This document shows, piece by piece, positions 1 through 64,000 of a DNA stretch of 64,000 nucleotides. The stretch is from Nitrospira sp. Its GTDB lineage: Bacteria > Nitrospirota > Nitrospiria > Nitrospirales > Nitrospiraceae. Below the pieces are notes generated by a model. That model ran no database searches and had not been told where the DNA came from. It was given only the letters and a program-made list of their open reading frames with translations. Where the stretch lies: NCBI GenBank assembly GCA_030123605.1, contig CP126123.1:310001-374000 (forward strand), read 5' to 3'. Each line of letters starts with the position of its first letter. The first letter of the stretch is position 1. Position numbers and translations under genes: made by a program.

Positions 1-154
1 GGTCGAGGCTCCTGCGTATCGCTTTGTAGGCCGGTCCCTCCGCGCGAAATTGATCGATCAACAGGTCGTCGGAGAAATCGGTGATGAAGCGGCCTTGCCG
101 GCCGCCGCCTTCCGCATGGATCGCTTGTGCGGCCAACTTTTTGGCAGTCGTCAT
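1..154 (-). CDS. N-terminal fragment of an unrecognised protein
   Basis: An open frame enters from the left edge and starts with ATG at 154 on the minus strand. The ATG overlaps the stop of the upstream nucleotidyltransferase gene as ATGA (151-154), which suggests translational coupling in one operon. About 51 residues are visible. They start MTTAKKLAAQAIHAEGGG and are basic and glycine-rich, followed by a hydrophilic acidic stretch. No signal peptide or membrane segment is seen. I do not recognise the family, and the rest lies outside the window. The operon position suggests a sugar or cell-surface role, but that is weak inference. Confidence 0.6.
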   Translation of the reverse strand, partial: MTTAKKLAAQAIHAEGGGRQGRFITDFSDDLLIDQFRAEGPAYKAIRRSLD

Positions 155-951
155 CGAACCCAGGCCTCACTCTTCATCGAGACGTCAGATTCTTCTTGAG
201 GCTGGTTGCCTCCCGCAGGCCCCTGCGTTCGGGCCATCGAGGATCGAGCGGCGAGGTGCCCGGCCAGCAACAATGAATCGAAGGTTCCTGCATCGGTCCA
301 CCATCCATCGAGCAACTGCCAAGTCATCTGGCCCCGTTCGATGTAGACGTTGTTCACGTCGGTAATTTCCAGTTCGCCGCGGGCGGAGGGGGACAACGTC
401 CGAATGATGTCGAAGACCTCACGGTCGTAAAAATAGACTCCCGTGACGGCATAGGCCGATTTGGGATGGGAGGGTTTTTCTTCGATGGCGATCACACGAT
501 CACCGCGTAAGACCGCCACGCCGAAGCGCCCGGGGTCTTCCACCTCTTTCAACAGGATCTTCGCGCCTCGGTCTTGTCGCATGAAGGCCTGAGCCGCCCC
601 GGTGATGTCCTTTTCGAGGACGTTGTCGCCCAACATGACGCAGACGGTGTCGTCGCCGACGAAAAATTCGACGAGCCGTAACGCCGCAGCGATGCCGCCT
701 TCACCCTGCTGGTAGGTGTAATTGAGATGCTGCAACCCGAAGTCGTGACCGTTACCCAACAACTTCAGAAAATCCCCTGCACTGTTGCCGCCTGTGACCA
801 GCATGATGTTCCGGATGCCGGCGTTCACCAGGGTCTGAATCGGATAGTAGATCATCGGCCGATCATAGACCTGCAGGAGATGTTTGTTGGTGACCTTGGT
901 CAACGGGTACAGACGTTTCCCCAGCCCTCCGGCCAGAATGACACCCTTCAT
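151..951 (-). CDS. rfbA: Glucose-1-phosphate thymidylyltransferase-like nucleotidyltransferase
   Basis: The 266-residue protein begins MKGVILAGGLGKRLYPLT, the classic nucleotide-binding signature of sugar-nucleotide pyrophosphorylases (G-G-x-G-x-R-L-x-P-x-T). It continues with NKHLLQVYDRPMIYYPI, a DN pair in the metal-binding loop (MLGDNVLE), EEKP near residue 160 and a GTFDSLLLA segment near the end. These are RmlA/RfbA hallmarks: joining a sugar-1-phosphate to a nucleotide, typically giving dTDP-glucose for O-antigen or rhamnose synthesis. Both ends overlap neighbouring genes by ATGA (948-951 and 151-154), so it sits inside a tight operon. The length is slightly below the usual 290 residues. 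The exact sugar or nucleotide specificity cannot be read here. Confidence 0.88.
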   Translation of the reverse strand: MKGVILAGGLGKRLYPLTKVTNKHLLQVYDRPMIYYPIQTLVNAGIRNIMLVTGGNSAGDFLKLLGNGHDFGLQHLNYTYQQGEGGIAAALRLVEFFVGDDTVCVMLGDNVLEKDITGAAQAFMRQDRGAKILLKEVEDPGRFGVAVLRGDRVIAIEEKPSHPKSAYAVTGVYFYDREVFDIIRTLSPSARGELEITDVNNVYIERGQMTWQLLDGWWTDAGTFDSLLLAGHLAARSSMARTQGPAGGNQPQEESDVSMKSEAWVR

Positions 952-2276
952 GATCTCACCTCGACGCTTCTCATCAATTCGTCCCCCTCGCGAGCGACCG
1001 CCGGTTCCGGGAAGGACATCCCCCAGCCTTCTGCCGGTCGGTCGTCGGCGGCGGAGGCGGTCCGAGCGAGGAAATAACGGAGGAAGGGGCCGCTCACCAA
1101 CGACGTGCTGATCGCCAAGATGACGAAGGCCACCAGGAGACTTTCGCCGATCAGGCCGTGTTGAAAGGCCAGGGTGGCGAGGATGATTTGCATCATGCCT
1201 CTCGCATTCATGCCCCAACCGACGGCCAGTGCTTCGCGTGTCGGCATCCCACTCCAGTAGGCTCCCAAGCCACTGCCGACCACCTTTCCGAAGGAGGCCA
1301 ACAGAAAAATGGTGAGTGTGAGCTGGGCATCGAAGTGTTCGGCGAAGTTCACCTTCAATCCGATGGTTGCAAAATAGATCGGCGCAAAAAAATTCAAGAC
1401 GAAGAGTTTGATGACATCCCTGCTCTGCCGATCGAGGTACTTGGAATCCCCGACCGCCAGGCCCGCGAGAAAAGCGCCGAAGACTGCGTGCGCTCCGAGG
1501 GCTTCAGTCGCCGCGGCGCTTCCCAACGCCACGATGAGCACCAGACTGATCATGTTATGAGGTTTGGTGAGGCGACGACGGATTCCCGGCAAGAGCCGGT
1601 CACAGACCCACCGTCCGATCGTCAGCATGAAGACGGCGAAACCGAGCGTATAGACAGTGACCGTGACGATATGGATCGCTGACAGGTTGTCCGTCGTGCT
1701 GAGGGTCAACAGCACCGACAACAAAATCCACCCGATCAGATCGTCGACCATCGCGGACATCATGATGATGCCGCCGACCTCATTTTTCAGGAGCCCGAGA
1801 TCGAGTAGGATTCTGGCGATCACCGGCAACGAAGAAATCGTCAAGGCAGTGCCAAAAAAGAATGCGAACAGCGGGGTACTCGCTTGATGCGCTCCCAACG
1901 GCAACCAGTAGGCCCCCATCACGCCGATAAGAAAGGGCAGGATGAAGCCCATGACACTGGTCAGGGCAATCCGCGAGCCGTTCCTGGGCAGATGGGAAAA
2001 CTCCACTTCCATACCGGCGACGAACAGCAGGAGAATCACGGAAATGAGGAGAAGCCCCTCCAAGGCCCGGCTGTTTCTGTCGAGCTGCCACAGAGGATGA
2101 TTCATGGAAACCGAACTCAACAGGGCCGGCCCCAATAGGATACCGGCGAGCAATTCTCCGACGATGGCCGGCTGTTTCAGTTTGAGTGCGCATTCACCGC
2201 AGACCCGTGCAGCCGCCAGAATGACGGCCACCATGAGGAAGAACATCACCATGTCGTTGGCCCGGGAAGTCACCAT
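948..2276 (-). CDS. CPA2-type cation:proton antiporter
   Basis: The protein has about 442 residues and 11-13 hydrophobic helices. Its opening motif of the LKQPAIVGELLAGILLGP type is typical of the Kef/NapA-like Na+/H+ exchanger fold (PF00999). An internal HAVFGAFLAGLAVGD segment and a charged C-terminal tail follow. There is no TrkA-N domain, so this is the short antiporter form, not a full KefB/C. I chose the ATG at 2276 because the next in-frame ATG upstream gives an unlikely polar extension; an ATG at 2249 is also possible. The stop overlaps the start of the nucleotidyltransferase gene (ATGA). The expected role is monovalent cation or pH homeostasis at the inner membrane. Confidence 0.85.
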   Translation of the reverse strand: MVTSRANDMVMFFLMVAVILAAARVCGECALKLKQPAIVGELLAGILLGPALLSSVSMNHPLWQLDRNSRALEGLLLISVILLLFVAGMEVEFSHLPRNGSRIALTSVMGFILPFLIGVMGAYWLPLGAHQASTPLFAFFFGTALTISSLPVIARILLDLGLLKNEVGGIIMMSAMVDDLIGWILLSVLLTLSTTDNLSAIHIVTVTVYTLGFAVFMLTIGRWVCDRLLPGIRRRLTKPHNMISLVLIVALGSAAATEALGAHAVFGAFLAGLAVGDSKYLDRQSRDVIKLFVLNFFAPIYFATIGLKVNFAEHFDAQLTLTIFLLASFGKVVGSGLGAYWSGMPTREALAVGWGMNARGMMQIILATLAFQHGLIGESLLVAFVILAISTSLVSGPFLRYFLARTASAADDRPAEGWGMSFPEPAVAREGDELMRSVEVRS

Positions 2277-2542
2277 ACTCGTACAGGGGACTTGGGTTGG
2301 ACATTGGTCATGCCGCGTTCTAGTCCCAATGGCCTCAGGCTGCAATTCCCGATTCAGTTGTGCCCTTCGACCGAAATCGGGATGGGAGTGCTTTCGAGAT
2401 TGTCGGCCCTCTTTTGGAGATCCGCCCGGTCTTGGGATGAGGCCTGGTTACAAGGAGTTGTAATCTTGGTTGTGGGAGGTATTGCCTGTCTCCAGGCAGA
2501 GGAGTACCTTTCTCAATACTCTCACCGCGAAAGGAGGCTGAC

Positions 2543-3724
2543 ATGACATGCTTCCGGCTCCTCACCTTGACCTTCGGGCTGTTCCTCTCCTGGGCTGCTC
2601 TTTCGTCGGCGGAAATGCTGGCCCTGGTCAACTATGAGAGTAAGCCGGGTCAACCGGTGAGGCGGGAAGGCATCGCCATCATGGACATTGATCCCGAGTC
2701 TGCGGATTTCGGCAAGATCTTGATGGAGATTCCCCTTCCGTCAGACCTCGTCGCCCACCACATCTTCTTCAACCGCGATCGGACCAAAGCCTACGTCACG
2801 GCCTTGGGGAAAAGCATTTTGCACGTTGTGGACCTCACCAAGTTTCCCTATCGGCTGCGCGCGATCGCGGTGCCGGACTGCCAGGTCTTGGAAGACTTGG
2901 TGGTGTCCGAGGATAACCGGACCTGGTACCTGACTTGTATGGGTTCCAGCAACGTGATCATGGGTGATGCCGTAACGGATCGGCCGACCAAAACGATCAG
3001 CGCAGGTGGGGCGGCGGTCTCCATCCGGTATCCGCATGGGATTGCGATTCACAATGGCATCGACCGGGTCCTCATCACCAGCACTGTCAAGCCGGATGAT
3101 ATGGCGGAGGCGGGTGACACGGTGACGGTGTTGGAAGCCAGTACCGGAAAGGTGTTGTCGACCCACAAAGTCTCGTCGAAACCGTCCCCGGCCAAAGCCG
3201 CTCCGGTCGAAATCATGTTTGCCCCAAGTGCGGATCCGCCGGTCGTGCACATTACCAATATGTTGGAAGGAACGTTGTGGGCCGGGATCTGGGATCCGAC
3301 CACCCGTGTCTTTTCGTTCTATCAGGTGGACGACTTCGGACCTAGGCAGCAGGGGGTGCCGTTGGAAATGCTCTACAACGCCAAGGGAGACCGCCTGTAC
3401 GTCACGACCGCCAAGCCGGGGTTCGTCAATCAATACGACAATACCGATCCGCGGCAACCGAAGTTCCTCCAAGCCATTCCCGCCGCCCCAGGTGCACACC
3501 ATAGCGTCCTGTCGCCCGATGAACGGTATCTGTTCGTACAGAACAGTTTGCTTAATTTGGAAGGTATGAGCGATGGGTCCATCACGGTGATCGACATGAC
3601 GAAGGGAAAAGTTCTCGGGAGTATCGACACCTTGAAGGCACAGGGGTTCAATCCCAACTGCATCATGTTGCTCCCGAACCATTTTCAGCGGCCGAGCTTA
3701 CGCGCAAGCCGTATCCACGAGTGA
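2543..3724 (+). CDS. Secreted YncE-like beta-propeller protein
   Basis: The gene has 393 codons and a strong AGGAGG site a few bases before the ATG. The N-terminus (MTCFRLLTLTFGLFLSWAALSSA) is a clear Sec signal peptide with cleavage near residue 23. The mature part has repeated strands of the form IAIMDID, VHVVDLTKFP, TVTVLEASTGKVL and SITVIDMTKGKVLGSI, the blade pattern of YncE/surface-layer seven-bladed propellers. A periplasmic or surface binding or scaffolding function is expected; no catalytic residues are recognisable. It stands alone, with divergent neighbours on its left. Substrate unknown. Confidence 0.75.
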   Translation: MTCFRLLTLTFGLFLSWAALSSAEMLALVNYESKPGQPVRREGIAIMDIDPESADFGKILMEIPLPSDLVAHHIFFNRDRTKAYVTALGKSILHVVDLTKFPYRLRAIAVPDCQVLEDLVVSEDNRTWYLTCMGSSNVIMGDAVTDRPTKTISAGGAAVSIRYPHGIAIHNGIDRVLITSTVKPDDMAEAGDTVTVLEASTGKVLSTHKVSSKPSPAKAAPVEIMFAPSADPPVVHITNMLEGTLWAGIWDPTTRVFSFYQVDDFGPRQQGVPLEMLYNAKGDRLYVTTAKPGFVNQYDNTDPRQPKFLQAIPAAPGAHHSVLSPDERYLFVQNSLLNLEGMSDGSITVIDMTKGKVLGSIDTLKAQGFNPNCIMLLPNHFQRPSLRASRIHE

Positions 3725-3810
3725 AGGGCCGGCATGCGCGCTGAAGCTTCACAGATGCAATGCGAAAAAACTTCCGGCTGGTCGGTGACGTTCGAACAGG
3801 AGGCTTCTAT

Positions 3811-4203
3811 ATGACAAGACCACCGTTTCCTGTCTCACATCTTCGGTTGAAACGTGCGTATGAGCCGGTCGCGTCCGACGACGGCGTCCGAATCCTTATC
3901 GATCGGCTTTGGCCCCGTGGGTTGAGCAAAGCAGATGCCGCCCTCAATGAGTGGATAAAGGATATCGCCCCCAGCACCGAGTTGCGGCAATGGTTCGGCC
4001 ACGACCCCGACCGTTGGCCGGAGTTCCGACGCCGCTATAGGGCTGAACTTCAACAACACACCCAAGAACTCGAGCGCATCCGCACTCTGGCTAGGGCGCA
4101 AACGGTCACGCTCGTCTATAGCGCACATGACGAGACGCACAACGATGCGGTCGTACTGCAAGAAGTGCTGCTGGAAGCAGGGAGGAATTCACGAGATGCC
4201 TAA
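3811..4203 (+). CDS. DUF488 family protein
   Basis: The 130-residue protein carries the DUF488/YeaO signature: LKRAYEP, DGVRILIDRLWPRGLSK, LNEWIKDIAPS, LRQWFGHDP and a final VTLVYSAHDETHNDAVVL. I use the ATG at 3811 because it follows CAGGAGG at ideal spacing; a longer frame opens at 3760. The stop overlaps the next gene (its ATG is at 4196), so the two are probably co-translated. The biochemical function of this family is not established. A second, broken DUF488-type gene lies 220 bases downstream. Confidence 0.85.
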   Translation: MTRPPFPVSHLRLKRAYEPVASDDGVRILIDRLWPRGLSKADAALNEWIKDIAPSTELRQWFGHDPDRWPEFRRRYRAELQQHTQELERIRTLARAQTVTLVYSAHDETHNDAVVLQEVLLEAGRNSRDA

Positions 4204-4405
4204 GAGATTTGAGATTGGAGATCATGTAAGCTGGAATTCCGAAGCCGGCCGGGTGTCGGGCACCGTTGTTGCCATTCATACTGCGGATTTTCATTACAAA
4301 GGTTATGTACATCATGCCTCGGAGGACGATCCTCAGTACGAAATCAAAAGCGACAAGACCGATCATATCGCCGCCCATAAGGGCGGTGTTCTCGAACAGG
4401 CCTGA
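4196..4405 (+). CDS. DUF2945/HVA1-type Tudor-fold small protein
   Basis: The 69-residue protein starts MPKRFEIGDHVSWNSEAG and has the small barrel pattern of the hypervirulence-associated (HVA1/DUF2945) family: GDHVSW, GRVSGTVVAIHT, DPQYEIKSDKT and a terminal HKGGVLEQA. GGAGG lies 11 bases before the start. The start overlaps the end of the DUF488 gene, so the two form an operon. A nucleic-acid or protein-binding SH3/Tudor-like role is assumed for the family, but no function is proven. Confidence 0.8.
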   Translation: MPKRFEIGDHVSWNSEAGRVSGTVVAIHTADFHYKGYVHHASEDDPQYEIKSDKTDHIAAHKGGVLEQA

Positions 4406-4420
4406 TAAAGATAAAGAGTG

Positions 4421-4965
4421 ATGCACCCATTCTTCACGGTCGGCCATTCCAGCCGCAGTTTCGAAGTGTGTGCCGAGCTGTCGACCGGAGTTGATATTGG
4501 CCTTGTGACGGATATCAGAAATGTCCCGATCTCCAGAACCAATCCGCAGTTCAATAAAGATACGTTTGCCGACGCGCTGGCGGTCTTCCACATTTTGTAT
4601 GACCAGTCGGCTGCCCTCGGGGTGGGCTTCGCGAAAAAGCAAAAACTCTATCTCGGGATGTCAACGGTTTCCGGACGAATGAGAGTTTCCATACCTATGC
4701 CGATTATGCGCGTTTCACACGATTTTACATGGGCTGCGAGTATCTCGTCGAGCAGGGGCATACACGGCGCTGCGCGATCATGTGTTCGGAAGCTGTATGA
4801 TGGAGGTGTCATCGGTGGATTGTCGTCGATCATCTTATCGCGGGGGGAAACCTGTTATCCACATTATGGGCGGGCTGCATTGAGCTTGCCTGCCTTGCGT
4901 TGGATGCCGTGATCTACTCCGATGGGACGGTGGTCTATCTCAGTGTGAATCGATCAGATTTGTGA
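4421..4965 (+). pseudogene. Frameshifted DUF488 gene
   Basis: Translation in one frame from ATG 4421 gives a good DUF488 N-terminus (FFTVGHSSRSFE, then DIRNVPISRTNPQFNKD). The match then moves to another frame as NESFHTYADYARF and RRCAIMCSEAV, and again near WRCHRRIV-like and DHLIAGG-like segments, ending at a TGA at 4963-4965. At least two frameshifts separate these blocks, which line up in order with a normal DUF488 protein. The gene is therefore inactivated. It follows the intact DUF488/DUF2945 pair on the same strand and borders the transposon-rich region. Confidence 0.75.
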
Positions 4966-5033
4966 TCCGTGATGAATTCACGTTTTGTCTCGCGATCCGG
5001 TAGTACGCGAAACTACCTGCCCAGTGCCTCATA

Positions 5034-5658
5034 TTGCGTCTGCGCTACGGCAAACGGGAACGGATTCGGGAGCATTTTTCGGAAAAACACGTTCCAGGCA
5101 GCCACTCCGGTCACAAGCTGATCCCGGCGCGAGTGGCCTTGGAAGCCGTGCTGTGGGTTCGCAACATCGGGGCGCCGCGGCACATGTTTCCGCAGTGCTA
5201 GTCCAACTATAAGACGGTACATCGTCGGTTCCGACAGCGGTGCAGCGAGAGATCCTGCGCGGCATTCTCATGCAGTTGGCGAATACGTTGCGCGAAGGAG
5301 GGGCGATTGACGAGCGCGAGAACTTCTCCGATGTGACATGTACATCAGCCACAGGAAACGACGACGGTATCGGCCAGACCCGCCCTGGGAACGATGTGAA
5401 GATCCTTGTAATTGTGGGTCGTCATGGACTCCCGCTCTCGACGAGCACTCATGCGGGCAATCTTCATGAAGTCATGTTGGTCCAACTCAGGCTCAACTTC
5501 TACATACTCGAAGCCAAACCGAAGCATCTCGACGATGATCTGAAGAAGGGTGGCGTCAACTGGAAGCGGCGCCCCTGGTTCGTTGGGAATATTACGCCAC
5601 CAACTTTCTAAGGTCTGTGCAATTCGCCTCCATCACCATGTTGCTGAAGCGATTTTGA
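5034..5658 (+). pseudogene. IS5-type transposase remnant
   Basis: Reading across frames gives an IS5-family DDE transposase in order: LRLRYGKRERIREHF, SGHKLIPARVALEAVLWV, GAPRHMFPQC, NYKTVHRRFRQ, then in another frame EILRGILMQLANTLRE and VKILVIVGRHGLPLS, and finally WKRRPWFVGN and VQFASITMLLKRF before a TGA at 5656-5658. There is a stop in the middle, a frameshift near 5238 and an internal deletion after the DDDLKKGGVN segment, because the second half of the catalytic core is absent. A GGTTCT-type end lies just after the stop, resembling ends of other IS5-type elements in this window. Confidence 0.75.
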
Positions 5659-5689
5659 GATAGGTTCTAAACATAACGCCTTAAATTAT

Positions 5690-6574
5690 GCTGCATAGCC
5701 TCAGCAGGACCGAGTTGGGTTTTCTTCAACGGTCGAAGAAGCTGGAGACGGCAGTCAGGACATCGTCCACAGTGGCGAAGAACCGGTTGTGCGTCGCCAG
5801 ACGGCGGTCCAGTTTCCAGACTCGCTCGATGGGGGCCAGCTGAGGACTGTACGGCGGCAGAAACAGCAGGGCGCGATAGTTCGAAGCAACGGACTGACGT
5901 GGTGGTACCGGGCATTGTCCATCACCGTGCACCTATGGCAGGAGCGATGCCGCAACAGCGTTTTCAGAAAGGCTCGAACGTGCCGGCATTGAATGGGCGT
6001 ATACGAAGCGGACGAACGTGTCGGTGCGCAAGCTGACCGCGCCGACTCAGGTGATCGACTCGCGGGTGGGCGTATGGAGCAGGACCAGCTCCTTGCCCTC
6101 GAGGGGCACCCACTTCCGGCACCGGGTACCATGTTGTTGGAAGTGGCATTCGTCCACGCTCCAAAGTTCAACGTCCCGGCGTCGCGCCAGATGACGCAGT
6201 TTTTTAACGCCGCGACCTTGACCGGATCGGACTGGGCGATGCGGGGGCTGGGTTTGCGCAGTCGGAACCCCATGCGTCCGAAGATACGTTGGTACTGACG
6301 TGCCCCCAGTCTCACCTTGTAGCACAGGCCGGTCAGTCCATGGGTTTCGAAGCGTGTGTCCCGTCGCTGCACGGTCAGCCGATCTTCCCCAAGCAAGTCG
6401 GCGACCTGCCGGCAGCTGTGGCCGCCGGTGACCAGCAACAATCAGTGCAACCGATTGGTCCTATCGGGACTCATTGGCCCGAGCGATTTCTTGCTGGATG
6501 GCCAGGCGCAGGACATCGGCATCCGCAATGATCAGTTTTCTCAGGACCGCCCCTCCATATGCTGGACCGGTCAT
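5690..6574 (-). pseudogene. IS630-family transposase remnant
   Basis: Minus-strand frames add up to an IS630 transposase: an HTH part with VTGGHSCRQVADLLGED, then LRHLARRRDVELWSVDECHFQQHG (the DE-containing catalytic block), KWVPLEGKELVLL, and finally NYRALLFLPPYSPQLAPIERVW, the conserved NPIExxW-type end. The blocks fall in three frames with several stops, so the gene is dead. No clear terminal repeats or TA duplication could be read. It lies between an IS5 remnant and an IS3 element. Confidence 0.75.
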
Positions 6575-6784
6575 CAATATATCCAATAATGCGGCAATTT
6601 ATATGTCGTTATGTTTAATCACCGCCTCCTCTGTCAGCAGGCCCGACTGCCTATCTTGAAGAGCACCGTATCGCTAACCTATCAATAGTGTCTTGACTGG
6701 AGTGCCGGCGGCCGGCTTCTCAATTCACGTTCTTCCATTGTTTGACCTTCCTCCGATTTCACAGACACCTCCAGAAGGAGGAGC

Positions 6785-7102
6785 ATGATGCAATCGGAGG
6801 ACAGCATGAACACGAAGCCACGACGGTCGTATACGGAGGCGTTTAAAGAAGAAGCGGTGCGCTTAGTCCGAGAGTCCGGCCACCCGGTCGCGCAGGTGGC
6901 GCGGGATCTGGGCATTGCCGACCATCTGCTCTACCGGTGGCGGGCGGAGCAGCAGCTGGCAGAGGGGCGTGGGCAGACCCGCCAATCCCTCCGGGCCGAG
7001 CAGGTGGAACTGGCTTGGCTGCGGCGAGAAAATGCCATTCTAAAGCAGGAGCGGGATTTCTTACGACGTGCGGCGGCGTTCTTCGCGAAGGCGTCGCGAT
7101 GA
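6785..7102 (+). CDS. IS3 family OrfA (HTH protein)
   Basis: This is a 105-residue OrfA with an N-terminal helix-turn-helix: RRSYTEAFKEEAVRLV, then VAQVARDLGIADHLLYRWR. A leucine-zipper segment follows (QVELAWLRRENAILKQERDFLRRA). Two starts are possible: ATG 6785 after AAGGAGGAGC, or ATG 6806 after GGAGGACAGC; the shorter form, MNTKPRRSYTEAFK, fits family length better. Its stop overlaps the orfB start as ATGA (7099-7102). OrfA appears intact, but its partner transposase is destroyed. Confidence 0.85.
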   Translation: MMQSEDSMNTKPRRSYTEAFKEEAVRLVRESGHPVAQVARDLGIADHLLYRWRAEQQLAEGRGQTRQSLRAEQVELAWLRRENAILKQERDFLRRAAAFFAKASR

Positions 7103-8539
7103 GATACCGGGTGATCCAGGAGCACGACCGTCGCTATCCAATCCGTCTGATGTGCCGGGCTCTCACCGTGTCGCCGGCGGGGTATTATGCCTGGCGTACT
7201 CGGCCGGTGAGCGCGGGTCCGTTCTTTACGCGACTCTCATGGCCATGGCCCGTCATACGCGGCAGGTGCAGTAGCAGGGTGAAGCGCGTCGTGCGCTCCA
7301 CCAAGGTGTTGATCGCGGAGCTGCCAAGACCCAGAGTGAGGTCCCCTTCTCAGTGGCCCGGCATGGCGCGATCGGCGGCCTCTGCCGGACGTTGACTGAT
7401 CATGATCTCGGGCGAGATGAAAGCCTTGCCTCGCTTGTGCGTGCGCGCCCTCGGCATCCGCAACGCCCTCCCGGTGCGCAAACAGGCCGCCAGCTGCGCG
7501 GCGCAGCGCACCTCGCGCGTGAACGAACAGCGCTTGAAGATGGCTTCATGGCTGATGCGCATGGTCTCATCTGCCGGGCAGGCGGCGGGCGATCTGCTCC
7601 GGGCTCCATGCTTGTGCCCACCGCCTATCCTGCCGGGGTCCATGCCGACGGCCTTTCCAGGACACGGCCGGACCGGGAACAGGAGTCCCGTTCGGAGCGA
7701 CGACGACGCCTGCCAGTCGTTCCTCCACATAAGCCCGCAAGGTCCCGTTTTGCGCACGCTTCGCCTGCTTGGGACAGCGAGCGGCTCGCTCGGCGTGCCA
7801 TTGCGCGGTCGTCGCGCGATATTCCAGACCGCCGCTTCGGGTGGCGGCGTTGCGCCGCAACTTCCGGGAGATCGTCGATGCCGCCCACCCGAGTCGGCGA
7901 GCGACCTCCTGCATGGAGTAGCCTTGCACGCGAAGGAGGGCGATCTCCTCTCGCTCCGCAAATGAGAGATACCGGCCGGAGAGCGGCCTCGCCGAGAGTC
8001 CAAACATCACGGGTGGCATGCCGCCTGCCTTCCGGAACCATCTTGTTCCTACCGGCTGCGACACACCGGCCTCGACTGCGGCATCCGCACTCTCCATGCC
8101 TGCCGCAATCGCCGCCCAGAACCGGCGTCGTTCATCTCGTCCTGCCACCGGCGGTCGACCTGGTGACGGCAAGGGCGGCCGCCCAAACCGATCCGAACGC
8201 CGCTTTCGAATGTTCATCGCAACCTCCTCCGTCAAGATGTTGCAACGACCACTTGAATCTGAGCAGTATGCGGCGACGGCCTACCAGCAGCACCTACGGG
8301 CCGCCGGCATGACCGGGAGCATGTCACGTCGAGGGAACTGTTGGGACAACGCCTGCGTCGAGAGCTTCTTTGGCACCTTGAAACGGGAACTCATTCATCA
8401 TCGCCAGCACCGGACGCGGGAGGGGGCTCGGCAGGAGATCTTTGAATATCTCGAAGTGTTCTATACTCGGCAGCGCCGCCACTCGACCCTCGGCTACCAG
8501 TCCCCGGCTGAGTTTGAGGCGAGAGCGGCTGTCGCGTAA
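7099..8539 (+). pseudogene. IS3 family OrfB, split and missing its core
   Basis: OrfB starts at ATG 7099 (MRYRVIQEHDRRYPIRLMCRA) and can be followed through GYYAWRTRPVS to about 7204. Its C-terminal part resumes near 8258 with QYAATAYQQHL, SRRGNCWDNACVESFFGTLK and RRHSTLGYQSPAEFE and ends at TAA 8537-8539. Only about 35 N-terminal and 94 C-terminal residues remain. The middle, which includes the first catalytic aspartates, has been replaced by IS30 sequence, so this was not a clean insertion. Confidence 0.8.
7204..8217 (-). pseudogene. IS30-family transposase, truncated and frameshifted
   Basis: The frame starts at ATG 8217, with GGAGG just upstream. It has an HTH region (GYSMQEVARRLGWAASTISRKLRRN), then SPEQIARRLP, and moves to another frame near 7580 (DETMRISHEAIF, KAFISPEIMISQRP). 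The conserved WEGD motif follows with its tryptophan codon changed to TGA, and the alignment ends at LHLPRMTGHG-RVKNGPAL, where IS3 sequence begins near 7204. The C-terminal third with the final catalytic glutamate is missing. There is thus at least one frameshift, one nonsense change and one truncation. Confidence 0.8.
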
Positions 8540-8594
8540 CCAGGTGTCCACGAAATTGGGGGAAGGTCAGTTCGCCTTTCCTGCTATGGGCTGG

Positions 8595-8762
8595 CTAATG
8601 TCTTTGCCGACCTGCTCTGTATCCTGCTTGCACTGTTTCTCCGGTGATCGCCATGCTCAGTGCCTGGCTGGTGATCGCGAAGCTACAGGCGTAACAGGTC
8701 CAAAACGCGCCAGTGGAGATCAACATCTTTTGGTGACATTGAGGACAAATTCGGATTTTCAT
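8595..8762 (-). CDS. Small zinc-ribbon-like protein
   Basis: A 55-residue frame starts MKIRICPQCHQKMLISTGAFWTCYACSF, with two C-x2-C pairs typical of a zinc ribbon, and ends RAGRQRH. The ATG at 8762 is chosen so that the protein begins just before the first pair. There is no strong Shine-Dalgarno sequence, and the right end of an IS3 element lies only 25 bases beyond the stop, so the 3' end may have been altered by that insertion. The function is unknown. I am only moderately sure it is expressed. Confidence 0.45.
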   Translation of the reverse strand: MKIRICPQCHQKMLISTGAFWTCYACSFAITSQALSMAITGETVQAGYRAGRQRH

Positions 8763-8875
8763 TTCTGAGCCATTTCTTGTGCACGATGTACTTCGCATGT
8801 GACGACAGTGCAGAGTCGCCTCCTACTACATGATCTGCTCACTCGGTATCTCATTCTGCTCGCATGAAGGGGCCG

Positions 8876-9604
8876 TTAGCGAGTCGATATGTTATTTTCA
8901 ATGTCGTTAGACAATGTCGGTAGCTCGGGCGTCGCATAGGCAGAGGAGGCATTTCGCTTGTTTTTCAGAAGCCCACAGAGACCATCCAGATCCCACAGTG
9001 TGGCATCATGAGCAATGTGAAACCGGAGGACTCGGGCGGGATCGATGAGGAATGTGACTGCAGTCGCTGAGGGAGGGGCGAGCACCACGCCGTAGGATCG
9101 ATGAATTCGATTCAGCGAATCCGTCAGGAGCGGCACAGTGAATGTTTTCAAACCTTCGTGTTTAGCGAGTCGGAGCAGAGAAGTGTTGGAGAGCACGACC
9201 AACAGCACGGCACCTTCACGCGCGAAGGCTTCCGCCTGAGAATTAACATAGGCCATGTTGGAAGTAGAGGGGGAGGAGAGAAAACACAGCGCCATCCAGC
9301 GAGCGGACAGAGCGGCTGGGTCGAGATAGGTATAGATTCCTCTAACAAAGGCCATGAGGCTGAATCGTGGCACCGCTTGGCCGATCATGAGACTCCTAGG
9401 AGTCATTCTGGTCCGCACGTGGGGTGGGGCATATGTTGGTCGAGCGTATCCGGGTATCTCGGCAGCCGATGTATGTACTGACACCATGGGGACCTTTCTG
9501 TCGCATGACTGTATGTGTTGGATGTCCGGAGCGGCAATTTCGCCGGCTTCAATCATGATACTAATTCTCAAAATCATTATACTGGGGGTAGTGCATTCTG
9601 TCAA
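8876..9604 (-). CDS. Peroxiredoxin/AhpC-like protein without a recognisable peroxidatic cysteine
   Basis: The central part follows the thioredoxin-fold peroxiredoxin pattern: GQAVPRFSLMAF, a WMALCFLSSPSTSNMAYVNSQ segment where AhpC proteins have FTFVCPTE, then LLVVLSNTSLLRLAKHEGLKTFTVPLLTDS, RSYGVV and AVTFLIDPARVLRFHI. The expected active-site Cys is absent, so peroxidase activity is unlikely unless another residue substitutes. The 242-residue frame has a long, odd N-terminus, and the true start may be nearer 9390, before MIGQAVPRF. It lies stranded between IS elements; whether it is functional or decaying is unclear. Confidence 0.55.
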   Translation of the reverse strand: MTECTTPSIMILRISIMIEAGEIAAPDIQHIQSCDRKVPMVSVHTSAAEIPGYARPTYAPPHVRTRMTPRSLMIGQAVPRFSLMAFVRGIYTYLDPAALSARWMALCFLSSPSTSNMAYVNSQAEAFAREGAVLLVVLSNTSLLRLAKHEGLKTFTVPLLTDSLNRIHRSYGVVLAPPSATAVTFLIDPARVLRFHIAHDATLWDLDGLCGLLKNKRNASSAYATPELPTLSNDIENNISTR

Positions 9605-9687
9605 GCGAACAGAAAGATGGCTACGTGTGCCTATGCCTTACTAGGGCCTGGTAGCACTACTGACCCTGTATATGCGATACTGCACAC

Positions 9688-10350
9688 ATGGAACTCACCG
9701 AGGCTCAGTGTCGTCACATCGAGCGCTGCCTACCAACCCAACGCGGTAACGTCACGCTCGACAATCTGCAGGTCCTGAACGCGATTTTGTATGTCGCCGA
9801 GCGAGGCTGCAAATGGCGTGGCCTCCCCAAGCGGTTCGGCAACTGACACACGATCTATACGCGCATGAACCGGTGGGTGAATAGTGGCGTGCTGGATCGC
9901 GTCTTTACCCACTTGCAACAGGCTCAGATCATCCGCGTGAAGCTCGAAGCCGTGGCGTTGGACAGTACGATCGTCAAGGTCCATCCGGATTGGACGGGGG
10001 CATTAAAAAAACGGTCCACGAGCCCTTGGTCGATCCCGCGGTAGGTGGACCACCACGATTCATCTGGTTGCCGCGGATGCTCGAACGGCCCTGACAGTTG
10101 CCCTACCACCGGGCTAGGCCTACGATGCCCCTGAGGGACGCAAGCTGCTGCATCGCTTCGGGAAAAGGCTACGCCGGATCCCCTTGTTACCGGATCGAGC
10201 GTATGAAGGCGATGAGATGTGGCAACTGGCGGTGGAGTGAGGATATGTGCCGGTAGTGCCGCCCGAGCACAACCGACGTGCCCCCGGGACTACGATCAAC
10301 TCCTCTATAAGCGACGCAATGAGATCGAACGGTTGTTCCGTCGGCTCATC
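9688..10350 (+). pseudogene. Decayed copy of an IS5-type transposase
   Basis: From ATG 9688 the translation (MELTEAQCRHIE, PTQRGNVTLDNLQVLNAILYVAERGCKWRGLPKRFGN) closely matches the intact-looking transposase at 15514-16271. A TGA replaces the next Trp codon, and several later stops and frameshifts follow. The catalytic VALDSTIVKVHPD block and the terminal RRNEIERLFRRL block are still readable. The left flank (TAGCACTACTGACC...) also resembles that element's end. The right end is missing where an IS481-like element begins. Confidence 0.75.
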
Positions 10351-10363
10351 TGTATAGCTCAAG

Positions 10364-11486
10364 ACTTCATCTGACGGACAGCGAGTCCTCGCCGAGTTTA
10401 GGCCGCTAACATTTTCTCCTTCGCCAAGGGCACGCTGTCCGCGAACGTCTGCCACGGCGGTTTGCCGTAACACCAACGATCCTGGTGGGATCGCTGCTCG
10501 TTGTACTCCTGTAACCAGTGATCCAAGTCGGCCTGCAGTTCGCCCCGCGTCTGATAGATCTTCTTCCGGAACGCCACTCGGTAAAATTCGTTCAGCATCG
10601 TCTTGTGGAACCGCTCACAGCTCCCGTTGGTTTAGGGATGCCGCGTTTTGGTGCGCGTGTGGTCGATGTTCTCCACGGCCAGATACAGTTCGTACTCGTG
10701 GCGCTCCGGTGCTCCGCAGTACTCCGTTCCGCGGTCGGTGAGGATCCGGTTCAGCGGAATCTCGTGCTGCTCGAAGAAGGGCAACACACGATCATTGAGC
10801 ACGTCTGCGGCGGTGATCGGAGTCTTCCGGTCATAGAGTTTCGCGAACCCCACTTTGCTGTCGGTGTCGATGAAGGTCTGTTGATAGATCCGGCCCACGC
10901 CCTTCACGGTTCCGACAGAGAACGTGTCCTGGGCACCGCAGTAGCCGGGACATTCGCTCTCGAATTCGCCATGGGCTTCTTTGTCTGCCGTGGCCTTCTC
11001 CAGCGCCACGACCTGCGCCTCCGTTAAGACGAGGCCCTCTTGAGCAACCTTGGCCTCCAAGGCCTTGAGCCGCTTCCGCATAGTTTCCAGATCATGCCGG
11101 AGCCAGATGCACCGGACGCCCGCGGGGGAGATCGTCAGGGCTCGTTTGCGAAGTTCGTTCGCCACGCGGAGTTGGCCCCAGGCGGGTTGCTCAATGGCCA
11201 CTTGCACGATGGCCTGCTCCACATCGGGCGCCACACGATTCTTCAGCAACGGTTTCTGGCGGGAGATCTCTTGGAGGGCGGCCTCACCCTCCCCTCTCGT
11301 AGAGTTCTTTGAACCGGTAGAAACTATCGCGGCTATAGCCCATCACCTGGCAGGCCTTGGAGACATTCCCCAGGTGTTTCGCCAATTCCAACACGCCCAC
11401 TTTGGTCTTGATGATCTTCTGTTCCGTCGTCATGGTCCTCACTCCTTCCGTGAAGGGGAGGACTCTGCCGGACTGTCAGATTAAGT
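10364..11486 (-). mobile_element. IS481-type element with decayed transposase
   Basis: Imperfect inverted ends can be read at 10364-10380 (acttcatctgacggaca) and 11471-11486 (reverse complement acttaatctgacagtc), just outside the transposase frames. The element lies directly after the decayed IS5 copy and ends just before the left end of the IS1182 element. Exact outer borders and a target duplication could not be settled by eye. Confidence 0.55.
10398..11433 (-). pseudogene. IS481-type integrase-core transposase, two lesions
   Basis: Starting at ATG 11433, the translation gives an HTH domain ([45 protein letters not shown]). One extra G near 11292 then shifts the frame. The next frame carries the rve/DDE core: [50 protein letters not shown], and [13 protein letters not shown] followed by an in-frame TAA at 10632-10634 where relatives have Gln. 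After the stop, SCERFHKTMLNEFYRVAFRKK runs to the C-terminus. Two point lesions inactivate an otherwise complete gene, suggesting recent decay. Confidence 0.8.
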
Positions 11487-11493
11487 TCTAGGC

Positions 11494-13088
11494 GCCTGTC
11501 CGACATTGTTCTCAACCACCACTTGCACTGTGCCGTCAGATTCGATAGGAGCAGAACCTCCTCACGCATGATTTGGCGGCCTGTCGCTGCTGGATCGCAC
11601 CTTCCGCCCCTATGAGCCTGACCAACTCTTGCTGTTGCCTCCGTCCCTGGGGGAGTGGCTGCCGGAAGACCATCGGGCCTACTTCGCTTCGGATGTCGGC
11701 ACCGAACTGGACCTGACGCGGATCGTCAAGACCTATGGCGGGGTGACCCGCAGGAATGCGCCGTATGATCCGCGGCGGCTGGTCACGATTCTGCTCTATG
11801 CGTACGCGGGGGGCATTCCCGCCTCGCGGCAGATTGCCCGTGAGCTGGATGAGAATGTGGCCTTTCGTGTGCTGGCCGCAAACCAGCGGCCGGATTTCCG
11901 AACCCTCAGCGACTTTCGCAAGCCGCATCTGGCGGCGCTGACCGAGCTGTTTGTGCAGGTCCTCCGGCGGTGTCAGCGAGCCGGTTGGGTGACGCTGGGG
12001 CATATCGCGCTGGATGGGACGCAACTGAAGGCGAATGCGTCGAAGCCCAAGGCGATGAGCGATGGCCGGATGGGGACGGACGAGGCGCGGTTGAAGAGGG
12101 AAGTCGACGCGCTGCTGCAGCAGGCCGAGGCCGCCGAGGCCCAGGATGATGCCGCGTATGGCGCCGATCGGCGCGGCGATGAACTGCCCGCCGAACTGGC
12201 GCGCCGGGAGCAACGGCGGAAGACCATTCGGGCGGCCAAGGCCGTGTTGGAGCAGGAGGCTCAGGCGGACGCCACGCTCACACCGGCGGCGCAGAACACG
12301 GGGGCGAGAGCCCGGCCACGCCGCGGCCGACCGCCGCCGCTCCCCAGCCCGGGGCCCCCCCCCGAAGGCGCAGCGCAATTTCACCGATCCAGAGCGTCGC
12401 ATTATGCCGGAGCGAAGGGGCGCGTGGTTCAAGGGTACAACTGTCAGGCGGCCGTCGATGCGACGGCCCCAATCATTGTTGCCGCCGATGTCACCGATGA
12501 ACCCAATGACAAGCAGCACGCCCAGCCGCTGCTGCCCCAGGTGTTGGCCCACACTGGCCAGGTCCCCCGGATCGTGACGCTGGCCGCGGGCTATTTCAGC
12601 GAGGCAAATGTCACGGCCCTCACGGCGCTGGGTTGTACGCCACTTGCCCCGCCGGATCGCCAACTCCATAGCCAGGCGATACCCGCGGCGCCCAGGGGCC
12701 GGCCGCCAGCGGGCCTGTCGGTGGCGCCGCACCCTCCGGACACAACGCGGGCGCCGCCGCTACGCCCGGCGCAAAGCGATCGTCGAACCGGTCTTTGGCC
12801 AGATCAAGCCCGGCCGCGGCTATCGCCAGTTCTTGTTGCGCGGGATGCGGCAGGTGCGCGGCGAGGGGGCGCGCATCTGTCCCACGCATAAGATGCTCAA
12901 ACTCTGGACCGCCCTGCGCCAGCGACGCCCACGCCCCGGCGAGGGGCTACGGGTTCTGCGCGGGGCGCAGAAGGAGCTGGGGCAGGGACGGCGATAAACC
13001 AAAGACACGGGGGCCATTCACACGCCGACAGGCCCAACCCGCTTCCTCGGTCATGATTCGGACTGGCTCAGGTCAATGTCGGACAGGC
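11494..13088 (+). mobile_element. IS1182-family element, ends intact, gene decayed
   Basis: A perfect 15-base inverted repeat (GCCTGTCCGACATTG at 11494-11508 and its complement at 13074-13088) bounds about 1.6 kb that holds one IS1182-type transposase pseudogene. The right end abuts the IS481-type element whose transposase is at 13105-14073. I saw no clear target duplication. Confidence 0.75.
11560..12997 (+). pseudogene. IS1182-family transposase, frameshifted
   Basis: The family start is eroded: the matching frame (TFRPYEPDQLLLLPPSLGEWLPEDHRAYF) has a TGA and no ATG upstream. The body then reads well (YDPRRLVTILLYAYAGGIPASRQIARE, DFRTLSDFRKPHL, GHIALDGTQLKANASK). A run of nine C near 12355 and a compensating shift scramble the KAQRNFTDPE region, and a further shift near 12720 moves the C-terminus (RKAIVEPVFGQIKPGRGYRQFLLRGM) to another frame, ending at TAA 12995-12997. 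Three or more lesions make it non-functional. Confidence 0.8.
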
Positions 13089-13104
13089 TGCGTGTAATGG
13101 CTTG

Positions 13105-14073
13105 TCAAGCAGCGGCCCCTGTATGTGTGCATGGCGTGGTTGGTGATGCTGGTGCCGGTGGCGAGAGAAACGTCGCCAATTTCTCCGCGGGCGTCAGGCC
13201 GTGGAGGGCCATGGAAAATCGGTCGTGGTTGTACCGATGTTCCCAGGCGCGCAGGGCCTGAGCCGCGGATGTGAACTCGTCAAACGTCGAGCGACTCCAA
13301 AATTCTTCCTCGTCGATGCGATGACTGCGCTCCACCTTCCCATTCTGTTCGGGCCGACGCGGCTTGATGTGCCGGAGCCGAACGCCCGCTTCTTGTACCG
13401 CAAGCGCAAAGATCAGCGAGAATTCAGTCCCATTGTCCACTTGTACTTTGCGAATGGGAAACGGGAGCACCTGACGGACGGTGGCAAAGAATTCGAGACT
13501 GGTGCCGTGATACGTGCGGGGATAGAGACGCAAGACTCGAGAGCGCGTACAGTCGTCGAGCGCCGTGTACTGAACACATTTCTGCCCGGCAACCTTCACC
13601 TCTTTGACATCAACCTGTACACAGTCGCCTGGCTGCTCCTTGCTGAAGAGGATCGGGTGCCGTGGTCGCCGCGGGTCCGTGCGTCTGATTGGGGGATAGC
13701 CGAGGTCCCGGCAGATCCGGCGGATCGTCGCGGCCGCGACGCGGATGCGATGCACCCGATCAAGCCAGATGCGCGTCCGCATCGCCCCAAACTGCAGATC
13801 GCGGCGGGCTTGCTCGATCAGTCGTACGGTCTCGTCGGACAGCCGCCGGCGGCGCTTCAGCGGATGGCGCGGCACCAATCCGGCGGGCCCACCGGTCACC
13901 CACCGGCGGTGCCAGGTCCGGACGGTCTTGCGGTCCAGTCCGAATCGCCGGGCGGCGCCTTTGAACCCATACGTCTCCGCATACTGCAGGATCGCGAGTC
14001 GGCTGTTGATGGTGTGGTGATGTCGTGTGGCAATGTGCAAGTTTCTCAGTTCCTTCGTCATGATCAATCGCAT
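13105..14073 (-). CDS. IS481-family transposase (intact)
   Basis: An uninterrupted 322-residue protein. It has an N-terminal HTH (RLAILQYAETYGFKGAARRFGLDRKTVRTWHRRW) and an integrase core with GDCVQVDVKEV, YTALDDCTRSRVLRLYP, VQVDNGTEFS and RRPEQNGKVERSHRIDEEEF, giving the D-D-E triad. The start is ATG 14073, preceded by AAGGGGGAATCA. The gene sits between an IS1182 element and the 3' end of an IS21-type istA, and its insertion probably removed most of istA. Terminal repeats were not convincingly identified. Confidence 0.85.
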   Translation of the reverse strand: MRLIMTKELRNLHIATRHHHTINSRLAILQYAETYGFKGAARRFGLDRKTVRTWHRRWVTGGPAGLVPRHPLKRRRRLSDETVRLIEQARRDLQFGAMRTRIWLDRVHRIRVAAATIRRICRDLGYPPIRRTDPRRPRHPILFSKEQPGDCVQVDVKEVKVAGQKCVQYTALDDCTRSRVLRLYPRTYHGTSLEFFATVRQVLPFPIRKVQVDNGTEFSLIFALAVQEAGVRLRHIKPRRPEQNGKVERSHRIDEEEFWSRSTFDEFTSAAQALRAWEHRYNHDRFSMALHGLTPAEKLATFLSPPAPASPTTPCTHTGAAA

Positions 14074-14130
14074 TGATTCCCCCTTATACTGGCGCGTGAC
14101 TGTAGCCCATGCGGGGGGCCAACTCTCAAC

Positions 14131-14430
14131 AAGATATTTCAGTTGTTCCCGACCGTCGTGTTCCGCCAAGCCTACGATGCCTTGGTCATGCGTCACGGCA
14201 GCCGAGCCGACGTGGACTACGTCCGGATCCTCCACCTGGCGGCCCACACCAGCGAGCAGGTGGTGGAGACGGCGCTGGAGCGGCTCCTCGAACGCGGCAC
14301 CCTCCGCGATTCGGCCCAAGTGAAGGCTGTGGTGCAGCCGGAGCGGATCGCGGTGCCCGCCTGTGTGCTCACGCCCCCGGATTTGACCGTGTACGATGCG
14401 TGCCTGGCGACGGCGGGAGGTGTCCAATGA
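14131..14430 (+). pseudogene. istA: 3' remnant of IS21 istA
   Basis: An open frame without a proper start (KIFQLFPTVVFRQAYDALVMRHG, DYVRILHLAAHTSEQVVETALERLLERGTL) matches the extreme C-terminus of IstA-type IS21 transposases. It stops at TGA 14428-14430, overlapping the istB ATG at 14427, the normal istA/istB arrangement. The upstream catalytic part is gone; the intact IS481-type transposase gene lies in its place. Confidence 0.75.
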
Positions 14431-15269
14431 AGACCCCGACCACCGCCACGTTGCCGCTCCTGCTGAAATCGCTCTGTCTCCCCACCTTCGCCCGCGCGTA
14501 TGCGGTCGTCGCGGCGCAGGCCGCCCGCGAAGGACTCTCCCATGAGACCTATTTGCTGGCGTTGGCCACGCAGGAGGCTGGTGAGCGGGCAGCCCGCCGG
14601 GTGGAACGGCTGATCGTGGACGCCAAACTTCCGCGAGACAAGAGCTTGGAGACCTTTGACCTGACCTGGCTGCCGCCCAAAGTCCGCACGACCGTGGCCA
14701 CCCTGCGGGATGGCACATTCCTCGATCAGGCGACCAATGTCCTCGTGTTCGGGAATCCCGGGACGGGCAAAACACACCTCGTCTGTGGGCTCGGGCTCGA
14801 GCTCGTGCGGAAGCGGCGGCCCGTGCTCTTTGCGCCCACGTTCCAGATCGTCCAACGGGTGCTCGCCGCCAAACGCGACCTGCGCCTGGCGGCGGAACTG
14901 AAGCGGCTGGACCGCTTCGAGGTCCTGATCCTCGATGCTCTCGGGTATGTGCAGCAGAGCCGCGAGGAAATGGAAGTGCTCTTCACCCTGCTCGCCGAGC
15001 GCTATGAACGCCGCCCCGTGATGATCACCAGCAATCTCGTCTTCAGCCAGTGGGATCAGATCTTCAAAGACCCGATGACGACGGCCGCGGCGGTGGATCG
15101 AGTCGTCCACCACGCGGTGATTCTTGAACTGCCCATCCCCAGCTATCGGGCTCACGTGGCGAAGGCGAGAAGTCAGGCCTCCTTACGCGCAGGCGCAGCT
15201 GAGGTGAAGAGAGAGGGCGGTATGAATAACAATGACGATCTAAACGACGGAGCACGGACGGCTCCCTAA
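14427..15269 (+). CDS. istB: IS21 IstB-like ATPase helper
   Basis: The 280-residue protein has a Walker A box (GNPGTGKTH, about residue 112), a Walker B-like VLILDALG, and the TSNLVFSQWDQIF and RVVHHAVILELPIPSYR segments of IstB. IstB is an AAA+ protein that assembles on DNA and stimulates IstA during IS21 transposition. The Walker B Asp is followed by Ala-Leu instead of the usual Glu-Leu/Val, which may weaken ATP hydrolysis. The start ATG overlaps the istA stop. With istA truncated, the element cannot move alone. Confidence 0.85.
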   Translation: MKTPTTATLPLLLKSLCLPTFARAYAVVAAQAAREGLSHETYLLALATQEAGERAARRVERLIVDAKLPRDKSLETFDLTWLPPKVRTTVATLRDGTFLDQATNVLVFGNPGTGKTHLVCGLGLELVRKRRPVLFAPTFQIVQRVLAAKRDLRLAAELKRLDRFEVLILDALGYVQQSREEMEVLFTLLAERYERRPVMITSNLVFSQWDQIFKDPMTTAAAVDRVVHHAVILELPIPSYRAHVAKARSQASLRAGAAEVKREGGMNNNDDLNDGARTAP

Positions 15270-15285
15270 ACCCGAGGACGGCCCC

Positions 15286-15333
15286 TGCAATTCTAATTGT
15301 CGCCAACCCTCAAATCTAATTGACGTTGAACAA
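15286..15333 (+). repeat. IS21-type right-end repeats
   Basis: Just after istB, two copies of a TCTAATTG motif (in ttctaattgtcgcc and aatctaattgacgtt) lie about 25 bases apart. Multiple short repeats of this kind are usual at IS21 ends. The next bases already belong to an IS5 remnant, so the element probably ends near here. Confidence 0.45.
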
Positions 15334-15488
15334 CCGAAGACCTGTACAAGCTGCGTCACCTGATCGAACACGCTTTTCTGCATCTCAAACGGTGGCGCGG
15401 CATCCCCACAAGGTACGCCAAACCTGCGGCCTCATTTCTTGCCGCCGTCCAAATCAGGTGCAGTGCCCTCTGGACTAACATCTCGTGA
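15334..15488 (+). pseudogene. C-terminal fragment of another IS5-type transposase
   Basis: The frame reads EDLYKLRHLIEHAFLHLKRW, then RGIPTRYAKPAASFLAAVQIRC and LWTNIS, ending at a TGA at 15486-15488. This is the conserved C-terminal part of IS5-family transposases, including the final catalytic Glu region. Nothing of the N-terminal part is present; it was probably lost when neighbouring elements inserted. Confidence 0.7.
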
Positions 15489-15500
15489 CGATATTATCTA

Positions 15501-16314
15501 GGTTCTGTTAACACTAACGAAAGCCATCGACGATCAACGCGAAATTGATGAACGCGACGAACATGACATCGAGTTTTTCAAACCGTGTGAAGATGCGCCG
15601 AAATCCCTTCAGCCGACGGAACAGCCGTTCGATCTCATTGCGGCGTGTATACAGGGCTCGATCGTATTCCCATGGCGTGAGTCGATTGTGCTTGGGCGGC
15701 ACCACCGGTACATACCCTAACTCCACGGCCAGTTGCCGCGTCTCATCACCTTCATACGCTCGATCCATCAACAGGTGGATCGGACGCGGGATGCGACCGA
15801 AGCGTTGCAGCAGCATTCGCCCCTCCGGTGCATCGTGGGCTTGACCGGGGGACAGAGCAAACGTTAGGGCCGTTCGAGCATCCGCGGCAACCAGATGAAT
15901 CTTGGTCGTCCATCCGCCACGGGACTGACCAATGGCTTGCGGGCCGTTTTTTGTAACGCCCCCGTGCCATCCGGATGGACCTTGACGATGGTACTGTCCA
16001 AGGCGACGGCTTCGACGTTCACGCGGATGATCTGTGCGTGCTGTAACTGGGCAAAGACGCGATCCAGCACCCCGCTCTTCGACCAACGATTCATGCGGGT
16101 ATAGATGGTGTGCCAGTTGCCGAATCGCTTGGGGAGACCGCGCCATTTGCACCCCTGCTCGGCGACGTACAGGATGGCGTTGAGCACCCGCAGATTGTCG
16201 AGCGTCACGTTGCCGCGTTGTGTCGGCAACCACGGCGCGATTTGTCGATACTGGGCGTCGGTGATTTCCATGTACGCAGTATCGCATAAAGTGGCCAGTA
16301 GTGTTAACAAGGCC
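15501..16314 (-). mobile_element. IS5-type element with two-frame transposase
   Basis: The ends carry a 16-base inverted repeat with 13 matches (GGTTCTGTTAACACTA at 15501-15516; complement of 16299-16314). Both outer sides read TA. The element carries a single transposase split into two overlapping frames at a run of six A on the coding strand. A decayed copy of the same element lies at 9688-10350. Confidence 0.75.
15514..16271 (-). CDS. IS5-type transposase, probably made by -1 frameshifting
   Basis: Frame one starts at ATG 16271 (MEITDAQYRQIAPWLPTQRG) and carries CKWRGLPKRFGNWHTIYTRMN and VALDSTIVKVHPDGTGAL. At a run of six A (15947-15952 on the plus strand as T) the match moves to the -1 frame: NGPQAIGQSRGGWTTKIHLV, RTALTFALSPGQAHDAPEG, LLMDRAYEGDETRQLA, then RRNEIERLFRRLKGFRRIFTR to the stop at 15514. 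IS5 elements of this group are known to use such slippage, so I treat it as functional. A simple frameshift mutation is the alternative. Confidence 0.7.
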
Positions 16315-16332
16315 TAATGAAGCTTGATTTTA

Positions 16333-17502
16333 GGGACGGTCTGATCAATTCACGTGTCCGCTCGGAAATCTGTTCCTGAGCTGATCACCAGGGGGAATTC
16401 GGTGGATATCCACTGGTCCGGGCGCCTGTTTGTGGGGCTCATCCACTGTCCGATGGCCCACTGCAAGCCTCCGGACACACCGCTCCTACGTTCCCACCAC
16501 CAGCCGGTGTCGCGCGACGTACAGATTTGCTAAGCCGCATGAGACGAAGAGCCAATTGGTGTTCTTCGCCAGCCCACGGTAGCGGACTTTCGCCCACCCA
16601 AAGATCCGCTTGATCACCACGAACGCATGTTCGACTTTGGCCCGGACCTTCGATGTTGTCCGGTTCTTTGCCCGCTCCCCCTCACTCAGGGGCCGATGCC
16701 GATAGGCTTTGGCCTGGATGAAACTCGTGGCTTCAGGGGCGTGTTGCTGAATGACCGCGCGGTGCCCGCTGTAGGCCGCGTCCCCCCAGACCCGCGTCTC
16801 CTGGCCATGCAGGAGGTCCGGCAACACCTGGCTGTCATGCACGTTGGCCGCGGTGGCCGCCACCGCATGGATCAGCTTGGTTCGGCTGTCCACGCCAATA
16901 TGCGCCTTCATGCCAAAGTACCACTGGTTGCCTTTCTTCGTCTGATGCATCTCCGGATCCCGTTCCTTGGTGCGATTGTTCGTCGAACTGGGGGCGCTGA
17001 TGATGGTGGCGTCGACGATGGTGCCCCGGCTGATCTGTAGCCCGTGCTCGGCCAAATACGTCTGGAGCACCCCAAAGAGCTGCTCACCCAACTGGTGCGC
17101 CTCCAAGAGATGCCGAAATTTACAGATGGTGGTCTCGTCGGGCACCGGCTCACGGCCCAGATCAATCCCCACAAAGTGCCGCATGGCCCGTGAGTCGTAC
17201 AACGCCTCCTCGACCGCCGGGTCCGACAGATTGAACCATTGTTGCAGACACAGCATGCGTTCGACTCCCACCGGTGGGCGCCCCGGCCCCTCGGCCTTCG
17301 GATAGACGGGTTCGATTGCGGCCACCAGGTCCGCCCACGGCACGACGCGATTCATTTCGTCGAGAAACCGTTCCCGCCGAGTGGGCTTACGATACTGTTC
17401 AAACGTGACCTCGGCAAAGGTCTGTTGCGGCATGGGCGCGCCTCCTCAGATGTGAGGCGCCATCCTTAGCACATAACACGAGAGGAATAAATCAGACCTT
17501 CC
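16333..17502 (-). mobile_element. Intact IS5-group insertion sequence
   Basis: Inverted ends of about 17 bases are at 16333-16350 and 17486-17502 (GGAAGGTCTGATTTATT on the complement). They are flanked by a TTA direct repeat (16330-16332 and 17503-17505). One uninterrupted transposase gene fills the element (1170 bp). Intact ends, gene and duplication suggest a recent insertion. Confidence 0.85.
16486..17433 (-). CDS. IS5-group transposase (intact)
   Basis: The 315-residue DDE transposase starts MPQQTFAEVTFEQYRKPTRR. It includes the domain typical of IS5 group N-termini (PPVGVERMLCLQQWFNLSD, ALYDSRAMRHFVGIDL, VPDETTICKFRHLLE) and the catalytic blocks ISRGTIVDATIISAPSS, GDAAYSGHRAVIQ and KVRAKVEHAFVVIKRIFGW (D, D, E). 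No lesion is visible and the length is normal for the family. Confidence 0.9.
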   Translation of the reverse strand: MPQQTFAEVTFEQYRKPTRRERFLDEMNRVVPWADLVAAIEPVYPKAEGPGRPPVGVERMLCLQQWFNLSDPAVEEALYDSRAMRHFVGIDLGREPVPDETTICKFRHLLEAHQLGEQLFGVLQTYLAEHGLQISRGTIVDATIISAPSSTNNRTKERDPEMHQTKKGNQWYFGMKAHIGVDSRTKLIHAVAATAANVHDSQVLPDLLHGQETRVWGDAAYSGHRAVIQQHAPEATSFIQAKAYRHRPLSEGERAKNRTTSKVRAKVEHAFVVIKRIFGWAKVRYRGLAKNTNWLFVSCGLANLYVARHRLVVGT

Positions 17503-17505
17503 TTA

Positions 17506-18350
17506 GGTTCTGTTGACATTCAAGCTTCCCTCGCGCTGTGACTTGTGCTTCACTGTTCAACGCCCAAGGGAGGGGTTGTGAATGGCGAGACGCGAGTTAC
17601 GGGATGATCAATGGAGGCCCATCAAGGACTTGTTGCCTGGCAAGGCGAGCGATCCGGGGCGGACGGCGACGGATAACCGAACATGTGTGGATGCCGTGCT
17701 ATGGATCGCACGGACCGGTGCGCCCGGGCGTGAGTTGCCGAAGCAGTTCGGGGTATGGAACAGCGTATTCCAGCGGTATAACCGGTGGTCGAGGGCGGGC
17801 GTGTGGGAGCGGATGTTTCGCCAGCTGTCCGGTGATCCGGACGTTGCGTACGTGATGATCGACTCCACCAGCGTCCGTGCTCACCAGCATTCCGCTGGCG
17901 CAAAAGGGGGACTCAAGAGACGGAGGCCCTTGGTCGTTCGAAGGGCGGGTTGACCACCACAATCCACACCGCTGTTGATGGTCTTGGCAATCCGCTCCGC
18001 TTCATCTTGACGCCGGGGCAGGCCTCGGATTATACGCAGGCCGAGCCGTTACTGGCGGGATTTCCCGCGCAACACGTCATTGCCGACAAGGGCTACGACA
18101 GCCCAAAGATCGTCGAGGCCGTTGGACGTTCGGGGGCACAGGCCGTCATCCCGCCACGCTCCTGCCTCAAGAACCCTCGCGACACCGACTTCGCCATGTA
18201 CGCCGAACGCTACCGTATCGAATGCTGCTTCAACAAGCTCAAGCACTACCGCGCCGTCGCGACCCGCTCCGCCAAGCGCGCTCGCAACTTCGCCAGTCTC
18301 ATCTATCTTGCCGCTTCCATGCTCTGGTTGAAATGAATGTCAACAGAACC
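17506..18350 (+). mobile_element. IS5-type element with near-perfect ends
   Basis: A perfect inverted repeat (GGTTCTGTTGACATTCA from 17506 and its complement ending at 18350) bounds 845 bp, flanked by TA on both sides. It follows the previous IS directly, sharing the TTA that ends it. The transposase is split over two frames at a canonical slippery heptamer. The element looks complete. Confidence 0.85.
17582..18336 (+). CDS. IS5-type transposase with programmed -1 frameshift
   Basis: Frame one starts at ATG 17582 after GGGAGGGG (RRELRDDQWRPIKDLLPG, CVDAVLWIARTGAPGRELPKQFG, YVMIDSTSVRAHQHSAGAKGG). At A_AAA_GGG (17902-17908), in phase with gca-aaa-ggg, the match passes to the -1 frame: QETEALGRSKGGLTTTIHTA, NPLRFILTPGQASDY, VIADKGYDSPKIVEAV, AERYRIECCFNKLKHYRAVATR, ending at TGA 18334-18336. 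The heptamer exactly at the junction favours programmed slippage over mutation. The D-D-E triad is complete once the frames are joined. Confidence 0.8.
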
Positions 18351-18372
18351 TAGTTATATTTTGAATGGGATA

Positions 18373-18448
18373 TGGTGCCGAGGGACAGAATCGAACTGTC
18401 GACACCAGCCTTTTCAGGGCTGTGCTCTGCCAACTGAGCTACCTCGGC
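18373..18448 (-). tRNA. tRNA-Phe (GAA)
   Basis: The complement folds as a 76-base cloverleaf: acceptor GCCGAGG pairing with CCTCGGC, D-loop TAGCTCAGTTGGCAGAGC, anticodon loop CTGAAAA (anticodon GAA), TTCGATTC in the T-arm and an encoded CCA at 18373-18375. The right end of an IS5 element lies only about 20 bases from the 3' end. Confidence 0.93.
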
Positions 18449-18526
18449 ATTCAGCAGGGTCTGCAAGAGGGATTTCTGTCTACAAGATCGCTGAAGAAAA
18501 ATCAACTCTTCATCTTACCTTCAAAA

Positions 18527-18617
18527 TGGCGGAGAGGGCGGGATTTGAACCCGCGACAGGCTTTTGACCTGTGCCGGTTTAGCAAACCGGTGCCTTCGGC
18601 CACTCGGCCACCTCTCC
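18527..18617 (-). tRNA. tRNA-Ser (GCU)
   Basis: The complement starts GGAGAGGTGGCCGAGTGG and has an anticodon stem around TTGCTAA (anticodon GCT), a long variable arm (class II, as expected for serine), GGTTCAAATCC in the T-arm and an encoded GCCA end. Length 91 bases. Confidence 0.93.
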
Positions 18618-18861
18618 CCAGATCCTATGTACGGAAAGCCTTTCGGGCCGTCGCACCGATATTCTTCAAGCGTGGATTATCTTCTCCTCGAAGAAGGCGG
18701 CATCATACCTCAGAGTATGGAACGCTCTCAAGTGATTCTCTCGAATTGTAGAAGCTCGTAATTTTCGGCGGATGCGTCAGGAGGTGTCTCGCGTCAAACC
18801 TTCGAGATCGCCGTATCAAGGCGGTCATTGCGTAGGATGGGAAATGTGAAAGGCCATGTCG

Positions 18862-19062
18862 TTACATCCAAAGGATGCGGCCGAGCGCTTCGTCGAGTTC
18901 CTTGGTGCGGTGACATTGACTACAACGAGCAAAGATGCCTTCGGTGCCAGGAGATGCATGAGAGCGAAGAACGAGTTGGTATTTGTGTCCTCCACAGAAG
19001 GGGCAAGCTTTGCCACGAAGCTCTCTGCGCACTGATCCAATTCTGCCGACCTGTTTATTCAT
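18862..19062 (-). CDS. Small zinc-ribbon protein
   Basis: A 66-residue protein starting MNKQVGRIGSVRRELRGK, with a CPFCGGHKY pair and a second CSQCHRTKELDEALG pair about 25 residues later, a typical zinc-ribbon layout. The ATG at 19062 has GGAGG seven bases upstream; a longer frame exists but lacks a ribosome site. It lies alone between tRNA genes. Function unknown; DNA or RNA binding is possible. Confidence 0.65.
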   Translation of the reverse strand: MNKQVGRIGSVRRELRGKACPFCGGHKYQLVLRSHASPGTEGIFARCSQCHRTKELDEALGRILWM

Positions 19063-19658
19063 AGATCCTCCGATGACGGACGGTTGTAGGGGGGCGCCGC
19101 CGGTGCGTCTATCCTGCAATACGAATCGTGCCGCACCAACAGTATCCAACAAGCTGGTTGGGGAGAATACCGTGGAGGGGGGGAAGGTGCTCTAGCGAAA
19201 GAGGGGGGACCTATGACGAGAACGTAGGCTCGTGAATGGAGTTGTAGTTCGGGATATTCTTCAATTCATGGGTCACTCGAGTACAGATAAATCAGGGAAC
19301 AATCAATAAATATGATCTTTTGCTTTAAGTTTAATCATTCTGCGTCCAGATAAAAAACGTGTGAATGGTAGGCTCAAGGGTGGGTTTATGGGGTGAAGGC
19401 AGATCTCGCCAGGAGGATGTCGAGACCTCTTGCCGCCCTGGGTGGGCACAACCAAAGCAGACACCTTCACCCGCTTTCAATCAACCACGCGGTCAGGCCT
19501 TATCGCAAGTGCGTAGTTATCTGGAGCGTCGCTCTGTGGTCAGGACTCAGCATGATGAGTTAGGAGAGGGGGAGAAGGTGCAGGCTATTGAAAAGATCAT
19601 GGTTTCGAGTGATCCTGAGGGTATGAAGAAGAAAAGAGCTATGCTTGGCGGCCATGGT
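19063..19658. other. Intergenic stretch without a convincing gene
   Basis: About 600 bases between a zinc-ribbon gene and tRNA-Ser(UGA). The only open frames are short and have no ribosome site or recognisable motif. An AT-rich patch at about 19290-19360 stands out from the GC-rich surroundings and could hold a promoter for the zinc-ribbon gene or mark foreign sequence. Nothing more can be supported. Confidence 0.5.
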
Positions 19659-19748
19659 TGGCGGAGGGGGCGAGATTTGAACTCGCGGATGGGTTACCCC
19701 ATCTCCGGTTTTCAAGACCGGCACGTTCGGCCACTCCGTCACCCCTCC
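19659..19748 (-). tRNA. tRNA-Ser (UGA)
   Basis: The complement has acceptor GGAGGGG pairing with CCCCTCC, TGACGGAGTGGCCGAA in the D-arm, an anticodon loop CTTGAAA (anticodon TGA), a long variable arm (class II), GAGTTCAAATCTC in the T-arm and an encoded GCCA end. It lies 68 bases downstream of serS on the same strand. Confidence 0.93.
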
Positions 19749-19816
19749 GCAACCTGTTGGCCTCGACCGGGAGTCTTATTATTGCTCTTGGCGACCGGAT
19801 GAAGGTCTCCGCCATT

Positions 19817-21154
<1,338 letters not shown>

Positions 21155-21198
21155 TCAATGAAACCGCAGTCGGCATGGAAGTGCTTCGGTGAGGAGAA

Positions 21199-22260
21199 AT
21201 GCGATTGACAATGGGCCGGCGGGGCGCCACCATACCATCGATGAAACTCGTCTCCAATCCACCCAATCGGTTTGAATCTGCACGTCGTGAGCGGCTCGAA
21301 CCGCCGCCGCCTGTGGCGATTCAGCTCTTCGAAGACGACACCCAACAGATCCTGAGCCGAAACGAGAGCCCCGACCTTCCGTTTCGCTGGAGTGTGAATC
21401 CCTATCGAGGGTGTTTCCATGCCTGCGCCTATTGTTACGCCAGGCCGTCGCACGAATATTGGGGATTCGGCGCCGGCACCGATTTCGAATCGAAAATCGT
21501 TGTCAAGCGACGGGCTGCGTCTCTTTTGCGACAAGCCTTCGGCAAGCCGTCCTGGAACGGTGAGCTGATCGTTTTTTCGGGCAATACCGATTGTTATCAG
21601 CCCATCGAGGCGACGCTCGGTCTGATGCGCGCCTGTCTCGAGGTCTGCGCCGAGCACCGAAACCCTGTCGGCATCATTACGAAGGGGGCACTGTTGGTTC
21701 GCGACCTGGATCTTTTCCAACAACTGCATGAGGAAGCCTGGATTCGCGTCTACTTCAGCATCGCCTTTGCCGATGACGAGATGGCGCGAGTGGTGGAGCC
21801 GCAGGCTCCCAGCATCACCAAACGCTTTGAGGCCATGCGCCTCCTGTCCGAGGCCGGTATTCCCACCGGGATTTCCGTCGCGCCGATCATTCCCGGCTTG
21901 AACGAGGACATGATGCCGGAACTGTTGTCGCGCGCCAAGACAGCCGGAGCGATGACCGCCGCTTGGAGCCTGCTCCGTTTGCTGGGCCATGTGGAGACGG
22001 TGTTTCTGGAGCGGATGCGCGCGGCATTTCCCGATCGTAGCTCGAAAATCATTCACCGCATTCAAGAGGTGCGCGGGGGGGCCCTGACTGACAACGCCTT
22101 CTTCAGTCGGCATCGTGGCGACGGGACCTATTGGCGTTGCATCGAGCAGTTGTTTGAATTGGGACGGCGACGAGCCGGCTTTGTCCCTGACGACAATCCG
22201 ATTCCGCAGACCTTCCGCCGTCCTCAGGCTCAACAATCCTTGTTCTCACCGGAGGAGTAG
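21199..22260 (+). CDS. PA0069-family radical SAM protein
   Basis: The 353-residue protein has a radical SAM 4Fe-4S motif with the C-x3-C-x2-C spacing in GCFHACAYCYARPSHEYWGF (Cys 72, 76, 79), preceded by SVNPYRGC. The family-specific GNTDCYQPIE and GIITKGALLVRDLDL segments follow. It belongs to the PA0069/spore-photoproduct-lyase-like group; the substrate is unknown, though DNA-related roles are often assumed. GGTGAGGAG precedes the ATG. A rhodanese gene follows almost immediately, suggesting an operon. The N-terminal start could be the Met at codon 15. Confidence 0.88.
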   Translation: MRLTMGRRGATIPSMKLVSNPPNRFESARRERLEPPPPVAIQLFEDDTQQILSRNESPDLPFRWSVNPYRGCFHACAYCYARPSHEYWGFGAGTDFESKIVVKRRAASLLRQAFGKPSWNGELIVFSGNTDCYQPIEATLGLMRACLEVCAEHRNPVGIITKGALLVRDLDLFQQLHEEAWIRVYFSIAFADDEMARVVEPQAPSITKRFEAMRLLSEAGIPTGISVAPIIPGLNEDMMPELLSRAKTAGAMTAAWSLLRLLGHVETVFLERMRAAFPDRSSKIIHRIQEVRGGALTDNAFFSRHRGDGTYWRCIEQLFELGRRRAGFVPDDNPIPQTFRRPQAQQSLFSPEE

Positions 22261-22262
22261 CC

Positions 22263-22643
22263 GTGCAACATAACCCTGGTTTCTCGAAAATCGTGGAAGA
22301 GGCGAAGCAACGGGTGCGCGAATGTACCGTGAACGATGTGAAGGCCAAGCTGGATCGCGCCGACCGGTTCCATTTCGTCGATGTCCGTGAGGACAACGAA
22401 TATGAGCAAGACCATGCGGCCGGTGCGATCCATCTCGGCAAGGGGGTCATCGAACGGGATATCGAAACGGTGGTTCCGAATAAACAGGAGTCGATTGTGC
22501 TCTACTGCGGAGGCGGTTATCGGTCGGCCTTGGCGGCGGACAGCCTCCGGCACATGGGCTATACCGATGTGCTGTCGATGGACGGCGGCATCAAGGCCTG
22601 GCGTGCCGCGGGCTATCCCATCGAGAAGGGCTGTCGTCCATAA
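22263..22643 (+). CDS. Rhodanese-domain protein
   Basis: The 126-residue single-domain rhodanese uses GTG at 22263, two bases after the previous stop. FVDVREDNEYEQDHAAGAIHLGKGVIE leads to the active-site loop YCGGGYRSA with Cys 82, and DVLSMDGGIKAWRAAGYP closes the fold. Sulfurtransferase or sulfane-sulfur carrier activity is expected. There is no signal peptide, so it is cytoplasmic. It sits between a radical SAM gene and a DUF362 gene, both iron-sulfur types, so sulfur supply to clusters is a reasonable inference. Confidence 0.9.
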   Translation: MQHNPGFSKIVEEAKQRVRECTVNDVKAKLDRADRFHFVDVREDNEYEQDHAAGAIHLGKGVIERDIETVVPNKQESIVLYCGGGYRSALAADSLRHMGYTDVLSMDGGIKAWRAAGYPIEKGCRP

Positions 22644-22646
22644 CAC

Positions 22647-23717
22647 ATGGCGTTTTCCAGGCGCGAATTCTTCAACAACGCGGGCTTCGGCCTCCTGTTG
22701 CTGCCGGCATTGTTGCGGTCGCCGCGGAACATCCTCCGCCAGTTGCTCTTCGAGCCGGAGGGGCCTCTGGTGCCTCTCAAGCCCATTTCAGCGAATCTAT
22801 TTACGCGAGATGGTCGTTCGCTGGTGGTGATCGTCTACGGCAAGGATCCGCGTCGCATGCTCCGGCGCGCCATCGAGTTACTCGGCGGGATCGATCGCTT
22901 GAGCCTGCGCGGGAAACGTGTGCTTCTCAAACCCAATGTGCTGAATGACCGGCCGCCTCCTACCACGACCAATCCGCAGGTGGTGACAGCGATGGCGGAG
23001 ATGGTACAGGCGAACGGGGCTGCCGAAGTGGTGGTGGCCGATGGTTCCGGGATCATCCGGCTTCCGACGTCCGCCAATTTGACCAGCACGGGAATCCGGG
23101 CGGCGGCGGAAGCGGCCGGGGCCAAGGTCCTGGCCCTGGAAGATGAACCCTGGGTGCGGCTTGAGCCGCCGCAGGCCAAGGCACTCACGGAATTTTATTT
23201 TTCCAGGCCTGTCTACGAGGCCGACATCGTGATCAATATGCCGGTGATCAAGACCCATCGTTTTGCTGAGTTTTCCTGTAGTTTGAAGAACTTCGTCGGT
23301 GCCGTTCATCCGCGGTATCGACCGTCCGTGACCTTCTGGACCGGAGATTGGCATGAACGGATCGCCGAATTGAACCTTGCCGTGCATCCCGCGCTGACCG
23401 TGGCCGACGGCACGACGACCATGATCGAAGGCGGTCCGACGTCCGGCACCGCGGCGCGGACCGATGTGTTGGTCTGCAGCGGCGATCGTGTCGCGGTGGA
23501 TGTGGTGGCGATCGCCCTGCTGCGGTCGTTCGGCAGCTGGCCGAAACTCCAGGGCAGGCGGATCGAAGAGCAGCGGCAGATCAAGCACGCGGCTGCACTC
23601 GGGCTGGGCGCCGGATCCGGACGCGACATCGAGGTGGTGAGCGAGGCGGTAGACGAGGCTCCACCGGCGTTCACTCGGCTGGTGGAGCACATCAGGCGAG
23701 ATTTGCTCAGCGCGTAA
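22647..23717 (+). CDS. DUF362 protein with Tat-like leader
   Basis: The 356-residue protein starts MAFSRREFFNNAGFGLLLLPALL, a twin-arginine-like motif followed by a hydrophobic stretch. The body has the DUF362 pattern: RVLLKPNVLNDRPPPTTTNPQVV, VVVADGSGI, ADIVINMPVIKTHRFAEFSCSLKNFVGAVHP, and VADGTTTMIEGGPTSGT. Many family members carry ferredoxin-like domains, but no 4Fe-4S cysteine set is visible here. It begins three bases after the rhodanese stop and probably shares its transcript. Activity is unknown. Confidence 0.85.
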   Translation: MAFSRREFFNNAGFGLLLLPALLRSPRNILRQLLFEPEGPLVPLKPISANLFTRDGRSLVVIVYGKDPRRMLRRAIELLGGIDRLSLRGKRVLLKPNVLNDRPPPTTTNPQVVTAMAEMVQANGAAEVVVADGSGIIRLPTSANLTSTGIRAAAEAAGAKVLALEDEPWVRLEPPQAKALTEFYFSRPVYEADIVINMPVIKTHRFAEFSCSLKNFVGAVHPRYRPSVTFWTGDWHERIAELNLAVHPALTVADGTTTMIEGGPTSGTAARTDVLVCSGDRVAVDVVAIALLRSFGSWPKLQGRRIEEQRQIKHAAALGLGAGSGRDIEVVSEAVDEAPPAFTRLVEHIRRDLLSA

Positions 23718-23720
23718 CCG

Positions 23721-24278
23721 TTACTTGTTCGTACGGTCGAATTCCTTGATGACCTGTTCGGTCAAATCGATCGTGTCTTTGTTGAAGATCACGATTTTCA
23801 CCGTTTGTTCGCTGCCCTTGTCGAGCACCAATTGATAACCGCCCTTGTCCGCGACCGTTTGTGTGGCCACGGCGATCTTCTTCATGTATTCGTCCACGAG
23901 TTCCTTTTGCTTCCCCTGCAGCTCTTGATTGAACTCCTGAGCGCGCTTCTGGTAGTCCTGAATCTTGCTGCGAAAGGATGTTTCCTTCTCTTTCTTCTCG
24001 GTCTCGCTCAGCTTGGAGGCCTGCTCTTTGATCTGCTTTTCGGTATTCCGCAGTTCTTCTTCGTCTCGTGACAACAGTTTTTGACGCGTCGCCACGTATT
24101 CCCGCAACCCGTCCAGTGCCCGCTTGCCGGCTTTGCTTTTTTCCAGGACCACCTGGGGATCGATGACCCCCATCTTGAATTCCGCCGCCGGGCTCGTTGA
24201 AATCAGGCCCAGGGTCGCTGCGACGAACACACCGATCATCGCCGCTCGCAGGCCTGTTCCTTGCCGCTTCACACCCAT
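23721..24278 (-). CDS. OmpH/Skp-like periplasmic chaperone
   Basis: The 185-residue protein has a signal peptide ending near PAAEF, then the Skp/OmpH pattern: FKMGVIDPQVVLEKSKAGKRALDGL, a long charged coiled coil from about residue 60 to 140, and YQLVLDKGSEQTVKIVIFNKDTIDLTEQVIKEFD. Skp-type proteins hold unfolded outer-membrane proteins in the periplasm. The start ATG 24278 has AAAGGAG at good spacing. It converges on the DUF362 gene with only three bases between the two stops. Confidence 0.9.
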   Translation of the reverse strand: MGVKRQGTGLRAAMIGVFVAATLGLISTSPAAEFKMGVIDPQVVLEKSKAGKRALDGLREYVATRQKLLSRDEEELRNTEKQIKEQASKLSETEKKEKETSFRSKIQDYQKRAQEFNQELQGKQKELVDEYMKKIAVATQTVADKGGYQLVLDKGSEQTVKIVIFNKDTIDLTEQVIKEFDRTNK

Positions 24279-24484
24279 CTCGGGACTCCTTTCGCCGAAT
24301 AAAATGTCCTTCTCAGACGCCTTGGGAGAATAGCTGCCGCGGAATAACGTGTCAAGGATGGTGTCGTATACGCTCGCGGAGAGATTTGACAGCGGTGATG
24401 GCGACGGCTATAAGCCACGCAGGTCGGCCGCCGCCCCCCGCACCGGCCGTCGCGTCGGCTGTCTGAACAAGAAAGGAGTCACTG

Positions 24485-24886
24485 ATGTCTTCGGATCAGC
24501 AGCAGGCCCATCACCTGTTCGTGAAAGCGCTTCAACACGAAGCCATCGTTTGTGAGCGTGCCGGCTGCCCGGGGCCGGTTGACACGACCGACCAATCCCA
24601 AACCCGCGATCGAATCAAGACCTTCGATTTGAAATGCGAACGGTGCGGCTGGCAGACCAGAGTCACCGGTTGCGAACAGGTGACTCCTCCGTGGGACAAT
24701 GCCTCCCTGGAGTTGATGGCCGACGAACATCTCATGCATCAGCAGCCGGTCTGCCCGTTCGATGACACTCCGGTGGTGTTCATTTCGATGCCGAATCCAC
24801 GCCGTAAGGCCAAGTACCGGTTGGCCTGTTTTTATTGCGGCAGGCAAACCGAAATGGATTGGCCGCCGCCGGAAAGTAAACGGTAG
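24485..24886 (+). CDS. Hypothetical protein with paired zinc-ribbon cysteines
   Basis: A 133-residue protein starting MSSDQQQAHHLFVKALQHEA after AAAGGAG. Cysteines come in groups: CERAGCPGP, KCERCGWQTRVTGCE, CPFD and CFYCGRQTEMDWPPP. They suggest one or two metal sites. The protein is hydrophilic with no membrane segment. I do not recognise the family. It stands between an outer-membrane chaperone gene and the HD-GYP gene but shares no obvious operon. Confidence 0.7.
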   Translation: MSSDQQQAHHLFVKALQHEAIVCERAGCPGPVDTTDQSQTRDRIKTFDLKCERCGWQTRVTGCEQVTPPWDNASLELMADEHLMHQQPVCPFDDTPVVFISMPNPRRKAKYRLACFYCGRQTEMDWPPPESKR

Positions 24887-24922
24887 TCGTTCAAGGAGGG
24901 GCGTCGAGGCGAGTCAAAGGCC

Positions 24923-26524
24923 TTACACGAAATAGCGGCTGGTGTCGAAACGGTACTCGGCATTGTCCACGAGTTGCACGATGCTGTGCCTGTAGGTTCC
25001 GGTCTCATCCTGTTCGGTTAGGTCGAGTTCGGAGCCCTGTTCGATCGGTGCTCCGTCCTCATCCGTAATCACCCTCACCGACGGGCGTTCGGCCTGTTCC
25101 CTCTCCTTGGCCGGTTTGATCACCACCGCCAACGGTCCTGAATCGAGTCTGACGAGACTGCCGATCGGCACGATGCCGACGCAATTGACGAAGAGCTTGA
25201 GCAGCACCGGATCGAACGACTGCCCGCTTTTGTTGAACATGAACTTGAGCACGTTCGCAGGCGACATCGGTTCCCGACGATACACGCGGGAAGAGGTCAT
25301 GGCGTCGTAACAATCGGCGATGGTGATGATTCGACTGGCGACAGTTTGTGTCCAGGGCACGAGGAGTTTCGGGTAGCCGGAATAGTCGTAGTTCATATGG
25401 TGTTCGAAGGACGCCGCCGCCATTCGAGCCGGCACATTGTGGATGCCCCGCGACCTGACGAGCGTGAAGACGCCTTCGATCGGGTGTGAACGCATGACGG
25501 CCCATTCTTCCTGCGTGAATTCTCCTGGCTTGTTCAAGATTTCCAAAGCGATGGCACACTTTCCCACGTCGTGAAACAGCGCCGCCAATCCGAGGTCGGC
25601 CAATTCGACTTTCGGGTAGCCCGCCCGATTTCCGAGGGCCATCGCCAGCAGTGCCACGTTGACGGAATGGTTGTGCGTATATTGGTCGTGGCAGCGAAGG
25701 GTGGTCAATCCCAACAGAGTGGATTCATCCTGCTTCATCAGTTCGACGATGTTCTGAATCGCGCGTTTGGCCTGTTTGAAGCTGACGGTCCCGCCGGTCC
25801 GGACGTTCTGGACCAAATCGCCCACCGCTGAGGCCGCCTTCGCGTATCCGCCTTTGGCAACGGCTTTGCTTTTGTGTTTGAGATCGCCCGACCGGTTGGG
25901 GGAAGCTCCCGCGTTCGATCCCGTCGACTCTCCGCCCGACTGCGCCTCGTTGGTTTGTCGAATTTGGAGTACGCGCGGTTCTTCCAGTTCGATAGCCTTG
26001 ACCCCTGCGGCCTCCAGGGCCTGCTGCAGATCAGTGAGGGCATGCTTTTCCGGATCGAGGCTGACGAAAAGATAGGCGAATTCCCGCAGGTCTTTGGACT
26101 CCACCGCCGAGGAAAACGACAGCCCGCCGACTTTCCATTTGTTCAGCACGTCGATGATGCTGGAAAAGACCTGCATCTGCTGCGAACTCATCTTGAGATG
26201 GCTGTCGCCGAGGAAGAGGAAATCGTTTTGCAACCGCAGCACCACCGGGCGATCCACGGCCAGCGTCTTCACCAACGTCAACATGGAGTCCACGGGCTTG
26301 TCCAGCGCCGCGTTGGTGCGTCCGTGAATCCGAGAGGTCTTGATCAGGACGTTCAACTGCGTCACCAGCTGAATGCCCAGCATGGCCAGTTGCTGGTCGA
26401 GAATGTCGCCGGCCTCGGACCCTTTGGCGATCTTGTTCGCCAGCGACCGCTCATGGGTGAGGATCGGATGCGCTCCTCCGTCCGTCGTCGGAAGTGGTCG
26501 GGCAGGGGAAGGTGAATCGCTCAC
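24923..26524 (-). CDS. HD-GYP domain protein (putative c-di-GMP phosphodiesterase)
   Basis: The protein has about 533 residues. The GTG at 26524 is preceded by TAGGAGGACC, and the frame open upstream lies inside the preceding gene's end. The N-terminal 250 residues resemble the start of the neighbouring HEAT protein (QLVTQLNVLIKTSRIHGRTNAAL, FLGDSHLKMSSQQMQ). The HD-GYP core follows: DQYTHNHSVNVALLAMALG, LAALFHDVGKCAI, MRSHPIEGV, FEHHMNYDYSGYPKL. The GYP element is kept, but HHE is HHM and DG is DY. Metal-binding His/Asp look present. Its tail could bind partners. Confidence 0.85.
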   Translation of the reverse strand: MSDSPSPARPLPTTDGGAHPILTHERSLANKIAKGSEAGDILDQQLAMLGIQLVTQLNVLIKTSRIHGRTNAALDKPVDSMLTLVKTLAVDRPVVLRLQNDFLFLGDSHLKMSSQQMQVFSSIIDVLNKWKVGGLSFSSAVESKDLREFAYLFVSLDPEKHALTDLQQALEAAGVKAIELEEPRVLQIRQTNEAQSGGESTGSNAGASPNRSGDLKHKSKAVAKGGYAKAASAVGDLVQNVRTGGTVSFKQAKRAIQNIVELMKQDESTLLGLTTLRCHDQYTHNHSVNVALLAMALGNRAGYPKVELADLGLAALFHDVGKCAIALEILNKPGEFTQEEWAVMRSHPIEGVFTLVRSRGIHNVPARMAAASFEHHMNYDYSGYPKLLVPWTQTVASRIITIADCYDAMTSSRVYRREPMSPANVLKFMFNKSGQSFDPVLLKLFVNCVGIVPIGSLVRLDSGPLAVVIKPAKEREQAERPSVRVITDEDGAPIEQGSELDLTEQDETGTYRHSIVQLVDNAEYRFDTSRYFV

Positions 26525-26540
26525 TGGTCCGGTCCTCCTA

Positions 26541-28391
26541 TTAGGAATTCGCCGCCGACGGCAAGGGCTGCCGTTGCTGGCGACTGGCGACGGAGAGGGC
26601 CGCTCCACAGGCGTGCCGGACGGCTGCCCCGCCTTTTTTCTGGCCGATTTCCAAGGCCGCCACTGCCGCCGGCGTCGCGAGCTTCCCGAGAATGTCCGCC
26701 GCGAGCAGCGCGAGCTCTTCCTTCTTTTTTCGACCGGTCCAAGACCATTCCGTCAACAGTCCCTGCCAGTAGGGAACCGCTTCGTCCGCAGCGGTCTGTT
26801 TCATGGCGAGATAGATCGCTCGTTTCTCTGCCTGTGAACGTTCATGAAAGCCTTCGGTCGTTACGAAAGGCGCCCAGGCAGGAAAGGCGGCGCTGTACTG
26901 TCCGCCGGCCAGGATCTTCATGGCTGTGAGGCGGACCGTCTCATCCCCGTCGTTGAGGAGACCGACCAATTTGGTACCGTTGCCGGAGGGACGAAGAAGC
27001 GCCAGCAGTCGAAGCACCTCTCGTCGTACGCCGGCGTCCGGATGACGTAGGGCTTTCTCCACACCGTCGACCAAGCGAGGGTCGTTCCATCGGGTCATGA
27101 GCGTCAGTAAATTCTTCACATAGGTCGGCCGTTTGTCGGTCAGGCCTCGTACGATCGGTTCGGCGTTGTCTTTCGCGATGGTCTGCAACGCCTCCATGAC
27201 GACCGTTTGATGCGCGGGCACCTCCAAACCGGCCAATAGGGTGCAGAGTCCCGGAACCGCATCTTTATTCATCATAAGAAGCAGGGTGAGCAGTCCTTCT
27301 GTTTTTGCATGGGGTGTCCGGTTGAGAGAAATGCCGATGGCTTTCAATCTTTCTGAACGTGACAATCCTTCCAGCAGTCCGGCTGCCAGTTGCCTGTGGG
27401 GCTCCGAAAGATCAGGGCGAACCGCTTCGGTATCCTGCAGCAAGGTCAACACGGTTTCGAGTACCGTCCATTGCCCGGTGCGGATGAGCGCTTCAAGAAC
27501 GTCGTCCCAGACTTCGAAGAGTTTGTTCAGCAGCGCCGTGGATTGCTCGGAGGCCAACACTGCCGTCAATATGTCGAGGACGTAGAGTGTGGCGTCACGG
27601 CCGGTTTCATTCATGATTTCCTCAGCCAACACATCGAGTTCTTGTCGTGAGACTTCATACCCGACTACATTGGATTGAGCACGCCGGTTCCCGGCAGCGT
27701 CGGTCGTTCCGCTTCCCTCTCCGTCGGCCCTGCCGGTCTTGCGTTCTTTCTCGCGGGACCGCATCGTGCGGTCGCGATCGAGCAGTTCGCGCAATGAGGT
27801 CACCGGCAGGTTCATGAAACCCTGCGTCTGCAATTCGAACACGTCGAATCCGAAGCCGGACGATCGGACCAGTTCCTCTGCGGTCACGAGCGTGATGGTC
27901 TCGAGATTCTTGGCCCACAAGCGGGTGACGATGTCGTCGTCATCGTCCGAGTCGACCGCCTCGTCTTCCGTCCCCGGCTCACCGGAGGACATTCCCCACA
28001 AGGCATCCAGGAAGAAGGAGAGGTCCTCTTGTGTGAGCCCTTGCTGGAAGGTAATTTCGCGGATCCCGTCCGCGTACATCTTGAAGGCGATGCTCTCTCC
28101 CGTCGCGTCGTTCTCCGGCTGGTAGACGACTTCGTCCTTGAAGAACAATTGATTGCCTTGCACCAGGAAGGCGAGGTGGGCGTACTGTTCGAGATGAGTC
28201 GTAAGGTTATCGTAAAATTGTTGGAAAAACCGCTGCGCCACCGGGTTTTTGGCGCCGTAGGTACGGGCGGACTTGGCCGCCTTGTCTAGCAGTTTGAGCA
28301 GTTGCTTGACCGAAATCAGCTCCGGATCGGCTCCCTCTTTCACGAAGGGTTTGGGAGAACTGTGGCTCTCAGGAGGCTTGAGAGATTCCAT
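26541..28391 (-). CDS. HEAT-repeat protein
   Basis: The 616-residue soluble protein starts MESLKPPESHSSPKPFVKEG. The N-terminal part (KQLLKLLDKAAKSARTYGAKNPVAQRFF, LFFKDEVVYQPEN) resembles that of the HD-GYP protein next door. A charged, disordered linker lies near residues 215-245. The C-terminal half is helical repeats of HEAT type (HQTVVMEALQTIAKDNAEPIV, DAGVRREVLRLLALL, DGDETVRLTAMKILAGGQ). It ends 17 bases before the HD-GYP start, so the two are an operon and probably one signalling complex. It has no catalytic motif. Confidence 0.8.
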   Translation of the reverse strand: MESLKPPESHSSPKPFVKEGADPELISVKQLLKLLDKAAKSARTYGAKNPVAQRFFQQFYDNLTTHLEQYAHLAFLVQGNQLFFKDEVVYQPENDATGESIAFKMYADGIREITFQQGLTQEDLSFFLDALWGMSSGEPGTEDEAVDSDDDDDIVTRLWAKNLETITLVTAEELVRSSGFGFDVFELQTQGFMNLPVTSLRELLDRDRTMRSREKERKTGRADGEGSGTTDAAGNRRAQSNVVGYEVSRQELDVLAEEIMNETGRDATLYVLDILTAVLASEQSTALLNKLFEVWDDVLEALIRTGQWTVLETVLTLLQDTEAVRPDLSEPHRQLAAGLLEGLSRSERLKAIGISLNRTPHAKTEGLLTLLLMMNKDAVPGLCTLLAGLEVPAHQTVVMEALQTIAKDNAEPIVRGLTDKRPTYVKNLLTLMTRWNDPRLVDGVEKALRHPDAGVRREVLRLLALLRPSGNGTKLVGLLNDGDETVRLTAMKILAGGQYSAAFPAWAPFVTTEGFHERSQAEKRAIYLAMKQTAADEAVPYWQGLLTEWSWTGRKKKEELALLAADILGKLATPAAVAALEIGQKKGGAAVRHACGAALSVASRQQRQPLPSAANS

Positions 28392-28500
28392 ATGTGTCAG
28401 TCGTACCCCGAGCCTCCTCCTTCGTCAAGGAAATAGCCGCTCCTCGCAGGCGTGGTGTCTGCACGTTGCGAGGTGTTCTCCGAGCCGGTAGAATTATCCC

Positions 28501-29172
28501 GTGCAACCCTCGCGCAACGTTCCCCTCATCCTCTGTTTCGGTGACAGCCTCACCGCCGGCTATCAGACGCCCGGCCCCTCGCGTCTTCATCCTGAGGAGA
28601 CGCCCTATGGCCTGGTGCTGCAGGAACGGATCGGTAACCGGGCACGGGTGGAGATCAGCGGGATCTGCGGCGAGGTGACCGGTGAAATGGTCCTGCGCTT
28701 TCGCGCCGACGTGCTCGATCGCCGGCCTCAGACGGTGATCATTCTCGGCGGGACGAACGACCTGGGATGGAATGCAGAACCTGCGGAGATCATGCGGAAC
28801 CTCACCAAGCTGTATGAATCGGCGAGAGCCGCCTCGATCGTTCCCGTACCCGTCACGGTACCCTCCATCCGGGTCGAGGTGGGTAAGGATAACCCCGATG
28901 CTGTTCGCTGGTTCGCCGCGCACATTGAACGGCGGCAGCGATTGAATGCATTGATCGCGGACTATGCGGTCAGAAGAGGGGTGCCCTGGTTCGATCTCTT
29001 CACAGCGACGGCCGAGCCCGGGTCGCTGATGCTTGCCGAGCCCTATTCGAACGACGGACTCCACCTGACGACGGGCGGCTATCGTCTCTTCGGCGAGCTG
29101 CTGTACGAGCAGTTGTTTGCCGCCGATCCCGTCTTCTCCCCCACATGGCCTTTCGGGCGGGCCGGTTCATGA
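28501..29172 (+). CDS. GDSL/SGNH-family esterase
   Basis: The 223-residue protein starts with GTG at 28501. The four SGNH blocks are visible: LCFGDSLTAGY (nucleophile Ser 16), SGICGEVTGEM, VIILGGTNDLGW (oxyanion Asn) and the terminal YSNDGLHLTTGGYRLFGEL Asp-His pair. This is a TesA-like esterase or lysophospholipase. There is no signal peptide, so it is cytoplasmic. Its stop TGA overlaps the ATG of the following thioredoxin gene (29169-29172), indicating translational coupling. Confidence 0.9.
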   Translation: MQPSRNVPLILCFGDSLTAGYQTPGPSRLHPEETPYGLVLQERIGNRARVEISGICGEVTGEMVLRFRADVLDRRPQTVIILGGTNDLGWNAEPAEIMRNLTKLYESARAASIVPVPVTVPSIRVEVGKDNPDAVRWFAAHIERRQRLNALIADYAVRRGVPWFDLFTATAEPGSLMLAEPYSNDGLHLTTGGYRLFGELLYEQLFAADPVFSPTWPFGRAGS

Positions 29173-29483
29173 TTCGAGAAGTCACCGATCGAGACTTTGC
29201 CCGCGAAGTCGAGCAGGCCTTGAGGCCGGTGCTGGTTGAGTTTTGGCAGCCTGGTTGCGGTCACTGCCGCGCGCTATCGTCGGAGTTGGAACAGTTGCAG
29301 CGTGAGGTGGGACAGAGGGTGATGATCTTGAAGATGAACGTGCAGGAGAATTTTCAGATTCCCGCCGAGTTGGAAATCAGGTCCTTGCCGGCGCTGGCCT
29401 TGTTCGAGCGAGGAGAGTTCGTGCGGTTTATCGGAGGGATCGGCAAGAAGGACGAGATCAGAAAACAATTGCCTCTTGCCTAG
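29169..29483 (+). CDS. Thioredoxin-family protein
   Basis: A 104-residue thioredoxin fold with the active site QPGCGHCRAL (Cys 30 and 33, CGHC, more oxidising than the usual CGPC), the SLPALALFERGE segment with the cis-proline, and IGGIGKKDEIRKQLP at the end. The ATG 29169 overlaps the esterase stop. It is cytoplasmic, with no leader. Its stop codon overlaps the stop of the convergent zwf gene in the four bases CTAG (29480-29483). Confidence 0.88.
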   Translation: MIREVTDRDFAREVEQALRPVLVEFWQPGCGHCRALSSELEQLQREVGQRVMILKMNVQENFQIPAELEIRSLPALALFERGEFVRFIGGIGKKDEIRKQLPLA

Positions 29484-31024
29484 AGAATCCGCCAGCTCCG
29501 CCCATCGTTCTGAATCATCCGTTCGGCCTCTACCGGTCCCCAGGTTCCCGCCGGATATTCCGGCAGCCAGCGGGCTTTCTGCTGTGTCCATCCGTCGAGA
29601 ATCTTCGTCACCCAGGCCCAGGAGGCCTCCACCGCATCGCGGCGCATGAACCGGGACGCATCTCCACCCATGACGTCGAGCAACAACCGTTCGTAGGCTT
29701 CCGGAGACGGACGTCCGAATACGTCGCTGTATTGGAAGTCCATTTCCACGGGATGAGTTTGCGCGCGCGTACCGGGCACCCGCGAGATGATGCGGAGCGA
29801 GAGGCCTTCATCCGGCTGGATCCGCAGGGTCAGGACGTTCGCCGGTTGGGGACGTCCGGGGTCCGTGTTGAACAGGATTTGCGGAATGTCCTTGAATTGG
29901 ACGGCGACCTCGCTGGCCCGCTTGGGCAGGGCCTTACCGGTACGCAGGTAAAATGGCACGCCGGACCAGCGCCAATTTTCGACGAACGCCTTGACCGCCA
30001 CATAGGTCTCCGTGGTGGAGTTCGGGGTGACGCCCTTCTCTCGGCGGTATCCCGGCACTTGCTGGTCATGTGCGGTTCCCTCCGCATACTGCGCCCGCAC
30101 GGTAAACTGTGCGACCTCTTTGCCGACGATCGGACGGAGGCAGCGCAGCACCTCCATCTTGGCGTTGCGAACGACGTTGGGATCGAGCGAGTAGGGCGGC
30201 TCCATCGCCACGAGACAGAGGAGTTGCAGCAGGTGGTTCTGGACCATGTCCCGCAGGGCGCCGGCTTCTTCGTAATAACTGGCCCTGGTTCCGACTCCTT
30301 CCGTTTCGCTGACGGTGATCTGGACGTGATCAATGTACTTATGGTTCCAGATCGGTTCGAAAATGCTGTTGGCGAAACGGACCACCATCAGGTTCTGGAC
30401 CGTCTCCTTCCCTAGATAATGGTCGATGCGGAAAATTTGCGACTCATCGAAGACCTTGCCGGTGACTTCGTTGATCTGCTGAGCGGAGGCCAGATCACGT
30501 CCCACCGGCTTCTCGACGATGATGCGCGAATAAGGCGATGCCGCGGCGGACTGAGTCGCCAGGCCGGCCTGGGCCAACCCTTCGCAGACCGACGCAAAGG
30601 AACTCGGCGGGATGCTCAAATAAAAAATGCGGTTGCCCGGCAGCTGCATGGTGCGTTCGACCTGTTCGGCCCTGGCGCGGAGCGCCGCGTAGGTCTGCGG
30701 GTCGTCGTTTTCGCCGGGAATGTAGAACAGATGTCGCTCGAACTCCTGCCAGGTCTCCTGAACCAGCGCTTGACGCGAATGTTTGACGACTCCTTCGCGC
30801 ACGAGATCGCGGAATTCCTCATCGCCCATCGGTTTGCGGCCCAAGCCGATGACCGCATATTTGGACGGCAACAGTCCGTCGAGCAGCAGGTTATAGAGCG
30901 CCGGAATGAGGCGTCGCCGAGCGAGGTCTCCCGAACCGCCGAAAATGACGAGCGTACAAGGCTCGACCGGTACGACGATTTCCGGGAGGGGCTGGATGTC
31001 GACTGGAGTCGTTGGAGAAGGCAT
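29480..31024 (-). CDS. zwf: Glucose-6-phosphate 1-dehydrogenase
   Basis: The 514-residue protein has the NADP-binding motif TLVIFGGSGDLARRRLIPAL, the active-site stretch RIDHYLGKETVQNLMVVRFAN, and KDIPQILFN and WSGVPFYLRTGKALPKR segments. It performs the first oxidative step of the pentose phosphate pathway, glucose-6-phosphate to 6-phosphogluconolactone. It is followed upstream on the same strand by gnd (27 bases apart), so the oxidative branch is encoded together. No lactonase gene is visible in this window. Confidence 0.97.
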   Translation of the reverse strand: MPSPTTPVDIQPLPEIVVPVEPCTLVIFGGSGDLARRRLIPALYNLLLDGLLPSKYAVIGLGRKPMGDEEFRDLVREGVVKHSRQALVQETWQEFERHLFYIPGENDDPQTYAALRARAEQVERTMQLPGNRIFYLSIPPSSFASVCEGLAQAGLATQSAAASPYSRIIVEKPVGRDLASAQQINEVTGKVFDESQIFRIDHYLGKETVQNLMVVRFANSIFEPIWNHKYIDHVQITVSETEGVGTRASYYEEAGALRDMVQNHLLQLLCLVAMEPPYSLDPNVVRNAKMEVLRCLRPIVGKEVAQFTVRAQYAEGTAHDQQVPGYRREKGVTPNSTTETYVAVKAFVENWRWSGVPFYLRTGKALPKRASEVAVQFKDIPQILFNTDPGRPQPANVLTLRIQPDEGLSLRIISRVPGTRAQTHPVEMDFQYSDVFGRPSPEAYERLLLDVMGGDASRFMRRDAVEASWAWVTKILDGWTQQKARWLPEYPAGTWGPVEAERMIQNDGRSWRIL

Positions 31025-31051
31025 GGTGTCGGTATCCGGTGGTGTAAGGCC

Positions 31052-31945
31052 TCAGCGTCGAACGCTATGCCCGCCGAAGGCGTTGCGTAGCGCCGCCAAC
31101 ATTTTTTCTGCGAACGATTCTTCCTGACGCGACCGGAAACGCGTGAACAGGGCCGCCGTCAGGGTGGGGACCGGCACGTCCTTGTCGATCGCATCTTGGA
31201 TCATCCAGCGTCCTTCGCCGGAATCCTGCACGTAGCCTTTCAGCTTCTCGAGCTTGGGGTCCTGTTTCAACGCGCCGGCCGCCAGTTCGAGGAGCCAAGA
31301 ACGCACCACGCTGCCGTGCATCCAGACGTCGGCAATCTTGCCCAGGTCCAGCCGGTACTCGCTTTTCGCCATCAACTCGAAACCTTCGGCATAGCCCTGC
31401 ATCATGCTGTACTCGATACCGTTGTGCACCATTTTTACGTAGTGGCCGGCTCCGTGGGTTCCCATGTGGGCCCAGCCCTCCTCAGGTGCCAAGGTCTGGA
31501 AGATCGGTGTCAGCCGCCGGACCGGTTCATCCTCGCCTCCGACCATGAGGCAATAACCGACCGTCAGACCCCAGATTCCGCCGCTGGTTCCGACATCGAC
31601 ATAATGAATCCCTTTTTTCTTCAGGTCGGCGGCACGGCGGGTATCGTCGTGGAACCGTGTGTTGCCCCCGTCGATGATCGTATCGCCCGGTTGCAGCAGG
31701 GCGCCGATGGCTTGAACGGTTTCTTCCGTCGGAGTTCCCGACGGCACCATGATCCAGACAGCGCGCGGGGCCGCCAATTTTGCGACGAGGTCGCTCAGTG
31801 ACGAGGCGCCGACACAGCCCTTGCCCACCGCCTGTGTCACGAGGTCGGAAGTGCGATCATAGACGACGACGCGGTGGCGCCCCTGTTGCAGGCGGGTCAC
31901 CATATTCATGCCCATCTTGCCGAGCCCGATAAATCCAAGTTCCAT
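31052..31945 (-). CDS. gnd: 6-phosphogluconate dehydrogenase, short GndA-like form
   Basis: The 297-residue protein begins MELGFIGLGKMGMNMVTRLQQGRH (Rossmann motif), then AVWIMVPSGTPTEETV, DGGNTRFHDDTRRA, VDVGTSGGIWGLTVGYCLMVGG (substrate-binding serine and glycines) and GHYVKMVHNGIEYSMMQGYAEGFE (catalytic Lys and Asn). Oxidative decarboxylation of 6-phosphogluconate to ribulose-5-phosphate is expected. The short length marks the GndA/YqeC class, not the roughly 470-residue E. coli form. It lies upstream of zwf in the same operon. Confidence 0.94.
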   Translation of the reverse strand: MELGFIGLGKMGMNMVTRLQQGRHRVVVYDRTSDLVTQAVGKGCVGASSLSDLVAKLAAPRAVWIMVPSGTPTEETVQAIGALLQPGDTIIDGGNTRFHDDTRRAADLKKKGIHYVDVGTSGGIWGLTVGYCLMVGGEDEPVRRLTPIFQTLAPEEGWAHMGTHGAGHYVKMVHNGIEYSMMQGYAEGFELMAKSEYRLDLGKIADVWMHGSVVRSWLLELAAGALKQDPKLEKLKGYVQDSGEGRWMIQDAIDKDVPVPTLTAALFTRFRSRQEESFAEKMLAALRNAFGGHSVRR

Positions 31946-32063
31946 AGATCATCCTCTCTGCTGATCGTCGGTGAGCGATGTTTTCCATCGTTCTGCAACC
32001 GATGGTACCATGACCGGACCGGAATGCAACGGATGGTTGCGTTCACCGGCGAGCGGCTCCCTG

Positions 32064-32870
32064 TCAGTCCACGCGGGGCGGCAGGGGAATGTCGTGAAAC
32101 AGGAGGTCGGCCACCCGCCTGCCACAGGTCAGCCGCTCGTGGAGCGTCGCGGCGCTGAGGAACCGGCTGGCCGCTTCGCCGAGCGCCGGGTCTCGCGAGG
32201 CCAGGAACCGGAGCGTGTCGACCGGCGCCGTCAGCCAGAAGCCACGGATCCGAAAAAACGCCGCAAGACAGTCCTCGAAAAAGACGTGCAGCAGGTACTG
32301 CGCGGTGGTGGGTTTGTCGCGCAGGTCCTCGACCTTTCCCAGCCAGTGGAGACAGTCGGCTTTCAGACGGATGCGCTCATGGAGGCCGGCCGGCGGCGGA
32401 CCTTGGCGGAACCGTTGGGCGGCCTTGTCGATCAACTGCGCCGCGATCTCATCGTGGTCGTAGAGAATCCGCCCCTTGCGGAGGAGCGGAGCCAGGCGAG
32501 GCGAATCGTCGATATCCTCGGCGACGGCACTGTGCTCGCCGTAACGAATGTCCACGAGCCGGTCTGCGACGCGAATCACCTCTTGTCCGTCGGTCGGTCC
32601 CTTGACCAGCACGATCAGATCGATGTCGCTGTGGGCGGTGACGGCACGTCTGGCACCGGATCCGACGAGGATGACACCGACCAAATCGCCGCCGCGTTTT
32701 GCGCGGACGTACTTGAGTGCCACGGCAAGGGCGTCTTCATACCCTGGTGGAGCGACTGTCGGAGGGACCTCGGGCGGTTCAGGGATGTCGAGTAGCTCCG
32801 CCTTCAGCTCCTCGGACGAAGGCAGCGTCGGTGAAGACTGCAGAAATGAGTCGGCCGGTCGTGATTCCAT
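32064..32870 (-). CDS. Nucleotidyltransferase-fold protein
   Basis: The 268-residue protein has the minimal nucleotidyltransferase signature GVILVGSGARRAVTAHSDIDLIVLV (G-S-x8-D-x-D), a third acidic region in VDIRYGE, and a C-terminal helical half that looks HEPN-like or substrate-binding (LHERIRLKADCLHWLGK, TAQYLLHVFFEDCLAAFF). A start at 32870 gives a long proline-rich leader, so a later start near residue 40 is possible. Its substrate is unknown: antibiotic-type, tRNA or protein substrates are all possible. It is separated from gnd by about 120 bases. Confidence 0.75.
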   Translation of the reverse strand: MESRPADSFLQSSPTLPSSEELKAELLDIPEPPEVPPTVAPPGYEDALAVALKYVRAKRGGDLVGVILVGSGARRAVTAHSDIDLIVLVKGPTDGQEVIRVADRLVDIRYGEHSAVAEDIDDSPRLAPLLRKGRILYDHDEIAAQLIDKAAQRFRQGPPPAGLHERIRLKADCLHWLGKVEDLRDKPTTAQYLLHVFFEDCLAAFFRIRGFWLTAPVDTLRFLASRDPALGEAASRFLSAATLHERLTCGRRVADLLFHDIPLPPRVD

Positions 32871-32897
32871 GGTCGGTGCGTCAGTCCCTCGTACGTG

Positions 32898-33158
32898 TCA
32901 GGTCGCCTGCACCAGTCGAATCTGTTGTTCGAGGGTACCGAGCCACTGTTCAAACGGTTGGTCGGCGTCGACGACGATCTCAAGTTTCCTGTTAGGGAGT
33001 GTGCGGACCACGCCGGGGCTTTCCGGTGTGAGGGGAATTTCCACCCACTCGCGGTTGAGGCCCAAGGCATCCGTCACGTCGAGGATCCGGCTGATGTGTT
33101 GGAATGATACAACGTGGAGCGTCACTCGTACCTTTCGGTGTTTGCTGCTGCGAGGCAT
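32898..33158 (-). CDS. Small hypothetical protein
   Basis: The 86-residue frame starts MPRSSKHRKVRVTLHVVSFQ and ends with EQWLGTLEQQIRLVQAT. It has no membrane segment, metal motif or recognised domain. I chose ATG 33158; no good ribosome site is visible, and a GTG a few codons in (VRVTLHVV) is also possible. It lies 27 bases upstream of the nucleotidyltransferase gene on the same strand and may belong to its operon. Confidence 0.55.
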   Translation of the reverse strand: MPRSSKHRKVRVTLHVVSFQHISRILDVTDALGLNREWVEIPLTPESPGVVRTLPNRKLEIVVDADQPFEQWLGTLEQQIRLVQAT

Positions 33159-33198
33159 TGTAGGGAGGGTAAGCGAACCTGTCAATGAGCGGACGGAG

Positions 33199-34230
33199 TT
33201 ATCGATGTAGCACGCGCGCGATGATGGCACCTGCTCGCTCGACGGCCTCGGCCGACACGTCGAGATGGGTCACCGCGCGACAGGTTTTTTCGCCGACGAC
33301 GCCGAGCAACAGGCCCTTCTGTCTGCATGCCGCAATGAAGTCCGAGAGCGACAGGTGGGGACTCTGCACGTCGAAGAAGAGGATGTTCGTCGCGACCGCC
33401 TCGGGATCGATCGAGACGGCGGAAATCCGTTGCAGCAGCGCCGCAAGCCGACGGGCATTCGCATGGTCATCCGCGAGTCGCTGAATATTGTGTTCCAGCG
33501 CGTAGAGGCCTGCCGCCGCCAGAATGCCGGCCTGACGCATGGCACCCCCGTACATGCGCCGGAACCGCCGCAGCCGCTCCAACAAATCCCGATCGTCGGT
33601 GGCGATCAACGAGCCGGCGGGAGCACCCAATCCTTTCGAGAAACAGAACGTGACGGTCTCAAAGTGCCGCGCATAATCCGTCGCTGCGACGCCGGAGGCC
33701 ACGACGGCATTGAACAGCCGGGCCCCATCCAGGTGCATGGGGAGCCCACGGGCCGAGGCGACGGCACGCAGGGCTCGGATGGTCGAGAGCGGATAGACCG
33801 TGCCGCCTCCGGCATTGTGGGTGTTCTCGATACAGATGAGCGCGGTTTGGATGCTAGAGGGATCTTTGGGACGGATCGCGGCCTCGACCTGCTCGGCCGT
33901 CATGAGCCCTCGCGAGCCCTGCACCCAATGTAATTGCACGCCGGCCAGCGCTCCCGCGGCGCCCTGTTCGTAGCGGACGATGTGGGCGTGGCGTTCGACG
34001 ATGACCTCACGGCCCGGTTCCGTCTGTGCGCGAAGACAGAGTTGATTGCCGAGCGTGCCGGATAGTACGAAGAGCGCGGCTTTCTTGCCGAGCAGCGCGG
34101 CACCCCGCTCTTGCAGCCGGTTGACGGTGGGGTCTTCTCCGTACACGTCGTCGCCTACCTCCGCGCACGCCATGGCTTCGCGCATGGCAGGGGAGGGTCT
34201 GGTGACGGTATCGCTCCGGAGATCGATCAT
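33199..34230 (-). CDS. ltaE: L-threonine aldolase
   Basis: The 343-residue PLP enzyme starts MIDLRSDTVTRPSPAMREAM. Its other motifs are GDDVYGEDPTVNRLQ, ALFVLSGTLGNQL, ICIENTHNAGGGTVYPLS, MHLDGARLFNAVVASG, and the PLP-lysine segment FCFSKGLGAPAGSLI. It cleaves L-threonine (or allo-threonine) to glycine and acetaldehyde. The ATG 34230 matches the family start; the frame continues another 48 unlikely codons upstream. No strong Shine-Dalgarno is seen. The divergent carrier gene starts 122 bases away. Confidence 0.93.
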   Translation of the reverse strand: MIDLRSDTVTRPSPAMREAMACAEVGDDVYGEDPTVNRLQERGAALLGKKAALFVLSGTLGNQLCLRAQTEPGREVIVERHAHIVRYEQGAAGALAGVQLHWVQGSRGLMTAEQVEAAIRPKDPSSIQTALICIENTHNAGGGTVYPLSTIRALRAVASARGLPMHLDGARLFNAVVASGVAATDYARHFETVTFCFSKGLGAPAGSLIATDDRDLLERLRRFRRMYGGAMRQAGILAAAGLYALEHNIQRLADDHANARRLAALLQRISAVSIDPEAVATNILFFDVQSPHLSLSDFIAACRQKGLLLGVVGEKTCRAVTHLDVSAEAVERAGAIIARVLHR

Positions 34231-34352
34231 GGGTCGAAGAGGTCGTGCCCCGAGGCCGTTGCCGATGACAATGAAGTCCGCGCGGCATTGTAGCAAATTT
34301 TTTTCTTGTCGGTGACGGATCGCTGGTACACTGTGTCTCCGCTCGGAGTCGC

Positions 34353-35624
34353 ATGGAAAGATTGCATCGTTCACTGGCCCGGTTCGTTCAGGCAGAACCG
34401 CAAGAGTTGCGGCCGCTGGCCTGGTCGTTCGGCTATTTCTTCTGCCTGCTTTGCGGCTACTACATCCTGCGTCCCGTGCGCGATGAAATGGCCATCGAGG
34501 GCGGGGTCCATAATCTGCCCTGGATGATGACCGGCACGTTCGTGACCCTGCTCGCCGTGACGCCGATTTTCGGCTGGCTGTCCGCTCGGTACTCCCGCTA
34601 TCGGCTCCTGCTCACCGTCTACGCATTCTTCATCGCCAATCTGTCGGCCTTCTATCTCCTGATGACGAGTCAACTCCATATCGAATGGGTCGCCCGCGGT
34701 TTCTTTGTCTGGCTCTCGGTGTTCAACCTGTTCGTGGTGTCGGTGTTCTGGAGTTTCATGGCGGATCTCTTTACGCCGGAGCAGGGTGCGCGACTCTTCG
34801 GCGTGATCGCGGCGGGAGGGAGCAGCGGCGCCCTGTTCGGTCCTCTGCTCACGACGGGGCTGACCTATGCGTTGCCGGTTCCGGTGCTCATGCTGGCCTC
34901 GGCGCTGTTCTTGCTGGCCTGCACGGGCTGCATCTACAAGCTGGAGGCGTGGAGTCATGACCGTGCGGTATGTCACCGGGAGTCCACAGGAGATCCGTTG
35001 GGCGGAGGTTTGCTCACCGGTATTCGGCTGGCATTCTCTTCTTCCTACCTGCTCGGTATTTGCGCGTACCTCCTGTTCCTGACGACCACCGCCACCTTTT
35101 TGTATTTCGAGCAGGTGCGTCTGGTGGCTCAGTACTTCGATACGCCGGAAGCCAGGACGCGACTCTTTTCGAGCGTGGATTTCGCGACGAACATCCTCAC
35201 GTGGCTGACGCAGATCCTGATCACGAACCGAGTGGTCGGCCGGTTCGGTTTGGTGGCGGCCCTGCTTTTCCTGCCGTTCGTCAGCCTGCTCGGCTTTTTG
35301 GGGATCGCCCTGTGGCCGGGACTCATGGTGTACGTGAGCTTTTCCGTCCTGCGCAGGGTGGGGGAATATGCGTTGTCGAAGCCGGCCCGCGAAGTCCTCT
35401 TCACGGTCGTGAGTCGCGAGGAGAAGTACAAGGCCAAGAATTTCATCGACACGGCGGTTTCGCGAGGCGGCGACGCCTCCACCGGATGGCTCGTCTCCGG
35501 CATCAAGGCCCTCGGTGTGACGACCACACAGATCGCCTGGGTCCTCCTTCCCGTGATGATCCTTTGGGTTTGGTTGAGCCGATGGCTCGCTGCTCGCCAT
35601 GGTCTGTTCGTTCGCTCGCGCTGA
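34353..35624 (+). CDS. Membrane carrier of the NTP/NDP-exchange or MFS type
   Basis: The 423-residue protein has about 12 hydrophobic helices. The N-terminal segment LRPLAWSFGYFFCLLCGYYILRPVRDEMA is characteristic of the ATP/ADP-translocase-like (AAA) carrier family found in free-living bacteria, and RVGEYALSKPAREVLFTVVSREEKYKAKNFIDTA is a second family mark. In intracellular bacteria, relatives exchange ATP and ADP across the membrane; in free-living bacteria the substrate is not known. It precedes the ProA-like gene on the same strand but with about 160 bases between. Confidence 0.78.
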   Translation: MERLHRSLARFVQAEPQELRPLAWSFGYFFCLLCGYYILRPVRDEMAIEGGVHNLPWMMTGTFVTLLAVTPIFGWLSARYSRYRLLLTVYAFFIANLSAFYLLMTSQLHIEWVARGFFVWLSVFNLFVVSVFWSFMADLFTPEQGARLFGVIAAGGSSGALFGPLLTTGLTYALPVPVLMLASALFLLACTGCIYKLEAWSHDRAVCHRESTGDPLGGGLLTGIRLAFSSSYLLGICAYLLFLTTTATFLYFEQVRLVAQYFDTPEARTRLFSSVDFATNILTWLTQILITNRVVGRFGLVAALLFLPFVSLLGFLGIALWPGLMVYVSFSVLRRVGEYALSKPAREVLFTVVSREEKYKAKNFIDTAVSRGGDASTGWLVSGIKALGVTTTQIAWVLLPVMILWVWLSRWLAARHGLFVRSR

Positions 35625-35783
35625 TTCTTCTCGATGGTCGGTTCTTTACTCGCCGAAAAATCGCGTGGTATAGTCCGACGCGACGAGCTGACCATTTTTT
35701 GTGATGTGGTGACTCGGCGCCTGACGGCCATTTCAGAGCAGTACCAGATCACTCAATTACCAAACTCGACGGATAGGGACACC

Positions 35784-37148
35784 ATGGTTGAAGTTCCCGT
35801 TAAGCTCTATCTTGATAAACTCTTGAAAACAGCGAGAGAAGCCGCGCGTCCATTTTCGCTGATGCCCGGTCCGTCGAGAGACAAGGCACTGCGTGCCATG
35901 GCGGCAGGAATCGCGGAAGCTGAAGAAGCCATTCTCGCCGCCAATGAGAAAGACGTGGAGGCGGTCGGGAAATCGATGACGGGGTACGAAAATCGGGAAC
36001 GGGTACGGGACGCAGTGGCGCGGGTCCGCATGACGGCCGATGACGTCAAGGCCATGGTGGATCGTCTGCATCGCATCGCCGATCTGCCGGATCCCCTCGG
36101 TGAGAGGCTTGGCAGCCATGATGAATCGAACGGTCTGCAAGTCGGTCGGGTTCGTGTCCCCATCGGAGTCATCGGGGTTGTCTCCGAAATGGCGCCGCTG
36201 GCGACCATCGACGCGGTGGCACTGTGTTTGAAATCGGGCAATGTCTGCGTGTTTCGCGGTTCACCGGATTGGGCCTTGACCCAGCAGACGGTCGCCGCGA
36301 GCTTGAATCGAGCCGCTTCAGAGGCCGGCATTCCCACCGGCGCCCTGACGATCATCGACCGTCCGGAGAAGGAGGCGGCGCTGGAACTGATCAAGTCCGG
36401 GAAGGCGTTGGATGCGATCATTCCGCGCGGCGGCGCCGGGCTCCGTAAAGTCGTCCAGGAGCAGGCCAAGATGCCGATCCTCTGTCACGACGGCGGGATC
36501 ACTCATGTGTACATCGACGATGATGCCGACATTCCGCTGGCGCAAAATATCGTCGTCAATTCCAAAGTGCAACAGGCCTCCGCGGCCAATGCGCTGGATA
36601 CTCTGTTGGTCCACCAGGGCATCGCCAGACCGTTGTTGTCGGCGTTGATTTTGCGGCTGCTTGATGAATTCAAGGTGGACGTCCATGGCTGTCCGAAGAC
36701 CGTCGCATTGATGGGACAGATGCTCATGACCGGCCATAAGGCCGTCAAGCCGGCCCAGGACGAGGATTGGGACAGACAGTTTCAAGGCCCCACCATGGCC
36801 ATTAAAATGGTGCCGTCATTGGACGAAGCCCTGTCTCACATCGCTCAGCACGGGCCGAGCCACACCTGCGTCATCGTGACGAAATCGTACGAGTCTGCGA
36901 TGCGGTTCACCAAAGAGGTCGATGCCGGGACCCTGTTGGTCAACGCCTCCTCGCGATTGAACGCCGGAGACAGTTTGGGGTTCGGCGCCGATATCGGACT
37001 GAGTTCCGCCCGCCGCCATGCGCGTGGTCCGATCGGGCTGCAGCAACTCACCTGTGAAAAGTATGTCGTGTTCGGCGGTGGACAACTCCGACAGCCGCAT
37101 CCTGTGCCGCTGACCTATGAAGATGCCATTATGCTGAAGAGGCCGTAA
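35784..37148 (+). CDS. ProA-like protein lacking the catalytic cysteine
   Basis: The 454-residue protein matches gamma-glutamyl-phosphate reductase along its length: RVPIGVIGVVSEMAP, FRGSPDWALTQQTVAASLN, IPRGGAGLRKVVQEQAKMPILCHDGGITHVY, and RLNAGDSLGFGADIGLSSAR near the end. The active-site region, normally like QRPSTCNTVETLLV, reads QQASAANALDTLLVH: the nucleophilic Cys is Ala. Dehydrogenase chemistry on a thioester intermediate is therefore unlikely. Start ATG 35784 was chosen because the frame's first 50 codons have no ribosome site. The next genes encode a methyltransferase and a sugar-type nucleotidyltransferase. Confidence 0.8.
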   Translation: MVEVPVKLYLDKLLKTAREAARPFSLMPGPSRDKALRAMAAGIAEAEEAILAANEKDVEAVGKSMTGYENRERVRDAVARVRMTADDVKAMVDRLHRIADLPDPLGERLGSHDESNGLQVGRVRVPIGVIGVVSEMAPLATIDAVALCLKSGNVCVFRGSPDWALTQQTVAASLNRAASEAGIPTGALTIIDRPEKEAALELIKSGKALDAIIPRGGAGLRKVVQEQAKMPILCHDGGITHVYIDDDADIPLAQNIVVNSKVQQASAANALDTLLVHQGIARPLLSALILRLLDEFKVDVHGCPKTVALMGQMLMTGHKAVKPAQDEDWDRQFQGPTMAIKMVPSLDEALSHIAQHGPSHTCVIVTKSYESAMRFTKEVDAGTLLVNASSRLNAGDSLGFGADIGLSSARRHARGPIGLQQLTCEKYVVFGGGQLRQPHPVPLTYEDAIMLKRP

Positions 37149-37186
37149 CGCGTGAATCGTGACGCGTGTCTCGTTAAGAGGACGAC

Positions 37187-38410
37187 GTGCCCGGCGACAC
37201 GAACGACGAGATACGAGCGACGCTTCGCCGTCACTTAGCCTGGTGGGGCCTCCGACACATTGAGTCCGATGCAGCCTACTTTGCCTGGCAGCGGGAAGTG
37301 TTCACCCCTCAAGAACTTGCGGCGTTGCACAGCCGCATCGAAGCCAAGCGGTTGACGACCGACGGTCCCGCCGCTGAAATCGCTTTCTACGACCTGACCG
37401 CGCAGCCTCGGACGGTTCCCGCCCTCTACAGCCAGCGCTACGACTATTATCTCCAGGTCGGTTCACGGGTTGTGCATCACATCGGCGGCGCGCCATCCAT
37501 TCTCGATGTCGGCTGCGGCATCGGTATCCTCACCACGTTTTACGCGCAGCAATGGCCCGGTTGTAGGGTGCTCGGCGTCGATCGTTCGCCCGCCTCGATC
37601 GACCTCGCTCACCGGCGAGCGCTCGAGCTGGGTCTGACCGATCTGCGTTTCGAATGTCTCGATCTCGACCGACAAGACCTCTCGGGCCCCTTCGACCTCA
37701 TCATCGCGACCCATACGTTGTTGCAGGCAGAACAGGAGCCGGGCTTGCCCAGCAGGGATTGGCGGACGTTCGAACGTTCGTCGGATACGCAGGCACAGCA
37801 GCGGTTTGAGCAGCGGACCGGTTTAGGGGCGCGGCTCGATCGGCTCAGGGCCATGCTGACTCCGCAGGGCCGTGTGATCGTGTTCGAGAAAGCCAGGCAA
37901 CTGGCGAGACTGGTTCCGTTTCAACGGGCGCTCGCCGCCCGCGGGTTTCGATTGCTCGTTCCGCCCGAGCCGGTGCGTTATCGTTCGGTGGAGGAAGTCA
38001 CGGACGACGGCCCGCTCTATGTGTTGGGTGTCGCTCCGCAGCATCAGGCCCTGCCGTGGGACGAATCGCCGGAACCGGATGGGGCGAGGTCGCTCGACAT
38101 CGAAGCGCTTCGACCCGTCGAGTCGCATGGGGAGCAGCCTCTCTACGAGAACCACGAGAGCTCGGCTCAGCAGGCGTGGAAGGCGCTTCCTGATAAACAG
38201 GTATCGGAGGAGGTCACCAGCGAAGGGCCGGACGGACGGCAGTTGCACGTCGAACGGGGGCGGGCAGGGGAGTTTCTCTATCTCTATTGCGCCAATACCT
38301 TTGATCAGCGTCAACTGGTGGTGATCGAACCGGCCCGCGCCGCCGTGCTCGAAACCTACTATCGGGAAATTATCCGCGACATGGCGGGCGCCGAGAAGGG
38401 ACGATCGTGA
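37187..38410 (+). CDS. SAM-dependent methyltransferase
   Basis: The 407-residue protein starts with GTG 37187. A class I SAM-binding motif APSILDVGCGIGILTTFYAQQWPG is followed by VLGVDRSPASIDLAHRR, LRFECLDLDRQDL and FDLIIATHTLL. The N- and C-terminal parts have no recognised domain; the C-terminus has a strand-rich region (LHVERGRAGEFLYLYCANTFDQRQLVVIEP). No substrate can be named. The stop TGA overlaps the next start as TGATG (38408-38412), so the pair is translationally coupled. Confidence 0.85.
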   Translation: MPGDTNDEIRATLRRHLAWWGLRHIESDAAYFAWQREVFTPQELAALHSRIEAKRLTTDGPAAEIAFYDLTAQPRTVPALYSQRYDYYLQVGSRVVHHIGGAPSILDVGCGIGILTTFYAQQWPGCRVLGVDRSPASIDLAHRRALELGLTDLRFECLDLDRQDLSGPFDLIIATHTLLQAEQEPGLPSRDWRTFERSSDTQAQQRFEQRTGLGARLDRLRAMLTPQGRVIVFEKARQLARLVPFQRALAARGFRLLVPPEPVRYRSVEEVTDDGPLYVLGVAPQHQALPWDESPEPDGARSLDIEALRPVESHGEQPLYENHESSAQQAWKALPDKQVSEEVTSEGPDGRQLHVERGRAGEFLYLYCANTFDQRQLVVIEPARAAVLETYYREIIRDMAGAEKGRS

Positions 38411-39261
38411 TGGGAGCTGCGACCGATCAGAGCAAACCCTCTGCGCCGATCGGACAAGAAGTGGTGGGTCTGGTGCCGGCGGCGGGGCTGGCGAAACGTC
38501 TGCAACCCTTCCCTTGCAGCAAAGAGGTCTATCCCGTCGGGTTTGCCGTCGATGAGAAAACCGGAACCCCGCGCCCGAAAGTGGCGGCCCACTATCTGCT
38601 TGAAAAGTTCAAGGCGGCCGGGATCACGAAAGCCTATCTCGTGATTCGTGACGGCAAATGGGACATTCCGAATTATTTTCGCGACGGCCGGTTGGTGGAT
38701 TTGTCGCTGGCTTACATCGTGATCTCTGGTTCCCTGGGCCCGCCTGATACGATCGACCGCGCCTATCCCTTCATCGAGCAAAAACGCGTGGCCTTCGGCT
38801 TCCCAGACATTCTCTTCGGCCCCCAGGATGTCTATCGACAACTGATCGAAGCGCAGGAGCGGACCGGCGCCGAGGTGGTGCTGGGGCTGCATCGGGTTTC
38901 CAACCCTCGCGTCTGGGACATGGTCGACTGCAAGGCCGATGGTCGCGTGCGGAGCATCGTCATGAAACCGCTGTCGACGATTCTGACCCACGGCTGGTGC
39001 TGTGCGGTCTGGACGCCGACCTTCTCGGATTTTCTCCACGGCTTTCTGCGTGCCGGGAGCAGCGGTCGTGACTTGGGGAGGTTGGCGAATAGGGCCAACG
39101 ACCCGGGCGGAGATCTGGCGATGGGTGTCGTGCTGCAGGCCGCTCTAAAGGAAGGGCTGCCGATGCAAAGCGTGATCTTTCCCCATGACGTGCCCCTCGA
39201 TATCGGCACGCCGGCAGATCTGCTGAAAGCGGTCCGTCAAGGACATTCCTCGCCTTCGTAA
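38410..39261 (+). CDS. Sugar-nucleotide-type nucleotidyltransferase
   Basis: The 283-residue protein has the signature EVVGLVPAAGLAKRLQPFPCSKEVYPV, an A-A-G-L-x-K-R-L-x-P variant of the pyrophosphorylase motif. PKVAAHYLLEKFKAAGITKAYLVIRDGK, AFGFPDILFGPQDVY and TGAEVVLGLHRV follow. The usual GGxGTRL is altered, and family members of this type are often annotated as glucose-1-phosphate thymidylyltransferase without proof. The start at ATG 38410 (alternative GTG 38407) overlaps the methyltransferase stop. The pair may modify a sugar or glycan. Confidence 0.75.
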   Translation: MGAATDQSKPSAPIGQEVVGLVPAAGLAKRLQPFPCSKEVYPVGFAVDEKTGTPRPKVAAHYLLEKFKAAGITKAYLVIRDGKWDIPNYFRDGRLVDLSLAYIVISGSLGPPDTIDRAYPFIEQKRVAFGFPDILFGPQDVYRQLIEAQERTGAEVVLGLHRVSNPRVWDMVDCKADGRVRSIVMKPLSTILTHGWCCAVWTPTFSDFLHGFLRAGSSGRDLGRLANRANDPGGDLAMGVVLQAALKEGLPMQSVIFPHDVPLDIGTPADLLKAVRQGHSSPS

Positions 39262-39273
39262 CTGTTACTCCCT

Positions 39274-42200
39274 TCACGGATAGGCGGCGAGGAGTTGTTC
39301 TGCGGCGTTCAGGTGCACCGGTCCTTCCTTCTCCTTCAACTGTCGCCGACAGGCTGCGCAAAAGCTGAGGCGTCCGGCAATCGAGCGGATGTCGCGGTCC
39401 TTATTGTAGAAAAACGGGCAGTCGGCCGGTCCCACACCAGGGCGGTGGGGCGTGAGGTCTGCGACGACGGCGGCGGCCAGGTGGGCCATCATCCGTTCAA
39501 CGGTGAATTCTTTTTCGTTCAATTGTTCCAGGACCCCGAATGTCGAGGCGGCGAACAGTGCGTCCCGCCGCCAGAAATATAGATCTGTCGTTTCCTTGCT
39601 CTTGAGCGGAAAGTTGATCATGCAGACGAGCCGGTCCACACCCAATTCCTTCGGTTTGGTCTTCAACCGGTCATAGAGCGTTTCCGCCACCACGAATGTC
39701 TGGTTTCCGTCCTGTTCGCGCCGCCACGTGCCGATCGGTGCTGGGAACGACACCGTTTCAAAGGAATAGACATCCTGAACGCTTGTGAGTCGATCACAAA
39801 TCTCCGGCAGGTGAGGAATCATGCGGTGCGCGTTCCACATGCCGATCTTGATCCGGTCCTGCAGCGCGCGCCGGCGCCGGCGAACCGTGGCGCTGCGTGT
39901 CCGTTCGTAGTCCGCCGCAGAGCGCGGCACACAGAGCCGTTGGGCGGGATTCTGCGCAAAGACGACCGGCACCGCCCAATCGATGGCCTCTCCCGAGATC
40001 GAGTAGTTGACCGCCACCCGCGCCTCGCGCGCCGCATCGCCGATGGACTGCCCCATGGCCAGCGCCCAATAGAAGTGGCGTGAAAAGGATGTCGCCGACA
40101 CATCCAACACCGGGTATTGGTTGGCGACGACGGCCGGGACGCCGCCGGCTATCAAGGCCTGCGCCACCCCGCGGCTGAAATCTTCGCGCCCTCCTCGCCC
40201 TGTCTCGCAGGCGTTGAGGCACACCAGGCGGATGCCTCGGCGGCAGACGATCTGGCGCAGCGTCGCTGAATCCAGTTCCTGCACCCCGCCGTCCGGATTT
40301 TCAAAGACGAGGTACCCGGAGTCGGTTCCCTCTCGATATTCACCGTGGCCGATGAAGTGGAGAATGTCGAGCGGCGCGCCGGCCGCTTCGAGTGTGCGAT
40401 GCAGCAGTTCGGGCGTGGCATCGAGCAGCAGGTCGACTTGCGCCAGACCTGCGTCGAGCAGGCGGCGGAATCCGCTGCGGATGACATCGGCTTCCTCTTC
40501 CACCGAAAGCTTGCCCAGCCCCAACGGCTGGGCGACGACCACCAGGATGCGTATGGCGCCGTCTCGGGTCGGAATCCGCTCGGCGGGAACGGCGGTGAGG
40601 ACGTTGCGCGTAAAATTCACTTCTTCGAGCGCGAGAAATGTTTTGCGGTCGGGATCATAGATGAATTCCCAGGCTTGCCTGGCGAACCAGTCGTTGTCGG
40701 AGGTGAAGATCAAATTGAGTCGCTGGCTCGTCTGTTCAGACCGCGCGGCATCGTAGAGGCGGCGCACCTGTCCGGGGAACAGGGCCTTGAAGAGTGCGCC
40801 GCCCAATTGTTGCAGGTCGCGCTCACCCGGCAATGCAGGAAACTTGGGATCTCCGTCGATGTAGCCCTGAATGTGTGCCTGCGCGGCATCGAGGTCGTCC
40901 CATTGGGTCTGTTGCTTGGCGCCGGCGGAGCGGCCCGTTCCCTTGGTTTTCGTCTGTTGCCGCCTTGTGTGGATCGTCTCCATCACGCGCGCGTTTCGGA
41001 ACGTGGCGATCAGTTGCGTGACCTGGTTGTCCTTTCTGCCCGGATCGAGCAGGGCGATCTGAAACACCTCATCCGGTTCCGGACTCTGTGTGAGTGAGGC
41101 GACGGTGGGAAGGGTTCGGGTAGCCGGAACGACCTGCTGCATCGGAACGGTCCGGGGCTGTTCTTCACGCTCCGCCGGAGCGGCAGCCGATCTCTCCTCC
41201 GTACGGGCCCTGCCTCGTCGACGGCCGGACGGCAGGTCGTGATCGACCTCGATGGGCTGGGCCGGCTGAGCTTGCCCGCGCAAGGCACGGACGAGAAAGT
41301 CCACCGTACCGGGATCTTCGAAGAAGTTCACATGGTTTACCGCCTGTTGCTGAGGCAAATTTCCGCCCAGCCCGAAACAACCGACCCGGTCGCCCGTGAT
41401 CGCGACCGCACTGCCGCTTCCCAGATCCACCCGCCAGCCGCCTTCGGTCGGAACGACGAGATCGTTGGCCGTGGCGAAAAATACATCCGCTCCCGCATCG
41501 ATGATCCGTTGCAGAACCGCTGCGTCCGGTTCGAAGTTCGCGACCAGGGCAGAATAGGCCTGATTCGGCGGACCAGGCGTTGCCTGCAGGGCTCGAATGA
41601 TCTCCCCCTTGTTATCCATGGAGGCGAGGCCCGGCAGTCCGCCGACGATGCGACGGGCGATCCAGGACAGGGCCTCGCTGACGAATTCGATGCCGGTCGT
41701 GAAGGGGTTGTCGGGGAATAATTCCAACACGTTCGACAGCCAGTTCGTGTAATGGGTCACATGGTCCGGTGAAGCGAGAGGCGTGCCTTCATTCGGGCTC
41801 GCCACGAGTACGGCGCGGCCGAGGGTGAACCGGTCCGCCAGGCCCGGAAACAAATCGCGCCGCTCGACCAGATGCCGCAGGACCAACCCTCCGCGCGAGT
41901 GGGTGATGACGTCGAAGGTGGTGGGGCGGTCGGGTAGGGCCTTGAGCAACATGCGGACGTTTTCTTCCGGCGTGCGGCTGACGGTGAAGTGGTCGAAGCC
42001 ATAGATGCGGTTGCCGTACATATCCCGTAGATCCTCGAAGAAGGTCTTGCCGTTACTGCCCAGGGTACGCGCCAAACCGTGAAAGGCTCCTTGCGCGCTG
42101 GAGAAGGTACCGTGGAGAAAGAGCAGATTCCGTTCGGATCTGCTCAACGTCTGCAGGTCGGCGGCAGGCAGGGCCTCTTCCCCCCGGAGACCGTCGGCGG

Positions 42201-42741
42201 TGACGGAGAGCCAACCCTCGCTGCGTCCTTTCAGTTTCCAAGTCGCGGTCTCCCAGAGTAATGCGAGCTTTGAGATCGCGAAATCGGCCACCTTGCCTGC
42301 GATCTTCAAGACGACGGTCTTGATGGCGGCGCTGATGAACCCTCGGCGTGCACCTTCGCCGGAGATCGGAGCGGCAGGCACGGGAATCGAAAACCGAAAG
42401 ATCCTTCGAGCGCCGCGCGTCGTACCACGGCGCGCCGATTCCGTCGGCAGGTGAAACCGAATGGCGCCGGAAGCATACCGAGTCATGACGACATAGACTT
42501 CATCGGGATCGCCCTCGACATCCAAGGTGAGGGGAGCAGGAGCCGCCTCTCCCCGCCGTGCCTTCGGTGTGGCCGTGAGGGCGTGTTCGACCTCCCAACG
42601 TTTGGTTGCGGTCAAGCTCGCCAGAAACGGGTCCGGCGCGTCTGCCGAGGCTCGGCGTCCTCCGCGAGGCGGTTCCACGGCACGAACGTCCCATCCCTCC
42701 GTCGTCGACCAACTCAGCTTGCCTGATTTTTTTCGCGCCAT
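39274..42741 (-). CDS. Lipase-like hydrolase fused to a CHAT caspase-like protease
   Basis: The 1155-residue protein has several parts. Residues 1-190 are a basic N-terminal region. Residues 205-490 are an alpha/beta-hydrolase domain: NLLFLHGTFSSAQGAFHG, the nucleophile elbow VITHSRGGLVLRHL with Ser 282, ASPNEGTPLASPDH and a possible His in AVNHVNFFEDP. A linker of about 80 residues, rich in Arg, Pro and Gln, follows. A CHAT domain spans roughly 640-960: LDILHFIGHGEYREG with His 799 and RLVCLNACETGRGG with Cys 845, a caspase-like dyad. The C-terminal domain carries C1108, C1128 and C1131, a probable incomplete zinc finger. No signal peptide is seen, so it is cytoplasmic. It stands alone; no obvious operon partner exists. 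Known CHAT proteins act in proteolytic signalling and cell-death systems; an effector role here is inference. Confidence 0.85.
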   Translation of the reverse strand: MARKKSGKLSWSTTEGWDVRAVEPPRGGRRASADAPDPFLASLTATKRWEVEHALTATPKARRGEAAPAPLTLDVEGDPDEVYVVMTRYASGAIRFHLPTESARRGTTRGARRIFRFSIPVPAAPISGEGARRGFISAAIKTVVLKIAGKVADFAISKLALLWETATWKLKGRSEGWLSVTADGLRGEEALPAADLQTLSRSERNLLFLHGTFSSAQGAFHGLARTLGSNGKTFFEDLRDMYGNRIYGFDHFTVSRTPEENVRMLLKALPDRPTTFDVITHSRGGLVLRHLVERRDLFPGLADRFTLGRAVLVASPNEGTPLASPDHVTHYTNWLSNVLELFPDNPFTTGIEFVSEALSWIARRIVGGLPGLASMDNKGEIIRALQATPGPPNQAYSALVANFEPDAAVLQRIIDAGADVFFATANDLVVPTEGGWRVDLGSGSAVAITGDRVGCFGLGGNLPQQQAVNHVNFFEDPGTVDFLVRALRGQAQPAQPIEVDHDLPSGRRRGRARTEERSAAAPAEREEQPRTVPMQQVVPATRTLPTVASLTQSPEPDEVFQIALLDPGRKDNQVTQLIATFRNARVMETIHTRRQQTKTKGTGRSAGAKQQTQWDDLDAAQAHIQGYIDGDPKFPALPGERDLQQLGGALFKALFPGQVRRLYDAARSEQTSQRLNLIFTSDNDWFARQAWEFIYDPDRKTFLALEEVNFTRNVLTAVPAERIPTRDGAIRILVVVAQPLGLGKLSVEEEADVIRSGFRRLLDAGLAQVDLLLDATPELLHRTLEAAGAPLDILHFIGHGEYREGTDSGYLVFENPDGGVQELDSATLRQIVCRRGIRLVCLNACETGRGGREDFSRGVAQALIAGGVPAVVANQYPVLDVSATSFSRHFYWALAMGQSIGDAAREARVAVNYSISGEAIDWAVPVVFAQNPAQRLCVPRSAADYERTRSATVRRRRRALQDRIKIGMWNAHRMIPHLPEICDRLTSVQDVYSFETVSFPAPIGTWRREQDGNQTFVVAETLYDRLKTKPKELGVDRLVCMINFPLKSKETTDLYFWRRDALFAASTFGVLEQLNEKEFTVERMMAHLAAAVVADLTPHRPGVGPADCPFFYNKDRDIRSIAGRLSFCAACRRQLKEKEGPVHLNAAEQLLAAYP

Positions 42742-43040
42742 GCTGTGCTCCTGGTTCTGTCGGTATGACTCATGTGGGCGGTTTGTCAGATCGTATGGCG
42801 AACCGTTCGTCTTCTCGAACCGTTACACGTCACTCAGAGTGACCCTGAAATGACATACGGGTGACGAGCGACGAAGAAGGTTCGCCGCGCTTATCCCACA
42901 ATGGGAGAAATCAGGCAAGCCTTTCGTGAAGAGACTTTAGGAACTCTATGTATTCTTATCGTAGGGAACGACGGTGGGCGGTGCGTGCGGCGGATGCAGA
43001 AATGTTGAACCGGTGATATTGCACGGTGCCTGCGGGGAAC
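42742..43040. other. Intergenic region upstream of the lipase-CHAT gene
   Basis: About 300 bases between the start of the lipase-CHAT gene and the end of the response regulator gene. I see no gene, tRNA or strong hairpin. It should hold the promoter for the lipase-CHAT gene, but no convincing -35/-10 pair or operator repeat could be picked out. Confidence 0.5.
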
Positions 43041-43421
43041 TCAGTCGTCCAAAGACTGTTGAGCGGCCGTATGAATGGTCCTCAGAAGCAGCGCACGGTC
43101 ATACGGTTTGGGAACCCACGCGCAGGCTCCTCGAAGCACCACGAGACTCGACAGTTCAGGCTGATCGCCCGAGACCAAGATGACCGGTGTCCGAGGCCAT
43201 ACGATGTGACTGATCGTCATGAATTCCAACCCGTTGAGCCGAGGCATGTGATAGTCGATCACGACCACCTCGAACCGACTCCGCTTCATCTGCTCTAACG
43301 CCTCGACGGGGTTGCCGACGGCATTGACCCGATAACCGGCGTCTTCGAGGATGAGGGTGAGCAGGTCTCTGGCCTGATGATCATCTTCCACTACCAAGAC
43401 TCGTTTCTCACCTCCGGCCAC
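43041..43421 (-). CDS. Single-domain response regulator
   Basis: The 126-residue receiver domain starts with GTG 43421 after AAAGGAG. The acidic pair VLVVEDDHQARDLL, the phosphoacceptor VVVIDYHMPRLNGLEFM (Asp about 55), VILVSGDQ and a terminal WVPKPYDRALLL lysine are all present. There is no output domain, so it is a CheY-like or phosphorelay protein. No histidine kinase gene is adjacent; the nearest is at 45680. Confidence 0.9.
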   Translation of the reverse strand: MAGGEKRVLVVEDDHQARDLLTLILEDAGYRVNAVGNPVEALEQMKRSRFEVVVIDYHMPRLNGLEFMTISHIVWPRTPVILVSGDQPELSSLVVLRGACAWVPKPYDRALLLRTIHTAAQQSLDD

Positions 43422-43508
43422 GAGGCTCTCCTTTATCGTGCGAGCGTCACGGCAGCATGTTCCGCCTTCTGTTCGGCCTCTCTCAGCAATGTGCGGATTG
43501 ATGGGTGA

Positions 43509-43760
43509 TTACGGCTCTCCGGCAAGGCGTCTTGCCCCTCGGGCAAGGTACCGTTTCTTTGGGGGGCTAGCGGCGCGATGGCCGCTAGCGTCGTCGTGGA
43601 TTCTGGCCATATGGAAATTGAGACGGTTCACTCGGAACACCGAATTATCGAGATAGCCGCAATTGACGCAACGGACTGTCGGTGGCATCTCCTCTCCTTT
43701 TATGTCCAGGCGATGGCTCGCTTCCCTGACCAGAAACCCTCGACAGCGTATACAAGACAT
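43509..43760 (-). CDS. Small zinc-ribbon protein
   Basis: The 83-residue protein starts MSCIRCRGFLVREASHR and has a second CVNCGYLDNSVFRVNR pair: two C-x2-C sets suggest a zinc ribbon. AAGGAG precedes ATG 43760. The last 30 codons run through two perfect hairpins (43531-43547 and 43566-43589) and encode a basic low-complexity tail, so an earlier functional end is possible. Function unknown. Confidence 0.6.
   Translation of the reverse strand: MSCIRCRGFLVREASHRLDIKGEEMPPTVRCVNCGYLDNSVFRVNRLNFHMARIHDDASGHRAASPPKKRYLARGARRLAGEP
43531..43589. repeat. Two adjacent perfect hairpins
   Basis: CTTGCCC-ctc-GGGCAAG (43531-43547) and GCTAGCGG-cgcgatgg-CCGCTAGC (43566-43589) lie 18 bases apart. On the plus strand the first is followed by a T-rich GTACCGTTTCTTT. 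They overlap the 3' part of the zinc-ribbon frame on the opposite strand. They could be a terminator for a transcript reading rightward or part of a dispersed repeat; no plus-strand gene ends here. Confidence 0.5.
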
Positions 43761-44110
43761 GATGCGCTCCTTCGCGGAGGAAGGCTCGATTCCAGGCGCA
43801 GCCCAGACTGGAGCCTCACGGTATTCGGTGTAGGTCCACTTAACACGTCCTCTCGGGAGGAACTTATCGGAGGCTGACCAAATCTTTTGTCAGATTATGT
43901 TTGTCGGACCTGTCGGTATCGGCCGACACAATTCATGAATGCTTCTATTGCAATCGCCGATCCGCTGCTACGACGAGCCTTCGGCCGGCGGGCTCGCTCC
44001 TCGTTCCTGCAACGTGCGACACGAGTACGCCTCAGGTCCTCACGACTTCGCGCGCCGGTCTCGCGATGCGGCTCAGCGATTTCGCGACGAACCGTCATGA
44101 ATAATGCGAG
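43761..44110. other. Intergenic stretch without a convincing gene
   Basis: About 350 bases between two minus-strand genes. Short frames on both strands have no ribosome sites or motifs. A TGTCGG-tatcgg-CCGACA inverted repeat near 43909-43926 stands out and could be a binding site or weak terminator for the upstream secreted-protein gene. Nothing else is recognisable. Confidence 0.45.
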
Positions 44111-44869
44111 TTAGGGACACCCGCTTGCACAATTTCCGCCATGTAAAGCCTGCGTCGTGGTCATATTCATGCGCAAGGGTTCATTGGCCGGTAATTGGAA
44201 ACTGATTTTCAGCGTGTCCGTGGCAAGGATCGGCCGACCCTCGAACGCAAATCGCGATTCAGTTGAGGAGGAGGGTCGGATGGTCATGGCCTGATTCAGG
44301 GTGGCGATATTGGCCTGATCAGATTGTTCGTTCTCCTGAATCGGCCCGATGATACTCGGAGGTCTCTTACTCGGAGTGATGAGAATCTCCGGCAGAATGG
44401 TTCGTGCTTGGAGGGCTTGTCTCTTCTCATTGTAAGGGAGCACCGGTACTCTCATGACCGGGATGATGGATTTCGAAGCACCCTTGCCGATAGATCTGAC
44501 CATGGCATGATTGACCACGGTATTCTTGCGAAACGACTGACTCAAGCAGGTATTCCCAGTACCTATACCTTGGTTGAAACGGGAGCTTCTCAAGGGTGGG
44601 GCAGCCTCCAGAAACGGAGCAGGCAAGCGGTCTCGCTGAACGATTGCGGTGAGGGGGAACGAGGTATCCTTCCACCTTGTGATGCCGTCGATGGCAACGC
44701 CGACGGCACCGCTGCGGGACAGGTCAACCGCCTGACAATCAGTCGGCGAGGCCGCAGTCGCAGGGGCGAATAACCCCATGAACAAGGTGACACCGATGAG
44801 CATCGAAAGGATGGGCAATACATTCTCGATTTCAAATTCTTGTGTGTATCGTTGGAATTGAGGCGTCAT
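44111..44869 (-). CDS. Hypothetical exported protein
   Basis: The 252-residue protein starts MTPQFQRYTQEFEIENVLPI, with a hydrophobic stretch (LSMLIGVTLFMGLFAPATAA) at residues 21-40 that looks like a signal peptide or anchor. The mature part has two Cys near each end (TDCQAVD, NCASGCP) and no known domain. AAAGGACG lies before the ATG. Its neighbours are a zinc-ribbon gene and, further on, a NarL-type regulator. Function unknown. Confidence 0.55.
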   Translation of the reverse strand: MTPQFQRYTQEFEIENVLPILSMLIGVTLFMGLFAPATAASPTDCQAVDLSRSGAVGVAIDGITRWKDTSFPLTAIVQRDRLPAPFLEAAPPLRSSRFNQGIGTGNTCLSQSFRKNTVVNHAMVRSIGKGASKSIIPVMRVPVLPYNEKRQALQARTILPEILITPSKRPPSIIGPIQENEQSDQANIATLNQAMTIRPSSSTESRFAFEGRPILATDTLKISFQLPANEPLRMNMTTTQALHGGNCASGCP

Positions 44870-45047
44870 TGAAGCGTCCTTTCTGTCCTGGTCGTCTGTG
44901 TCGATTAGACACGACGCCGGCGCCGCATAGGATCAGTCAGGGCTCAATTTTTCTGCCGGATGTTACGCGAGGCACCTGTGAGATCTTCCCTACAGGCGGT
45001 AGAGGAAACCAGGAGCCTGGAGGGAGATAGTGAGGAAAGAGAAGGTC

Positions 45048-45683
45048 TTATACGATCAAACGGTGCTCGAGCGCATAGCGGGTGAGGTCTGCGGTTGATT
45101 TGAGATGCAGTTTTTCCAAAATGCGGGCTCGGTAGGTACTGACGCTTTTCACGCTCAAGGAAAGTTCCTCGGCGATATTCGTGACCGTTTTGCCTTGGGC
45201 GATCAAGCCGAGGACCTGGAATTCGCGATCGGATAACTTCGTATGGGGAGGTTGGTTCGCGTCCCCTTGCTGGAGTTGCGTGGCGAGGAGATCAGCGACC
45301 GACGAGCGAATGTACTTTCCGCCGGCCATGATTTTACGAATCGCCTGAACCAATTCCTCGGGAATGCTCTCTTTGGTCAGATACCCGGCGGCCCCGGCCC
45401 GTAATACCCGCACTGCGAATTGGTCTTCCGGATGCATGCTCAGGACGAGCACGGGAATCTCAGGGTGCCCCGCCTTCAGTTCATGCAGGGCGTCGAGTCC
45501 GCTTCTGCCGGGCATCGTCAGGTCCAACACGATCACATTCCATCGGTATTTGCCCGCTTGTTCGATCAGATCCGAGGCGGTGGCGGCCTCCCCGATCATG
45601 ACGCCCGGGAATTCATCGGTCAACACTTGGGTCACCCCTCGTCGCACAAAGGGATGATCGTCGGCGATCAGAATGCGTATCAT
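45048..45683 (-). CDS. NarL/LuxR-family response regulator
   Basis: The 211-residue protein has a receiver domain (MIRILIADDHPFVRRGVTQVL, VIVLDLTMPGRSGLDAL with the phosphoacceptor Asp about 55, AAGYLTKESIPEEL) and a C-terminal LuxR-type helix-turn-helix (LSDREFQVLGLIAQGKTVTNIAEELSLSVKSVSTYRARILEKL). It is a DNA-binding output regulator. Its ATG 45683 overlaps the stop of the upstream histidine kinase as ATGA, so the two form a two-component system. Confidence 0.95.
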   Translation of the reverse strand: MIRILIADDHPFVRRGVTQVLTDEFPGVMIGEAATASDLIEQAGKYRWNVIVLDLTMPGRSGLDALHELKAGHPEIPVLVLSMHPEDQFAVRVLRAGAAGYLTKESIPEELVQAIRKIMAGGKYIRSSVADLLATQLQQGDANQPPHTKLSDREFQVLGLIAQGKTVTNIAEELSLSVKSVSTYRARILEKLHLKSTADLTRYALEHRLIV

Positions 45684-47782
45684 GCGGCCCCTCCCAGGAC
45701 TGGTAGCCGTACCGTCACGGTAGTTCCTTTGCCGGCGGTTCCCCGGATCGAGAGGTCGCCACCCCACTGTGTCGCCCGCTCCCGCATGCCGAGCAGCCCT
45801 AAGGAATTGGGGTGGGTCAGTGCCGAGGCAGGAATGCCCAGACCGTTGTCAGAGACTTCAAGCACCAGCCAATTGGCTGAGATATCCAAGCGGATGTGGA
45901 TGGCGGAGGCCTGAGCATGACGCACCACGTTGGTAAGGATCTCCTGGTAAATCCGAAAGATGGCCGTGGCCTGGTCCGGCCCGATGGGTATCGGCACCGA
46001 CGGCATCGACCACTCGCATCGTATTCCGGTTCGCTTCTCGAAATCACGCGTCTGCCAGTCGAGGGCCGCCGCAAGGCCGAGCTCGTCCAGCACGCTCGGC
46101 CGCAACGCGGTCGCAATTGCGCGTACGGATTGAATGGTGCCGTCCAATTGCCGCATGGCTCCTTGGAGACGTTCCCGCATCTGCGCGCGGCTGTCGGCCA
46201 TCTCGGGAAGCGACAATCGTCTTGCTACCCAGGAGAGGTCGAGTTTCAGACTCGTCATCGCTTGCCCCAATTCGTCATGGACTTCTCGTGCGATGCGGGT
46301 TCCTTCCTCTTCTCGAGCCGAATGCAAACGCGTCATCAAGGCCCGCAGCTGGTCGCGGGACTGACTGAGTTGGAACTCGATTTGTTTGCGTTGCGTCATG
46401 TCCACCATAAGGCCGAGCACTCCACAGATGGTGCCATGAGGGTCCCGCAAGGGAGCCGTTGAGAGACTGGTATGGACGAGGGTGCCATCCTTCCTATAAC
46501 GCAGCACTTCCAAATCCGTGAAGGCTTTGTCTTCCATGACGCGTTCTCGCAAGCAGCGATGCTCATCCGACTGTTCCGGCACCACAGTCGGAAGCGGACG
46601 TCCCAAGACCTCCTCCTCTCGCCAACCATAGATCTTTTCGGCTGCCGGATTCCAGAGTCGGCAGAGGCCTTCGGCATCCAGAATCACGATGCCGACCGGC
46701 GACGCCTGGACGAGGGCGGTGAGTCGATCATTCACCTCTCTGAGGCGTTCATCCGTGGCCTTTCGTTCGGTAATATCAAGCCACAGTCCAAGGATTTCCT
46801 GTGACGATCCATCCGAAGTCGTCTGGAGCAGCGCTCGATCGAGAAACCAACGATAGCTTCCGTCAGCCACCTGCCACCGGTACTCGACATGGAGCGCTCC
46901 GACGTCGGAAATTTTCTCGAATTCCCGCAAGACCCGCTCACGGTCGTCCGGATGGAGGCGGGTCGCCCACAAGCCCGGCTGGTTCAAAAACGAACTCCCG
47001 GGGAAGCCGCTGACCAGTTCAATGTTGTCGCTGACCCAGAGCGCGCCGAAATCTTCGGATGCCTTTGCCGAATAGATCACCACCGGCAGGGCACGCATGA
47101 CCAACGTCTGTTTCGCGAGGCTTTCCTGCAACGCCTTCTCAGTCCGGCGGCGTGCGGTGAGGCCCCAACGATAGGCCGTCGCCATGATGAGCACGACCAC
47201 GACGGCCAGGGCGCTGCCGGCTTCAACCACCGTAATAGTCGATTGAGCGAGCGCTCCGGTCCGATTGGACTGTTCCTGCAACTGGATCTTTTCTGTCTCT
47301 CTGATCTCGATGATCAACGTACGGATCTGATCCATTTCTTGTTTGCCTTTGCCGGAAAGCAGCAGGTCTCTTGCCGCCGCGAAACCTCGGGCGCGTCGCA
47401 ACTCGATCGATTCTGCGGCGAAGGCGATGCGAGACTGTACGAGCCTGATGAGCGTCTCAATCTGAGCCTGTAGTTGCGGTTCATCGGTGATGAGGGTTTT
47501 GACATGCACCAACCGTTCTTCGATCCTGTCCATGGCTCGCTGATAGGGCTCCAGGAACGAGCTCTCGCCCGTGATGATATAGCCACGTTGGCCGGTTTCG
47601 ATTTCTTCGACGAGGGAGAGGATGCGCTGGAGGCTTCCTCGAACCTCCCGGCTGTGGACCACTTGCGCAGAACTGGAAATAAACTCGGTCGAGCTACGGT
47701 AGGCCACGAAGCCGATTGCCAGCAGGAGGACCAACATCAGGGCGATGGCGATTTCCGTTTTTCTCTCAAGAGTCAGCTGCAT
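45680..47782 (-). CDS. Sensor histidine kinase (CHASE3-PAS-PAS-HisKA_3)
   Basis: The 700-residue kinase begins with a transmembrane helix (IAIALMLVLLLAIGFVAY), a CHASE3-type extracellular sensor (LSLVEEIETGQRGYIITGESSFLEPY) and a second helix near residue 190. Two PAS domains follow (about 215-340 and 345-470), then the HisKA_3 dimerisation box REVHDELGQAMTSLKLDL with the phosphoacceptor His, and an ATPase domain with EILTNVVRHAQA (N box) and DNGLGI. Output goes to the coupled NarL-type regulator. The ligand is unknown; PAS domains may sense redox or small molecules. Confidence 0.93.
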   Translation of the reverse strand: MQLTLERKTEIAIALMLVLLLAIGFVAYRSSTEFISSSAQVVHSREVRGSLQRILSLVEEIETGQRGYIITGESSFLEPYQRAMDRIEERLVHVKTLITDEPQLQAQIETLIRLVQSRIAFAAESIELRRARGFAAARDLLLSGKGKQEMDQIRTLIIEIRETEKIQLQEQSNRTGALAQSTITVVEAGSALAVVVVLIMATAYRWGLTARRRTEKALQESLAKQTLVMRALPVVIYSAKASEDFGALWVSDNIELVSGFPGSSFLNQPGLWATRLHPDDRERVLREFEKISDVGALHVEYRWQVADGSYRWFLDRALLQTTSDGSSQEILGLWLDITERKATDERLREVNDRLTALVQASPVGIVILDAEGLCRLWNPAAEKIYGWREEEVLGRPLPTVVPEQSDEHRCLRERVMEDKAFTDLEVLRYRKDGTLVHTSLSTAPLRDPHGTICGVLGLMVDMTQRKQIEFQLSQSRDQLRALMTRLHSAREEEGTRIAREVHDELGQAMTSLKLDLSWVARRLSLPEMADSRAQMRERLQGAMRQLDGTIQSVRAIATALRPSVLDELGLAAALDWQTRDFEKRTGIRCEWSMPSVPIPIGPDQATAIFRIYQEILTNVVRHAQASAIHIRLDISANWLVLEVSDNGLGIPASALTHPNSLGLLGMRERATQWGGDLSIRGTAGKGTTVTVRLPVLGGAA

Positions 47783-48190
47783 TGCATCCGTTCGTAGAGC
47801 ACACGCTTGGGGTCTGAAGGCCCATCCCTGATGATCGGGTTGCGAGACGCCATCCTAGCACGCCCACTGTCGCCGAAGTGACCGTCGATGGCTCTCATGT
47901 CCTTCGAGAGGAGGAATTCAGAAGCAGGCAGTCACGGTTTGGATGATGGGCGACAAACGACGACATACCATGCAAAACCTTCCTTCTACGACTCTCGCCG
48001 GAGGGAGATAAAACGGCTTGTCTTCGCGGAGGATGCTAGTGAGTCGAGCCTCAGGAGGCTATCAGCGTTCCGGCAGTTTGTCTGTGAGATTGTACCTACA
48101 GAGATTGTAGCGGCTCGGTTCTTGCCGCTAGGCGAACGCAATGGAGTCGAGGTGCAAACGGTGGAGACTGCTCGGAAGGCGGGGACAGTC
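47783..48190. other. Upstream region of the sensor kinase gene
   Basis: About 400 bases with no supported gene. It lies upstream of the histidine kinase start and downstream of the radical SAM gene's stop. A long plus-strand frame crosses it but is antisense to the radical SAM gene at its right end and has no recognisable features. The kinase promoter is expected here, but no motif was convincing. Confidence 0.5.
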
Positions 48191-49258
48191 CTACGCCTCG
48201 AGTCCTTCGCCGGCGCAGGTCTGCATCATCACGTCACGAACCTGCTGCGGAGAAAACCGCGCGGCAGCGGCATGGACCTGTTGGTACCAGTTCAAGACCG
48301 GTTCATCGTCATTGGCCACGGCTTGCTCATAGACGAAACGACACAGCGCCAAGAACGGGGCATAGTCACGAGACAGCCATGAGGCGGCCAAGTCCGGCAA
48401 CGGCCCGTCCTTGATATTGCCCCAAGACCAGGCGCGTGGGAACCCGTATTGCAGCGGCGAGACCAAGCCGCTGGTTTCCACGACCAAGGGAGCGACGACG
48501 TCTGCAACGGTTTGGTCGTCGCACAACGCGGCCTCTCGCACGAAGACACGGGTGGGATGTTCGAGCAGCGCCGGAACCGTGGCGAGATCGACCTGCACAT
48601 CCATGATGCCTTGGTACAACTCGCGAATCTTCACGGCTTCGAACAGGGCCGCCGCATGTTCCTCCCCATCGGGCAACGACTCGTTCAACGTGCGCGTGGC
48701 TCTGCCGACCGGTTCGAGCGGATGAAGCTGCAGCAATGAAGCGCCTTGCTCGACCGCGAATCGGGCGACCCATTCCAGCTCGTGCGCGTTATGAAAGGTG
48801 AGGGTGAAGATAAAGCCGAACGGAATGCGGGACGAACGTAACCCTTCCAACCGTGAGCACATGTCGTCGAATGCGCGTGGGGAGTCCCGCATGAAGGCAT
48901 GTGACTCCGGTACTCCGTCGAGGCTGATTGCGACGAGGTCGCAATCAGCCGCTAAGACGTCCAACTGGCGTCGATCGAGCAACATGCCGTTCGTCGTGAC
49001 GGTGGTGGCCAGTCCTGCGGCGTGCGAGATGTGAAGTAATTCTCCCAGCGCAGGGTACAACAGCGGCTCTCCGCCCGACACAGACAAGACCCGGTACCCG
49101 ATCGTCGCCGCATCGGCCACGACCCCACGCAGCACCGCGATATCCAACTGTTCGCTCACCGCCGGGCCGGAGTCGGAATAGCAATGCAGGCATTGCAGGT
49201 TGCAACGCCTGCCGGGGTGCACTTGTAACGTGGGGTATTGTCCGGCCGGTCCCTGCAT
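48191..49258 (-). CDS. Radical SAM protein next to a small conserved-looking protein
   Basis: The 355-residue protein starts MQGPAGQYPTLQVHPGRRCNLQCLHCYSD, giving the 4Fe-4S motif C19-x3-C23-x2-C26. VLSVSGGEPLLYP (GGE motif) and ISLDGVPESH follow. The C-terminal third has a few Cys (ALCDDQ, LALCRF, QTCAGEG) but not a clean SPASM pattern. This family modifies peptides, proteins or cofactors. It starts only eight bases after the stop of a 91-residue gene upstream, so the two are one operon and a peptide-enzyme pair is plausible. Substrate unproven. Confidence 0.85.
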   Translation of the reverse strand: MQGPAGQYPTLQVHPGRRCNLQCLHCYSDSGPAVSEQLDIAVLRGVVADAATIGYRVLSVSGGEPLLYPALGELLHISHAAGLATTVTTNGMLLDRRQLDVLAADCDLVAISLDGVPESHAFMRDSPRAFDDMCSRLEGLRSSRIPFGFIFTLTFHNAHELEWVARFAVEQGASLLQLHPLEPVGRATRTLNESLPDGEEHAAALFEAVKIRELYQGIMDVQVDLATVPALLEHPTRVFVREAALCDDQTVADVVAPLVVETSGLVSPLQYGFPRAWSWGNIKDGPLPDLAASWLSRDYAPFLALCRFVYEQAVANDDEPVLNWYQQVHAAAARFSPQQVRDVMMQTCAGEGLEA

Positions 49259-49266
49259 GAAAGGAC

Positions 49267-49542
49267 CTAACCTCGCAGCGTGAACTTGATCTGGGCGATG
49301 TCGGGCCGCGGAATGCCGTGGATCAAAATGTTCAGGTCGCGCAATTCCTTCAGTTTCGTCAACGCAGCGACATTGGCCTTGAAGTTGGACACACCGGTCT
49401 GTACCGTGCCAAAGATCACTTCCGGGTGCGGGGTGCCGAGCTCATGCCAGTCGATGATCTTGACGCCCTTTAATTTCTTTTTGATCGCCCCTGCCGCTGC
49501 ACCGATCTTCGCAGACCCACGCCCGCTTGGTTGTTTCGGCAT
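49267..49542 (-). CDS. Small protein paired with radical SAM enzyme
   Basis: The 91-residue protein starts MPKQPSGRGSAKIGAAAG, basic and glycine/alanine-rich, then IKKKLKGVKIIDWHELGTPHPEVIFG and a helical end IHGIPRPDIAQIKFTLRG. There is no cysteine. AAGGAGG precedes ATG 49542. It lies directly upstream of the radical SAM gene with an eight-base gap. It could be the enzyme's substrate (RiPP-like precursor), a small partner, or unrelated. I recognise no family. Confidence 0.65.
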   Translation of the reverse strand: MPKQPSGRGSAKIGAAAGAIKKKLKGVKIIDWHELGTPHPEVIFGTVQTGVSNFKANVAALTKLKELRDLNILIHGIPRPDIAQIKFTLRG

Positions 49543-49749
49543 CAGAAACCTCCTTGTGTGTGGTGATTCGCGCCCTACGCCGACCTCGTCGCCGGCGTTT
49601 GAGGGCACCATACAACTTCTTGATTCAAACGACAAGCATTTCCGGGCAGGGGCGGGGCTGTTGCACCGCCTCACCTCGAATGGGACTGTGGAGTGATCAC
49701 GGACTATTGATTCGATGACGGGCGGCAGGTCGCGGATTGTCCCGGACCG

Positions 49750-50529
49750 TTATGGCTCGGCGCTCTTCTCCCACTGTTTGAAGAAGGGCGCGATGGTGTC
49801 GATGGGGATGGGGAAGATGGTGGTCGAGTTCTTCTCAGCGGCGATCTCGACCAGGGTCTGCAGGTACCGGAGTTGGAGGGCGGCCGGGTTGCGGCTGATG
49901 ACGTCGGCGGCGTCGGCCAGGCGCTGGGACGCTTCGAATTCACCCTCGGCATGGATGACCTTGGCGCGGCGCTCGCGTTCCGCTTCCGCCTGGCGTGCGA
50001 TGGCCCGCTGCATTTCCTGCGGCAGGTCCACGTTCTTCACCTCTACGGCGGTGACCTTGACGCCCCAAGGCTCCGTCTGTTGATCGATGATCCGTTGGAG
50101 ATCGACGTTGATCTGCTCCCGTTTCGACAGCAGGTCGTCGAGCTGGCTCTGTCCCAGCACGCTGCGGAGCGTCGTCTGCGACATCATGGAGGTGGCGTAG
50201 AGGTAGTCTTCGACTTGAATGATGGCCCGTTCTTGATCCACGACACGGAAGTAGATGACCGCGTTGACCTTGACGGTGACATTGTCCTTCGTAATGACGT
50301 CCTGCGGAGGCACGTCCATCGTCACGGTCCGCAGGCTGACACGCACCAGCTTGTCGATGAAGGGGATGATGACCACGACCCCTGGGCCATTCCCTCCGAT
50401 GAGTCCCTTGGCCAACCGGCCCCAACGAAAGATCACGCCCCGCTCATATTCTCGGAGCACATTGAACCCCATCAGAACCAACACCACCGCGACGAACAGG
50501 ACGGCAAACGGACTCACGAGGGAATCCAT
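49750..50529 (-). CDS. Slipin/SPFH-domain membrane protein
   Basis: The 259-residue protein has an N-terminal membrane anchor ([20 protein letters not shown]) and a band 7/SPFH domain: [66 protein letters not shown], then the typical [16 protein letters not shown] and [17 protein letters not shown] helical part. Slipins gather in membrane microdomains. It is encoded one base after the NfeD-type protease stop; the slipin/NfeD (STOPP) pair is a widely conserved operon. Confidence 0.93.
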
Positions 50530-50530
50530 T

Positions 50531-51865
50531 TCACACCCCTTTCTTCTTGGAGGAGGCCTTCACATGCACACACAATCCATCCACGGCGGTGATTTCAGCC
50601 TCGTCGCCCGGTTGGAGTGGCTGCTCGCTGAACGCCCTCCAGAGTTCGCCATGGACAGCCAGTTGTCCGTAGGGAGTCAGCGCCGTCTTGACGACTCCGA
50701 CCAGACCGATCATTTCCTCGCGACCGGTCACAGGCGGGCGCCGCATGGCCCTCACCCCCATTCCGACGATCAAGAGCGAGAATGCAGCGGTCAGTGCGAC
50801 CACCGGTATGATGACCGACCAGGAAATCTGCAGGAACTCCACATCGGTCTTGATCAGCATCACCGACCCGAGGAGCATCGAGATCACCCCGCCGATGGCC
50901 AGCACCCCGAAACTCGTGACCGTGGCTTCCAAGATGAAGAAGAGGATGCCGAGGAGGAAGAGCAGTACGCCCGCATAGTTCACCGGCAGCGATTGCAGGG
51001 AATAAAACGCCAGGATCAGGCTGATGGCGCCGACGACGCCGGGCAGAATCGCGCCGGGGTTGTAGAGTTCGGCGATGATGCCGATGGTGCCGATCGTCAT
51101 GAGCAAGTAGGCGATGTTCGGATCGCTGAGGATCTTGAGGAATTCGAGGCGCAGTCCCATCGGGAATTCGCGCAACGATGCGCCGGTCGTGTGTATGATC
51201 GTCGGACCGGAGGGGAGCGAAACCGAGCGGCCGTCCAGATGTTTCAACAATGCCGGTAGGTCGTCGGCCACCAGATCGATAATCTTCAGCTTCAGGGCTT
51301 CCCGTTCCGTTACGGACACGCTTTTGCGTACGGCATCCTCCGCCCAGGCGACGTTCCGCCCCCGCCGCTCGGCGATCGATTTGAGGTAGGCCACGGAATC
51401 GTTCTCCACCTTTTCCTTCATCGTCTTGTCCATCTCGCCGCCGCCCATGGCGACCGGATGGGCCGCGCCGATGTTCGTGCCGGGAGCCATCGCCGCCACA
51501 TGCGCCGCCATGGTGATGAACACACCGGCAGAGGCGGCCCGTCCGCTGGAGGGCGAGACGTACACCACCACGGGAACGGTGGCGCCGGTGATGTCCTTGA
51601 TGATGAGGCGCATCGACGGGTCGAGGCCGCCCGGCGTATTGAGGCGGATGATCAAGGCCATGGCTCCGCTCTCTTGTGCCGACAGGAGCGCGTCGTGCAG
51701 GTATTCGGCGGCGACGGGCGTGATCACTCCATCATAGGTGGCGAGCAGCAGGAACGATTTGGCCCACAGGGCAGGCGGCGCCGTTGACAAGACGGTCAGG
51801 AACGCAACAGTGGCGACAAGGAGATGGAGGAAACGCGAGCGGGGAGCACGGCTTGGGAAGTCCAT
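50531..51865 (-). CDS. NfeD/ClpP-class membrane serine protease
   Basis: The 444-residue protein starts with a signal peptide ([24 protein letters not shown]). A ClpP-like protease domain follows: [24 protein letters not shown], then [33 protein letters not shown] with the catalytic Ser, and [23 protein letters not shown]-like with Lys for the Ser/Lys dyad. At least four membrane helices (about 240-370) and an OB-fold NfeD C-terminus ([18 protein letters not shown]-like) follow. It cleaves the partner slipin in known examples. Confidence 0.92.
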
Positions 51866-52084
51866 CGAGGTGTCCCTCCCACCAGCAACCGGATCAGAGA
51901 GACGGACCTAACGAATCCAGCATACGAGCCGCTCCACATCCAGTCAAGGAAGGGGAGAGGAGGGGAGACAAGGCCCTAGGGCCGTCGGCATGTGCTTTTT
52001 CTGAAGGCACTGGCAAGGCGTCGCGGAGCGAGGTGTCCCTCTCGGTCGGAGGGAGCTGTTGTAGGCGGGGCCGCTCGATGCGAA

Positions 52085-52549
52085 CTATTTTCCGTATTTC
52101 TTTTCCATGTCGCGCATCAAGGCCTCGGCGTCTGCGTCGGACATGTTCTCCATTTCTTTCAAGGATTTTCCGGTCACCTGCTTGAGTGAATCCGCCCCCT
52201 GGCCGTGGCTCAGCGCATTCCGCGACGACTCTACCGTGTGTCCGGCGCGTTCCATGTCGCTCTTCAGCTTGGCGTCGTAGAGGCGATTCACCTCGGCATC
52301 CGACTTCCCGCTCGCTGCCGCGCCGAGCGCTTTTCGCTTCGTGTCCATCATGTGTGCGTTCATCGCGGCATTGGCCTTGGTTTCGGCCTCCTTCTTCAAT
52401 CGCTGCATTTCTTGCTGCTTCGCCTGCTCGGCCTGCTTCGCGGCGTCCCGCGCAGCCTGTTCGCGTTTTTCAAGTTCAAGGTCCATGTCGGCGAATGCCG
52501 GCACGCCGGTCGATAGGGCCAAGACAATCATTACAAGCCATCGTGTCAT
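52085..52549 (-). CDS. Exported helical protein
   Basis: The 154-residue protein has a signal peptide (MTRWLVMIVLALSTGVPAFA, cleavage near residue 20) followed by a long charged coiled coil (ELEKREQAARDAAKQAEQAKQQ, ETKANAAMNAHMM) and a helical C-terminus with NMSDADAEALMRDMEKKYGK. It is probably periplasmic. No domain is recognised. Neighbours are the NfeD-type operon and the integron integrase gene; neither suggests a role. Confidence 0.65.
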   Translation of the reverse strand: MTRWLVMIVLALSTGVPAFADMDLELEKREQAARDAAKQAEQAKQQEMQRLKKEAETKANAAMNAHMMDTKRKALGAAASGKSDAEVNRLYDAKLKSDMERAGHTVESSRNALSHGQGADSLKQVTGKSLKEMENMSDADAEALMRDMEKKYGK

Positions 52550-52689
52550 GGGACGACTCCCTTCGGTGGTGCGGTGAATGGGGATCGGACTTCAACGGGA
52601 TCCGGCGCAGTCTATCGCAAATCCGGAGGCAGCACCATCCCTTCGGCGGAATCCCGAAGCATTGCGAGAGGGAAGCTCGGACTCCTTCG

Positions 52690-52738
52690 CCCGCATGATT
52701 CTCGAGCGTTCGTGACGAAACCGAGGAAACGCCGCAGC
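52690..52738. repeat. Left copy of a dispersed repeat near the integron
   Basis: The stretch cccgcat-(attctcgag)-cgtt-cgtgacgaaacc-gaggaaacg matches the segment at 57909-57949 at about 33 of 45 positions. The two copies lie on either side of the integron. The right copy is also part of a larger palindrome. Other copies in the genome would be expected but cannot be checked here. Confidence 0.5.
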
Positions 52739-52837
52739 GATGTCTCGGCGGTTGCAGGAGGAGCGTTCATCACTCATGCGCGTGAGGAAGCGGAGCAGAG
52801 GAGGTTGGCACACGGCACTGTGAGGGGAAATCCGAGC

Positions 52838-53860
52838 TCACGTGACATCCAACGGGCTCCGTACCCCTTTCGGGCCGTGGGCGAGCACGTGCGTGTAGAT
52901 CATCGTGGTCTGCAGGTCTTTGTGGCCGAGCAGCTCTTGCACCGTCCGAATGTCGTACCCCGCTTCAAGGAGATGGGTCGCGAAGCTGTGCCGGAGCGTG
53001 TGGCAACTGGCCGGCTTGGTCAGCCCGGCGGCGCGCACCGCTTCCTTCATCGCCCGTTGTAACACTTTCTCATCGAGATGATGCCGGCGTACCTTGCCTG
53101 ACCGAGGGTCGATCGAGCGCTGCTTCGCCGGGAACACATACTGCCAGCCCCACTCGGTCTCCGCATGCGGATATTTCCGTTCGAGCGCAAAGGGTAGATA
53201 CACCTCCCCATAGCCGTCCCGCAGGTCCTGCTGATGGAGGGCCTGCGCATACTCCAATTGCCGCTGGAGCGGCGCCATCACGGCCTGGGGCAACAGGGTC
53301 GCGCGATCGTGACCGCCCTTTCCTTCCCGCACGAGTAGCTGTCGTCTCGGAATATCAATGTCTTTCACACGCAACCGCACACATTCCATGAGGCGGAGCC
53401 CCGAACCGTAGAGCAGGTCCGCCATCACGCGAGGCGTGCCTTGAAGATGAGACAGCACCGCACGGACTTCTTCCCGCGACAGCACCAGCGGGAGCCGTTC
53501 CCGGTTCTGTGCCCGCTCCACGCCCTCGATCTGGCCGAGATCTTTTTTCAAGACCGCCCGGAAGAGAAACAAGATCGCGCTGAAGGCCTGGTTTTGCGTG
53601 GAGGCGCTCACGTGGCGGTCGCGGGCCAAGTGTGTGAGAAATTCCCGCACCTCTGTTTCGCCCAGCGCGCCAGGATGGCGCTTGTGGTAACCGACGAACT
53701 GGCGCACCCATTGGAGATAGGAATGCTCGGTCCGGAGACTGTAATGCTTGACGCGGATGGCGTCGCGCACCTGGTCGAAGAGGGTATCGGAGGGCCTGGC
53801 CTCATGAGGTGTATAATTCGCGGCCACCGATTTTGCTGACGGCGACGAAGTGATTGACAT
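52838..53860 (-). CDS. intI: Integron integrase (IntI-type tyrosine recombinase)
   Basis: The 340-residue tyrosine recombinase begins with a SAM-like N-terminal domain ([30 protein letters not shown]). The catalytic core has the Arg of [17 protein letters not shown], the [15 protein letters not shown] His/Arg block, [16 protein letters not shown] with His and the Tyr nucleophile, and the IntI-specific inserted helix region [21 protein letters not shown] followed by SGKVRRHHL. That insert distinguishes integron integrases from XerC/D. It points away from the cassettes, the usual integron layout, and captures or shuffles cassettes at attI and attC sites. No lesion is visible. Confidence 0.95.
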
Positions 53861-53937
53861 AGCAGGAGGTTCTCGCTACCTTGTGCCGCAACGGTGCCTA
53901 CAACTACACCATTTCGGGAGTCGACTTCAAGTTAGGC
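53861..53937 (+). other. Probable attI recombination site
   Basis: The 70 bases between the intI start and the first cassette contain the inverse core GCCTACAAC and end at GTTAGGC (53931-53937), matching the GTTRRRY core at which IntI inserts cassettes. The position, directly beside intI and directly before the first cassette gene, fits attI. Integrase-binding repeats of known attI sites were not confirmed. Confidence 0.65.
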
Positions 53938-53953
53938 GGCAGGAATACCTCTC

Positions 53954-54652
53954 GTGGCCACCATCAACGTTGTCCTCAACTACCTTGGTGTCCCCGTGCC
54001 ACCGGAGTATCTCGACCGTCTGTTCGACGGCGCCGATCACAGCGGTGATCTCGAGTACCGGATGATTCAGCATGTGCTTGAGGTTCCACCGCAGCATCTC
54101 CCCCGCACTGTCCTTGAACGCTACGTCAAGGTTTCCGCGGCGGAAACCTACACGGCGATCTTTCCCCACACGAGCAAGCTCTTCGAGCGCTTCTTGGTTC
54201 CGTTCAAGTCCGCCAAACGGATGTACTGCCTCGGTGAGTTCCTGGCTTGCGTGGAGTTGTCGGCCCACCTTGGTGAGATGCTGGCACTTCTGCTCTGGCA
54301 GATCACGCCGGTAACTCTGAATGGCAAACCCATGGATGCGGCAGCCGAGAAGGCCCTCTGGGGTAGTGAGTTTGAGAAGCTCGGGCAAGAGAGGCGCATC
54401 AACGTCCTGCAAGCGTTCAGTGCAGTGTCCACGGACGATGTGCGCGACCTCGACTACTTGCGCGCCACTCGTCGCAAACACTTCCACTTCTGGAGCACCG
54501 ATACTGACACGCTCCCCGAGGATGCCTTCCAGTGTTTTCTTCGGATTGCGGCACTTGTTCGAAGTGTGCTGCAGATCGAGTACGACCAAGGATCCGTCAA
54601 GCTGAACCCTCTCCTGGTTGCCTATCTTGAGAAGCACAGGCCTGCCGCCTAA
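53954..54652 (+). CDS. Integron cassette protein 1 (all-helical, R-x5-H motif)
   Basis: The 232-residue protein starts with GTG 53954 a few bases after attI. It is helical, soluble and lacks a signal peptide. Near the C-terminus, DLDYLRATRRKHFHFW has Arg-x5-His, a pattern seen in HEPN ribonuclease-like folds, but this is weak evidence alone. I do not recognise a family. Its TAA stop lies inside attC1, the usual tight cassette organisation. Cassette genes often lack their own promoter, so expression probably depends on a promoter within intI/attI. Confidence 0.75.
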   Translation: MATINVVLNYLGVPVPPEYLDRLFDGADHSGDLEYRMIQHVLEVPPQHLPRTVLERYVKVSAAETYTAIFPHTSKLFERFLVPFKSAKRMYCLGEFLACVELSAHLGEMLALLLWQITPVTLNGKPMDAAAEKALWGSEFEKLGQERRINVLQAFSAVSTDDVRDLDYLRATRRKHFHFWSTDTDTLPEDAFQCFLRIAALVRSVLQIEYDQGSVKLNPLLVAYLEKHRPAA

Positions 54653-54714
54653 CCCGACCTGCTACAGCGGGCTTCGCCCGCTTCCGCAGGCGGGTGAACT
54701 CAAACGTTAGAGGC
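54647..54714 (+). other. attC site 1
   Basis: The site runs from GCCTAAC (54647-54653) to GTTAGAGGC (54706-54714), with an inner stem GCGGGC-tt-CGCCCGC. It carries the RYYYAAC and GTTRRRY cores of attC recombination sites and closes cassette 1. Its central part closely matches attC2 (shared GACCTGCTACARCGGGCT and CGCCCGCTTCCG segments). Confidence 0.85.
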
Positions 54715-54722
54715 TAAGAAGA

Positions 54723-54878
54723 ATGAATCTTGTTCGCACAGCATCGATACTGTACCTACTGCTTGCGGCACATGTCGCGATCGATGGTGCGTTCCCATTG
54801 CTGAACGGGTGGAAAGTGAAGCTTGGGTACATTCCGTTCTTCATCGCGGCCGGACTTTTGGTTGCGAAAGGTCATTAA
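54723..54878 (+). CDS. Integron cassette protein 2 (51-residue membrane peptide)
   Basis: A short open frame starting MNLVRTASILYLLLAAHVAID lies eight bases after attC1. It has two hydrophobic segments (residues 8-20 and 35-47, GYIPFFIAAGLLV) and ends AKGH. It is a candidate cassette gene. The usual attC at its end is missing: a RAYT transposase unit begins almost at the stop. It was too short for routine gene calling; I call it on position and composition. Confidence 0.5.
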   Translation: MNLVRTASILYLLLAAHVAIDGAFPLLNGWKVKLGYIPFFIAAGLLVAKGH

Positions 54879-54880
54879 TG

Positions 54881-55872
54881 GGGTCATTGCTTGATTTTGC
54901 ACTTCACCCTCGCTACGCTCAGCCGCCATGGCTCGCCAGCTTCGCTTGGAGTTTGAAGGCGCCCTGTACCATGTCACCGCTCGCGGCAATGCGCGCCAGC
55001 CGATCTTTCAGGATGACGCCGATCGCCAGCGGTTTCTGGACTTGCTCGGCCAGGAGACCCGTCAGCAAGGATGGCGCTGTTACGCCTATTGCTTGATGGA
55101 CAATCACTACCATCTGCTCGTGGAAACCCCGGAGGCGAACCTCAGTCGGGGGATGCGCCGCCTGAACGCCAGCTACACCCAACGCTTTAATCGTCGGTAC
55201 GGGCGAGTCGGGCACGTGCTGCAAGGACGGTTTAAGAGTATTCTCGTCGAGAAGGAGAGTTATCTGTTGGAGCTCTGTCGGTATCTCGTGTTAAATCCGG
55301 TCCGTGCCGCCGTGGTGGAGACGGCGGCAGACTGGCGATGGAGTAGCTATCGGGCCACCGCGGGTGACGAACCGACGCCGACCTGGCTCGACGTGGCCGG
55401 TGTCCTCACCTTGTTTGATCCGAGCCCGACTGCGGCCCAGCGTGCCTACCGGCGGTTTGTGCACGCCGCGATCGGACACGCGTCGCCGTGGGCACAGGTG
55501 AGAGGCCAAATCTTCTTGGGACGTGCGGCCTTTCTGACGCGCATGGAAGCGCTGATCCAAGGACAGCGGGTGGGCAACGTGCCTGCCGCGCAAACCCGGC
55601 CGACGCGCCTGCGGGCTGAAGAGGTGGTGGCACGCGTGGCGGCGGTCTGTGGACTCACCGTGCGGGCGCTCCTGACCCGCGGCCACGCAGAAGCCTATTG
55701 TTCCGCGGCGTGGCTGTTACGCCGAGCGGCCAACGAGCCGCTTGCCCGCGTCGCGAAACGATTCGGTGTTTCACCGTCGCGCATTTCGAAGATTCAGCGT
55801 GCGGCCGAGTGTACGGTCCCCAGCTCGCAGCGCAGGCAAGCGATGCAGCAGTGTCAAGTCAAGCAATGACCC
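54881..55872 (+). mobile_element. RAYT transposase unit within the cassette array
   Basis: A perfect 14-base inverted repeat, GGGTCATTGCTTGA (54881-54894) and its complement (55859-55872), bounds the REP-associated transposase gene. Just outside its right end, TGACCCTGTAGTTCAA occurs twice in tandem. This marks the unit as an insertion into or between cassettes. Confidence 0.7.
54928..55869 (+). CDS. REP-associated tyrosine (Y1) transposase, RAYT
   Basis: The 313-residue protein starts MARQLRLEFEGALYHVTARGNARQPIF. The HUH motif YCLMDNHYHLLVETPEANLSRGMRRLN and the Y1 nucleophile region NPVRAAVV are present. A C-terminal HTH domain (WLLRRAANEPLARVAKRFGVSPSRISKIQ) resembles DnaA-type DNA binding in larger RAYTs. 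These enzymes act on palindromic REP sequences and are not self-amplifying in the usual way. The start codon lies 34 bases inside the left inverted repeat. Confidence 0.85.
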   Translation: MARQLRLEFEGALYHVTARGNARQPIFQDDADRQRFLDLLGQETRQQGWRCYAYCLMDNHYHLLVETPEANLSRGMRRLNASYTQRFNRRYGRVGHVLQGRFKSILVEKESYLLELCRYLVLNPVRAAVVETAADWRWSSYRATAGDEPTPTWLDVAGVLTLFDPSPTAAQRAYRRFVHAAIGHASPWAQVRGQIFLGRAAFLTRMEALIQGQRVGNVPAAQTRPTRLRAEEVVARVAAVCGLTVRALLTRGHAEAYCSAAWLLRRAANEPLARVAKRFGVSPSRISKIQRAAECTVPSSQRRQAMQQCQVKQ

Positions 55873-55950
55873 TGTAGTTCAAATGACCCTGTAGTTCAAT
55901 GCTGTAGGTCACCGCCCGAAGCCAGTGCGTTCTCACCGAAGGAAGGCGGT

Positions 55951-56706
55951 ATGGAGAACCCGAAAGAACCAATGACTGTGGATGAGTTTCTGAAACTGTC
56001 TGCAGAGGAACGCCTGGCTCTACCATTCAAAGAGCGAGCAACACTGAACGCGTTGCTGATGGCGCAGAACCTGAACGAGCAGGTGAATCTTCGAAGTCCA
56101 GAAGTCGCTGCGTCACTCTTGCGCAAGAAGCCATCTTCGCTAACCGGCTCAGAGCCGCTCCACGATGCCGGCGAAGCTCTTGGTCCTACCGTCGTTGACT
56201 TCTGGCGTTGGAGCGTTTCCGATTTGCTCAGCAATGCTACCCGTGGGCGTCTTGCCGAGTTTCTCATCGCAAAGGCACTTGGCGTCGGCACTTTGTCCCC
56301 GCGCGACGAGTGGGCGGCATGGGACCTCACATCACCCGAGCCCGAATGCATCAAGATCGAGGTCAAGTGCTCTGCATACCTTCAGAGTTGGTATCAGGCC
56401 AAGCTTTCGTCCCCCTCCTTCAGCATCAAGCCATCGCGCGCATGGGATCCGGATACCGCCAAACTGTCCCCTATGAGCGAGAGGCAGGCGCAGGTATACG
56501 TGTTTGCTCTTCTCGCTCATCGCGACAAGACCACCGTTGACCCGCTCAACGTCCGACAGTGGGAGTTCTACGTTGTCCCCACTTCGCGCATAGCCGGGTA
56601 CCAGCGCAGCCAGTCCACCATTACGCTTAGGTCGTTGCAGGGACTTTGCGAACCCGCGTCATACCAAGAACTACGGGCGCAGGTCCTGCTGGCAGTGGCG
56701 CAGTGA
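55951..56706 (+). CDS. Integron cassette protein 3 (likely PD-(D/E)XK nuclease fold)
   Basis: The 251-residue protein starts MENPKEPMTVDEFLKLSAEE after GAAGGAAGGCGG. A helical N-terminal half leads to GRLAEFLIAKALGVGTLSPRDEWAAWDLTSPEPECIKIEVKCSAYLQSW, with Glu, Asp and the E-x-K of the restriction-endonuclease-like fold at typical spacing. ERQAQVYVFALLAHRDK and WEFYVVPTSRIAGYQRSQSTITL follow, in keeping with that fold's later strands. No partner methylase is present. It stops 19 bases before attC2. Activity unproven. Confidence 0.72.
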   Translation: MENPKEPMTVDEFLKLSAEERLALPFKERATLNALLMAQNLNEQVNLRSPEVAASLLRKKPSSLTGSEPLHDAGEALGPTVVDFWRWSVSDLLSNATRGRLAEFLIAKALGVGTLSPRDEWAAWDLTSPEPECIKIEVKCSAYLQSWYQAKLSSPSFSIKPSRAWDPDTAKLSPMSERQAQVYVFALLAHRDKTTVDPLNVRQWEFYVVPTSRIAGYQRSQSTITLRSLQGLCEPASYQELRAQVLLAVAQ

Positions 56707-56725
56707 GCGAGTCACCGGCCGTGCT

Positions 56726-56803
56726 GCCCAACCCGTCGTTGCACTCGACCTGCTACAACGGGCTGCGCCCGCTTCCGGCTGCGGGTGAACGCCAACGTTC
56801 GGC
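56726..56803 (+). other. attC site 2
   Basis: The site runs from GCCCAAC (56726-56732) to GTTCGGC (56797-56803), with a central stem of the CGGGCTgcGCCCG type. It carries both core motifs and shares long central segments with attC1. It closes the nuclease-fold cassette. Confidence 0.85.
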
Positions 56804-56861
56804 GGCAAAGAAGTATTCGTGTGCAGTAAAAAAACCGCGTTGAAAGTTGAGGCGATGCACA

Positions 56862-57430
56862 ATGAGCCTGACGAAGAAGCAGAGTGATGCGCTGATTTCC
56901 GTGATCAAGGATCGCTTCGAGAAAAGCATGGAACGGCACAAAGGAGTTGAATGGTCATACGTTCAGTCACGTATTACTTCAAATTCGTGGAATTTTCGCT
57001 CGTTACATGAAATGGAGGCCACTGGTGGTGAGCCAGATGTAATTGGTCAAGACAAGAAAACCAGGCAAGTGATTTTCTGCGACTGTTCCGCTGAAAGTCC
57101 GGGTGGCCGCAGAAGCCTTTGCTTCGACCGTGAAGCACTGGACTCCAGAAAGGAGAACAAGCCGGCTGGTAACGCCATCGAGATGGCTGCGGCAATGAGA
57201 GTTGAGTTGCTGATTGAGGCTCAATACCGCGATCTTCAGAAGCTCGGCTGCTTTGACGTAAAAACATCGAGTTGAGTTGTAACGCCGACTGAAATCAGGA
57301 CGCTCGGCGGTGCTTTGTTCTGTGATCGGCGCTACGACACGGTTTTCGTGTATCACAACGGTGCGCAGTCGTACTACGCAGCCGGAGGTTTTCGCGGCAT
57401 ATTGCGGTCTAGTAGCGGGTGTTGCCGCCG
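56862..57430 (+). pseudogene. Integron cassette gene 4: DUF4256 with in-frame TGA
   Basis: From ATG 56862 the protein matches DUF4256: VEWSYVQSRITSNSWNFRSLHEMEATGGEPDVI, CDCSAESPGGRRSLCFDREALDSRKENKP, EMAAAMRVELLIEAQYRDLQKLGCFDVKTSS. A TGA at 57273-57275 then interrupts where relatives have Trp. Without any frameshift the reading resumes as VVTPTEIRTLGGALFCDRRYDTVFVYHNGAQSYYAA and continues into attC3. One nonsense change thus splits an otherwise complete gene. The truncated 137-residue product could still be made. Confidence 0.75.
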
Positions 57431-57490
57431 AACCATTCGCTGCAGGCGTGACGGCCCTGACGGGCCGTGGCCTGAGATCGGACGTTCGGT
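57427..57490 (+). other. attC site 3
   Basis: The site runs from GCCGAAC (57427-57433) to GTTCGGT (57484-57490), with an inner stem GACGGCCCtgACGGGCCGT-like. The core motifs fit attC, but the central part differs from attC1 and attC2, suggesting a different cassette source. It closes the DUF4256 cassette. Confidence 0.75.
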
Positions 57491-57513
57491 TCTCTTCGCG
57501 GGCAAGGCATAGT

Positions 57514-57891
57514 ATGAGGTTATTCATGGCCAGGATTTATCATTCTCTTAAGGGGCTCCTGTTTCCCAGCTATTCGACCCAATGGAAAAACCGGGTCACA
57601 TTCTTGGCTGGAGCAGTCGCAACGATAGCCGGGGCTATTACAATCTGCTTAATGATTGCGGAACCTCCTTCGACTTCGAGGCCCGCGTGGGCATTCAGCG
57701 CACTCATTCTCTGGACGGTGTTTCCCCCAGCCTGGTTCTGGTTCGAGTACTTCTGCATTTGGAAATCGGAAAACTATATTCACGGTACTGATAGTTCTAA
57801 CGCTTTAGATCGGTTTAAGTACGGGCAAGAGGTGAGCCGAAATATATGGCTTGCATTTGTTGCACTACTAGCAGGTTTTTACTTTAAGTGA
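57514..57891 (+). CDS. Integron cassette protein 5 (membrane protein)
   Basis: The 125-residue protein starts MRLFMARIYHSLKGLLFPS and has three probable membrane helices: TFLAGAVATIAGAITICLMIA, AFSALILWTVFPPAWFWFEYF and WLAFVALLAGFYF. It starts 23 bases after attC3. No family is recognised. The expected closing attC is not visible; a different palindromic repeat follows instead, so the array may end here or its last attC may be eroded. ATG 57526 is an alternative start. Confidence 0.65.
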   Translation: MRLFMARIYHSLKGLLFPSYSTQWKNRVTFLAGAVATIAGAITICLMIAEPPSTSRPAWAFSALILWTVFPPAWFWFEYFCIWKSENYIHGTDSSNALDRFKYGQEVSRNIWLAFVALLAGFYFK

Positions 57892-57906
57892 GCATGGTAA
57901 AGAGCC

Positions 57907-57968
57907 TACCCGCATTTTTCACGAGAGTTTGTGACGAAACCATCGAAACGTCACGCGAGACGGGTAGG
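57907..57968. repeat. Palindromic repeat at the right edge of the integron
   Basis: Outer arms GCCTACCCG (from 57904) and CGGGTAGGC (to about 57969) enclose an inner GTGAC-gaaaccatcgaaac-GTCAC. The sequence resembles the repeat at 52690-52738 on the other side of the integron. It has no attC core motifs. It could be a REP-like element, possibly related to the RAYT nearby, but that is inference. Confidence 0.55.
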
Positions 57969-58017
57969 CGGAGCCGCGAGAACCTGAGGCATACGTGAAA
58001 CAGTATGTCGAGGGGGC

Positions 58018-58218
58018 GACTGGCTGTTTCCGCTCGGCAGTATCAACGACACGAGCGATTCAACCGTCATCTCGGAGGTCGGTGCGTTGGCGATGGGATC
58101 CGCCACGTATGAGTGGATATTGCGTCACGCACAGGCAATCACAGCCGAAACCGGCTCGGCCTGGCCGTACACACAACTCACGTGGGTTTTCTCAAACAGA
58201 ACGGTTGCGGCGATCTAG
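58018..58218 (+). pseudogene. Fragment of a RibD_C/dihydrofolate-reductase-like gene
   Basis: The frame GAC TGG CTG gives DWLFPLGSINDTSDSTVISE, then VGALAMGSATYEWILRHAQAITAETG and AWPYTQLTWVFSNRTVAAI, ending at TAG 58216-58218. This matches the middle of RibD C-terminal-type reductases. The N-terminal and C-terminal parts are absent. It lies just outside the integron and is clearly a remnant. Confidence 0.65.
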
Positions 58219-58571
58219 CGGGTCAGTTCTATGACGTTGGGCTACTAGCAGGCCGTTGACAAATCTTTCGAGTGCCCGTGACCGCCGGCATCACGAAGGG
58301 GCATGGACGATCACACAACTCCATGCAGGATGGTCAAAAGGGTCGTCCAGCAGGACCGCAGCGAGGTGCGCGACGCGAGGAAGAACGAGCGTCATATTCG
58401 CGCACGCCGGCGAGACGGTGAGCCGGCAGTGTCTGCGAAGGGTGGCCGACCGTTCCTTCCCTCCAGCTCTTGCATCTCAATCTTCCCCCCCCGTACAATG
58501 TCGAGACTCCAAGCTAACTCCTTGGCATTCTGACAGTTTCAGAGTGCCGGACCGATACGGGAGCCTCCTTC
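58219..58571. other. Intergenic stretch before the radical SAM pair
   Basis: About 350 bases with no supported gene. It includes a segment (near 58315-58430, aggatggtcaaaagggtcg) with the look of a dispersed non-coding repeat, a run of eight C near 58487-58494, and the probable promoter region of the downstream radical SAM gene. No promoter motif could be fixed. Confidence 0.45.
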
Positions 58572-60470
58572 ATGCGCATCGAGTATACGAAGGGTGAACG
58601 GGCCTCCAAGGAGCTGATCCTCCTCCATAGACAGGCCTCCGAAGCCACCAGCGGCCGGAAGATGAAGGTCATGCTGATCTTCCCGCCCGATTGGTTCCCT
58701 TCCGAACCCTATTTGAGCCTCCCGTCCCTCACCGCAGTCCTCCGCCAAGCCGGCCATACGGTCTCTCAAAAAGACATCAACCTCGAGATGTGGGATTGGT
58801 ACTTCAGCGAGGATTTTTTGAAGAAGGTTCTGCGCAAGGTACCGCAGCAGCTCGATCGGTTGCGAAAGCTTGCGAACAAACGTGGCTTGGAGGAATGGGA
58901 GCAAGATCTGCAACTCCAGCTCTGCGACCTGACGCGCCAGCGGATCGACGAACTGATCAAGAAGGCGGAGAAGGCGAAGGCGATCGTTCGTGGAGAAATT
59001 TTTTACGAAATCGACCAGTTAGAATGGGCTATTCATGTGTTCCGCGAGGTCACGTCGGTGATCTCGATGGTCTATGCGCCGGCCCGGATCTGCATGCCGC
59101 CGATGGAGACGGATTTGTCTTATAAGGTCTTCGTGTCGCACGACGTGATGGATGCGGTGAACGACACCCAGGTGAATATCTATCGCGACGTGTTCGAGCA
59201 TCTGGTGAAGCCCGCGATCGAGAAGGAACAGCCGGACGTGATCGGTATTTCGATCGTCCTGCAGCAGCAGATCTTTTCGTCGATGACCTTCTGTGCCCTC
59301 ATCAAGCAGCATTTCCCCCATATCCATGTGACGATCGGCGGCAATACGGTGACCCGCCTGCGCGATGTGCTGCCGGGCTCGCCGCTGTTTCGATACTTCG
59401 ACAGCGCCGTGGTCTATGAAGGGGAGACGGCCTTCGTGCAACTGGTGTCGGCGGTGGGGGCGAAGCGGAGCTTGGCCGATGTGCCCAACACCATCTACAA
59501 GGATGAGGCGGGCGTGCATACGTCGCCGACGAGTTATGCGGAGGATATGGCTCTGTTGCCGCCGCCGGATTTTGACGGTCTGCCGTTGGAGAAGTATTTC
59601 GTGCCGACGAAAATCCTGCCCTATCTCGCGACGCGCGGATGCTACTGGGGCCGCTGCGAATTCTGCGACCATGGCGAGGGTTACACGGCGGGTTACCGGT
59701 CGAAGAAGATCCAGGACGTTCTGGGCGAGATCCAGTATTTGCGCGATAAGTATGGCGCCAAGCATTTCCACTTTACCGACGAGTCCTATCCGCCGGCATT
59801 GTTCAGAAAGCTGGCGCGCGGTCTCGTCGAAAGCAAGATGGACATCGTCTGGACGACGCATATGCGGTTCGAGAAGAGCTTGCTGGAAGATGCCGTCTGG
59901 CAAGATGCGAAGGACTCGGGCTGCCGCTACCTCCACTTTGGGTACGAGTCGGGGAATGAGCGGGTGCTCAAACTGATGGACAAGGCGACCACCACCGAGA
60001 TCATGACGAAGCACCTCAAGCTCACGGCAGAAGCCGGCATCTGGAACCACTGCATGGGCTTCTTCGGGTTTCCCGGGGAGACGAGGGAAGAAGCCTGGTC
60101 GTCGGTGGAATTTTTGGAACAGAACAAAGACCATGTACATTCGCTGGGGTTCGGTACGTTCGATCTCGGCCGGCACAATCCGGTCGCGAAGCATCCGGAG
60201 AAGTGGGGCGTGACCGCCTATAAAAACCCCGAGTGGGATCTGGCACTCGATTACTATTACACAGTGAAGAGCGGCATGAGCATCGAAGAGGCCGAACGGG
60301 TATTTCAGGAATTCGAGCGGAACCATCACCCCGGCTGGGATCTGCGGTTGTTCATCCGCGAATATATCTTTCTCTACATCGTGCGGTTCGGGCTCAAGAA
60401 ACTGCCGGATCTGCAATTCCAGGCGGCGCGGATCGCGACGGAGCCGCCTTCGCTTGCGGGAAAAATGTAA
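58572..60470 (+). CDS. B12-binding radical SAM protein A
   Basis: The 632-residue protein has an N-terminal cobalamin-binding-like domain: MKVMLIFPPDWFPSEPYLSLPSLTAVLRQAGHTV, then PDVIGISIVLQQQIFSS and HIHVTIGGNTVTRL. A long helical insert lies at about 80-150. The radical SAM core is LPYLATRGCYWGRCEFCDHGEG with C357, C361 and C364, followed by HFHFTDESYPPALFRK and WNHCMGFFGFPGETREEAW. The next gene is a paralogue in the same operon (TAATG overlap at 60468-60472). Substrate unknown; family members methylate or rearrange carbon skeletons. An internal start at 58662 is possible. Confidence 0.9.
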   Translation: MRIEYTKGERASKELILLHRQASEATSGRKMKVMLIFPPDWFPSEPYLSLPSLTAVLRQAGHTVSQKDINLEMWDWYFSEDFLKKVLRKVPQQLDRLRKLANKRGLEEWEQDLQLQLCDLTRQRIDELIKKAEKAKAIVRGEIFYEIDQLEWAIHVFREVTSVISMVYAPARICMPPMETDLSYKVFVSHDVMDAVNDTQVNIYRDVFEHLVKPAIEKEQPDVIGISIVLQQQIFSSMTFCALIKQHFPHIHVTIGGNTVTRLRDVLPGSPLFRYFDSAVVYEGETAFVQLVSAVGAKRSLADVPNTIYKDEAGVHTSPTSYAEDMALLPPPDFDGLPLEKYFVPTKILPYLATRGCYWGRCEFCDHGEGYTAGYRSKKIQDVLGEIQYLRDKYGAKHFHFTDESYPPALFRKLARGLVESKMDIVWTTHMRFEKSLLEDAVWQDAKDSGCRYLHFGYESGNERVLKLMDKATTTEIMTKHLKLTAEAGIWNHCMGFFGFPGETREEAWSSVEFLEQNKDHVHSLGFGTFDLGRHNPVAKHPEKWGVTAYKNPEWDLALDYYYTVKSGMSIEEAERVFQEFERNHHPGWDLRLFIREYIFLYIVRFGLKKLPDLQFQAARIATEPPSLAGKM

Positions 60471-62437
60471 TGTCTGCGTCAGGTCTTGTCCAAATCGACG
60501 GTCTGAGTCCGATCAAGAAAGAGGATCGGAAGACTTCGAAGGTCATGCTACTGTTCCCGCCCGAATGGGTGCCGACCGCGCCTTATCTTGCCTTGCCCTC
60601 GTTGACCGCCGTGTTGCGGGAAGCCGGGCACAGCGTCGTTCAGCGCGACATCAACATCGAGATGTACGACCACTTCTTCACCATGGAGTTTTTGATCTGG
60701 GTGAAGGCTCGCTTGGGCATGCAGCTGAAGCCGCTCCAGGATAAGGAAAAGGCGGGAACGCTGACGGAGCAGGAAGCCAGTCAGAAAGCGGTGCTGGAGG
60801 AGGCCTATGCGGTGGATGTGTTCGACCTCGCGGACCGTGCGGAAGACGCCAAGCTGGTCGTACGCGGCCAACGGTTCTACGACGCGGAGAAGTTGGAGCG
60901 GGCGCTGAACACTTTCCGTGAAGCGATGCAGTACATCTCCGCCGCCTACTATCCGGCTTCGCTGGTGTTCTATCCGATGGAAAGCAACTTAGGGTATCGC
61001 CCAGGGGTCTCGAAAGAGGTCTTTGCTTGTCTCGACGACGAACAGGTGAACGTGTACCGCGACATCTGCAATCAGCTCGTGTTGCCCAGCGTAAGCAAAG
61101 AGAAGCCGACGGTGATCGGCATCTCGATCGGCACGCAGATGCAACTGATGGCCGGCCTCACGTTCTGCAAGATGATCAAGGAAAGTTTTCCGGACATCCA
61201 CGTCGTGGTCGGCGGTAATGTCGTGACGCGGTTGCAGGAAGAATGGGCGAAGCATGAGCGGTTCTTCGCCGAGGTGTTCGACGCGGCCATCTTGTACGAG
61301 GGGGAGCACGCGCTGCTCTGGTACATCGAAGCGGTGAACGGCCAGCGGGCGATCGGGTCGGTGCCGAATCTCATGTATTACGAGTCCGGCGTGGTGCAGC
61401 AGAGCAAGGAAGTCTATACGGAGAAGACGGCGGCGCTGCCGCTGCCGGACTTCGACGGCTTGCCGCTGGATCACTATTTCGTTCCGGAGCGGATCATTCC
61501 CTATCTCGCGACGCGCGGGTGCTACTGGGGTCGGTGCACATTTTGCGACCATGGGCAGGGCTATTTCGATCAGTATCGCGGGATGACGGCGCAGCATGTG
61601 GTTGAACAGGTCACGGCGTTGCGTGACAAATACCGGTGCACACACTTTCTCTTCTCCGATGAATCCTATCCGCCCGCGCTGTTCAAGAAAGTGTCGCAGC
61701 TGCTCGTGGATCGGAATGTCGGCATCAAGTGGACGACGCTGATTCGTTTCGAGGAGACCTTGCAGGATCAAGCGGTCTGGAACTTGGCGGCGAAGGCCGG
61801 ATGTTGTACGCTCTATTACGGCATGGAGTCGGCGAACGAGCGCGTGTTGAATCTCATGGACAAACACGCGAAGAAAAGCGTAATTCAGAACAATCTCCAC
61901 CAGGCGGCGAAGGCGGGCATTTGGAACCATGTGATGGCGTTTTATGGTTTTCCCGGCGAGACCCGCGAGGAGGCGCTGGAGACGCGGCAGTTCGTCATCG
62001 AGAACCAGCCGGTAATTCACTCCGTGGAGCTGTTCTACTTCGTGGCCTACCGTCACACGCCGATGGTGCGCAACCCGGATAAATTCGGCATCACGATCCA
62101 CAAGCAGGAGGAGTACGACCTGCCGCTGGATTACTATTACACCCTGAACGAGCCGGTGGGCATTTCGTGCCTGGATGCGATGCAGATGTGCGAAGAATTC
62201 TATAAAAACGACTTTCAGCCCTGGGCGGTGCGTGTGAACAGCCGCGAACATGTCTTTCTCTACATTTCCAAGTTCGGCACGAACAAGCTGCCGCAGATCT
62301 ATGCCGCGACCAAGGATGGCGCGACTGCGGCGGAAGGGGTGTCCGGTCTCGTGACCTGGCCCATGGCCATCGGCGAGGGGAGCGGCGAGAAAGACGGGGA
62401 GCCTTCCATGTCTCGTGTGGTGTCACACGGGGTCTGA
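60470..62437 (+). CDS. B12-binding radical SAM protein B
   Basis: The 655-residue paralogue of protein A starts MSASGLVQIDGLSPIKKEDR, with its ATG overlapping the previous TAA. SKVMLLFPPEWVPTAPYLALPSLTAVLREAGHSV and PTVIGISIGTQMQLMAGLTFCK form the B12-like domain; the cluster motif is RGCYWGRCTFCDHGQGYFD (C351, C355, C358), with HFLFSDESYPPALFKK and WNHVMAFYGFPGETREEAL. The C-terminal 40 residues are an added tail. Together with A it suggests a two-enzyme modification pathway or heteromer. Confidence 0.9.
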   Translation: MSASGLVQIDGLSPIKKEDRKTSKVMLLFPPEWVPTAPYLALPSLTAVLREAGHSVVQRDINIEMYDHFFTMEFLIWVKARLGMQLKPLQDKEKAGTLTEQEASQKAVLEEAYAVDVFDLADRAEDAKLVVRGQRFYDAEKLERALNTFREAMQYISAAYYPASLVFYPMESNLGYRPGVSKEVFACLDDEQVNVYRDICNQLVLPSVSKEKPTVIGISIGTQMQLMAGLTFCKMIKESFPDIHVVVGGNVVTRLQEEWAKHERFFAEVFDAAILYEGEHALLWYIEAVNGQRAIGSVPNLMYYESGVVQQSKEVYTEKTAALPLPDFDGLPLDHYFVPERIIPYLATRGCYWGRCTFCDHGQGYFDQYRGMTAQHVVEQVTALRDKYRCTHFLFSDESYPPALFKKVSQLLVDRNVGIKWTTLIRFEETLQDQAVWNLAAKAGCCTLYYGMESANERVLNLMDKHAKKSVIQNNLHQAAKAGIWNHVMAFYGFPGETREEALETRQFVIENQPVIHSVELFYFVAYRHTPMVRNPDKFGITIHKQEEYDLPLDYYYTLNEPVGISCLDAMQMCEEFYKNDFQPWAVRVNSREHVFLYISKFGTNKLPQIYAATKDGATAAEGVSGLVTWPMAIGEGSGEKDGEPSMSRVVSHGV

Positions 62438-62515
62438 TAGCCGATCGAAGAGCCTCTGGCTCTGGCGGATAGCCGATGGTCCGCGCGCAATATATCGACC
62501 CTATGCGATACACGA

Positions 62516-62755
62516 TCAGCTCTTCATCTCGATATATCCCCGCAGCAGGTGATAAGCCCGCTCAATCTCCTTGGTCATCGCTTCGCCCTGTTTCACCAGC
62601 TGCATGTATTTGCGAGGGTTGTTGGCATGATTCGCGTAGCGATGGGGATTCCACGTGTGGAGCAGCTGTGTGCGTGTCTGATCCAACTGCTCGCGGGTAC
62701 AGGGCAGCGTGAGTCGGAACAGATGCAGCGCGTTGGCGAGCGGATCGTCGATCAT
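62516..62755 (-). CDS. Small J-domain-like protein
   Basis: The 79-residue protein has the helix pattern of a DnaJ J-domain: LFRLTLPCTREQLDQTRTQLLHTWNPHRYANHANNPRKYMQLVKQGEAMTKEIERAYHLLRGY. The HPD tripeptide is absent (WNPHRY in its place), so it probably cannot stimulate DnaK in the usual way. It lies convergent with protein B and divergent from the third radical SAM gene. A role as a partner or regulator is inference. Confidence 0.6.
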   Translation of the reverse strand: MIDDPLANALHLFRLTLPCTREQLDQTRTQLLHTWNPHRYANHANNPRKYMQLVKQGEAMTKEIERAYHLLRGYIEMKS

Positions 62756-62834
62756 GCTGCGAAGTCTTGCAAGCGGATGCCGATGTTGTCAATGGAGTAG
62801 GCGTCGCCCTTGAGGTGGCAGATCGGTCGGTACC

Positions 62835-64000
62835 ATGTCGACGACACTCCCAATTTTTCAACCGGTCCCGCTGTTCAGAGATCGCACCGATTATCGACAG
62901 GTGCTGATCCGCGAAATGGATGCCGGCAAGATTCCCTTGAGCCTCGGCCGTGATTGTCCGGTCAAGTGCGAATTTTGCTATGAACTGGACCACTCCTACC
63001 GGGAAACGCTTGATCCGCCGAAGACCAGCGACGAGGATTGGACATTCATCCTCGACTACATCAAAAAGAAGCCCACCGACCCGACGCAGTTCTGGTGCCT
63101 CGGCGGCAACGAGTTCATGGAATGGACCGATCTCTTCCTGCACCCCAAGGCGATGGAATGGGTGGAGGACTTTCTCCGTGAGACGGATAAGAACATCCAG
63201 TTCTTCACCGTGGGGTTCGTGCATGTGCCCAAGATTCATCAATTGACCGCGCAATACCCCGGCCGCATCAACTTCGAATTGTCGGTCATTACGCTCAGCG
63301 ACTACCGTCAACGGCTGATGCCGCATGCGCCTTCGGTGAAACACCTCATGAAGGTCCTGGACGGCCCCGCCGTCTCGTCGGCCAACTTCTACGCCTTCGA
63401 TGCCCACACGATGTCCAAGGATGCGGCGACCATCTCGGCCGTCAACCAGAAGTGCGTACTCTGGATGGGAACGCTCACGCCGGTGCGGGGTCTCAAGGAG
63501 GAGACGGCGGCGGTCATGCGGCAGGGCCGGAAATTTTTGCCGGAGGAAGCGAGACGGATCTACGATCTGGGGCTGCCGAATCTGCAGACCATCCACACGG
63601 AAGCCTACACCACTGCCTTCTTGAGCCGCCGCCGCATCGTCAGCCTGTTCGATTCGCTCGAACTCGACAAGAAAGACACGGTCGTCATGGCGGGGAGCGT
63701 CTACAAAATCTTGACCATGTTTCGGAAAAACCGTGCGCGTTTTTTGTATGTGCCCAATGCGTTGCTCAGCGGAGACTCCGACTGCACGGTGCTCCTGACC
63801 TTCGACGACATTTCGCGGCGTGTGACCAACGAGAAGGTCCTCCACATCCCGAAATGCATCATGCAATCAGGACGTGGACCCTATACCGACATCACCGGGG
63901 TCACCCTGGAACAGTTCACCAAGAAGACCGGCGTGCGGGTGAAGGTGTTGCACAAGATCGATACCCGATTCGCAAACCAGCAATTGTATCGCAACGGCTC
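62835..64000 (+). CDS. Third radical SAM protein (truncated by the window)
   Basis: An open frame starts at ATG 62835 (MSTTLPIFQPVPLFRDRTDY) and runs past the end of the window. The 4Fe-4S motif is SLGRDCPVKCEFCYELDHS (C41, C45, C48), with FWCLGGNEFMEW and INFELSVITLSDYRQRLMPH following. At least 388 residues are visible. No B12 domain is seen at the N-terminus, unlike the two genes before it. It is divergent from the J-domain-like gene, and its start lies about 400 bases after protein B. Substrate unknown. Confidence 0.85.
   Translation, partial: MSTTLPIFQPVPLFRDRTDYRQVLIREMDAGKIPLSLGRDCPVKCEFCYELDHSYRETLDPPKTSDEDWTFILDYIKKKPTDPTQFWCLGGNEFMEWTDLFLHPKAMEWVEDFLRETDKNIQFFTVGFVHVPKIHQLTAQYPGRINFELSVITLSDYRQRLMPHAPSVKHLMKVLDGPAVSSANFYAFDAHTMSKDAATISAVNQKCVLWMGTLTPVRGLKEETAAVMRQGRKFLPEEARRIYDLGLPNLQTIHTEAYTTAFLSRRRIVSLFDSLELDKKDTVVMAGSVYKILTMFRKNRARFLYVPNALLSGDSDCTVLLTFDDISRRVTNEKVLHIPKCIMQSGRGPYTDITGVTLEQFTKKTGVRVKVLHKIDTRFANQQLYRNG

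Follow-up and report, generated by a model that had tools for sequence, protein, structure and literature searches.

A Conserved Nitrospirales Locus Encoding Two Paralogous, Predicted Cobalamin-dependent Radical SAM Enzymes and a Probable Third of the DUF512 Type

Introduction

Class-1 cobalamin-dependent radical SAM enzymes, such as TsrM, OxsB, TokK, CysS, and MgmA, carry an N-terminal B12-binding domain followed by a radical SAM domain. In OxsB, Asn186 is located under the cobalt, in the loop after strand 3 (PMC13331322). Class-2 enzymes (DUF512 or Mmp10 type) have the radical SAM domain first, followed by a DUF512-like domain in which a lower-face leucine is conserved. DUF512 is a cobalamin-binding domain of radical SAM enzymes, and the leucine below the cobalt corresponds to L366 in a C. 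sporogenes DUF512 protein (PMC11659888). The class-2 enzyme Mmp10 and the class-1 enzyme MgmA both methylate a protein (PMC8828468, PMC11796369).

Here we analyze a gene cluster at the right-hand end of a 64,000-nucleotide stretch of a Nitrospira genome (the window; GenBank contig CP126123.1, positions 310,001 to 374,000). Few nitrite oxidizers are as widespread as Nitrospira. The open-access papers searched on radical SAM enzymes in Nitrospira contain no description of this cluster. An earlier note, made from the DNA letters and their open reading frames, had reported three radical SAM genes at positions 58572-64000, two of them B12-binding paralogs that overlap by TAATG, with a J-like gene before the third, and had proposed a stepwise or heteromeric modification pathway for which no substrate gene was visible.

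Results

The open reading frames bear out three radical SAM genes in this segment, which we term A, B, and C (Table 1). A and B both score above the Pfam cut-offs for the radical SAM domain (PF04055; 60.2 and 56.7 bits, respectively, versus 29.5) and for the N-terminal B12-binding domain (PF02310; 38.6 and 35.9 bits versus 32.1), and C contains a CX3CX2C motif. A and B are similar along their whole length (46% identity and 65% similarity over 606 amino acids in BLASTP), and TAATG is indeed shared by the end of A and the start of B. C is cut by the window edge at position 64000, and reading the genome past the window supplied its last 76 nucleotides. Gene J is found on the minus strand, so that it is read toward B and away from C. 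The source genome is a single 4.32-Mb contig in which the radical SAM domain is matched 32 times; two more of these matches are located inside the window (21394-21930, plus strand; 48755-49216, minus strand).

Table 1. Positions of the genes and motifs described in this study. Numbers refer to the window unless a locus is named.
Feature	Position	Strand	Basis
Gene A, B12-binding/radical SAM protein, 632 aa	58572-60470	+	ORF listing and translation; Pfam; orthologs across Nitrospirales
Gene A cluster motif	C357-X4-C362-X2-C365		
Gene B, paralog of A, 655 aa	60470-62437	+	ORF listing and translation; Pfam; BLASTP
Gene B cluster motif	C351-X4-C356-X2-C359		
Gene J, conserved small protein, 79 aa, J-domain-like at most	62516-62755	-	
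Gene C, radical SAM and C-terminal DUF512-like (predicted cobalamin-binding) domain, 413 aa	62835-64076	+	
Promoter-like pair TTGCAT - 18 nt - TACAAT upstream of A	58470-58475 and 58494-58499	+	alignment
Gene D, third B12-binding/radical SAM paralog of the same genome	L157:9600-11381		
Gene D cluster	L157:4123-19159 (genome C1, about 4104122-4119158)		

The domain order of A and B is that of the class-1 enzymes, from which they differ in their low sequence identity (12-18%), in having CX4CX2C in place of CX3CX2C, and in being encoded as tandem, paired paralogs. The CX4CX2C motif, as read from the sequences, is invariant among the full-length A and B proteins compared, all of which also keep the B12 domain. 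A structure model of B, calculated from an alignment of 38 sequences, reached a mean pLDDT of 77.8 and a pTM of 0.82. A Foldseek search of the Protein Data Bank with this model returned TsrM as the best match (E = 8e-13), followed by OxsB, MgmA, and CysS (E up to 2.6e-10). In the B12 domain of the B model, a mostly helical stretch connects strand 2 (residues 55-60) to strand 3 (residues 215-219); its length far exceeds that seen in plain B12 domains, which again sets A and B apart from the described class-1 enzymes. By their domains and fold we assign A and B to class 1, and we predict that both bind B12.

The best NCBI families for A and B are rSAM_ocin_1 (TIGR03975) and PhpK (TIGR04479), with E values of 1e-31 to 1e-41. 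We rejected membership in either family: A and B reach 133 and 110 bits with the former, which comprises RiPP radical SAM C-methyltransferases (cut-off 281.85), and 121.8 and 140 bits with the latter (cut-off 600). A precursor gene such as is found near rSAM_ocin_1 genes is also missing: apart from J, no conserved open reading frame is present near the cluster among the frames of at least 40 amino acids compared.

We next assessed how widely the genes occur, using B to search 296 Nitrospirota genomes at E = 1e-60. Matches were found in 100 genomes, 99 of them from the order Nitrospirales, and 93 of these 99 carry A/B; the remaining six have neither A nor B, only a further paralog, D (G018, G216, G261, G267, G279, and G285). 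In a genome scan, the best 80 of 228 confirmed matches were all labeled Nitrospira, Nitrospirae, or similar (one as Nitrosospira, a mislabel). A and B are adjacent in the 73 loci with both genes, spaced by -17 to 905 nucleotides, and apparent singles are located at contig ends or at a run of N in the assembly. The TAATG overlap recurs in only 5 of 73 relatives, and we dropped TAATG coupling as a defining trait because it is not conserved. Nitrospirales families f1 and f2 share the arrangement A-B-J(antisense)-C; in family f3, A-B and C are found on separate contigs. Gene-neighborhood comparison, the check proposed in the earlier note, thus finds a cluster that is conserved, with A and B together rather than singly, the opposite of what the note had named as refuting its proposal.

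A and B form separate clades in a phylogenetic tree, each containing all three families, which places their duplication before the origin of the order. Comparison of 72 A with 74 B sequences revealed 175 alignment columns fixed alike and 57 fixed differently. The latter include V229/G221, L230/T222, and Q232/M224 (A/B), which map to the loop after strand 3 when aligned with OxsB. These fixed differences argue for distinct functions over redundancy. They also fit a heteromeric enzyme, in which one of the two subunits would be catalytic and the other would aid binding or electron delivery: A and B strictly co-occur and adjoin, are alike in length throughout, and differ consistently around the cofactor region. 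However, as both retain the iron-sulfur cysteines and the B12 domain in all full-length sequences compared, neither looks like a dead subunit, and we regard a single heteromer as unlikely. Conservation, co-occurrence, and fixed differences are those expected for two non-redundant steps or subunits; they uphold this much of the earlier proposal and do not separate its stepwise from its heteromeric form.

A role in lipid methylation was also considered. Nitrospira moscoviensis, in which the unusual mid-chain methylated 11-methyl-hexadecanoic acid was first found (PMC5516240), carries A, B, and C, which might methylate the chain that becomes this fatty acid, and A and B show distant profile similarity to the B12 radical SAM families HpnJ, HpnR, and rSAM_ladder, which act on lipids. 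The profiles of peptide and phosphinate methylases match A and B better, however, no conserved lipid genes are located beside the cluster, and the two Nitrospira species studied differ in their lipids (PMC5516240), whereas A-B is found order-wide. We consider a lipid substrate of this kind very unlikely.

C belongs to a different type. Its motif reads CPVKCEFC, CX3CX2C is present in 34 of 34 orthologs compared, and the protein carries a GGNE stretch; its match to PF04055 is weak and below the Pfam cut-off (E = 0.005). DUF512 (PF04459) was matched by 16 of 19 C orthologs below cut-off, one ortholog exceeded it (25.3 versus 25 bits) in a genome search with PF04459 whose matches included the C genes themselves, and the C protein of the window gave no match at E values up to 1. 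Profile comparison of C with canonical DUF512 proteins by hhalign yielded a probability of 97.3 (E = 2e-11) over residues 39-373 and places a DUF512-like domain C-terminal to the radical SAM domain, the arrangement seen in Mmp10. L366 of the C. sporogenes protein is part of a GLLTG-type stretch and aligns with L320 of C, which is invariant in 22 orthologs. C differs from bacterial DUF512 proteins in lacking a PDZ domain, in its very divergent sequence, and in its adjacent class-1 genes. The structure model of C is poor (pLDDT 53.5, C-terminal domain included), and we discarded the matches from a fold search with it as meaningless. As judged from the profile and motif evidence, C is probably a divergent class-2 enzyme and cobalamin-dependent as well. 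All three enzymes would then probably require B12, with two unrelated types of B12 domain encoded side by side; the earlier count of two B12-binding proteins holds for A and B and is probably one too low for the cluster.

C was found in 58 Nitrospirales genomes (E = 1e-20). When we checked 76 Nitrospirales genomes for AmoA, all 31 amoA-bearing (comammox) genomes were without C. Among the 45 amoA-negative genomes, 36 contain C and 9 do not; in the A+B tree, six of these nine are nested within the comammox clade, and they may represent comammox drafts without the amo contig. The source genome carries no amoA. The association comprises two phylogenetically independent contrasts only (sign test, p = 0.5), and thus represents a pattern rather than statistical proof. 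Published phylogenomics assigns comammox clades A and B to different GTDB genera, in which nitrite oxidizers are found as well (PMC12342949). A tree of D and its NxrC-like neighbor agrees, grouping each comammox clade with the nitrite oxidizers of its genus; one common comammox clade is rejected (AU test, p = 8e-84), whereas the A+B tree unites both comammox groups with a support of 100 and rejects a single clade for genus g2 (AU test, p = 0.004). From this conflict, the C-less A-B-J locus has probably been exchanged between comammox lineages. One amoA-positive, C-less genome (G165) has a different A/B.

The presence or absence of C independently of A-B raises the question of whether it is a neighbor with an unrelated job, A and B alone forming the functional unit. 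C is divergent from J, has an upstream region to itself, and belongs to a syntenic block that runs on into genes that are possibly unrelated. Where present, however, C adjoins A-B in all but one of the loci compared (G283, a contig break or move), and it would be strange for two unrelated B12/radical SAM types to stay adjacent across an order by chance. We rate an unrelated C as rather unlikely.

Paralog D is 34% identical to B and shares with A and B the domain plan, the N-terminal PYLSLPSLT motif, and CX4CX2C. In contrast to A and B, it is a single gene, is located in a nitrite-oxidoreductase-like cluster, and is retained where A, B, and C are missing. The cluster encodes, in order, WD40, zincin-like, NapG-like, type-II DMSO-reductase chaperone-like, and NxrC-like proteins, D, a membrane protein, an NHL protein, a second NxrC-like protein, and two multiheme cytochromes, and gene order is identical in the 10 Nitrospirales genomes examined. 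Two nxrA-like genes are located ∼22 and ∼47 kb from D. This context suggests a respiratory-enzyme connection for the subfamily, and A and B might by extension help to mature a nitrite-oxidoreductase-type respiratory enzyme by modifying a residue or cofactor. On the circular map, however, ∼0.6 Mb separate the A-B-C cluster from D, genes of this kind are missing from its surroundings, and the six genomes without A/B keep D, together with its cluster in the five looked at. Taken together, we find respiratory maturation by A and B improbable.

J is present in 39 of the 41 loci first compared and is retained where C is lost. A small gene does occupy the interval between B and C, as first noted, but its reading as J-like stands up less well. 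PF00226 (DnaJ) was matched by three of seven members (E = 0.012-0.046) with 16.1 bits at best, compared with a cut-off of 27.8, and not by the J protein of the window, and we rejected the assignment. The HPD motif is intact in 1 of 39 J proteins and replaced in 38 (HPH, NPH, NPA, NPT, and the like). With no conserved precursor gene to the right of C, the cluster is still without a substrate gene, as the earlier note had it, unless J is one.

To the right of C we find PhzF-, MogA-, ferredoxin-, and GGCT-like genes. Gene content to the left of A differs between relatives, and translations inspected by eye place a phage-type integrase-like gene (52838-53860, minus strand) and a REP-associated transposase-like gene (54928-55869, plus strand) in this non-conserved region. 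An apparently dispersed repeat containing CGTACCCCAGAGGGTACGCCTCCGG is located just before A in eight loci (L039, L056, L057, L208, L217, L219, L220, and L229). Some members of family f2 (L050, L051, L052, L061, and L063) carry a metH-like gene (B12-dependent methionine synthase, identified by eye) a few kilobases upstream of A. In an alignment of 15 relatives, the columns of the TTGCAT-TACAAT pair are nearly invariant and are followed by a conserved leader and then A; the pair was missed by a simple consensus scan, and a promoter at this position is thus an inference only. No cobalamin riboswitch or other Rfam RNA was found near the cluster in five loci.

Discussion

Our analysis is best explained by a stepwise, dedicated B12/radical SAM modification pathway of Nitrospirales, to which we assign an about even chance of being correct. 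A and B would be two anciently duplicated, non-redundant class-1 enzymes, each most likely forming methylcobalamin and a 5'-deoxyadenosyl radical. By analogy with the established chemistry of these families, one SAM molecule would methylate cob(I)alamin in each enzyme, a second would be cleaved to the 5'-deoxyadenosyl radical, and the methyl group would be moved to an unactivated atom. A single substrate would receive two linked methylations, or related alkylations, from A and B acting together. C would contribute an additional step that can be separated from these, one that nitrite oxidizers have kept and that is missing from comammox lineages.

The Pfam matches, the fold likeness, order-wide synteny, joint presence or absence of A and B, and their fixed differences support such a pathway, from which we infer B12 binding, methylation, and a shared role for A, B, and C. 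Several findings count against it. C can disappear from genomes that retain A-B, and it may thus belong to another process; C has no DUF512 match of its own in the source genome, and its model is poor; and the PhzF-like and other right-hand genes are equally syntenic and have no known link to the cluster. The methylation reading is further weakened by class-1 enzymes that are not methylases, such as OxsB, BchE, and ThnL (PMC13331322).

A protein substrate is slightly favored, given that Mmp10 and MgmA modify a protein and that the cluster encodes J, which is small and conserved; this analogy is speculative, and we would place its likelihood somewhat short of even. Lipid or small-molecule substrates are also possible. 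J could, speculatively, be a partner in protein modification. The most elaborate version, in which a single protein is modified in turn by three B12 radical SAM enzymes with two unrelated domain plans, with J as partner or substrate and the third step marking canonical nitrite oxidizers and being absent from comammox, seems to us quite unlikely as a whole.

Three additional probable B12 enzymes, conserved across the order, point to another B12-dependent trait in Nitrospira. The absence of C from comammox provides a natural comparison for finding the product of C, which is itself a candidate for approaching the function of DUF512 enzymes. In the sampled Nitrospirales we found no canonical DUF512 protein, only the divergent C; in other Nitrospirota, canonical DUF512 radical SAM proteins are common.
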